Of a stretch of 25,625 nucleotides of DNA, positions 1-25,625 are shown in pieces. Every line of letters begins with the position of its first letter. The stretch's first letter is position 1. Where the stretch lies: the IMG/VR virus record IMGVR_UViG_3300027909_000061, positions 1 to 25,625 of that record; one strand, 5' to 3'. The notes under the pieces are model-generated. The model ran no database searches, had not been told where the DNA came from, and saw nothing but the letters and a program-made list of their open reading frames with translations. The position numbers were made by a program, and so were the translations under genes. The DNA is from a virus.

Positions 1-218
1 AATTTAGCTCTTTGTTCCTTAAAATTAGCTAGTGTTCTAGGTTGAATAGCAGTTCTCGGTGATAATGGAATATCATAGAGTTGCTGTCTATTCACATCTT
101 GTAGTGAAAGGAGAGCCAATTTAAGCGCGCCCTGTCCTGTTACACGTAAGCGCACCATATTAATATGAGAAATCTGCTCTCCTGATGAACCACTTGAACG
201 AGCTACTCCTTTAGGCAT
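1..218 (-). CDS. virion-operon protein of unknown function, N-terminal part only
   Basis: An open frame begins with ATG at 218 and runs off the left edge, giving the first 72 residues (starting MPKGVARSSGSSGEQ). No stop is reached. The ATG shares one base with the TAA of the upstream gene (TAATG), the same coupling seen at several other junctions of this operon, which supports the start. A Ser/Gly-rich N-terminus is followed by an alternating hydrophobic stretch (MVRLRVTGQGALKLALLSLQ, about residues 21-40) that could be beta structure. Its position after the connector and nozzle-like genes suggests a virion or tail-appendage protein. That is inference from position only, and I do not recognise a domain. 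The gene is truncated by the window, not by mutation. Confidence 0.7.
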   Translation of the reverse strand, partial: MPKGVARSSGSSGEQISHINMVRLRVTGQGALKLALLSLQDVNRQQLYDIPLSPRTAIQPRTLANFKEQRAK

Positions 219-1924
219 TATTCACCTATCAATCCAGTTTTAACAAATGGATTAGGAATCTTTACCACAGTAGTAGTTCCAAGAGTTAAATCATTCCACA
301 ACGTATCATTTCTCTTGCCTGGAGTTATTTTGTATATCCCCGACCTTTCATTGGGTGTCATAGTATTTGTGACATTTATGATAATTACTTCCCCTGCTTG
401 AAGAGATAGGAGATTAGGAGGACTTCCATCACTTACATCATAATCAACAGACCAACCAGCAGGAACTACTTCTTCTATACTATAAATTCCTACAGGAACA
501 TTATTATAAGTTTGAGTTCCACCATCTGCTAATTGGAATGTGGCAGGAGTTAATCCCCCACCTGCATTGAAAGTAAATAATGTAGGATCTCCGGTAGGAT
601 TTGTAGTTTTATTTATTACTATTGTTCCTGTAGTAGGAGCACCAATACTGGCGCGGGTAATCATGAATGGACAACTAAATGGAACACCAAATCTGGCAAA
701 GGGAGTTGCAGTTTCAGCCGGGAAATACGCTCCTGCCGTATATTCAGCATGAGTTCTATTAATTGCAATGGCCCCAGTTGCAACTACTATATTCTTGAAT
801 ACTGATAATCCAAATGATGCCCCAGAAGGATGAGTCCATACCCAGAATGATAAAGGATTATCTATTGCATATGCCAATCTGGGCAGAGTAACTGTAAATG
901 CAGTCCCAAGGATATAAGTATTTAGAGTCGCGCCCGCAACATCATATCTTCTAATAAATAAGTCTCTAGGTGAAGTTCTAAAATAACTAACTACTAGAGT
1001 ATCATCATTTAAGTAAAGAATATCTCCTACAACATATCCTCCCACTGCTGGAACTAAATCTGACATAGCAGAATTAGTTAGGAGATCCCAACGTCTAATT
1101 TCGCTATTTAATGAGGATAATCTTCCACTATAATAGAGAATAGTTTCGGCATTATTTGCAGCCATTCCAGTTAATCCGGCTGCACCTAAGTTAAATATAG
1201 TTCCACCTAATGTTCCTGCTGCATTTACAGTTCTTACTGAAGCAAAATTGAATGCATTTCCAGTATCCCCAACATACCATTTATTCCCACCTTGAACTGC
1301 TCTAATCCTTGGGGATCCTGTCCAAGTAAAAAGAACATCAGTAATAAAGGTAAGATCATTTTCGTATAATTTAAGATTTAAATCTGCAAATTCATCGGCA
1401 ATTAATATTCTTCCATTTCCTTCTAATATATCTCCAGCCTCTCCAGAAGGGAAGGGATAAAGAAATCTATGAGTAAGGAAATCTGTAGCTGAAGATACTA
1501 TAACCGCTGGAAATCCTTCAGTATCATCATTAGTAAAAATAGAGCCAACAGGCGCGACAGTTGGGACGAAATATTCTGCTCTGATTCGTAATATAGAGGT
1601 GGCAAAATTTCCATTCCTACGAAATTCAAGGAAATATCTAGTTCCTGCCGTAACAGGAATCTGAACTGGTTTATTCTGAACGAAAGTTAGATTAGGAACA
1701 GGGTATGAACTAAGCGCGCCTGGAATTCCTGTGTATATGAAAATAGTAGGTTTATATCCTACTAAATCCCCAAATCCCCAAATTCCAACTTCCCCCGTGG
1801 TAGGAGCATCAAAGAAATACCAGGCAGTCCAAGATTGTCCTGTATCAAATACATCTTGACTAACATCTACAGGAAGAACTCCTAAGTCAAATGCAGTAAA
1901 TTCGTCAGCATTCGGTATCGCCAT
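218..1924 (-). CDS. propeller-like virion protein with C-terminal prealbumin-like (Cna-B/SpaA-type) domain
   Basis: 568 residues. Residues 1-120 look like a beta-sandwich (SWTAWYFFDAPTTGEVGIWG, then a GTRYFLEFRRNG strand pair of the kind found in extracellular pre-peptidase-like or fibre domains). Residues about 130-400 have repeating strand-turn units (NKWYVGDTGN, ILYYSGRLSSLNSEIRRWDL, GDILYLNDDTLVVSYF) that read like blades of a beta-propeller. Residues about 432-524 match the prealbumin-like pattern: GTIVINKTTNPTG, FTF, YNNVPVGIYSIEEVVPAGW and a final INVTNTM strand. Such domains act as stalks in surface adhesins. There is no signal peptide. The gene lies between the nozzle-like gene and another virion gene, with one-base overlaps on both sides (TAATG). 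I infer an exposed tail or adhesin protein. The propeller call is weaker than the C-terminal domain call. Confidence 0.7.
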   Translation of the reverse strand: MAIPNADEFTAFDLGVLPVDVSQDVFDTGQSWTAWYFFDAPTTGEVGIWGFGDLVGYKPTIFIYTGIPGALSSYPVPNLTFVQNKPVQIPVTAGTRYFLEFRRNGNFATSILRIRAEYFVPTVAPVGSIFTNDDTEGFPAVIVSSATDFLTHRFLYPFPSGEAGDILEGNGRILIADEFADLNLKLYENDLTFITDVLFTWTGSPRIRAVQGGNKWYVGDTGNAFNFASVRTVNAAGTLGGTIFNLGAAGLTGMAANNAETILYYSGRLSSLNSEIRRWDLLTNSAMSDLVPAVGGYVVGDILYLNDDTLVVSYFRTSPRDLFIRRYDVAGATLNTYILGTAFTVTLPRLAYAIDNPLSFWVWTHPSGASFGLSVFKNIVVATGAIAINRTHAEYTAGAYFPAETATPFARFGVPFSCPFMITRASIGAPTTGTIVINKTTNPTGDPTLFTFNAGGGLTPATFQLADGGTQTYNNVPVGIYSIEEVVPAGWSVDYDVSDGSPPNLLSLQAGEVIIINVTNTMTPNERSGIYKITPGKRNDTLWNDLTLGTTTVVKIPNPFVKTGLIGE

Positions 1925-3822
1925 TACGCAACCTGCTCAGAACCGATAACTAAAGTATCCGTTTGAATTAATGTTATTGTGGTTGTTTCAATATCAAAAG
2001 TCCAAGGATGCCATTTTATATCTTTAGGAGTTAACCCATCTTCATATTGACCAAGTAACATTTGTTTATTAGGTAGGGTCATATATAATTTTTTATTTAA
2101 AGTATCATTCATTATCTGAATATTGGCAAAATCATTTCTATCTATATCTTTCCATAAATCTTCAATTACCCATGTTAGGGGAATTTCAGTATAAACACCG
2201 CTGAATATATAAATCCCCCCAAAATAAACCACAATAAGATATTCAACATTAACGCCGCCAGAATCCAATACTTGCGCGATTCCATGAATTGATGCCCCAA
2301 TACCTTGATCTAATGGAACTGGCCCTGACCATGTAGAGGGAACATCTCCATTATCAGTGATCATGTATGTTCTAGTTTTTTTATATAAATAAAGAACATC
2401 TCTAAATTCTTGCGCGTTCGTTATAGGATTTCCATCTAAGGGAACTATGATTTGTCCATCTACTTGATCAATTGCTTCAGGTTCTCCGGGCGCACTAAGA
2501 TAAGCAAGAGAAATATCAGTAAAAGTTGCAGCAAGGATCATCCTATTGTTGTAACTAGATAGAACTACGCCCGCAGGAATTGAGGCAAAATTATCTAAAA
2601 GATAGGATGCATCTTCAATCAAATCTAAATCGTAATAAGATACTGTTTTGGTAGCATCTGTATTATTTTCAATAGTCCCATCTGGAATAAAATATAATTG
2701 ATATCCCCTATCATCTCCATTATAATTTAAAATAGCTCTACTCGACACTAAATGTCGTCTAATTACAAACGCAGAAGGAGATGTGGGAATATTTGCTATA
2801 TCTATAGCTTTATTTACATTAACAAATGATTGGACTGCAAATACTTCAGGCCCAGGTGCAGTTAAGAATCCTGTATCAGTTTCATATACTACACCAATGA
2901 TATGTAATCCTAAATCAGAATGTCCCTCAACCGTAGAATTCTTAGCATTAATTCCACCTGAAGTAGGATTTGCTAATGCTCCTGCGGCGAAAGGAACAAC
3001 TAATTCCGTATCTGCAAACGATACCGTAGTAGCTGTATCTGTATTATTTAATACCGTTTTGACCAAAAAATAAGTATATGTAGTTGTATCGGGATTCCAA
3101 TCTTTAGGATCTATAGCTGCCGTGGCCCAAATTTTACGTTGTGTAATACCTAATCCACCTATGGGAATATTATTTATGATGGCTTCTTTCCCGCCGGGCG
3201 CATATATAACAGGTAATACAGTAGGACCCAATCCAGTAGAATCCCCTACTCCATCACTAAATGTAACTGCAAATACATGGATACCCTGGTCTATTTTTCC
3301 ATCTATAGTGCTATTAAAAGCAACCATAGGAGTATCACCAGGTAATGTGGGAGGATTTCCTGCGGCTGCGCGTGCAGGGGTTCCATCACCTTTATATACG
3401 TATACTACTTCATTTTCTAATCCCTTCTGATAATTCTTTCCATCAGAATCTACAAATGTTCCAAAGGGACTAATATAAGCTCGTCCAGCAAACGCAAAGA
3501 AACCAAAATCCGTCATTCCTGCTACATGCAGTATAGGACCTGATACTGTGGGAGAAGTCCAAGGGGGAACTGCATGATAAATATCACCATTAGTATCTAA
3601 AATAAGTAATGATTCCCCTGTCTGCAATTTATAATTATATAATCGGAGAACATTTCCTCGCGCGAGAAGAGTATCCAATCCATCTCTAGTTTCAAATCCT
3701 GATTCTATTGATTGAATATTATTTTCATCCGTAAAATATTCCTGGGGACACGAGTCCTCATCTCCCCTTTTCCATAATCCATTAAATTCCTCTAAAACTA
3801 TTGGCTCATGATCACGAAACAT
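1924..3822 (-). CDS. large tail nozzle / DNA-stabilisation-like protein (P22 gp10-like or T7 gp12-like role)
   Basis: 632 residues from ATG 3822. A longer reading from GTG 3831 is possible, but ATG 3822 overlaps the upstream TGA by one base (TGATG) and has GGTGG upstream. The N-terminus (FNGLWKRGDEDSCPQEYFTD, then FETRDGLDTL) is the pattern that opens many podovirus-type proteins placed after the connector: an instruction-like loop followed by a long all-beta body. The rest consists of repeated strands with hydrophobic-aromatic alternation, such as ESLLILDTNGDIYHAV and DVLYLYKKTRTYMITDNG, consistent with a propeller-type nozzle. Position directly after the 231-residue connector candidate supports a tail-stem role. 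The family name is inferred from layout and general appearance; structure prediction would settle it. No transmembrane segment or signal peptide is seen. Confidence 0.6.
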   Translation of the reverse strand: MFRDHEPIVLEEFNGLWKRGDEDSCPQEYFTDENNIQSIESGFETRDGLDTLLARGNVLRLYNYKLQTGESLLILDTNGDIYHAVPPWTSPTVSGPILHVAGMTDFGFFAFAGRAYISPFGTFVDSDGKNYQKGLENEVVYVYKGDGTPARAAAGNPPTLPGDTPMVAFNSTIDGKIDQGIHVFAVTFSDGVGDSTGLGPTVLPVIYAPGGKEAIINNIPIGGLGITQRKIWATAAIDPKDWNPDTTTYTYFLVKTVLNNTDTATTVSFADTELVVPFAAGALANPTSGGINAKNSTVEGHSDLGLHIIGVVYETDTGFLTAPGPEVFAVQSFVNVNKAIDIANIPTSPSAFVIRRHLVSSRAILNYNGDDRGYQLYFIPDGTIENNTDATKTVSYYDLDLIEDASYLLDNFASIPAGVVLSSYNNRMILAATFTDISLAYLSAPGEPEAIDQVDGQIIVPLDGNPITNAQEFRDVLYLYKKTRTYMITDNGDVPSTWSGPVPLDQGIGASIHGIAQVLDSGGVNVEYLIVVYFGGIYIFSGVYTEIPLTWVIEDLWKDIDRNDFANIQIMNDTLNKKLYMTLPNKQMLLGQYEDGLTPKDIKWHPWTFDIETTTITLIQTDTLVIGSEQVA

Positions 3823-4517
3823 CAGAACCACCCACGAGTTTTATAGTTTGCTCTAAATGGCCTACGTCGAGTATAAATAGCCTGTCTACCCTTAGTTGGA
3901 ATATTTAATGCTCGTTCTAATGCGATTTCAGCTTTACCATTCTGCGCGGCTGCTCTAGTTTCATTCTCTCCAATAAACATGGAACAAAGCGCGCCAGTTG
4001 CATAACCAAGATAAGTAGTTAAATTCTTGAAACGAACCCCTAATTCTACCTCAACATCATCAATTTCAATAGGTAAATTGAATATGGATTGAATATAATC
4101 TAATTTAAGTTGTATAATCCCTGTAGCAGGGGGAACTCTAATTTCATTATTTACCCAAGCAAATATACCAAAGGTACTTATCTCAATTTCTTCCAAATTA
4201 TGGGGAATAAAATCCTTTCTAACCATAGGAGTCCATGTATTTCCCCCATCATTACTTTCCCACACCTGCTGTATTTCAATTAAATTAGCTGGTAATGCAG
4301 GAACAGTTCCAAATCCTATAATTACCGTGCCAGCAGGAACAGTTAATATACCTGAAGTTTCGTTAGTTAGAGGAATATTATTTTCTTCAAATATTTCCTG
4401 TAACTCCTGCATTGCTATATTCAAATAGGGCAAAACAGCATCTTCAGTATATTGCTGTTGGGCAGTATCATTCTGTAATGATGCTACCATATTGATAATT
4501 TTAGCAGGTGTGGGCAT
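3822..4517 (-). CDS. probable head-tail connector / adaptor protein
   Basis: 231 residues. The N-terminal 45 residues are helical and contain a turn typical of adaptor proteins (YTEDAVLPYLNIAMQELQEI). A beta-rich centre follows (GILTVPAGTVIIGFG; PANLIEIQQVWESNDGG, the pattern of a loop reporting on a substrate residue in gp4/gp6-type connectors). Next comes a helical stretch rich in acidic residues (EIDDVEVELGVRFKNLTTYLGYATGALC) and a basic C-terminus (RRRPFRANYKTRGWF) that could contact DNA or portal. Size and gene position, before a very large beta protein, fit a head-completion or tail adaptor of a short-tailed phage. The start has GAGGG upstream at about 8 nt. The identification rests on layout and helix pattern, not a recognised signature. 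Confidence 0.6.
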   Translation of the reverse strand: MPTPAKIINMVASLQNDTAQQQYTEDAVLPYLNIAMQELQEIFEENNIPLTNETSGILTVPAGTVIIGFGTVPALPANLIEIQQVWESNDGGNTWTPMVRKDFIPHNLEEIEISTFGIFAWVNNEIRVPPATGIIQLKLDYIQSIFNLPIEIDDVEVELGVRFKNLTTYLGYATGALCSMFIGENETRAAAQNGKAEIALERALNIPTKGRQAIYTRRRPFRANYKTRGWF

Positions 4518-4535
4518 TATCCAACCCTCGTATTG

Positions 4536-5240
4536 TTACACCGCAAACTTAAGGTCTTTTGCCATTGGATGCGTTTGATCTACCCATTTACAAACAGCGC
4601 AAACAGGATATGCAGGATTTCTCATATTTCCACAGGCTTGACAACGAATTAATTCAGCCGCATGGAAATCTTTAATCCATTCCTTATCTAAACCTAATTC
4701 CCTAGCAGCCAATCTCATGTCATCCATGATGGTAATAGGATTTCCATTCGAGCGCGCCCAGAGAATATCAGCAATCTTTACTAAGGATCGAAACCAATTA
4801 TCCTGTCTTTTCTTTGCCCTGTCTAAATGAGCCTTAAATTCGGTTACAACTTTCTTTACGGAATGATCCCCAGGCAAATAAAATAATCCTGGCATAGATT
4901 CCGCCATATCACAACCAATGTATCCATTGCAATAATCCCTAACGATGGAATCTGCAACTTGAATACTTGAATTGGTAATTTCTAATAAGGGCTGGTCGGG
5001 ATCAATATCTCTCCACCAACTAGAAGGACCAACTACAAGTACAGAAGGATTTTCAAATCTACCAGCAGGAATATGAAAATCTCCCGGCATGATAGTTGGT
5101 TTATATTCATGAAGTTCCTTTGGAAAAATGCTAACTACTGTAGATTTATCCAAGGGATTTACTTCAGCCCGAATAGTCCTTCTCTTACTAAATCCTAGCG
5201 CACTTGTAGGAATTCCGCCCGGAATAGTATCAATAGCCAT
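4536..5240 (-). CDS. conserved-type phage protein with C-terminal zinc ribbon
   Basis: 234 residues. The C-terminus carries two Cys-x-x-Cys knuckles (C200/C203 and C214/C217; RCQACGNMRNPAYPVCAVCKW), a four-cysteine zinc ribbon in which the GNMRNPAYPVC spacing resembles rubredoxin-type or primase-type ribbons. Before it is a helical region (KFKAHLDRAKKRQDNWFRSLVKIADILWARSNG without breaks in the read frame). The N-terminal half has proline-rich loops and mixed strands. I do not recognise the family. The ATG shares its A with the TAA of the upstream 55-residue gene, so the two are translationally coupled. It lies between unknown genes and the connector candidate, so a head-completion, assembly-factor or regulatory role is possible; none can be preferred. 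Confidence 0.75.
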   Translation of the reverse strand: MAIDTIPGGIPTSALGFSKRRTIRAEVNPLDKSTVVSIFPKELHEYKPTIMPGDFHIPAGRFENPSVLVVGPSSWWRDIDPDQPLLEITNSSIQVADSIVRDYCNGYIGCDMAESMPGLFYLPGDHSVKKVVTEFKAHLDRAKKRQDNWFRSLVKIADILWARSNGNPITIMDDMRLAARELGLDKEWIKDFHAAELIRCQACGNMRNPAYPVCAVCKWVDQTHPMAKDLKFAV

Positions 5241-5407
5241 TATTTATTCTCCATAGCAAGTTCTTTCATTCTAAAATCTAGAGATTTACCTGTTTTAAAA
5301 GTGGCTCTTAATTGCCTAAAAAATTCCTGGCAATTTTCACAATCACAAACAGGTGATCTTTTCCATTCATCACTATTTACTGGAATGTTTTTGACCAAAC
5401 AATTCAT
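5240..5407 (-). CDS. small Cys-rich protein, 55 residues
   Basis: Found by reading the gap between the larger genes. ATG at 5407 has AAGGAGAG about 6 nt upstream; the TAA at the end overlaps the next ATG by one base (TAATG). The product has a Cys cluster (PVCDCENCQEFF: C21, C23, C26, plus C3) followed by a basic, helical C-terminal half (RQLRATFKTGKSLDFRMKEL). The arrangement suggests metal binding, perhaps together with the zinc-ribbon protein encoded immediately downstream. Function unknown. The good ribosome binding site, both-side coupling and coding-like composition make it a real gene despite its size. Confidence 0.75.
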   Translation of the reverse strand: MNCLVKNIPVNSDEWKRSPVCDCENCQEFFRQLRATFKTGKSLDFRMKELAMENK

Positions 5408-5409
5408 AG

Positions 5410-5973
5410 CTATCTCTCCTTGTTAGGACTACTGCCAGGTCCATATGCCACACCACTTCGATGTGAAAGGGCAGTAGTTATTTTACTTTCATTTCCAAAT
5501 AATGCTTCTTCATATTCTTTAACTCTCTGTTCCTGCACTTCCATTGCTTCTTTGGGATCAGATTCAGGATCCTTATATTTAACTGTTCCTGCCTTCTCTA
5601 CATTCTCTTTTAAGGTTTCCAATATTAATTGAATTGCAGGCCAAATAGGAATTAAATATTCTCCATTCCTATCTTGAAATGTCCATATGGGTTCATAGGA
5701 AATTTTCGCAGGAATATCAGTTTCCCCTTGAACTTCTTGCAACCCCTCAAGGACATATCTATTACTTTTCCATCCCTTATATTTAGGAACTTCTCTAACT
5801 TCAGGAAAAAGTAATTGGAATCCCTCATCTGTATGAGTCATCCATCTCTTCTCATATACATCATCTGACCAAACTAATCTAAAATATGGCAGATTAGTAT
5901 CCATCCTGCCATATAATTCAATCAATCTTTGATTAAATGCTTCAAATTCAGATGGGAGAAGTTTCTGAATCAT
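5410..5973 (-). CDS. phage protein of unknown function, 187 residues
   Basis: The ATG at 5973 overlaps the upstream glycosyltransferase stop by four bases (ATGA), and the TAG lies two bases before the next small gene. The N-terminal two-thirds is mixed alpha/beta with many aromatics (LPYFRLVWSDDVYEKRWMTH). A helical, charged segment follows (about residues 115-160) with VQEQRVKEYEEALFGNE and then a Gly/Ser-rich tail (HRSGVAYGPGSSP). From general experience this N-terminal FRLVWS-type pattern recurs in uncultured phage genomes beside structural genes, but no function is established. No catalytic motif, membrane segment or Cys pair is present. Context places it in the head-completion part of the operon. 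Confidence 0.75.
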   Translation of the reverse strand: MIQKLLPSEFEAFNQRLIELYGRMDTNLPYFRLVWSDDVYEKRWMTHTDEGFQLLFPEVREVPKYKGWKSNRYVLEGLQEVQGETDIPAKISYEPIWTFQDRNGEYLIPIWPAIQLILETLKENVEKAGTVKYKDPESDPKEAMEVQEQRVKEYEEALFGNESKITTALSHRSGVAYGPGSSPNKER

Positions 5974-6662
5974 TTTGATACCAATTTTGACACCAAATTA
6001 GCATTCATTTGTGGGGTATTTATTCGACCTGCGCCACCAGTATCATAGGAAGTATACCAAACTCCATTTTCCTTATGTGGCCAAACAATCATTCCACCAA
6101 GATGCCCTACCCAACAATTCATATCACAATGAGATTTAATTCCAGCTTCACGGACTCTCTTAAAGAATCCGATATCATCACTCCATTGCTCAGGATCTAA
6201 TTCTCCCAATCTTACATAAGGCTTCTCTAGTTTCTCAAAAATAGAAGTCTTAACTAGAAGGAATCCAAATCCTGCTGCTACAATCTCCTTCAATCCATTA
6301 TCATTAGGATCTAAATAGACGGGAAGGCATGCGCCCTCATCATCTGCTACATCAAAAATTAATGGAGTATGAGGATATGCTCTTGAGAGATAAAGACCTG
6401 ACACAATATCTACGTCATGTTTTAATAACTGTTTAAGTGCTCTAGGTTCAAACGCCTGATCATCATCAATAAAAAGAATATGAGTGCAATTATGTTTTAT
6501 CGCTTCGTCAATGATAATATTTCTTCCACGGGCGGGGGAGCGTTCATGCACATAAATAGTGAATCCCTCGGGCTTTTCTAGGAGATTCACGTAATCATAA
6601 AAATCCGCCCGTCGTGCATAATGCTCCGTGATAACTCCAACCATTACTTTCGGGTCCACCAT
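5970..6662 (-). CDS. GT-A-fold glycosyltransferase
   Basis: 230 residues. The N-terminal Rossmann-like half opens with VMVGVITEHY, then SPARGRNIIIDEAIKHNC (residues about 42-59), the basic and helix segment that contacts the nucleotide sugar, and HILFIDDDQAFEP, where D66-D68 is the DxD-type metal/nucleotide motif. The acceptor half has GLYLSRAYPHTPLIF, AAGFGFLLVKTSIFEKL (130-145) and a final SDDIGFFKRVREAGI followed by HCDMNCWVGHLGG, whose spaced D-F-F and Val-Gly-His are typical of family-2-like or Anp1-like glycosyltransferases. It would transfer a sugar from an activated donor; donor and acceptor are not visible. It overlaps the methyltransferase gene by 19 bases, so the pair may act together on virion proteins or on host surface sugars. 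Confidence 0.85.
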   Translation of the reverse strand: MVDPKVMVGVITEHYARRADFYDYVNLLEKPEGFTIYVHERSPARGRNIIIDEAIKHNCTHILFIDDDQAFEPRALKQLLKHDVDIVSGLYLSRAYPHTPLIFDVADDEGACLPVYLDPNDNGLKEIVAAGFGFLLVKTSIFEKLEKPYVRLGELDPEQWSDDIGFFKRVREAGIKSHCDMNCWVGHLGGMIVWPHKENGVWYTSYDTGGAGRINTPQMNANLVSKLVSK

Positions 6663-7210
6663 ATTGTATCCTCTACTGTAACATTTGTTAACAATTCATC
6701 TACGGCCTTCTTTACTCCAGGCCATGTGGAAAAGGCATAATCATGTCCACAAATAATTCCATTTGGCTTTAATAACCACATTGCTTTATTTATATCCTTA
6801 ATTACCGTGCTGTATCTATGGTCCCCATCAATAAAGACCATATCAGCAAATTCATGATTGGGTAAATCAAAATTATAAGAGAAATTTCTAATTGGAATTA
6901 CTTTACCTGATAAAACATGTTCCTGTAAATTGGTTACGAACTGAGGCATTACATATGTGTTAACTACCTCTAAATCATTTCCATCTTCTAATTTATATGG
7001 TCCATTCCAAGGATCTACTGTATATATCTTGGCATCATCAGGCGCGTTATCTGCTAGCGCGCGTGTAGAACGCCCAAGATATGAACCAAATTCTACGATA
7101 CATTTACATGACCGCGCCACATTAGCTAACCAGGTTAGTTCCCTTATAGACATCCAACCCGATATAGCTAATGCTTTATCAAGAATAAGTGGGTCAGTTG
7201 CAATCTCCAT
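6644..7210 (-). CDS. class I SAM-dependent methyltransferase (Methyltransf_24 type)
   Basis: 188 residues. Motif I is CIVEFGSYLGRSTRALAD (residues about 37-54), with the Glu-x-Gly-x-x-x-Gly-Arg-Ser SAM loop. The second strand ends in D66 (IYTVDPWNGPY). The third is MVFIDGDHRYSTVIKDI (124-140), with D128/D130/H131 typical of the metal-using subgroup related to cephalosporin-hydroxylase-like enzymes. LKPNGIICGHDYAF (147-160) completes the fold. Length matches the family. AAAGGGGG lies just upstream of ATG 7210. The substrate is unknown: a sugar added by the adjacent glycosyltransferase is the natural guess from the overlapping genes. It is unlikely to be a DNA methyltransferase, since no target-recognition domain or NPPY/PC motif is seen. 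Confidence 0.87.
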   Translation of the reverse strand: MEIATDPLILDKALAISGWMSIRELTWLANVARSCKCIVEFGSYLGRSTRALADNAPDDAKIYTVDPWNGPYKLEDGNDLEVVNTYVMPQFVTNLQEHVLSGKVIPIRNFSYNFDLPNHEFADMVFIDGDHRYSTVIKDINKAMWLLKPNGIICGHDYAFSTWPGVKKAVDELLTNVTVEDTIWWTRK

Positions 7211-7230
7211 TTTGCCCCCTTTACCTGCGC

Positions 7231-7296
7231 TCAGCGAATTATGAAGTTACCAACTGGTTGCCCTACCATGAAAAAATCAGTAGCCCACTTATACAT
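7231..7296 (-). CDS. candidate 21-residue coupled micro-ORF
   Basis: The ATG at 7296 shares one base with the TAA of the upstream decoration-like gene (TAATG), the same junction used by clearly real genes in this operon. It reads MYKWATDFFMVGQPVGNFII plus one Arg, then TGA. It fills most of the otherwise unexplained 85-base gap before the methyltransferase. The peptide is hydrophobic-aromatic with no recognised motif. It could be a real small virion peptide or chance: at this length the statistical support is weak, and only the coupling speaks for it. Confidence 0.35.
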   Translation of the reverse strand: MYKWATDFFMVGQPVGNFIIR

Positions 7297-7613
7297 TACG
7301 TAGTAGTTTCACCTGCGTAATACTTGCCCTCAACTGGATTATACACAAGGAACATTGGCAAATTCGTTGTAGGAGTTGCCACTGCCTTGATATTTCCAGT
7401 TGTGGTAAATGCCGTAGGCGTAGTAGTTGTGAAAATAAAGCACAACATATGAACGCCGGGCACGGGAGGAGATACAGTAGCAATTGCAACTGTCCCACTA
7501 ATAAAAGTGAGGAAGTTTTGAGGTGCTACTGTAGCAGCAGAAGCAATAGTTGTAGGCTTCTGTTGCTGTTCACTCTGAACAGTTGAAATATCCTGAAAGT
7601 TTAAAACTGACAT
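7296..7613 (-). CDS. small beta-rich virion protein, probable capsid decoration/fibre paralogue 2
   Basis: 105 residues. Its body aligns by eye with the product of the gene immediately upstream in transcription (7615-7902): a shared ASA start, a G-T-(2)-I-x-T-(2)-S-P segment, then TTGNIKAVAT, LVYNPVEGKYY matching SGNILVGIAM, LVWNKGAGKWY. The final aromatic -GK(Y/W)Y- motif is frequent in small proteins encoded after capsid genes of uncultured phages. It has an extra N-terminal 20 residues rich in Gln (TVQSEQQQKPTT). Only one base separates it from the upstream stop, so reinitiation is likely. Location two genes after the major capsid protein suggests a head-surface or head-fibre protein; no biochemical motif is present. 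Confidence 0.7.
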   Translation of the reverse strand: MSVLNFQDISTVQSEQQQKPTTIASAATVAPQNFLTFISGTVAIATVSPPVPGVHMLCFIFTTTTPTAFTTTGNIKAVATPTTNLPMFLVYNPVEGKYYAGETTT

Positions 7614-7614
7614 T

Positions 7615-7902
7615 TTACACTCCCGAATTGATATACCATTTGCCGGCGCCCTTATTCCATACTAACCAGACTGCGCGGTTTTGGGCCATAGCAATACCAA
7701 CTAAAATATTGCCCGATGTGCCTAAAGAAACCGCGCCGTCCACTGGAATAAGAATAACCATCATTCCACTGGATTGCAGTGGTGAAAGAATAGTTTGAAT
7801 CGTAGTGCTACCAGTAATTCTAACAATATCAGTCTTGACAGAAATACTGGTAGCCGAAGCAACTACGCTTTCCGATAGTTTAGACTGAGTACCAGGAATC
7901 AT
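7615..7902 (-). CDS. small beta-rich virion protein, probable capsid decoration/fibre paralogue 1
   Basis: 95 residues, directly after the major capsid gene, with a doubled purine-rich ribosome binding site (AGGAGG seven bases before ATG 7902, a second GGAGG touching the ATG). The predicted pattern is all-beta: a conserved-looking central ITGSTTIQTILSPLQSSGMM, a loop with DGAVSLGTSGNI and a C-terminal LVWNKGAGKWYINSG. It is a tandem paralogue of the next gene. The strong binding site suggests high expression, as expected of a stoichiometric capsid-associated protein. The decoration role is inferred from position, size and expression signal; a tail-spike-like trimer component is an alternative. 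Confidence 0.7.
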   Translation of the reverse strand: MIPGTQSKLSESVVASATSISVKTDIVRITGSTTIQTILSPLQSSGMMVILIPVDGAVSLGTSGNILVGIAMAQNRAVWLVWNKGAGKWYINSGV

Positions 7903-7922
7903 CCTCCTACCTCCTATATTCC

Positions 7923-9176
7923 TTAGTAACCAGTAGGAACTGCTAATGCATCAATATAGGCAGTGGCCGCAGGATTATTTACAAATGCCTGGAAGCCATT
8001 GACCATATAGAAGATTTCAGCAGTCATAACGCCACCTGAAGGCCCACGAATCTCGAAGATTTTTCTTCCATCAGTTGTATAGAAACCAATAGGAAGAATT
8101 TCTCCACGGCCCCAAGTTTCATCGGTAACGAAATCAATACGGGTCTTATCCCAACTGAAATGAGTCTTAATGGGTGCTCCGGCTAATTGCATGTTATCGC
8201 CGAAGTAAACATTAAGAGCTTCTTCCTTAGCCTGCTTATGAATAATGGAAATTAACTGACCAATTTCCTCATAAGCCTGCGCCTGACAAGGATGGGTCCA
8301 AGCATTTGGCTTGAAATTATTATTCAAACCAACACGATTTCCCATCTTGTTAATCGCTAAACGTGGTAATGGTAATGACAATGCAGCAGAACCACCATTA
8401 ACACGATTAGAACGAATTTCAGGAGTTGTTGCTCGGCTAAAACCTAACCAAGTTCCAGTAGAAGCATTGGAATGATGATAAGGCACACCAAACAATGCTG
8501 GCGTGGAAGCAGGAGAGGTAATACCGTTAGTAACAATCTTATCAGTTGCGATTACACCTGCAATCTGGGGGAAAATCTTAATCTGCTTATTTTCCACATC
8601 CCAGAAAGTAATAACACCAGAGCCGCGATTAGTAGCTAAGGTTGCATCAAAAACTTGGACCGTTTGTCCAAATCTCATTAAACGCGCACCAAAGCCATCA
8701 GTGGTTAAATCAATTACGTTTTCACCACCGGCGGGCGTATCAGCAGTTACAGTTCCAATTACACCTGTTCCAGGCTGCTGTAACTGTGAATCAATCTGAC
8801 GACGTAATTCATCTAATGCTGTAGCAACTAAACGCCTCACAGCATTTTCGATAGATTTACGGTCAGTATTAGTGGACCACTGAGTTAACTTGGTGTATTC
8901 AATATTTTCCGACATGAATACGGGCTGTAATACAGCTTTATCCCAAGTTGGCCCACCGCCACGTCCTAAATCGCCACCATCAGGATTAAAATACTGGAAA
9001 GAACCCCCAGGTCTTAATTCTAATGGAACGCGCATTTGACGATATGAAATTGTCTCAACATCACGCTTCTTGATGTTGGCATAAAACATATCATCACGTT
9101 CAAAAACTGTGCGAACTTTAGGCAGTACTCGCTCTAATTCAAGAGCAACCACCTGCTGTTCATTAACTGCTGCCAT
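7923..9176 (-). CDS. major capsid protein, HK97-like fold
   Basis: 417 residues from ATG 9176, which has GAGG six bases upstream; an in-frame GTG at 9188 has no such signal. The N-terminal arm (VVALELERVLPKVRTVFERDD) leads into strands (SYRQMRVPLELRPGGSFQYF) and a glycine-rich loop (DGGDLGRGGGPTWDKAVLQP) like the E-loop region. A long spine-type helix follows (SIENAVRRLVATALDELRRQ). Residues about 225-290 form an inserted loop, and the C-terminal half has HPCQAQAYEEIGQLISIIHK and ends in PSGGVMTAEIFYMVNGFQAF, typical of the P-domain/A-domain end of phage capsid proteins. Its place straight after the scaffold-like gene supports the call. There is no N-terminal delta domain, consistent with a separate scaffold. 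Confidence 0.85.
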   Translation of the reverse strand: MAAVNEQQVVALELERVLPKVRTVFERDDMFYANIKKRDVETISYRQMRVPLELRPGGSFQYFNPDGGDLGRGGGPTWDKAVLQPVFMSENIEYTKLTQWSTNTDRKSIENAVRRLVATALDELRRQIDSQLQQPGTGVIGTVTADTPAGGENVIDLTTDGFGARLMRFGQTVQVFDATLATNRGSGVITFWDVENKQIKIFPQIAGVIATDKIVTNGITSPASTPALFGVPYHHSNASTGTWLGFSRATTPEIRSNRVNGGSAALSLPLPRLAINKMGNRVGLNNNFKPNAWTHPCQAQAYEEIGQLISIIHKQAKEEALNVYFGDNMQLAGAPIKTHFSWDKTRIDFVTDETWGRGEILPIGFYTTDGRKIFEIRGPSGGVMTAEIFYMVNGFQAFVNNPAATAYIDALAVPTGY

Positions 9177-9187
9177 AATTTGCCTCA

Positions 9188-10456
9188 CTAATCAGACATT
9201 AAAAAATCCCTGTTAGACATACCAGCAGGAATTTGTCCTGGTTTAGTTTTTACACGATTGTCCGATCTTTTAGGTGAGGCATCGGATTTCCTATCCTTTG
9301 GTTCTTGTTCTTCTTCTATAGATTCTTCTTTGATTCTTTTACCCATTCCCTTTAATGCTTCGTTTCGAGCCTTTTTAATGACTGAGGCTAACAGTGTTTG
9401 TGCTTTTGAAAGATATGCGCTCTGAATCTTACCGATAGATTCTGAGCTAAAATTATTCTTCTCTGCATGTTGCCAGAGTTTATCTCGTAAGGCAGCAAAA
9501 CGACTATCCTTACTAATCAATTTATATGTAGTTTCTAATGCATCCCGTTCCGCAACTCCCTTAATATAGGAAGTCATAGAATTCTTAGGATCAATATGTT
9601 TACCAATATTATGCTTGAGAATCTTTTCAATCTTATCTTCTAAACCACCACGAGCCTCTTCAAATTTTTGTACACTTAAAGCCTTCTCACGTTCTTCAAG
9701 TTGTTTCTCTCTTTCAGATTTATCAGGTTCCGCTTTAGATAAAGGAGCAGAACTAGTTAATTTAGCAGTTCCGAATACGTATTGATTTAAAATGGTTGCA
9801 GTATTTTCAAGGAGTTGCCCTTGATCTCCACCAACATCCCGACCTTCTTTAACCATATTATAAATTGTTCTTCTGATGATATTTCCAACTACATGATGAT
9901 ATGCTTTCTCATCAACCTTAGCTAGGGACATTAAGTAATTATCTGCAATTCTATTGAATGATTCATTATTTTCCTTTTTAACCGATTCAAGAACTTTGGT
10001 TAAATCCCCACCAAGTAATTCTTGTTCAAAATTATCAAGTGTTTCTGCTCGTTCATGCGCAATTTGAGCATCAGAAGGAGAAGGAAATATTTCAGAATAC
10101 TTTCTCTCCCTATAGTAAGCCTTCTCAAGATAAGGAAAATCCTGGAAAATTTTGGGATACTTACGTAAAATTTCCGCCCGTCTAACTGGCTGAATGATTT
10201 CTAAATCATCTTCTTCTTTATCTTCGAGTTCTAATTCTTCTTCAATTTCTTTTAATTCATCAACTTCCTCTTCCTTCTCTTCCTCTTTATCTTCTTCTCC
10301 TTCTTTTTCTTCTTTTACTTCTTCATCAGGTTTTTCTTCCTTTTCATCCTTCTCTTCAGGTTTATCATCATCCTTCAGAAGATCATAAATTTCATCAGGA
10401 CCAATATCAGTCTTTAAATCAATAGAGCCAGGATTAGAATTAGAGAGTATTGACAT
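9188..10456 (-). CDS. capsid scaffold-like protein, highly acidic and coiled-coil
   Basis: 422 residues from ATG 10456, preferred over ATG 10462 because AAGGGG stands seven bases before it. Residues about 25-95 are almost uninterrupted Glu/Asp/Lys. The centre and C-terminus are helical with charged heptad-like repeats (KSEREKQLEEREKALSVQKF, about 245-265) and a basic C-terminal tail (PKRSDNRVKTKPGQIPAGMS), the usual capsid-binding end of scaffolds. Position between portal and capsid genes is diagnostic. No protease triad is visible, so I see no fused maturation protease. The gene overlaps the portal stop by 17 bases. The very acidic N-terminal region may be a disordered lumen-facing extension. 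Confidence 0.85.
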   Translation of the reverse strand: MSILSNSNPGSIDLKTDIGPDEIYDLLKDDDKPEEKDEKEEKPDEEVKEEKEGEEDKEEEKEEEVDELKEIEEELELEDKEEDDLEIIQPVRRAEILRKYPKIFQDFPYLEKAYYRERKYSEIFPSPSDAQIAHERAETLDNFEQELLGGDLTKVLESVKKENNESFNRIADNYLMSLAKVDEKAYHHVVGNIIRRTIYNMVKEGRDVGGDQGQLLENTATILNQYVFGTAKLTSSAPLSKAEPDKSEREKQLEEREKALSVQKFEEARGGLEDKIEKILKHNIGKHIDPKNSMTSYIKGVAERDALETTYKLISKDSRFAALRDKLWQHAEKNNFSSESIGKIQSAYLSKAQTLLASVIKKARNEALKGMGKRIKEESIEEEQEPKDRKSDASPKRSDNRVKTKPGQIPAGMSNRDFLMSD

Positions 10457-12743
10457 CTTCATTCCCCTTAATCGGTGCCTCTTTATCAGTTTCTTTGGGC
10501 TGTTTACCTACGGATTCGGCACTTTGTTCCGCAGCAGCCATCATAGCAGCTTGTTGCTGTAAAATTTGGAGATGCATTTTAGCGTGTAATAATACATTCT
10601 TATAACCTGGTTCATTTTCAACTTTAGCTAATCTACCTGCATCACTTACTAACCAAGAGCGGCAGATTTCAAATTCTATTTCATGATTATCAATATCAGG
10701 ATCAATTTCTACTGAAGGAATTTCCTGTGGCATCATTGCTTGCATAGCCATAGGATCCTGCGCTACCATAGGATCTTGAGCCATCATAGGATCCATAGTA
10801 GGAGGCATTACTATAGGTTCACTATCCAATAGAAGTTTAATCTCTTCATATTGTTTATTCCTGTCATCTTCACCAGGAATATAGAAATCTTCAAGTCCCA
10901 AGGACTCACGAATAATGGGAAGATTCTCGGGCGCAGCCAATACCTTCAGAACTTCCTCATTATTCATTTGCATAAGATTCATTACTACGTCCTTCCTTTG
11001 GGACCATGTTAAAGGAAGGTTTTCATTTGCCTGTAATTCAAACTTACCAATCTTTCCTTCTAAATCTGCTTTACGAATGAATACATTGATAAACTTTCCA
11101 TTTGCATCTAATTGAACATCTCGTTCATCAGCTTGAATATTTTCAATATATTGGGGAATAGCCTTACTAAATACTTTCTTCCATGCAATAGTGAACATTT
11201 TCCAAAGATTCTGCAATCTCTGTAAAGCCTGCTCACGGGACATCGCATAACCAGACGCAGTTTTCTGTTCCTGTAATGCCCCACCAAATAATGAAGGAAG
11301 CGCGCCAGAAACTAATTGTCCCATCTGCTGCACATTTTCACTGAAAGGCATTACTTCCTGTGATAATGTAGCAGTCTTAACTTCAAAAAATGCGTCAGAT
11401 AAACTATGTCCTGCCTTTGGTTTCGCAGGATATATTGAACCAGGAGTAGTTTCCATTTGCCTGTATCCAGCAAAATTTAAAACTTGAGGATCAGCAAATG
11501 TTTGGCCTATTCCATGCTCAATAGTCTGTAACGTAAGAGAAACTAAATCATTCGTAATTTCCTGAATAGAAACTAAAAGCAGGCCCAGAGGATCATGCTG
11601 TAAATAATCCGACATGGGATTATAAGTAAGAGTCCATCTTTCATCTAATTTCTCAGGACATGCTTCAGCAAAATCATCATTGGCTAAAACTACTTTGCAT
11701 CCATCAGGGAAGTGTTTTAGTAATTCTTCCGTCTCCTCTTGCTTCAAAACATCGAACGCGCATGGTCTAAACCAATATTGTCTTTCCGAGATATTATTTG
11801 TGGGATATTCCCCTAAATACTGAGGCGATAATCTGCCCCAAGCCTCATAAGGATCAAATATTCCTTGGGGTTTACCTTGGAACTTTTCCTTCAATTTAGG
11901 ATATTTCTTGATAACATTCACGTAATGAGTTTCACATGTATAACTAAGATAAGGACAATCTTCCTGCTTACGAGCATAAACTGGAGTTTTTACGTATAAT
12001 CCACCCCATGCCTCTAAACACAATCTCGTCTTATCTTTAAATTGAGTTCTAATTAGCTGACTAATCATTTCTGTGGTTCTATTAATCTGAGGACTAATTA
12101 AAGAGCCACAATTTGGACAAATATCCTGTTGTTCTTCCATGCCCATCATAGGCATTTCACTACCCGATTCAACTATATTATTTTCAATTTCATATCCACA
12201 ATTAGGACATGAAATTACTTCATGTTCTTCTGGAATATCTTCATAAACATTTTCCTCATATTGACCATATTCTTTATCCGAATGAGGATAATTATAATAG
12301 GCTACCATTCCTTCAGTGCAGAAAATAAACCATGCATGAAGCCAAAGAAGAATTACATCATTATGATGATAAATTAACTTTGCGATTTGATCTCCAGCTT
12401 TTGCGGTTAATAAGTCAAGAGAATCATCTGCATTATCAGGATAACATTTAATCGCAGGAACAGTAATTGAGAGAGCAGCTATAATAGATTCTAAATAGGC
12501 CCGGAAAATATTCATGGGCTTATCATAGTATGATTGCTCTCCTTCATCAGTTGCACCTTGATCTGGTATCCTCCAATCATGCGCGGTTTCACTGGAATAA
12601 ATATTACGGAATCCTTCCCATAACAGTTTCAATCTGCGCCACGTCCTAATTTGGCGTTCACGCACAGACTTATCTTCATCATCAAAATGATCAACAACCG
12701 CTTTTAATAGCCGCTGAACTTCTTCCGAATATTCCCTAGCCAC
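10440..12743 (-). CDS. portal protein with inserted zinc-knuckle pair
   Basis: 767 residues, beginning GTG at 12743 and overlapping the upstream small gene by 8 bases. The N-terminal helical part (RQIRTWRRLKLLWEGFRNIY; IPDQGATDEG; PMNIFRAYLESIIAALSITV) is the typical portal wing entry of this phage type. Two CPNC knuckles at C179/C182 and C209/C212, 26 residues apart, form an inserted zinc-binding module. Later segments (TQLIEHGIG-type stem region, GALQEQKTASGYAMSREQAL at about residues 487-506) carry the QKTASG motif common in portals. Near the C-terminus lies a Met/Pro-rich repeat (MDPMMAQDPMVAQDPMAMQ) that is probably disordered. Length is large for a portal but usual for podovirus-type ones. 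Neighbours (terminase and scaffold) confirm the role: the DNA entry channel. Confidence 0.88.
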   Translation of the reverse strand: MAREYSEEVQRLLKAVVDHFDDEDKSVRERQIRTWRRLKLLWEGFRNIYSSETAHDWRIPDQGATDEGEQSYYDKPMNIFRAYLESIIAALSITVPAIKCYPDNADDSLDLLTAKAGDQIAKLIYHHNDVILLWLHAWFIFCTEGMVAYYNYPHSDKEYGQYEENVYEDIPEEHEVISCPNCGYEIENNIVESGSEMPMMGMEEQQDICPNCGSLISPQINRTTEMISQLIRTQFKDKTRLCLEAWGGLYVKTPVYARKQEDCPYLSYTCETHYVNVIKKYPKLKEKFQGKPQGIFDPYEAWGRLSPQYLGEYPTNNISERQYWFRPCAFDVLKQEETEELLKHFPDGCKVVLANDDFAEACPEKLDERWTLTYNPMSDYLQHDPLGLLLVSIQEITNDLVSLTLQTIEHGIGQTFADPQVLNFAGYRQMETTPGSIYPAKPKAGHSLSDAFFEVKTATLSQEVMPFSENVQQMGQLVSGALPSLFGGALQEQKTASGYAMSREQALQRLQNLWKMFTIAWKKVFSKAIPQYIENIQADERDVQLDANGKFINVFIRKADLEGKIGKFELQANENLPLTWSQRKDVVMNLMQMNNEEVLKVLAAPENLPIIRESLGLEDFYIPGEDDRNKQYEEIKLLLDSEPIVMPPTMDPMMAQDPMVAQDPMAMQAMMPQEIPSVEIDPDIDNHEIEFEICRSWLVSDAGRLAKVENEPGYKNVLLHAKMHLQILQQQAAMMAAAEQSAESVGKQPKETDKEAPIKGNEDVNTL

Positions 12744-12903
12744 GCTTTTTATCCTTCTTACTGAAAAGACTTCTTTTTTCTTTAGAAGTTTTACTTACAA
12801 ATTCTTTAGCTACTTCCTTAGATGGTCCTATTCCAGTATTAGATTTAGCTCCATGCGCGATTGCCTGCATAAATCTATACTGTTTTGCTGATTTGGCTGG
12901 CAT
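12736..12903 (-). CDS. small basic protein, 55 residues (DUF3008-like)
   Basis: Read from the gap between the Cys-pair protein and the portal. ATG 12903, stop TAG 12736; it overlaps both neighbours (29 and 8 bases). The product starts MPAKSAKQYRFMQAIAHGAK. The N-terminal PAKS-x-x-Q-x-x-F-M pattern is that of the tiny basic proteins of the DUF3008 type, often found beside phage terminase and portal genes. The rest is Lys-rich (KEVAKEFVSKTSKEKRSLFS). Function unknown; a basic peptide in this position could bind DNA or the packaging machinery. The recurring N-terminal motif makes chance unlikely. Confidence 0.8.
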   Translation of the reverse strand: MPAKSAKQYRFMQAIAHGAKSNTGIGPSKEVAKEFVSKTSKEKRSLFSKKDKKRG

Positions 12904-13246
12904 CTTCTTCCTCCTTACCTAAAACTTCTTCTTCAAGTTTTTCAATAGGTGTTCCCATTTCCTTGATTTCCTTTTGCTTTTTCTTTAATAATTCAAGGGA
13001 TTTCCTATCCTCAGCATCCATCATTTGTTGCCTAACTGCATGAGGAATAAATTTACGAGTAGTAGGCAATGGTTTTAAATCTGTGGTTTCCATTGCTGGT
13101 TGCATTTCAACCTTAGGCATTAAAAGTCTATCTAATAATCGTTCCTTTTCCCGTCTTTCATTCTCCAATTCACGTTGGAGAACTTCGCATGTCAAACATG
13201 GTTTATCTTCCAATCCAAACCATTTATAAAGTAATTCTTTAATCAT
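12875..13246 (-). CDS. Cys-pair and coiled-coil protein of unknown function
   Basis: 123 residues, with the ATG sharing one base with the TAA of the terminase gene (TAATG). An amphipathic start (MIKELLYKWFGLEDKP) is followed by one CLTC pair (C17/C20) and then a coiled coil (VLQRELENERREKERLLDRL, about 22-41). A proline-containing linker leads to a region with HAVRQQMMDAEDRK and a second charged helix (SLELLKKKQKEIKEMGTP), ending acidic. A single Cys pair could form an intermolecular zinc site in a dimer held by the coiled coil. Proteins of this layout recur between terminase and portal genes in uncultured phages, but I know no function. Confidence 0.8.
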   Translation of the reverse strand: MIKELLYKWFGLEDKPCLTCEVLQRELENERREKERLLDRLLMPKVEMQPAMETTDLKPLPTTRKFIPHAVRQQMMDAEDRKSLELLKKKQKEIKEMGTPIEKLEEEVLGKEEEDASQISKTV

Positions 13247-14919
13247 TATCTACTCCTATGAAATCTCTGAATTGGCTGTATTGCATCTTCATCATTAGCT
13301 TCTATTCTATGCATATTTCGATAGAAAGCTGTGTAATCTCCAGTATTTGCAAGCTGTTGGGAAAGATGTTCCCTCTCTTGAAATTTCTTAAATTCTTCAG
13401 CAGCTTCATCAAAATATGATTCAGCGGTCGCGCATGCATATCTTAAATCATCATATGCATCATCCCCTTCAAACTCTGCAACATCTTCAGCGGGTTTATT
13501 ATTCTTTGGTTTATCGTAGTTACAGGCTTTAATTGAATCAACCATTATTGGACAGCAATTAGGATGCCCATGATTATTTGGATGATCTCCATCACAAAGA
13601 AAGATTTGAAGTTTAGGAATATTCTTCTCTTCTTCGGGCGCGTCGAATAATTTCAGATATCTCTTATAAGTATCTAATCCTTTTACTCGAAGGAGCCATC
13701 TTGCATATTCATCATTATATTTGGGCATTTCCTGCGCTGGCATATATTGTTGCTTCCATCTTAGATATTCATGTAATAACGTCTTACCCGCAAGACGAGA
13801 GCCAGGAGTATTATCAGATAACTCCACAGAAACACCAAGTGCCTCACTGATTTGTTCTTGTATAGTTTGGTCCTGCCCTCTATCTTGTTTTGCAGACCTA
13901 CAGAATTTAACAATCCTTGGATTTTCTTTTTCAATAAATTCCTTAACATAAGGTGCCCATTCCCTAATCTTAGTTTTGACCCACCATTGCTCTCTATATA
14001 AATAAAGCCTTTTAGTTGGAGATACTGCATAATATCCAATGTAAGTCATTGCAGTATAACCCCAATCACCAATTACGAATCTGGGCCACCATTCAGGAAT
14101 ATTAAAGGGCGAAACACAATGTAAAGCATTATTTGGTTCATCAGGATAATGTTTATCTCTAAATTCATCAAATACCTGACCTAAGTATGCATCAAAATCT
14201 CCATACTTCTTAGCCTTCTTTTCTGCCTCATTTAATCCTTCTAATGATTGACCATACGTAGGATCAAGGTGGGGATTATCAGCTAATGTTGCACGAATAA
14301 AGATACGAAGATTTCCACCTTTACCTTCAATAGTTCTTCCACCTGGTTTATAAGGATCAATGAATCTTTTCTTAAACCATGTATGACCTATTCCACCCGG
14401 CATAGCTGCACCACGGACAATAGCAGGTAATGTCCTATCTGATGCACGGACGCGGGTGAAAGCAATATACATATACATATATTCGGTAAGCGAAGTCATT
14501 TCATCAGGAGTAAATAGATTAATTTCCATTGAATCATATTTGTGAACATCATCCTCGTTTTCACAATGTCCAAGGAAAATCATTGCCCCCATATTTCCCA
14601 TACCAGTTCCGCCTGCTTGATCTGGTCTAGGGAATGTCCATACCATTTCAGAACGATTTAATGTTGCTCCAAACTTAGTAAAGATTTCTCTACTACGGGG
14701 TAACACTTCATTACGTAGTTCAGGGAAAGTTCTACGCATGAATACTTGTTTAAATCTAGGATTAAGGTGCCATTCGTTGATGACACCATAAACCAAAAGA
14801 ACGTCTGTCTTACCTGAACCTGCTCCGCCTGCATACACAGCTTCCTTAATACTCTGAGGAACCGCAAGGAAAGGTTCCTGTTTTCTATTAGGACGCCAAT
14901 ATGGTTTATCGAATGCCAT
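13246..14919 (-). CDS. terL: terminase large subunit (packaging ATPase-nuclease)
   Basis: 557 residues. It powers DNA packaging into the prohead and cuts the concatemer. A Q-motif-like RKQEPFL (13-19) precedes Walker A GGAGSGKT (31-38). Walker B with catalytic Glu is INLFTPDE (133-140). TLADNPHLDPTY (211-222) is the usual coupling/linker segment before the nuclease. The RNase-H-like nuclease begins FVIGDWGY with D285 as first metal ligand, and further acidic residues lie in the C-terminal half. The last 90 residues hold an extended acidic stretch (AEDVAEFEGDDAYDDLRYAC) that includes the third-acid region DDLRYA. The start overlaps the holin-like gene by 14 bases. No intein, frameshift or missing key residue is seen. 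Confidence 0.95.
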   Translation of the reverse strand: MAFDKPYWRPNRKQEPFLAVPQSIKEAVYAGGAGSGKTDVLLVYGVINEWHLNPRFKQVFMRRTFPELRNEVLPRSREIFTKFGATLNRSEMVWTFPRPDQAGGTGMGNMGAMIFLGHCENEDDVHKYDSMEINLFTPDEMTSLTEYMYMYIAFTRVRASDRTLPAIVRGAAMPGGIGHTWFKKRFIDPYKPGGRTIEGKGGNLRIFIRATLADNPHLDPTYGQSLEGLNEAEKKAKKYGDFDAYLGQVFDEFRDKHYPDEPNNALHCVSPFNIPEWWPRFVIGDWGYTAMTYIGYYAVSPTKRLYLYREQWWVKTKIREWAPYVKEFIEKENPRIVKFCRSAKQDRGQDQTIQEQISEALGVSVELSDNTPGSRLAGKTLLHEYLRWKQQYMPAQEMPKYNDEYARWLLRVKGLDTYKRYLKLFDAPEEEKNIPKLQIFLCDGDHPNNHGHPNCCPIMVDSIKACNYDKPKNNKPAEDVAEFEGDDAYDDLRYACATAESYFDEAAEEFKKFQEREHLSQQLANTGDYTAFYRNMHRIEANDEDAIQPIQRFHRSR

Positions 14920-15178
14920 TTTCTCTTAGCCGCTTATCAACTATTTCTTGCAAATCATCCATACGTAGATGATTTCTTTCCTGGGTTCTAATGAGGGAAA
15001 TTAATTCCACATTAGAAGCAGTATTATCCTTAATTACTTCTACTAGCATTAAACTGGTAGTTTTCCATAATTCTGAATACATTTGTTGGTCCTTGCGATA
15101 AAACAAGAACATAAATGCTGCAAGAATTCCGCCTATACCTAGAGTTGCAAACCATTTTACAAATTCTGGATCAAGCAT
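14906..15178 (-). CDS. holin-like single-span membrane protein
   Basis: 90 residues. One hydrophobic helix at residues about 7-27 (VKWFATLGIGGILAAFMFLF) follows a short N-terminus, then a positive-charged RKDQ and a long soluble helix (VIKDNTASNVELISLIRTQE) ending in a charged DDLQEIVDKRLRENG. This is the layout of small BhlA/UviB-type holin-related proteins: N-terminal anchor, charged coiled tail. It begins one base after the previous stop and overlaps the terminase start, so it is part of the operon. A holin would time lysis, but no endolysin is in the window, so it could equally be a packaging- or assembly-linked membrane protein. Confidence 0.65.
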   Translation of the reverse strand: MLDPEFVKWFATLGIGGILAAFMFLFYRKDQQMYSELWKTTSLMLVEVIKDNTASNVELISLIRTQERNHLRMDDLQEIVDKRLRENGIR

Positions 15179-15179
15179 C

Positions 15180-15407
15180 TCAACTTCGTTTCAGAGTTAT
15201 AATGGTCCCACTTGCAGTTGAACGAACAAAAACCGCTGCTAATTCAGCTTGATTGTTTGTCAAAGTAACCGCTACGTAAGTAGAATTATCCTGAGAAGTT
15301 TCAATTGATCCTGCCACGCGCGCTAATACTCTACTCGCAGGTAAAGCATATCCTTGATTTTGAACCATAGTAACAGCAGGTCCTATTGTAAGAAGTTCAG
15401 GCATCAT
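15180..15407 (-). CDS. small beta-rich virion protein, 75 residues
   Basis: Starts ATG 15407 inside the stop of the upstream gene (ATGA four-base overlap) with AAGGAG close upstream. The protein has alternating strands (YALPASRVLARVAGSIETSQ; TYVAVTLTNNQAELAAVFVR; TIITLKRS at the end), like a small sandwich or a fibre-associated domain. The ASRVLARVAGSIETS-(Q)-DNSTYVAVT pattern recurs in phage tail-appendage regions in my experience, without known function. It ends one base from the holin-like gene. A role as an accessory appendage subunit is inferred from neighbours only. Confidence 0.65.
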   Translation of the reverse strand: MMPELLTIGPAVTMVQNQGYALPASRVLARVAGSIETSQDNSTYVAVTLTNNQAELAAVFVRSTASGTIITLKRS

Positions 15408-15931
15408 GCACTCCTTGTAATGGAGGTGGGATTAACTGCATCATTCAACGTGAATGTCATTAAAGTAGTGCCATCTGGTCTCTTTACCGTAACTGTAGTT
15501 CCTACAACTGACCGCTCACATAAGAATTGATTTATCATATATAATGCCTGTTGCACAGTGGGAATAACTCCATCTGAGGCAACCGCGTCAGCAACTTGAT
15601 ATGTAGGATAAAGTAATTCATCAATATTTCTAATTGAAGGCTGGATAACGAACATGGCATCACACCATTCCGCTCCAACTAAATCACTAAATAGAACTAC
15701 TATATTATCCCCATTCATCTCCGCTGCTGTTAAACTAACTTGAACTGCTTTACCAGCAGGCGGGGTTGTAGTAGGAAGATTAGTTAAATTGTTGAATGCC
15801 CCACCATCTATACTTACTTTAACATCTCCCCCAGATAGAGTAGGGGTATTCTGATATACATTAGGATCAACCTGGCTAGTTAATCCTACGTAAAATGTAA
15901 AAGCCGTATTTTTCTTTGGTGGAACAGGCAT
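15404..15931 (-). CDS. probable tail-appendage protein, 175 residues
   Basis: The N-terminal domain (about residues 1-100) has a beta-sandwich pattern: KKNTAFTFYVGLTSQVDPNV, GDVKVSIDGGAFNNLTNLP and VQVSLTAAEMNGDNIVVLFS, a set of strands that recurs in structural proteins of uncultured tailed phages. The C-terminal half has a helix (PTVQQALYMINQFLCERSVV) followed by a beta hairpin, VTVKRPDGTTLMTFTLNDAV, that looks like a trimerising or attachment module. No enzymatic residues are seen. It lies next to a BppU-like protein and the large repeat protein, so a baseplate or fibre role is the best inference. Spacing to neighbours is tight (9 bases upstream, 4-base overlap downstream). Confidence 0.7.
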   Translation of the reverse strand: MPVPPKKNTAFTFYVGLTSQVDPNVYQNTPTLSGGDVKVSIDGGAFNNLTNLPTTTPPAGKAVQVSLTAAEMNGDNIVVLFSDLVGAEWCDAMFVIQPSIRNIDELLYPTYQVADAVASDGVIPTVQQALYMINQFLCERSVVGTTVTVKRPDGTTLMTFTLNDAVNPTSITRSA

Positions 15932-15940
15932 AATACAAAC

Positions 15941-16261
15941 CTATGGAAACTGAGCATCCCCGCCAATAATAAAGTCCCCTAGATTCAGGATTCTTCTATT
16001 TCCAGGGCTTACTCTAAATACATCATATACATATTTATCTGGCTGAATATTTAACGTAGCTGAGGGGATAATTGCCATGAATCTACCCGCAGGCGCATTA
16101 GTATTTATTGCAGTAACCTGAAAAGTCTTATTTGGAGTATTAAATGCCTTAGCTACTGTTAGAGAGATTACCCATCCTGTAATATCCCTAGGAGGGACCA
16201 TTTGAAAATTTAATTCAATATCCTCTCCACGATACACAGTAATACTTTGAACTACTGGCAT
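15941..16261 (-). CDS. BppU-N-like tail-appendage domain protein
   Basis: 106 residues with a strand order typical of the N-terminal domain of baseplate upper proteins and related fibre anchors: SITVYRGEDIELNFQM, then ITGWVISLTVAKAF, FQVTAINTNAPAGRFMAIIP and PDKYVYDVFRVSPGNRRILN, ending LGDFIIGGDAQFP. The W in ITGWVISLTV and the YVYDVFR strand are the most characteristic parts. In known phages this domain anchors receptor-binding proteins. It overlaps the end of the 1218-residue repeat protein by 10 bases, which suggests the two are made together. The family assignment is from strand pattern alone, so an unrelated beta-sandwich is possible. Confidence 0.6.
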   Translation of the reverse strand: MPVVQSITVYRGEDIELNFQMVPPRDITGWVISLTVAKAFNTPNKTFQVTAINTNAPAGRFMAIIPSATLNIQPDKYVYDVFRVSPGNRRILNLGDFIIGGDAQFP

Positions 16262-19200
16262 TCCTCACCCCCAGACTCTAAATCGTAGATAATAATACCT
16301 GAATTAAAGTCCAGAATTTCAATGGCGGATTCTAAGTTATATTCAGTCAGGGCAGAATCAATACAAATTCTTCTTCCCTGAATATTAGGAAGAATATAAG
16401 CTCTAACAATTAAATCCTGTCCACCCCGTCTAATCCTAAGGAATACTGGCCAATCACGTTGTGTAAAGGGGGTAGCACCTACGACTGCATTTAAGATACC
16501 CGAAGGATTATCTACCCATCCACCAGCTATTCTACGTTTAATACCAATAGGAAACTCTATGAATGAGAATGGTTTATTTCCATCTAAGAATCTTGTTCTA
16601 TCCGAAATTTGAGTAATTAGAGAAATATCTCTCTTCTTTCTTAAGGGGTTAGGCCAATCCTTCTGGGATACAGATGTAACTGGTATTGGACCTAACGTAT
16701 TCTGTTGAAGATTAACTAACCAATCATAAATTGGCTTCCTTTTCAATATAGGTAACGTAGTCGAACTTGCAATTATTGGACGTTCTGCAATCGAACTAAA
16801 GTATCTCCAATCAATTACTATCTTTTTCCTACGTACAGGATTAGGCCAATCAGTTTGAACAAAAGGGGCGTTAGGACTGGTATCATCCACCATATAGTAG
16901 AAATGCCAACCCTGCCCACCGCGCTTTTCTATTAATGGATTAACATTCTCGTATCTACCTACAGGAGATTCTCCTTCTCCAGGGAATAATGTAGAACCTA
17001 ACAAATTAACTAAATGAGTCTCAGCTAATCTAACTCGAAGTAAAGGATTTGGCCAATCTAAATTATGAAGAACATCAATTTCTTGTATCTGAGGAATAAA
17101 TAGATAGCTTATTGTAGGTCTAATCTTAACTAAGGGATTAGCCCAATCCGTCTGACGATTGGGTATTGATTCCTCATAATAATAGGGGCGCGCCTGTATC
17201 CAATCCTTTACTGATCCTCTTAATCTTAATACTGGATTTTGCCAATCATATTGTGCTATTGGTAAATCACCAACTGCAAGAGAATCACTTAACCATGTCT
17301 GAGCAAGAATTTTCTTTAAGACAGGAACTTGATGGAATTGTTTTCCTACAGGAAGATTAGTAATTGGAGATGCAACTAATGGACGTTGAATCCATATATG
17401 AGGAATTGGTCTACGCCTAGCCGGAGGTAATGCTGTCCATTGAATAATACGTGGTTGATTATTATCTATTACATAATAGAATTCATGCTTCTGTGTATAG
17501 GGCTTCTTACGTAATGGATTTGGAGCACTCTGTTGTTTAAATGGAATTGCAGTTCCAGGTAAGGGAATTTCTCCAGTATATGTATTTACATCAACAATTA
17601 ATCCGAAGAACTTCTCACTAGGAACTGGCCAATTAGTCTGGCTAAAGGGTTTACCAGTAGGTTCTACGAAATAAACCGGCCGCGTCTGAATCCATGTATT
17701 AGGAACTGGTTTGGTTCTAACAGTTGGATTAGTTGTAAATTGTTTACCAACTGCTGTTTGGTCTGTAAGTAATTGTAATGACCTGGATTGTAACCAAGTT
17801 CTATTAATAACTGGATATGGCTTAACTAAGGGATTGACTACAACTCCAGGGAATATCGGTTGTGGATTAGTATCTAATCCTACTAAGGTGAAACAGGTAA
17901 TGTCTCCAGGTGCGCCTATGCCTAGAGTTATAATACAACTGAATCCTACTGGATTTAAGGAGAGATACTGTGGCTTCTGATTTATATAATCTTGTCTAAT
18001 CCTAGCTTTAACTAAGGGATTTGGATATATAATTGCGGTGAATGGATTCCCAACTATACTAGTTAATTTTTGACTCTGTTCAATTCCTAGTTGTTTGTAC
18101 GATTTCCTTGGTAAGGGATTGGGCCAATCATTTTGTCTAACTAGGGGAACGATTGAAGTTAAATTAAATATATTATAGGACCATGTAATTGCAGTTCGCT
18201 TAGATCTTAATGGTAATGGCCAATCAGTTTGTTTTACTTGAGGAACTGGACCAGGTTCAGTTTGAATACTGGAGGATACGTCTGCTAATAATCCTAATTT
18301 CCTTAAAGGAATAACTCCACTGAATAATGATTTGGGAGCATCCTGTAATGGGGCTAAAGTATTCTCTAATAAATTATTAGTCCAATCCTGCCCACCCTTC
18401 TTCTTTAATAAAGGATTAGGCCAATTGAATTGATTATTAGGAGTTAAATCAATATAATACTGTGGGCGTTCTTGTTCCCATCCTCTATTTTGCTGTCCCT
18501 TTAATAATGGATTTGGATAATCTATGGGTAAGAATGGAACTTCAGTAGGGGGTTCTAACTGTTTGAAATTAATCCAATCTTGTCCTCTTCCTTTCAATAA
18601 TGGATTTGGCCAATTATATTGGTTTTGCTGAATACTATCCTCATAAAATTGGGGTCTTTCTTCTACGAATCCTATATTTGGCCTACCTTTAATTAGTGGA
18701 TTGGGCCAGTTAAATTGATTGAAGGGGGAATTATCTACTGAGAATTGTGGCCTATCCTTAGTAAATCCTACATTGGGCTTTCCCTTATATAGAGGATTAG
18801 GCCAATCATATTGATTAAACCCTACTTGATCTTCATAATACTGAGGTCTGGGTAAGGTAAATCCTACTAGATTCCTACCACCAGGTATAGGATTATTCCA
18901 TGTTACAGGAACAAATGGAGGGGCTTCCTCTGGTGCAAATTGTGGTAAAAGATTATAACTATAGTTTAATGGTTGCTTCTTCCATTGGTCTGGATTTCTC
19001 CAGTCAATAGGAATGAACGGAGGAACTCCATCTTCCTGCGGGCGCGAACTAATATCTACTGCTAATTGGCTAGTAATCCTTAATGGGTTTGGCCAGTCAT
19101 ACTGATTAACACCCATTGGTTCAATAGGAGCAAGTGTAGATTGGAGAAGATTAACTGCTAGAGTTAATCCTGATGTTCCTAAAGGAAGTAATACAGGAAA

Positions 19201-19908
19201 TCTTACGGGGTGCGCGTTCCTAGATACTCTATCTAAAGGAGCAGTAATAGGATCAGCAGGATGGAATGCAATAGTCCAAGCAGCCCAATCATCTAAAGTT
19301 CCTGTTACATCCCATACTCCTGCATCTTCACTAGCAGCATTTAATTGTCTACCTGCACCAGCGGCGGTGCAATTAGTAGTTACTGCTCCACCAGTTCCAG
19401 TATTAGCTAATCCTGATTGATTTAAAGTATAACTAGTAGGATATGCAGTAATACCTGTTTGTTCACCTTCCATCGCAAAGAAGGTATACCACAGATAATC
19501 CTTGGCCCCGCCAGTAGGAGTACAAGTAGTTGCATTAGGCTCGGTAGCACTACCCGTAGCAACTGTAGATAATTCAGGTGGCCTAATTGTAGGATCTGCT
19601 GCATCTTGAACTGCAATGGCTAATGATGCCATTTTTCCACTACCAGCAGTAACTACTATTGTAGCTCCTTCAGTTCCATCTGCCTTTCTCCATGCTGCTG
19701 CTACTTGATCATCTGCTGCATGGGGGGAAGAATCAAACATTTCATTCCATGTAGCATCAGGCCATCCTATTGCACCTGCTACAGTGGAAGAAACAAATAC
19801 CCAAATAGTATCTCCTGCTCTAATCGTTGCAGGCAGATTTACAGTATGACTCGTGGTAGTAGACGAATCAGATGTAATCGTCGCTGAACGAATAGAAGGA
19901 AACGCCAT
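16252..19908 (-). CDS. giant W-P-N-P-L repeat virion protein
   Basis: 1218 residues. Residues 1-217 form a beta-sandwich head (GDTIWVFVSSTVAGAIGWPD; VVTAGSGKMASLAIAVQD; ending WAAWTIAFHPADP), like domains on fibre or adhesin proteins. From about 269 to 1180 come about 27 degenerate repeats with core Q-(Y/F)-(D/N)-W-P-N-P-L-x-K. Early copies are exactly 32 residues long (for example the units anchored at VTWNNP, QYDWPNPL, QFNWPNPL), each ending RPQ-(Y/F)-YED-type. Later copies vary from about 31 to 45. The C-terminus (SALTEYNLESAIEILDFNSG, then IIIYDLESGGEE) differs from the repeats. No signal peptide, membrane segment or catalytic motif. It sits in the appendage block, so a long fibre or stalk is likely, but repeat fold and binding partner are unknown. 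Confidence 0.8.
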   Translation of the reverse strand: MAFPSIRSATITSDSSTTTSHTVNLPATIRAGDTIWVFVSSTVAGAIGWPDATWNEMFDSSPHAADDQVAAAWRKADGTEGATIVVTAGSGKMASLAIAVQDAADPTIRPPELSTVATGSATEPNATTCTPTGGAKDYLWYTFFAMEGEQTGITAYPTSYTLNQSGLANTGTGGAVTTNCTAAGAGRQLNAASEDAGVWDVTGTLDDWAAWTIAFHPADPITAPLDRVSRNAHPVRFPVLLPLGTSGLTLAVNLLQSTLAPIEPMGVNQYDWPNPLRITSQLAVDISSRPQEDGVPPFIPIDWRNPDQWKKQPLNYSYNLLPQFAPEEAPPFVPVTWNNPIPGGRNLVGFTLPRPQYYEDQVGFNQYDWPNPLYKGKPNVGFTKDRPQFSVDNSPFNQFNWPNPLIKGRPNIGFVEERPQFYEDSIQQNQYNWPNPLLKGRGQDWINFKQLEPPTEVPFLPIDYPNPLLKGQQNRGWEQERPQYYIDLTPNNQFNWPNPLLKKKGGQDWTNNLLENTLAPLQDAPKSLFSGVIPLRKLGLLADVSSSIQTEPGPVPQVKQTDWPLPLRSKRTAITWSYNIFNLTSIVPLVRQNDWPNPLPRKSYKQLGIEQSQKLTSIVGNPFTAIIYPNPLVKARIRQDYINQKPQYLSLNPVGFSCIITLGIGAPGDITCFTLVGLDTNPQPIFPGVVVNPLVKPYPVINRTWLQSRSLQLLTDQTAVGKQFTTNPTVRTKPVPNTWIQTRPVYFVEPTGKPFSQTNWPVPSEKFFGLIVDVNTYTGEIPLPGTAIPFKQQSAPNPLRKKPYTQKHEFYYVIDNNQPRIIQWTALPPARRRPIPHIWIQRPLVASPITNLPVGKQFHQVPVLKKILAQTWLSDSLAVGDLPIAQYDWQNPVLRLRGSVKDWIQARPYYYEESIPNRQTDWANPLVKIRPTISYLFIPQIQEIDVLHNLDWPNPLLRVRLAETHLVNLLGSTLFPGEGESPVGRYENVNPLIEKRGGQGWHFYYMVDDTSPNAPFVQTDWPNPVRRKKIVIDWRYFSSIAERPIIASSTTLPILKRKPIYDWLVNLQQNTLGPIPVTSVSQKDWPNPLRKKRDISLITQISDRTRFLDGNKPFSFIEFPIGIKRRIAGGWVDNPSGILNAVVGATPFTQRDWPVFLRIRRGGQDLIVRAYILPNIQGRRICIDSALTEYNLESAIEILDFNSGIIIYDLESGGEECQ

Positions 19909-19917
19909 AACTAACTA

Positions 19918-20457
19918 TTAAATTCTTTTAGCTCCAATTATAGTTACGAAAGGTAATCCTGTAGGTGGGGGAGGACCACCACCGGGAGTATAAGTTAAAT
20001 AGCAAGCATAATCCCTAATAGTTTCTGGGGCCATACCACCAGAAATAAATGTTAAGGGATTAACACTGCTAATACCAGCATTACTAGTTAACCCATCATA
20101 AACTTCAGTTCCACTTTGGAAATAAAATAATCCTGAAGCAGCATTCTCTGTGCCTATACAAATATAATATGCGGCAGAAGCGGTGAGGACGAAGCCATTT
20201 AAAGAACCACCAGTAAATGTATAATATCCTGCTGCTCCAATATTAGTTCTTATATCACTCTGGGCTAATACCGTAGTTCCATCTGCGGGATCAATAATGA
20301 AGGCTCTAACATTGGCTCCAGATATTCCTTCTATATATCCACTTATGGAAACACCAGTTCCAGCTTCAGGGAATGAAGGTATTGAGATTCCTTTGCAGTT
20401 AGAATTAAATGTTCTACTGCTTCCGGGTGTGGCTGGATTATTTCCTATATCAGCCAT
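19918..20457 (-). CDS. beta-sandwich appendage protein, 179 residues
   Basis: Ser/Thr/Gly-rich strands dominate: GTGVSISGYIEGISGANVRA, FIIDPADGTTVLAQSDIR, AAGYYTFTGGSLNGFVLTAS, YYICIGTENAASGLFYFQSG. These read like an immunoglobulin- or carbohydrate-binding-type sandwich. The C-terminus has a PGGGPPPPTGLP linker and a short final strand (FVTIIGAKRI). There is no signal peptide. It is separated by 3 bases from the ConA-like gene and by 9 from the repeat protein, inside a block of non-enzymatic virion proteins. A receptor-contact or decoration function is inferred. I do not recognise a named family. Confidence 0.65.
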   Translation of the reverse strand: MADIGNNPATPGSSRTFNSNCKGISIPSFPEAGTGVSISGYIEGISGANVRAFIIDPADGTTVLAQSDIRTNIGAAGYYTFTGGSLNGFVLTASAAYYICIGTENAASGLFYFQSGTEVYDGLTSNAGISSVNPLTFISGGMAPETIRDYACYLTYTPGGGPPPPTGLPFVTIIGAKRI

Positions 20458-20460
20458 TGT

Positions 20461-21387
20461 TTATAATCTTAAGGCAGGATTATTCCAATTAGTATCAAAT
20501 TGATCGTCATATTCAAAATCAGTAAATCCGAAACTAAGGGAGCGTCCAAGTCCAAGACTATCAATAATACTACCAATAATAATTAATGAATCTGGATTAG
20601 AACCACCGGGCCAACCTTGTGTATTCCAATTAAAAATAGGATCTTCTGGAGGCCCACTTTGAGGACCCACCACTGACATTGTAGGGGTAGATTCACTATT
20701 ATTGGCAGCATTCATATAAAGATATATACCAGCATCATTTGATACTGCTGTACTTCCACTCTGTAATTTACATTGAACATTATGCCATGTATCTAAAGCT
20801 ATATTATTTAATCTTGGCCCATAACCCCCACCACCCCCACGATAGAGGTAAATATCCATTTCGGTATTTACTCTATCACTAAATAACTGAAGAACTGAAC
20901 GAGTGGGGAAATTTAATGTATCACCTTGATTTGCGTAATCAATAAATTTAGTACCAGGATTTCCTCCGGAAGTAGGAGCCCAATTTAAGGGACTAAATAT
21001 TTTTAAACTAAATCTATAATATCTAATATCTCCCTGAACACAAGAATCTAAGGCAAACCACGTAGCATGTTCTAATGCCCAACCCCAAGCACCAGCAACT
21101 AATGTACCAGTAGGAGTAAAATCAAATCTAACAAAATTACGTCCACCTGGCCCGGTTCCATTAGTTACTAATGTTCTAGTAAAAGGAACATCATTAGTAG
21201 GATCATCAGCTACATCAAATCCACATTCAGGATATGTTCCACTATTAGTAACCATTCTAAATAAGGGTTCTCCAACGGGCGGAGGTGGGGCTACTGGTTG
21301 TCTTAATATGAATTGTCCTCTTTCATCTTTAATTACACGACGGGCTAATTGACTCATTGGATCAATTAAATCCCGCCGTGTAATCAT
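20461..21387 (-). CDS. concanavalin A-like (lectin/lyase-fold) appendage protein
   Basis: 308 residues. After a short helical N-terminus (ARRVIKDERGQFILRQPVAP) and a PPPP linker comes a long jelly-roll-like domain. Visible strands are RNFVRFDFTPTG, YYRFSLKIFSPLNWAPTSGG, TKFIDYANQG, MDIYLYRGGGGGYG, then the key DTWHNVQCKLQSGS, where W-H-N at the end of a strand matches the (W/H)-H-x-(x)-x-(E/K/Q) edge strand of ConA-like domains, followed by YLYMNAANNSE and the C-terminal RSLSFGFTDFEYDDQFD. Glucan- or alginate-lyase-like enzymes share this fold, but no complete catalytic pattern can be named, so binding without cleavage is as likely. AGGGTAGAG lies shortly upstream of the ATG. Confidence 0.55.
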   Translation of the reverse strand: MITRRDLIDPMSQLARRVIKDERGQFILRQPVAPPPPVGEPLFRMVTNSGTYPECGFDVADDPTNDVPFTRTLVTNGTGPGGRNFVRFDFTPTGTLVAGAWGWALEHATWFALDSCVQGDIRYYRFSLKIFSPLNWAPTSGGNPGTKFIDYANQGDTLNFPTRSVLQLFSDRVNTEMDIYLYRGGGGGYGPRLNNIALDTWHNVQCKLQSGSTAVSNDAGIYLYMNAANNSESTPTMSVVGPQSGPPEDPIFNWNTQGWPGGSNPDSLIIIGSIIDSLGLGRSLSFGFTDFEYDDQFDTNWNNPALRL

Positions 21388-21400
21388 TCTCTACCCTAAC

Positions 21401-21895
21401 TTAGAGAGTTTCAAAGACAATGTTTGAGCCAAGCAAACCAGGAGTACCACCAGTAAATGCATTCAAGGAAAGTTCTCCCAAGGATGCAGTATTACCAAGG
21501 TAACTAATGATTTCATCTGGCCCATTCACCCAACGAACAACTCCACCGAATGCATTGAATGAAAGATTCAAAAGCATTCCTAAAGTTGAACTACGCTGAG
21601 GCTTAGTAGTAGAAGCTGCATAACTAACTGGAGGTGCAGCTAAAGCAGCAGTAGATGGATCTAATGCAGCCAAGCGTGCAGCAGTTAAAGTTGCTCCAAC
21701 TGTAGAAGTCCTACCTAATACCATAAAGGTAGGAGAACTCGCGCCAGCTTGACCACCTAAATAAACTTCTCTTAATTCTCCACGTTGCGTAGCTGAACCC
21801 CCCTGCAAAGTATGATGACCGTTATCGGTCATGTTAGTTGTATCTGCTACTGCTACGGGAGTCCAAGAAGGAATTGCCGCACCCCAACGAGCCAT
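21401..21895 (-). CDS. structural-type protein of unknown function, 164 residues
   Basis: Strong ribosome binding site (TAGGAGG, six bases before ATG 21895) after a 63-base spacer, the best-placed translation signal of this part of the operon. The protein is Ala/Gly/Thr-rich: MARWGAAIPSWTPVAVADTT, LREVYLGGQAGASSPTFMVL, PPVSYAASTTKPQRSSTLGM, then a hydrophobic NLSFNAFGGVVRWVNGPDEI and GELSLNAFTGGTPG. The alternating pattern with little charge suggests a beta-rich, multimeric virion protein. The strong binding site implies abundant product. No motif or family is recognised; an appendage, spike base or decoration role are the options. Confidence 0.7.
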   Translation of the reverse strand: MARWGAAIPSWTPVAVADTTNMTDNGHHTLQGGSATQRGELREVYLGGQAGASSPTFMVLGRTSTVGATLTAARLAALDPSTAALAAPPVSYAASTTKPQRSSTLGMLLNLSFNAFGGVVRWVNGPDEIISYLGNTASLGELSLNAFTGGTPGLLGSNIVFETL

Positions 21896-21958
21896 AAATA
21901 ACCTCCTACTTTCTAACTGTTAATGCAATAAACACCGTAAGGAAGAGAGCATGCGCGA

Positions 21959-22309
21959 TTAATTATCAGTAAGAATAATTACAGGTTCATTGGGATTTTT
22001 TTGAATTTGATTATCTACTTGTTCTAATAATCTGGCTAAAGGTTGACATTCCTTATTGCAGATTGGATTATCACATATGTAATGATCACACTTTGCGCAA
22101 TATCCCCTAGGACGTTCACGTAAAGGATTGAGTATAACTTGACTTCCACAATGGGAGCATAATTGAACATCACGTTCATATATCGCGCCTGCTCCTACTG
22201 CTGGAGTGGAGTTTCTTAATTCTGGAGGAATATCCTCTGGTCTTATACCAGGTGATTCTGAATGATCTATAATTAAATATCCTGATCTATCTTTGAGGGA
22301 ATGCTTCAT
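21959..22309 (-). CDS. zinc-binding protein with treble-clef/ribbon Cys cluster
   Basis: 116 residues from ATG 22309. A longer frame would need TTG at 22321, which has no upstream purine signal. Residues 51-88 hold CSHC (51/54), then CAKC (71/74) and CDNPICNKEC (79/84/88), so seven cysteines form at least one, possibly two zinc sites. A helical, acidic tail follows (ARLLEQVDNQIQKNPNEPVI). The N-terminal 45 residues have a strand pair (GYLIIDHSE) and a Pro-rich loop. It overlaps the 57-residue gene upstream by 23 bases. Such phage proteins often bind nucleic acid or the terminase, but nothing here fixes the role. A 63-base gap without a convincing frame follows. Confidence 0.7.
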   Translation of the reverse strand: MKHSLKDRSGYLIIDHSESPGIRPEDIPPELRNSTPAVGAGAIYERDVQLCSHCGSQVILNPLRERPRGYCAKCDHYICDNPICNKECQPLARLLEQVDNQIQKNPNEPVIILTDN

Positions 22310-22460
22310 ATTGTTTACCAATGGGGGAAATTACTGGTAATGGTTCACATTTTTTTACAGGAAGAATTAATTCCCCCCAATGATCATTTATTAAATAAAA
22401 AACTTCCTTGGTTAATACCTGATGCCCTTCTGAAGTTCGGATTATGATGTAATCTCTCAC
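22287..22460 (-). CDS. small protein of unknown function, 57 residues
   Basis: Found in the gap. The GTG at 22460 overlaps the upstream TGA by four bases (GTGA), and GGTGG stands shortly before. The product MRDYIIIRTSEGHQVLTKEV continues FYLINDHWGELILPVKKCEP and ends in EAFPQR, looking like a small strand-helix-strand protein. It overlaps the next gene's start by 23 bases. The four-base overlap with a downstream-coupled start and the uninterrupted frame support a real gene; the function is unknown. Confidence 0.7.
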   Translation of the reverse strand: MRDYIIIRTSEGHQVLTKEVFYLINDHWGELILPVKKCEPLPVISPIGKQYEAFPQR

Positions 22461-22774
22461 AATCCACCAGTCATCTTAATTAAATTGTTTACAGCGAATC
22501 CTGGCGTAACTTCCTTTACTTTAGATGGATCGTAATCATCTCCCGTATTGAGCGGACTCAATACTAACGATGGGGAATCCGGGCGCGGAATATCTCCACC
22601 AAGAAACGATGGCTGGTATTCAACTAATTCAATAGAACCACTCCCACAATAGATACATAGATCATCACGTCTATTACCTGTAATGGTTAAAGGAGCACTA
22701 TTGGTAAAATACTTAGTTGGAACCAGCCATTCCCTTCTGCACTCGTTGCAATACATTCTTGTATGTTTCATCAT
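22457..22774 (-). CDS. zinc-ribbon protein, 105 residues
   Basis: Two Cys-x-x-Cys pairs, C9/C12 (MYCNECRREWLVP) and C40/C43 (LCIYCGSGSIELVEY), are separated by 27 residues: a classic zinc ribbon. The remainder is Pro/Ser-rich (DIPRPDSPSLVLSPLNTGDD) and ends with a short amphipathic segment (GFAVNNLIKMTGG). ATG choice at 22774 or 22771 (ATGATG) is not resolved. It lies 3 bases after the 44-residue membrane protein and is coupled to the next small gene. Nucleic-acid binding or scaffolding of the packaging complex is possible. Function is not established. Confidence 0.75.
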   Translation of the reverse strand: MMKHTRMYCNECRREWLVPTKYFTNSAPLTITGNRRDDLCIYCGSGSIELVEYQPSFLGGDIPRPDSPSLVLSPLNTGDDYDPSKVKEVTPGFAVNNLIKMTGGL

Positions 22775-22777
22775 GAT

Positions 22778-22912
22778 TCATACACCATACTTTGAAATTA
22801 TTTCACTGAGAACCCACACAGCTAATCCTACGTATCCTAACTGTGAATCTCCTTTCACCGCGGCGAGAATGAAAAGGATGAACGCAAGAATGAGTAGAAT
22901 TAGGGTAATCAT
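22778..22912 (-). CDS. 44-residue two-segment membrane protein
   Basis: Read from the gap between larger genes: ATG 22912, TGA ending at 22778. The product MITLILLILAFILFILAAVK is one long hydrophobic helix; after a GDSQLGYVG turn a second segment (LAVWVLSEIISKYG) follows, giving a hairpin. Tiny proteins of this two-helix layout are common in tailed phages and are sometimes called holin-like, but function is rarely shown. It begins two bases after the TGA of the upstream gene without its own binding site, so it depends on reinitiation. The overlap of this region with a longer frame in another register is not thought to be coding. Confidence 0.75.
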   Translation of the reverse strand: MITLILLILAFILFILAAVKGDSQLGYVGLAVWVLSEIISKYGV

Positions 22913-22914
22913 AA

Positions 22915-23133
22915 TCAGGAGATTGTAACTGTAATGTTACCGGCTGAAAGGGTGGTGGTCCAAGTAGTATCTGCTGCAATATCAAACTCTCTAATTTTAC
23001 CATCAGAAGTCTGAAGGAAAAGAATTGAACGTGGCGCAACTAAGTATTCCAGTCTAACTACGTCTGAAATTAGCTGCGATGTAACTGTATTACCTGGGCC
23101 AACTTTACCTGTGATTGTAGCTTGTGAGGGCAT
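22915..23133 (-). CDS. small beta-rich protein, 72 residues
   Basis: AGGAG lies six bases before ATG 23133. The sequence has regular strands: QATITGKVGPGNTVTSQLIS, VVRLEYLVAPRSILFLQTS, then KIREFDIAADTTWTTTLSAG, ending NITVTIS. It could be a small sandwich or a domain of a virion protein. It is second in the operon, after the small-terminase candidate, and two bases before the membrane protein gene. I do not recognise the family. The neighbouring appendage genes suggest a virion role, yet a role in packaging is possible. Confidence 0.65.
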   Translation of the reverse strand: MPSQATITGKVGPGNTVTSQLISDVVRLEYLVAPRSILFLQTSDGKIREFDIAADTTWTTTLSAGNITVTIS

Positions 23134-23170
23134 TGTTTACTCCTATCCTGTCTAATCTAATCCTGCTTAA

Positions 23171-23728
23171 CTATTCATTCACACGAATGGGTTCACCGTA
23201 ATCTTCCAACTTAGATATTTCGGGACGATAAAATATGAATTGATTATTCTGTTGATTAGTTGGACCCGAATCTTTCTCAGGTTCCATGTTTTTAACAATA
23301 GCAGACATATCCTTAGCTATTGCAGCTAAGTTACGAGGGGATTCTTTTTGAAGGGCTTCAGAAGAAATACTATCCAGGGAGGATTGTAACTTACGGAGGG
23401 CTTTCTTGCTGATACGATCTTTTCTATTACGAATATAGTCTGCTATTGATTTGTTAGGTGTATTATATGTCGTGGTAGATGTAGCACCTTTAGCATACGC
23501 ACTTACGGAGGATTCAGATATACCAAACATACTTGCGATAGCTAAGGCTTCCTGTCTACCTTCAATCTCTGAAGTCTCACCTATAATTTTACGTAACGAC
23601 TCAGGGACATTATTATTTCCTTTTCCCCTGCCTTTATCATCCTGAACTATTTCAGGCGTAATTACTTTAGAACCATTACGTTGCAACTCCGTCTCAAACT
23701 CATCATTAGAAACTATACCCATAGGCAT
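23171..23728 (-). CDS. terS: probable terminase small subunit (DNA recognition)
   Basis: 185 residues, first gene of the minus-strand operon. A helix-turn-helix is visible at about residues 61-80 (ALAIASMFGISESSVSAYAK), as in small terminases and Xre-like DNA binders. A central basic helical region (IADYIRNRKDRISKKALRKL, 93-112) continues as amphipathic helices suited to ring oligomerisation (KESPRNLAAIAKDMSAIVKN). The C-terminal tail is polar and would contact the large subunit. AAAGGA lies about seven bases before the ATG, with a TACAAT -10-like hexamer at 23761-23766 and no good -35. A transcription regulator is the main alternative; the position at the head of a packaging/structural operon favours terminase. 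Confidence 0.6.
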   Translation of the reverse strand: MPMGIVSNDEFETELQRNGSKVITPEIVQDDKGRGKGNNNVPESLRKIIGETSEIEGRQEALAIASMFGISESSVSAYAKGATSTTTYNTPNKSIADYIRNRKDRISKKALRKLQSSLDSISSEALQKESPRNLAAIAKDMSAIVKNMEPEKDSGPTNQQNNQFIFYRPEISKLEDYGEPIRVNE

Positions 23729-23832
23729 GGGAAAATCCTTTCTAAACTAAACTGTATTTAATTGTATGGAATGTATGTAGGGCCGGGATGGGCCAGTCAT
23801 AAGGTATCACTAGCCGAGTCCTAACGCAAGAG

Positions 23833-23861
23833 TTGACAATGCGTCTAAAGTGGGCTAGGAT
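23833..23861 (+). promoter_or_regulatory. sigma-70-type promoter for the rightward genes
   Basis: TTGACA at 23833-23838 and TAGGAT at 23856-23861 with a 17-base spacer: a consensus -35 and a good -10. Transcription would begin near 23868, just before AGGAGG at 23870-23875, which serves the ATG at 23883. The spacer contains the first copy of an 11-base direct repeat (AATGCGTCTAA), so it may be a regulated early promoter. Confidence 0.7.
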
Positions 23862-23916
23862 GCATCTTCAGGAGGTCATCCGATGTCTACCCCTACCCAA
23901 CCGAGAATGCGTCTAA
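23838..23916 (+). repeat. 11-base direct repeat flanking the promoter -10 and gene start
   Basis: AATGCGTCTAA occurs at 23838-23848 (in the promoter spacer) and again at 23906-23916 (codons 8-12 of the first rightward gene), 68 bases apart. A pair of exact 11-mers in 80 bases is more than expected by chance. It could be a repressor operator pair; no protein is identified. Confidence 0.4.
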
Positions 23917-24059
23917 CCCGGATTACATGTAGTAATTGTTTGAAAGAATTCACTCCAAAAAGACCCTGGCAAAGATTCTGTAAGAAGAAATGCAGAGCAA
24001 CTTATTGGAACGATATGCAGAGGCTCACTCCAATACCTATTCCTACTATACAGAAATAA
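23883..24059 (+). CDS. 58-residue zinc-finger protein
   Basis: Perfect AGGAGG seven bases before ATG 23883; stop TAA at 24057. The product has C16-x-x-C19 (ITCSNCLKEFTP) and C33-x-x-x-C37 (FCKKKCRATYW), a small Cys4 finger of the FCS/MYM-like or DUF2256-like kind. Basic residues surround the finger (PKRPWQRFCKKKCR), suggesting nucleic acid binding. It is the first gene of the rightward unit, read directly from the strong promoter with almost no leader. An early regulator or host-targeting protein is plausible but not shown. Confidence 0.75.
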   Translation: MSTPTQPRMRLTRITCSNCLKEFTPKRPWQRFCKKKCRATYWNDMQRLTPIPIPTIQK

Positions 24060-24092
24060 ATATATGGGACCAAGTTGTGGAATGAATGAGGT

Positions 24093-24230
24093 GTGCAATT
24101 AGACTCTCCGCAATATTTATGCCATATATGGGACCCGCGAGGATCTGTGTGGCATGGGTATTGCATTTGCAAGAATGAAGCCAACAATAAACGAGTAGTT
24201 CCTACACACTGCAAGTATTATACCAGGTAA
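24093..24230 (+). CDS. candidate 45-residue Cys/His-rich protein
   Basis: Frame from GTG 24093 to TAA 24228-24230. The product begins MQLDSPQYLCHIWDPRGSVW and ends KYYTR. Its ligands are spaced as C10-H11, H21, C24, C26, H39-C40, which could form a zinc site. Coding support is limited: a GTG start with only a weak upstream GGA/GAG. The metal-ligand pattern, and the absence of better frames, favour it. Its 3-prime end overlaps the left arm of a large inverted repeat (24195-24271), so translation would run into that structure. Confidence 0.45.
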   Translation: MQLDSPQYLCHIWDPRGSVWHGYCICKNEANNKRVVPTHCKYYTR

Positions 24231-24271
24231 TAACTACATGGGCACAATACTTGCTTGTATGTAGGAACTAC
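24195..24271. repeat. long inverted repeat (21 paired bases in two blocks)
   Basis: Outer arms GTAGTTCCTACA (24195-24206) and TGTAGGAACTAC (24260-24271) are perfect over 12 bases. Inner arms GCAAGTATT (24211-24219) and AATACTTGC (24246-24254) are perfect over 9. Unpaired CACT (left) and TTGTA (right) separate the blocks; the loop is 26 bases. No T-run follows, so it is not a simple terminator. It could be an RNA structure, processing site or operator. Confidence 0.75.
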
Positions 24272-24555
24272 ACTTATGCATGCGCGATGCCATGTTAAAT
24301 CTTTGTTAAATATATGTAAAATCTTGGGGTCAGAAAGTCTGACATTCTCAGAACTCCCATAAGTACCTTATGGCTCAGTAGTTTACAGCCAAACTTGCGG
24401 AAAGACCGCGACAAAAGTCAGCCTAGCGGCGACATTACTTGTAAGGGATTGCGAATATGGGCCTAAATGCGATGGCACGTAGGATGCTATACTATAGGAC
24501 GTAAGACGCGGACGCAATAAGGCGGGCGCGAGTCAAACGGAGAGAGTAGGGTAAG
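24231..24555. other. 325-base gene-free stretch with small hairpins
   Basis: No convincing coding frame. It holds the right half of the inverted repeat, then two tight hairpins with 3-base loops: GTCAGA-AAG-TCTGAC (24329-24343) and CCATAAG-TAC-CTTATGG (24357-24373), a smaller GCGG/CCGC pair near 24400, and an extended -10 promoter candidate at 24485-24493. The last 60 bases (24495-24555) would be the leader of the next gene. No tRNA-like fold was seen. Confidence 0.55.
24485..24493 (+). promoter_or_regulatory. candidate extended -10 promoter
   Basis: TGC followed at once by TATACT (24488-24493) fits a TGn-extended -10 element. No -35 hexamer is seen 17 bases upstream. A start near 24500 would give a leader of about 55 bases before the gene at 24556. 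Sequence support only. Confidence 0.4.
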
Positions 24556-24729
24556 ATGGCTAGAACCCACATTGATATCTGGATTCGACCAAGCTACATT
24601 CTAGTTGAATGCTACTATATCGGTGGAAACCATATAATGACCTTAAAGGATTGGTCAGAGGTTCTAGTTAATACTAGCTTTGATATGGCAAAGTATCAAA
24701 CTATCACAGTCAGATATGGAAAGGTTTAA
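24556..24729 (+). CDS. small protein of unknown function, 57 residues
   Basis: ATG 24556 to TAA 24729, preceded by TAGGG with four bases to the start. The product MARTHIDIWIRPSYILVECY continues YIGGNHIMTLKDWSEVLVNT and ends TVRYGKV, an alternating strand pattern with one helix, like a small OB- or Arc-type protein. It is followed after four bases by the 116-residue gene, whose ribosome binding site (GGAAAGG) overlaps this gene's last codons. This is the tight spacing of an operon. Function is not recognised; anti-host or regulatory roles are typical for genes in this place, but that is only position. Confidence 0.7.
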   Translation: MARTHIDIWIRPSYILVECYYIGGNHIMTLKDWSEVLVNTSFDMAKYQTITVRYGKV

Positions 24730-24733
24730 GACG

Positions 24734-25084
24734 ATGCCAAAGACCACGACATTCAAGGGTGTTATCGAAAACGCATACGGTGCGCAGCTTCCCACGCCTA
24801 TCAAGTACGAGGGCGAATTCGAGGAACTTGTAAAGGGAGATGAGATTCCCGCAAAGGAAGCACCGGACGCGGACGAGCTTCTGGCATACGTGAATAACAA
24901 GCGCAAGGCAAATGCGCGTCAGAAGTCTATGCAAGCTGCACTTACGGCCTCAGGGATTGAAAAGCCTACGCTTGAAGATCCCAAGGTGCAGTTTTCTCAG
25001 ATGGTGAAGATTTTGGTTACTGCTGGCAAGAGTGAGGATGTTGCCAAGCAGATGGCTAATGCTTCACTGGGAACCAGCTACTAA
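24734..25084 (+). CDS. protein of unknown function, 116 residues, GC-richer than neighbours
   Basis: The ATG at 24734 has AAAGG nine bases upstream and follows the previous stop; a longer frame from 24680 would overlap the 57-residue gene and lacks a signal. The N-terminal half is strand-rich (TTTFKGVIENAYGAQLPTPI, KYEGEFEELVKGDEIP). The C-terminal half is helical and basic (LLAYVNNKRKANARQKSMQA; DPKVQFSQMVKILVTAGKSE), with Lys/Arg patches that could bind nucleic acid. Codons here use G or C in third position more often than the structural genes. Similar N-K/R-KANARQK segments recur in phage early regions in my experience, with no known function. A long inverted repeat starts seven bases after the stop. 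Confidence 0.75.
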   Translation: MPKTTTFKGVIENAYGAQLPTPIKYEGEFEELVKGDEIPAKEAPDADELLAYVNNKRKANARQKSMQAALTASGIEKPTLEDPKVQFSQMVKILVTAGKSEDVAKQMANASLGTSY

Positions 25085-25090
25085 TCGTCG

Positions 25091-25156
25091 GTAGTATTTT
25101 AGGATACTCTCAGGCGTCATATATACATAATCCTGAGAGTATCCGATAAATACTGC
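25091..25156. repeat. long inverted repeat between early genes
   Basis: Perfect 13-base arms GGATACTCTCAGG (25102-25114) and CCTGAGAGTATCC (25132-25144) around a 17-base loop. An outer AGTATTT (25093-25099) pairs with AAATACT (25148-25154), extended by T-G and G-C at 25091-25092/25155-25156, with a small internal loop of 2 and 3 bases. No T-run follows. It fills the gap between two genes and would fold strongly in RNA, or bind a dimeric protein in DNA. Confidence 0.8.
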
Positions 25157-25190
25157 GGACCATTAACTCAATAAAAGGGAGAATAACAAA

Positions 25191-25352
25191 ATGACACCAT
25201 TGAAGTATTTGATTGAATCGCGCATAGCAACAGCCGGTGAAATCATGGCATTTAAGCGCGATGACCCCCAAGGCTTTGATACGTTGCTCCGTTGGGCGAA
25301 AGAGGAAATGGAGCATAACAATATCGAAGTAACGGAACCTGAAAAGAAGTAA
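25191..25352 (+). CDS. small protein of unknown function, 53 residues
   Basis: ATG 25191 with AGGGAGA about nine bases upstream; stop TAA 25350-25352. The product MTPLKYLIESRIATAGEIMA continues FKRDDPQGFDTLLRWAKEEM and ends EHNNIEVTEPEKK, one long amphipathic helical pair, probably a small helical oligomer. It is followed after eight bases by a clean intrinsic terminator, which makes it the last gene of this unit. A longer frame on the other strand covers the same bases but begins inside the terminator stem and has no binding site. Function is unknown. Confidence 0.75.
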   Translation: MTPLKYLIESRIATAGEIMAFKRDDPQGFDTLLRWAKEEMEHNNIEVTEPEKK

Positions 25353-25360
25353 CCCCATCT

Positions 25361-25392
25361 GGCCCAGGGCTTGCATAGACTGGGCCTTTTTT
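25361..25392 (+). terminator. intrinsic terminator
   Basis: GGCCCAG (25361-25367), loop of 12 bases, CTGGGCC (25380-25386), then six T (25387-25392). Stem of seven, mostly G-C pairs with a T-run: a standard rho-independent terminator ending the rightward gene unit. Confidence 0.9.
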
Positions 25393-25410
25393 CCTGCCAA
25401 CCTATCCCCT

Positions 25411-25541
25411 TTAGCCGTATAGAAATCCCCTACCGATATCGCTTCGCGATCCCGCCTGTTAGCCGTATGAAATTTTATTCCAGCATTTTACTTCGTAAAA
25501 ATTCCTTTCGCCGTATGAAAATTCAACTACATGTAATGTAG
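25411..25541. repeat. three TTAGCCGTAT units at exactly 48-base spacing, each with a small hairpin
   Basis: TTAGCCGTAT at 25411 and 25459 and TTCGCCGTAT at 25507, followed by (a)GAAAT, GAAATT, GAAAAT. Each unit then has a hairpin of unlike sequence: ATCGC-TTC-GCGAT (25438-25450), TTTTAC-TTC-GTAAAA (25486-25500) and CTACAT-GTA-ATGTAG (25527-25541). The stretch has no coding frame that I trust. It could be an iteron-like origin or operator array, or a structured RNA. Confidence 0.65.
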
Positions 25542-25572
25542 GGGTATGTATGGGTATGGTATAAGTATCTAT

Positions 25573-25625
25573 CCCCTCCACAGGGGTCCTACACCCACCC
25601 CCCACCTCGGTAGGCCCCCTTTTTT
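25573..25625 (+). terminator. terminator with alternative upstream hairpin, cut by the window edge
   Basis: Terminator stem GGGG-t-CCTAC (25583-25592) with GTAGG-CCCC (25610-25618) and T-run 25620-25625. An alternative hairpin CCCCT-CCAC-AGGGG (25573-25586) uses the same GGGG, so the two cannot form together, as in attenuators. The T-run reaches the window end. Confidence 0.6.

Follow-up and report, generated by a model that had tools for sequence, protein, structure and literature searches.

What part of a phage could be built around a 1218-residue protein that consists mostly of degenerate repeats with a W-P-N-P-L core? The question is raised by a gene of a tailed phage so far seen in environmental DNA alone, IMG/VR record IMGVR_UViG_3300027909_000061, within the window (the whole 25,625-nucleotide stretch of viral DNA analysed here), where a first-pass annotation had reported such a protein at 16252–19908 and speculated about a new fibre or stalk architecture. 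The protein and its position were confirmed; its strand, absent from that annotation, is minus. We give an even chance to the reading that this protein, hereafter REP, serves a tailed-phage virion as the long, extended stalk or scaffold that forms the backbone of a modular apparatus for host attachment, assembled as proposed below. The reading is based on the observed repeat family, a gene module linked in both directions, the fusion and fission of the REP head, tags shared by neighbouring proteins, and evolutionary rates. Host-attachment proteins of phages are a known kind; this backbone, its partners and its tag are without description in anything searched.

The Repeat Protein and Its Family

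REP comprises the following parts:

16252..19908, minus strand: REP (P0001), the 1218-residue WPNP repeat protein (open reading frame; relatives in IMG/VR)
19258..19908, minus strand: variable N-terminal head, residues 1–217, a confident beta-sandwich/jelly-roll at residues ~13–110 only (AF2, fold comparison)
16396..19113, minus strand: repeat region, residues 266–1171, ~28 units of ~32 residues with core QxDWPNPL (core positions, self-identity, L002 alignment, AF2 pLDDT ~35–40)
17839..17958, minus strand: inter-repeat insertion, residues 651–690 (GFSCIITLGIGAPGDITCFTLVGLD...), strongly conserved with related locus L002 (alignment)
16252..16395, minus strand: C-terminal module, residues 1172–1218, 89% identical to L002 and common to L049 and L067 (alignment)

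Eight copies of the exact WPNPL core were counted, as the annotation had stated, against 0.0024 expected from composition. The self-identity of REP is maximal at an offset of 32 residues (0.124, with a shuffled maximum of 0.0975) and peaks again at 64. Cores stand at residues 272, 303, 337, 369, 401, 433, 464, 496, 563, 595, 628, 691, 727, 760, 795, 826, 889, 922, 952, 989, 1021, 1085, and 1153. They are in register, the gaps between them hold degenerate units, and about 17 of the ~28 units are clear. That total follows from the span 272–1153 at ~32.6 residues per step, which makes the earlier figure of about 27 repeats a fair one; the early units, described as exactly 32 residues long, measure 31–34, mostly 32.

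Used as a query, REP retrieved six IMG/VR loci, and a five-row repeat alignment used as a profile query retrieved 62; two further repeat loci come from one Ignavibacteria MAG. Judged by sequence, REP and the 62 loci belong to one WPNP family, defined by QxDWPNP-type cores ~30–36 residues apart. Its proteins range from ~210 to 1370 residues with ~4 to 30 cores, and 90% of 199 core spacings fall between 30 and 36 residues. The consensus of a unit reads PFxQxDWPNP and then a variable stretch, which often has an aromatic residue and an NLLxTTL-type motif at its end. Units were counted by regular expression because an iterated repeat HMM lost the 5' half and undercounts them.

The repeat regions of REP and its relatives gave no significant match in Pfam, PHROGs, NCBIfam or PDB sequences, and tblastn against 50,697 named phage records returned no relative of the REP repeats. 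Weak Pfam matches of the repeat proteins (CTD, HTH_OrfB_IS605, Get5_bdg, and others) were treated as composition noise, and a literature search on WPNP/WPNPL found nothing relevant. The profile search built from the repeats, proposed in the first-pass annotation as a check, matched no known fibre family, and its suggestion of a new repeat architecture thus stands within the libraries searched. The repeat family, together with the conserved tailed-phage module described below, is new to all the family libraries and named phage records searched.

Conservation of the Repeats

REP is 72% identical to its L002 orthologue. Sequence comparison indicates purifying selection, since dN is ~0.14 and dS ~1.5 in repeat residues 265–540 of this pair. 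Identity to L002 is 87% at the five core positions and 73% in the rest of the repeats. In the alignment, most REP units are far closer to their positional counterpart in L002 than to any paralogous unit; the units are therefore ancient and have been preserved one by one rather than freshly amplified. Recent amplification also happens, as follows from locus L003, where the units are near-identical and each is exactly 31 residues long.

A Conserved Gene Module

REP does not stand alone, and the find extends beyond what the first-pass annotation had described. Its neighbourhood on the minus strand reads as follows:

21959..22321, minus strand: c1, conserved zinc-ribbon-like protein, DHxxSPG ... 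CxHC ... CxxC ... CDxxxC (locus comparison)
21401..21895, minus strand: c0, conserved 164-residue jelly-roll protein with motif NxFGGIxRW, a near-constant neighbour of the family (locus comparison, AF2)
20461..21387, minus strand: 308-residue cassette protein ending in DTNWNNPALRL, one half-unit-like motif (open reading frame, C-terminal comparison)
19918..20457, minus strand: 179-residue cassette protein directly upstream of REP (open reading frame, C-terminal comparison)
15941..16261, minus strand: 106-residue protein downstream of REP, its start overlapping the REP stop by 10 nt; phrog_1084 match of unknown function, cluster c19
15404..15931, minus strand: 175-residue predicted beta protein downstream of REP
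13246..14919, minus strand: terminase large subunit, for context (phrog_979, E 4.9e-32)

The window thus carries the module order zinc ribbon c1, jelly roll c0, cassette, and REP, from 22321 down to 16252. The same order recurs elsewhere: c1, c0, a variable cassette, and REP, followed by either terminase/portal or a gene of tail-fibre type, of which family c12 often comes after REP. Of 44 dereplicated REP loci, 34 carry c0 and 30 carry c1; a number of the loci that lack one or the other are truncated contigs.

The linkage also holds in the reverse direction. With c0 alone as bait, 50 loci were collected in which 6 kb or more follows downstream, and 35 of them have a downstream open reading frame with at least three cores; shuffling of each frame gave a mean of 3.6 and a maximum of 7. 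Upstream, such a frame occurs in 2 of 34 c0-found loci. Most of the remaining c0 loci contain degenerate Trp/Pro-rich repeat frames, read by eye, and three (L162, L173, and L193) have repeat types with another core. The c0 gene comes immediately after c1, within 0.6 kb, in 64 of 68 loci, and altogether 184 IMG/VR stretches encode c0.

The module is found beside different terminase and portal types: a T7-type portal (phrog_332) in some loci, an HK97-type portal with terminase and protease in L126, and yet another set in the window. Because lambda/HK97-type head genes are among its neighbours, tail type does not determine where on the particle the module belongs.

Variable Cassette Genes and C-Terminal Tags

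Divergence within the module is uneven. Between the window and L002, identity reaches 99% for c0, 94% for the portal, and 93% for the terminase, falling to 62% for the REP head and 33% for the 308/301-residue cassette protein. Genes situated between c0 and REP evolve quickly, against a near-constant c0. Domain matches of the cassette genes include beta-helix, Laminin_G_3, PKD, and Gly_rich_2, and these swappable proteins are probably sugar-binding. An adhesin or fibre context, and with it the fibre idea of the first-pass annotation, is supported by synteny, by tail-fibre-like modular N-termini, and by the LamG, beta-helix, PKD, and Gly-rich neighbour genes.

Unrelated neighbouring proteins share their last residues:

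19921..19956, minus strand: C-terminal tag LPFVTIIGAKRI of the 179-residue protein, identical to the end of an unrelated 232-residue L002 protein

Beside LPFVTIIGAKRI of the window and L002, the corresponding end in L049 is IPFTTMIDAKRI, and in other clades proteins end in L-[MFQL]-[AGSP]-Q-[IVA]-[CWML]-[LM]. The two kinds of tag together occur on 51 dereplicated proteins from 34 body clusters. Within module loci the tag expression matches 46 of 2119 distinct open reading frame ends, compared with 0.9 if the end is placed at random inside the frame. The expressions had first been fitted on these loci, and a scan across IMG/VR for L-M-[AG]-Q-I-C-L-stop served as an independent test. It gave 12 matches, ten of them true frame ends and two not; each of the ten LM[AG]QICL ends is on a contig that also encodes c0, c1 or both, one (L231) being the end of a truncated frame.

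Synonymous codons vary within the tags, and the distance to the next gene ranges from -154 to +538; the constraint therefore acts on the protein, and it is unlikely, for the same reasons, that overlapping start codons produced the tag as a side effect. On sequence grounds, the shared end of these unrelated neighbours looks like a putative docking peptide. The majority of tagged genes immediately precede c1 or REP; a location between c0 and REP, predicted beforehand, was not upheld in new loci (2/25 vs 5/203, p 0.17). The idea that the tag is one repeat half-unit, forming a shared dock, was likewise dropped after a tag-matrix scan of the repeats gave 1 match vs 2.5 in shuffled sequences.

Predicted Structures and Competing Readings

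The AF2 monomer model covers REP residues 1–530, from an alignment of 57 rows. The first-pass annotation had assigned a beta-sandwich to the full 217-residue head; the fold is predicted with confidence for residues ~13–110, while residues 111–217 have no confident model. Monomer prediction, which that annotation had proposed, yields no fold for the repeats: across residues 111–530 no strands, helix or solenoid are predicted, at pLDDT ~35–40. What such a model rules out is a confident fold of the monomer from this alignment; a fold that forms in a trimer or with a bound partner would be compatible with it. It would fit a disordered linker equally well as a partner-dependent fibre. Foldseek and VIA-align matches to the model concern the head only.

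The head has no sequence relative among the loci apart from that of L002. A beta-sandwich head is fused as the REP N-terminus in six loci (P0001, L004, L025, L042, L057, and L061) and is encoded as a separate gene just upstream of REP in L006, L024, L056, L062, and L064, a pattern that points to a joint function of head and repeats. The N-terminal modules of L012 and L019 match a tail-fibre PHROG weakly (E 1e-3 or weaker). A tape-measure role was rejected, as the modelled half of REP shows no helix, the same module occurs beside the T7-type portal (phrog_332), and relatives that share a terminase differ in REP length.

The strongly conserved core of 7–8 residues and a variable linker that hardly changes in length (30–36 for 90% of 199 spacings) allow another reading, akin to the decoration ladder of the first-pass annotation, in which each QxDWPNP unit would be a short peptide binding one folded partner, either c0 or another beta protein, and one REP chain would gather or cross-link many copies along a regular surface. 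We regard this as rather unlikely. The lack of an autonomous repeat fold, the obligate neighbour c0, and the way in which REP units keep their order, matching same-position L002 units over paralogues, argue for it; no tag-like sequence was found inside the repeats (1 match vs 2.5 in shuffles), and a fixed spacing fits a folded fibre too.

AF2 models c0 as a single jelly roll (pLDDT 91.7). Its best fold comparisons in the PDB, at Z 6–7.6, include a phage baseplate cup, C1q/TNF trimers, spore ExsF/BxpB, and phage cement proteins; because all Z values are below 8, a common arrangement alone may be shared, and c0 is not callable a base or a cement protein from its fold alone. Neither LIMEzero nor CVT22, both of which hold fold neighbours of c0, revealed a clear location through its gene positions. 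REP and c0 could instead be a cement or decoration system strapped over the head, with head-borne adhesins, as the fold neighbours KHP40, KHP30, Pam1, and GP4 (cement/capsid proteins, Z 6.2–6.9) and the presence of the module with different terminase/portal types, HK97-type included, would allow. This appears improbable, given that these matches, all with Z <8, are tied with C1q/TNF, spore, plant-virus, and baseplate proteins, and that the c0 gene of the window is not adjacent to a capsid gene.

Equally slender is the chance that REP is a non-virion or internal protein, either ejected or acting as an extended-chain intracellular scaffold. Its low predicted order, its basic repeats (pI 9.6, charge +26 across 910 residues), and the conserved zinc ribbon c1 alongside are consistent with such a role; the fused beta-sandwich, Gly-rich, and tail-fibre-like N-terminal modules, the adhesin-like cassette next door, and the hypervariability of that cassette, typical of receptor-facing genes, speak against it.

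Proposed Assembly of the Attachment Apparatus

In the preferred reading of REP as an attachment backbone, c0 would form the base, probably as a trimer, and the repeat chain, at 31–36 residues per unit, would project from this base or run along it. The QxDWPNP core is invariant, and the second half reads NLLxTTL in many units. Exchangeable beta-rich adhesins or depolymerases would ride on the chain as fused N-terminal domains of REP, or else would be separate cassette proteins attached through the short C-terminal tag. The head domain and the tagged cassette proteins would then be the exchangeable, receptor-facing parts. We infer virion presence, oligomeric state, the contacts between parts, and sugar binding from the evidence set out above.

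Several observations count against this reading: the wide variation in repeat number across the family, from ~4 to 30, the lack of a predicted monomer fold in the repeats, the c0 fold matches below Z 8, the presence of the module beside lambda/HK97-type head genes, and the absence of a recognised tag from 38 of the 66 c0 loci with complete flanks. A more far-reaching version, which we consider doubtful, is peptide-coded display: each 32-residue unit would dock a folded partner, unrelated adhesins would plug into the same virion base by their C-terminal tag, and uncultured phages would swap tagged genes. If the backbone reading is true, it offers a handle on host attachment by many uncultured environmental phages; the C-terminal tag would mark adhesins straight from sequence and suggest a usable plug-in display mechanism.

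Comparison with Known Systems

A parallel in working is found in the Bacillus exosporium, where a jelly-roll trimer of ExsF (BxpB) holds BclA or F-Anchor collagen-like filaments via a short leader peptide (PMC11952670; PDB 9h3d). The REP system would share with it a small jelly-roll base, a short terminal docking peptide, a long, repetitive stalk of variable length, and exchangeable tips. c0 aligns to ExsF chains over 108 residues at Z 6.5–6.8, below 8 and perhaps reflecting a common arrangement. ExsF binds the N-terminal leader of collagen-like proteins, whereas the tag of the module is C-terminal and its stalk is not collagen; the likeness is proposed as one of similar working, with no claim of common origin.

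With the capsid cement proteins KHP30/KHP40, Pam1, and GP4, c0 shares a single jelly roll, a similar size, and fold neighbourhood (Z 6.2–6.9), but it has no sequence match and, unlike them, is linked to a repeat protein. REP resembles collagen-like, triple beta-spiral, and beta-helix phage fibres in being long, repetitive, and fibre-like in sequence. It differs from them in its WPNP core and in giving no profile match; Gly-X-Y triplet runs, the mark of collagen-like fibres, are absent from translated REP, and its Gly content is 6.3%.

Tail-fibre and tail-spike cassettes (Gly_rich_2, right-handed beta-helix, and LamG-type adhesins) differ from the module in that the REP backbone is a Trp/Pro repeat with no known fold and no fibre-profile match, accompanied by invariant c1–c0 partners and by C-terminal tags on unrelated adhesins. 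The module resembles them in its late structural region, modular N-termini, and fast-evolving beta-rich domains, predicted here to interact with carbohydrates, and a tail-fibre-type gene is often adjacent.

Module context and protein termini

The module formed by c0, the conserved jelly-roll protein encoded upstream, and REP, the Trp/Pro-rich (WPNP) repeat protein, crosses phage types, since its copy in locus L126 (9001-17956) adjoins HK97/lambda-type terminase, portal and protease genes. Trp/Pro repeats with a different core (e.g., PxKxWRYDxxxxPxW), each about 35 residues long, take the place of REP behind c0 in these loci:

L162, 9126
L173, 12325
L193, 16526

Several REP relatives are closed at the C-terminus by a second repeat type of about 11 residues (VxDSQTPNWxx):

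L003, 4057-7287
L012, 6987-11096
L019, 7767-10367
L065, 1-900

Among relatives adjoining T7-type terminase/portal genes, a frequent C-terminal end is GGxARAxxLTxxQRSxIAxxAAxxRW, a motif with no relation to the REP repeats (L029, L033, L035, L048, L057, L062 and L064). In one Ignavibacteria MAG (JAPUKJ01), the 3' and 5' ends of a REP gene sit on separate contigs, L068 and L069, which probably represent a single phage broken inside the REP repeats.

A 65-aa protein of L188 (10338-10535) resembles a single REP unit (PFTQFDW...) followed by LMGQICL, a form of the C-terminal tag shared by unrelated neighbouring proteins. A 568-aa protein of the window (218-1924) ends in IPNPFVKTGLIGE, possibly another terminal peptide. 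Between the connector and capsid genes of the window (5970-7210) lie two genes that, judged by eye only, are glycosyltransferase-like (230 aa) and methyltransferase-like (188 aa).

Follow-up and report, generated by a model that had tools for sequence, protein, structure and literature searches.

The DNA analyzed here, hereafter the window, comprises positions 1 to 25,625 of the 25.6-kb virus record IMGVR_UViG_3300027909_000061, in which the late genes lie on the minus strand. A terminase, together with weak matches to a major head protein and to an SU10-adaptor-like protein, indicated that its source is a tailed phage without close named relatives. In nucleotide and tblastn searches of named phages, the terminase gave the sole match (25–28% identity), with no relative of the repeat array described below, of the 116-codon gene preceding it, or of the major head protein, and scans of bacterial and archaeal genomes likewise returned no relative. 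The overall layout could be read from the related, complete-looking contig G006 (45,179 b, with its own ends overlapping by 127 b): late genes occupy the minus strand and early genes the plus strand, and between them lie a small gene, the slot that is the subject of this report, a poly-T tract, and the early operon. The products of this operon include a Zn-ribbon protein, an SNF2 helicase with an SprT-like domain, a PD-(D/E)XK exonuclease, Sak4, SSB, UDG-PolA, and a DUF3987 primase-like protein. The UDG-PolA gene is intact in G002; in G006 it is in two parts (9398–11083 and 12024–12968) separated by small ORFs, which resembles interruption by an intron or insertion. The AlphaFold model of a conserved 767-residue protein was unusable (pLDDT, 33).

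The slot is defined as the region between the 116-codon gene, used as an anchor, and the poly-T tract. Viral contigs with homologues of the 116-codon gene number about 20 in group 1 and about 60 in group 2, and its product had no family or fold match, with its AlphaFold model included in the fold search. The features of the window at and around the slot are as follows.

24734 to 25084, plus strand: conserved 116-codon gene (KANARQK family), which precedes the slot in all relatives used
25097 to 25149, plus strand: long stem-loop directly after the 116-codon gene, an inverted repeat with a 13-bp perfect core (fold z, −7.1)
25191 to 25352, plus strand: possible small ORF of 53 codons, with no match
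25366 to 25388, plus strand: predicted intrinsic terminator upstream of the array (stem energy, −14.9 kcal/mol)
25411 to 25427, plus strand: motif copy 1 (TTAGCCGTATAGAAATC), with one extra A (TATAGAAAT)
25438 to 25450, no strand assigned: mini-hairpin 1, ATCGC-TTC-GCGAT, giving a C-GAA-G loop on the minus strand
25459 to 25475, plus strand: motif copy 2 (TTAGCCGTATGAAATTT)
25486 to 25500, no strand assigned: mini-hairpin 2, TTTTAC-TTC-GTAAAA, giving a C-GAA-G loop on the minus strand
25507 to 25523, plus strand: motif copy 3 (TTCGCCGTATGAAAATT), in which C replaces A (TTCGCCGTATG)
25527 to 25541, no strand assigned: palindrome CTACATGTAATGTAG, of the TACATGTA type, with a GTA loop; not an array hairpin
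25570 to 25619, plus strand: C-rich tract and stem before the T-run, the counterpart of the pyrimidine tract of relatives
25620 to 25625, plus strand: first bases of a T-run that the contig end truncates, with 6 T left in the window

A further sequence, ATATGGGACC, is present twice in the stretch that separates the late operon from the 116-codon gene, its copies 63–76 bases apart (24062 and 24126 in the window), and the paired copies are also present in G002, G006, and L195.

An earlier note, made from the letters of the window, had described a 10-base motif at 25411, 25459, and 25507, exactly 48 bases apart, and this periodicity was borne out: the three-copy match score of 19/20 exceeded the maximum of 16 reached in 400 dinucleotide shuffles of 25389–25560, and the motif was absent elsewhere in the window when up to two mismatches were allowed. 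The same note had placed a hairpin in every 48-base unit. This holds for the first two units, whose mini-hairpins share the offset from their own motif (+27) and a TTC loop; the third pairing falls at +20, outside the periodic unit. The stems of the two mini-hairpins are unrelated to each other, and the conserved part is the 10-mer outside the hairpin. Non-overlapping hairpins (stem of at least 5, loop of 3–4) numbered three in the array against a shuffle mean of 0.39, with 2/400 shuffles reaching three, and the two repeat-hairpin-repeat units were reproduced in none of the 400 dinucleotide shuffles. The dismissal of a CRISPR also stands, with repeats of 10–17 bases (at least 21 in CRISPR), three copies, hairpins between them, and no cas gene among the proteins scanned. 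Pattern scans of viral contigs with the window motif were discarded, as they yielded chance matches or repeats mostly with multiple-of-3 spacings, as in repetitive protein genes. The contigs near-identical to the window, G003 (99.9%) and G002 (about 82%), stop short of the array, so that it could not be compared with an orthologue; the TAGCCGTATG array was seen in the window only, and no close relative of the window with an array of its own was found.

The comparison was one of position, across 63 non-redundant loci in which the slot could be gathered. A unit was counted when two exact copies of a direct repeat (8 bases or longer, 30–65 apart) stood on either side of a perfectly paired hairpin (minimum stem 5, loop 3–4). 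Such repeat-hairpin-repeat units were present in 29 of the 63 loci, against a shuffle expectation of 0.72 (sd, 0.83); the 34 loci missing the strict unit include cut contigs and weaker repeats, and others that seem to be without an array. The array-bearing slots carry two to seven motif copies, and the motif differs by lineage: TAGCCGTATG in the window and AGCTGTGCG, GCTAATCG, GCTTATCC, GCTTACTGCAC, CTAATCCAACA, GCTCATCC, CTTAGGG, CACGTAATA, and others elsewhere. When each locus was searched for its own motif core, with cores set by eye after the pattern had been seen, the slots of 30 loci held 89 copies on the plus strand and none on the minus strand, and about 162 kb of other sequence held 19 copies. 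In the majority of units, 6–11 bases separate the hairpin's right end from the next motif, and some motif copies have no hairpin. The earlier note had named relatives lacking the 48-base spacing as evidence against the array; spacing across relatives indeed ranges from 36 to 61, yet it is the architecture, not the number 48, that is conserved. This architecture is family-wide, consisting of a lineage's own motif on one strand and, a short distance before a copy, a hairpin with perfect pairing but unrelated sequence. A rule of spacings in multiples of 12, drawn from group 1, was dropped because the group 2 spacings do not fit, and a DnaA-box reading of the motif, which fits L203 (TTATCCACG), fails for the other motifs. 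Individual slots vary: the L003 array has two copies of CACGTAATA, 41 apart, with a 7-bp hairpin, and no array was seen in the L005 slot. A tandem duplication of the 116-codon gene in L186 (2998–4129) is accompanied by array-like sequence after each copy, the second being cut by the contig end and the first not adjoining a poly-T tract. After position 3336 of L183, a long imperfect inverted repeat (AGAGGACAG...CTGTCCTCT) encloses the poly-T tract and takes the place of an array.

The proposal that pairing is kept while the bases change was supported, and more strongly than by the window on its own, by unrelated, paired stems at the same place in many relatives. Among 11 hairpins whose loops are 3 bases long, including the two of the window, 97% of cells were paired, 5/6 pairs are changed on both sides, and the covariation score was 0.739 against 0.166 for shuffled and at most 0.167 for slid controls; the set was chosen after the pattern had been seen, and the result is partly circular because hairpins were picked for pairing. 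The pair-type counts and the stem past the five selected pairs are less circular evidence, with pair 6 being Watson-Crick in 14/18 cases. A cleaner case is the hairpin TTGCGCG-TAAC-CGCGCAA of L185 and its counterpart TCGCACG-TAAC-CGTGCGA in the second array of L186, which lie in alignable flanks and differ by two compensated pairs with none broken.

The loops of these hairpins are biased on one strand. Read on the minus strand, 15/34 array hairpins have GNA or GNNA loops compared with 53/555 background hairpins (Fisher p, 6e-7), and the two array hairpins are the only C-G-closed hairpins with such a loop in the whole window. In phage N4, C(GNA)G hairpins extrude from DNA at physiological supercoiling (PMC4496689), and both window hairpins have the C(GNA)G loop and 5–7 bp stem of an N4 promoter hairpin. 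The array could be a set of N4-like early promoters, each hairpin being the template-strand hairpin at which RNA would start near the motif and run right into the early operon. The partly free stem sequences, the few units per genome, and the position upstream of the early genes in the right direction all resemble the promoters used by the N4 virion RNA polymerase (vRNAP). However, positions −17 to +1 are conserved between N4 promoters, including a GC-rich heptamer at −11, whereas the window stems are unrelated and the repeated element is a 10-mer outside the hairpin, with some copies lacking a hairpin altogether. Loops that violate the GNA rule (ATA, AAGA, and others) are common among relatives, strong sigma-70 promoters follow the poly-T tract in several of them, and no vRNAP was found by Pfam, PHROGs, or PDB sequence searches or by a crude motif scan, which a highly divergent enzyme could escape. 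We therefore regard early promoters as a quite improbable function of the array.

An RNA-level role is another alternative. Pistol ribozymes (RF02679) scored above the Rfam gathering score in L190 (3455–3508, plus strand), L191 (3449–3511, plus strand), L294 (1469–1537, plus strand), and L201 (604–541, minus strand). The L201 ribozyme lies just after the early promoter, and those of L190, L191, and L294 sit in the slot that carries the hairpin array in other relatives; because a self-cleaving ribozyme occupies the slot there, transcription of the slot and a function as RNA are possible in these three phages. Read-through from the 116-codon gene could transcribe the slot on the plus strand, and the motif-hairpin units would then act as RNA, for example in 3′ UTR processing or as targets of an RNA-binding protein of the phage or its host. 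The strict one-strand orientation of the motifs agrees with this, as does the covarying stem-loop just upstream of the array. At the same place after the 116-codon gene, relatives such as L217, L218, and L238 have a stem-loop of unrelated stem, and in group 2 the stem varies freely around a 9-base loop, GAC[TA]GCAAA; this element, at 25097–25149 in the window, is possibly terminator-like or an RNA element, and it adjoins the array without being part of it. Against an RNA role, the array RNA folded no better than shuffled sequence (z of −0.15 on the plus strand and −1.27 on the minus strand), and no Rfam covariance model, Pistol included, matched above its gathering score in the window or in array-bearing loci, whose repeated identical motifs also set them apart from the ribozyme. 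A predicted terminator stands in front of the array with no promoter-like site seen directly upstream, wobble pairs were not clearly enriched at outer stem positions, and the loop bias fits a DNA rule on the minus strand. Taken together, these observations make a structured RNA rather unlikely, and they weaken the suggestion of a small RNA that soaks up a protein.

A poly-T tract lies on the plus strand 170–660 b downstream of the array in 24 of the 25 testable relatives, and such tracts are almost unique to the slot, with only 25 in 158 kb. The T-run at 25620–25625 is probably the start of this tract. An array enclosed by two terminators, as had been proposed, is half retained: the upstream terminator is predicted, and the downstream one (25582–25625) is a C-rich stem and a T-run cut at the contig end, where relatives have the beginning of a long poly-T tract. 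AT-rich palindromes (TACATGTA for group 1, ATAATATTAT for group 2) are found repeatedly behind the final motif copy and close to the poly-T tract, and are possible binding sites; a ACATGTAA(T) palindrome is present in L003, L005, L185, and others. With these operator-like palindromes nearby, with directional repeated boxes, and with the slot placed between the late (minus) and early (plus) operons, the array might be a multi-site operator or another protein-DNA control site, such as a late/early transcriptional switch or a partition site. Its distance from the poly-T tract, and the still greater one from the early promoter, is too far for a simple operator, and the hairpins are left without explanation, so that we consider this function improbable. 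A packaging signal (pac or cos) might be expected in a non-coding slot that is unique in the genome, and several near-complete contigs end in or near it. The poly-T tract accounts for these ends, the overlap in G006 is exactly 127 bases, an assembly k-mer size, which suggests a circular assembly broken here, and the terminase gene is 10 kb away from the slot; packaging appears very unlikely indeed.

Several same-orientation copies of a short box (three in the window) and an adjoining AT-rich tract (present in relatives, with its first 6 T kept in the window) are the marks of an iteron origin. Directional boxes, a poly-T tract, and the border of a replication operon together constitute iteron-origin anatomy, and we therefore infer that the array acts in cis at the level of DNA and most likely marks where replication is initiated in this phage family, a reading that takes about half of our confidence. 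The unit counts, the one-strand motifs, the stem covariation, the minus-strand loop bias with the N4 precedent for extrusion, and the terminator without a promoter-like site in front of the array also speak for it. Among the functions listed in the earlier note, an iteron origin beside an AT-rich stretch is the best fit. Under this model, the 10-base motifs would be iterons, directional boxes bound by an initiator particular to each lineage, and negative supercoiling may extrude the mini-hairpins between them, whose minus-strand loops would be of the very stable C-GNA-G or C-GNNA-G type. The extruded hairpins could help the initiator to load or could expose single strands, and the downstream poly-T tract, beside the early replication operon, would serve as the unwinding element. 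The main points against an origin are the Pistol ribozyme in the slot of L190, L191, and L294 and the fact that Pfam and PHROGs searches recognized no initiator gene; the first L186 array, away from any poly-T tract, also counts against it. In G006 the GC skew reaches its minimum close to the slot, but genes change strand at that point too, so that the skew is confounded by their orientation.

Known origins share parts of this arrangement. Origins of the lambda type combine iterons with an AT-rich tract (PMC7466680), and the repeated boxes beside an A/T tract in a phage replication region are alike; each lambda iteron, however, is itself an inverted repeat, located within the O gene and bound by O, whereas separate mini-hairpins lie between short boxes here and no initiator was identified. 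The pRN1-type origin and the stem-loop proposed for phage BIP-1 (PMC4234260) likewise place structured DNA in a non-coding slot as a proposed origin and keep the structure while the sequence varies, although there a single large 100-bp stem-loop stands in place of the boxes and mini-hairpins, and the replication proteins differ. We tentatively suggest, as a possibility that falls short of probable, that the array belongs to a class of phage origin not described before. In such an origin, directional boxes particular to each lineage would alternate with DNA mini-hairpins that are extruded by supercoiling and follow the C(GNA)G or C(GNNA)G rule; a large uncultivated phage group would share it, with a Pistol ribozyme replacing it in the same slot of some members. 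If this is true, hairpins extruded from duplex DNA would be part of the origin in a whole phage group, beyond the promoters of N4, and the exchange with a Pistol ribozyme would offer a positional clue to the role of such ribozymes in phages. Hairpin extrusion and initiator specificity could then be tested directly on the unrelated stems, loops, and boxes that these phages supply naturally.
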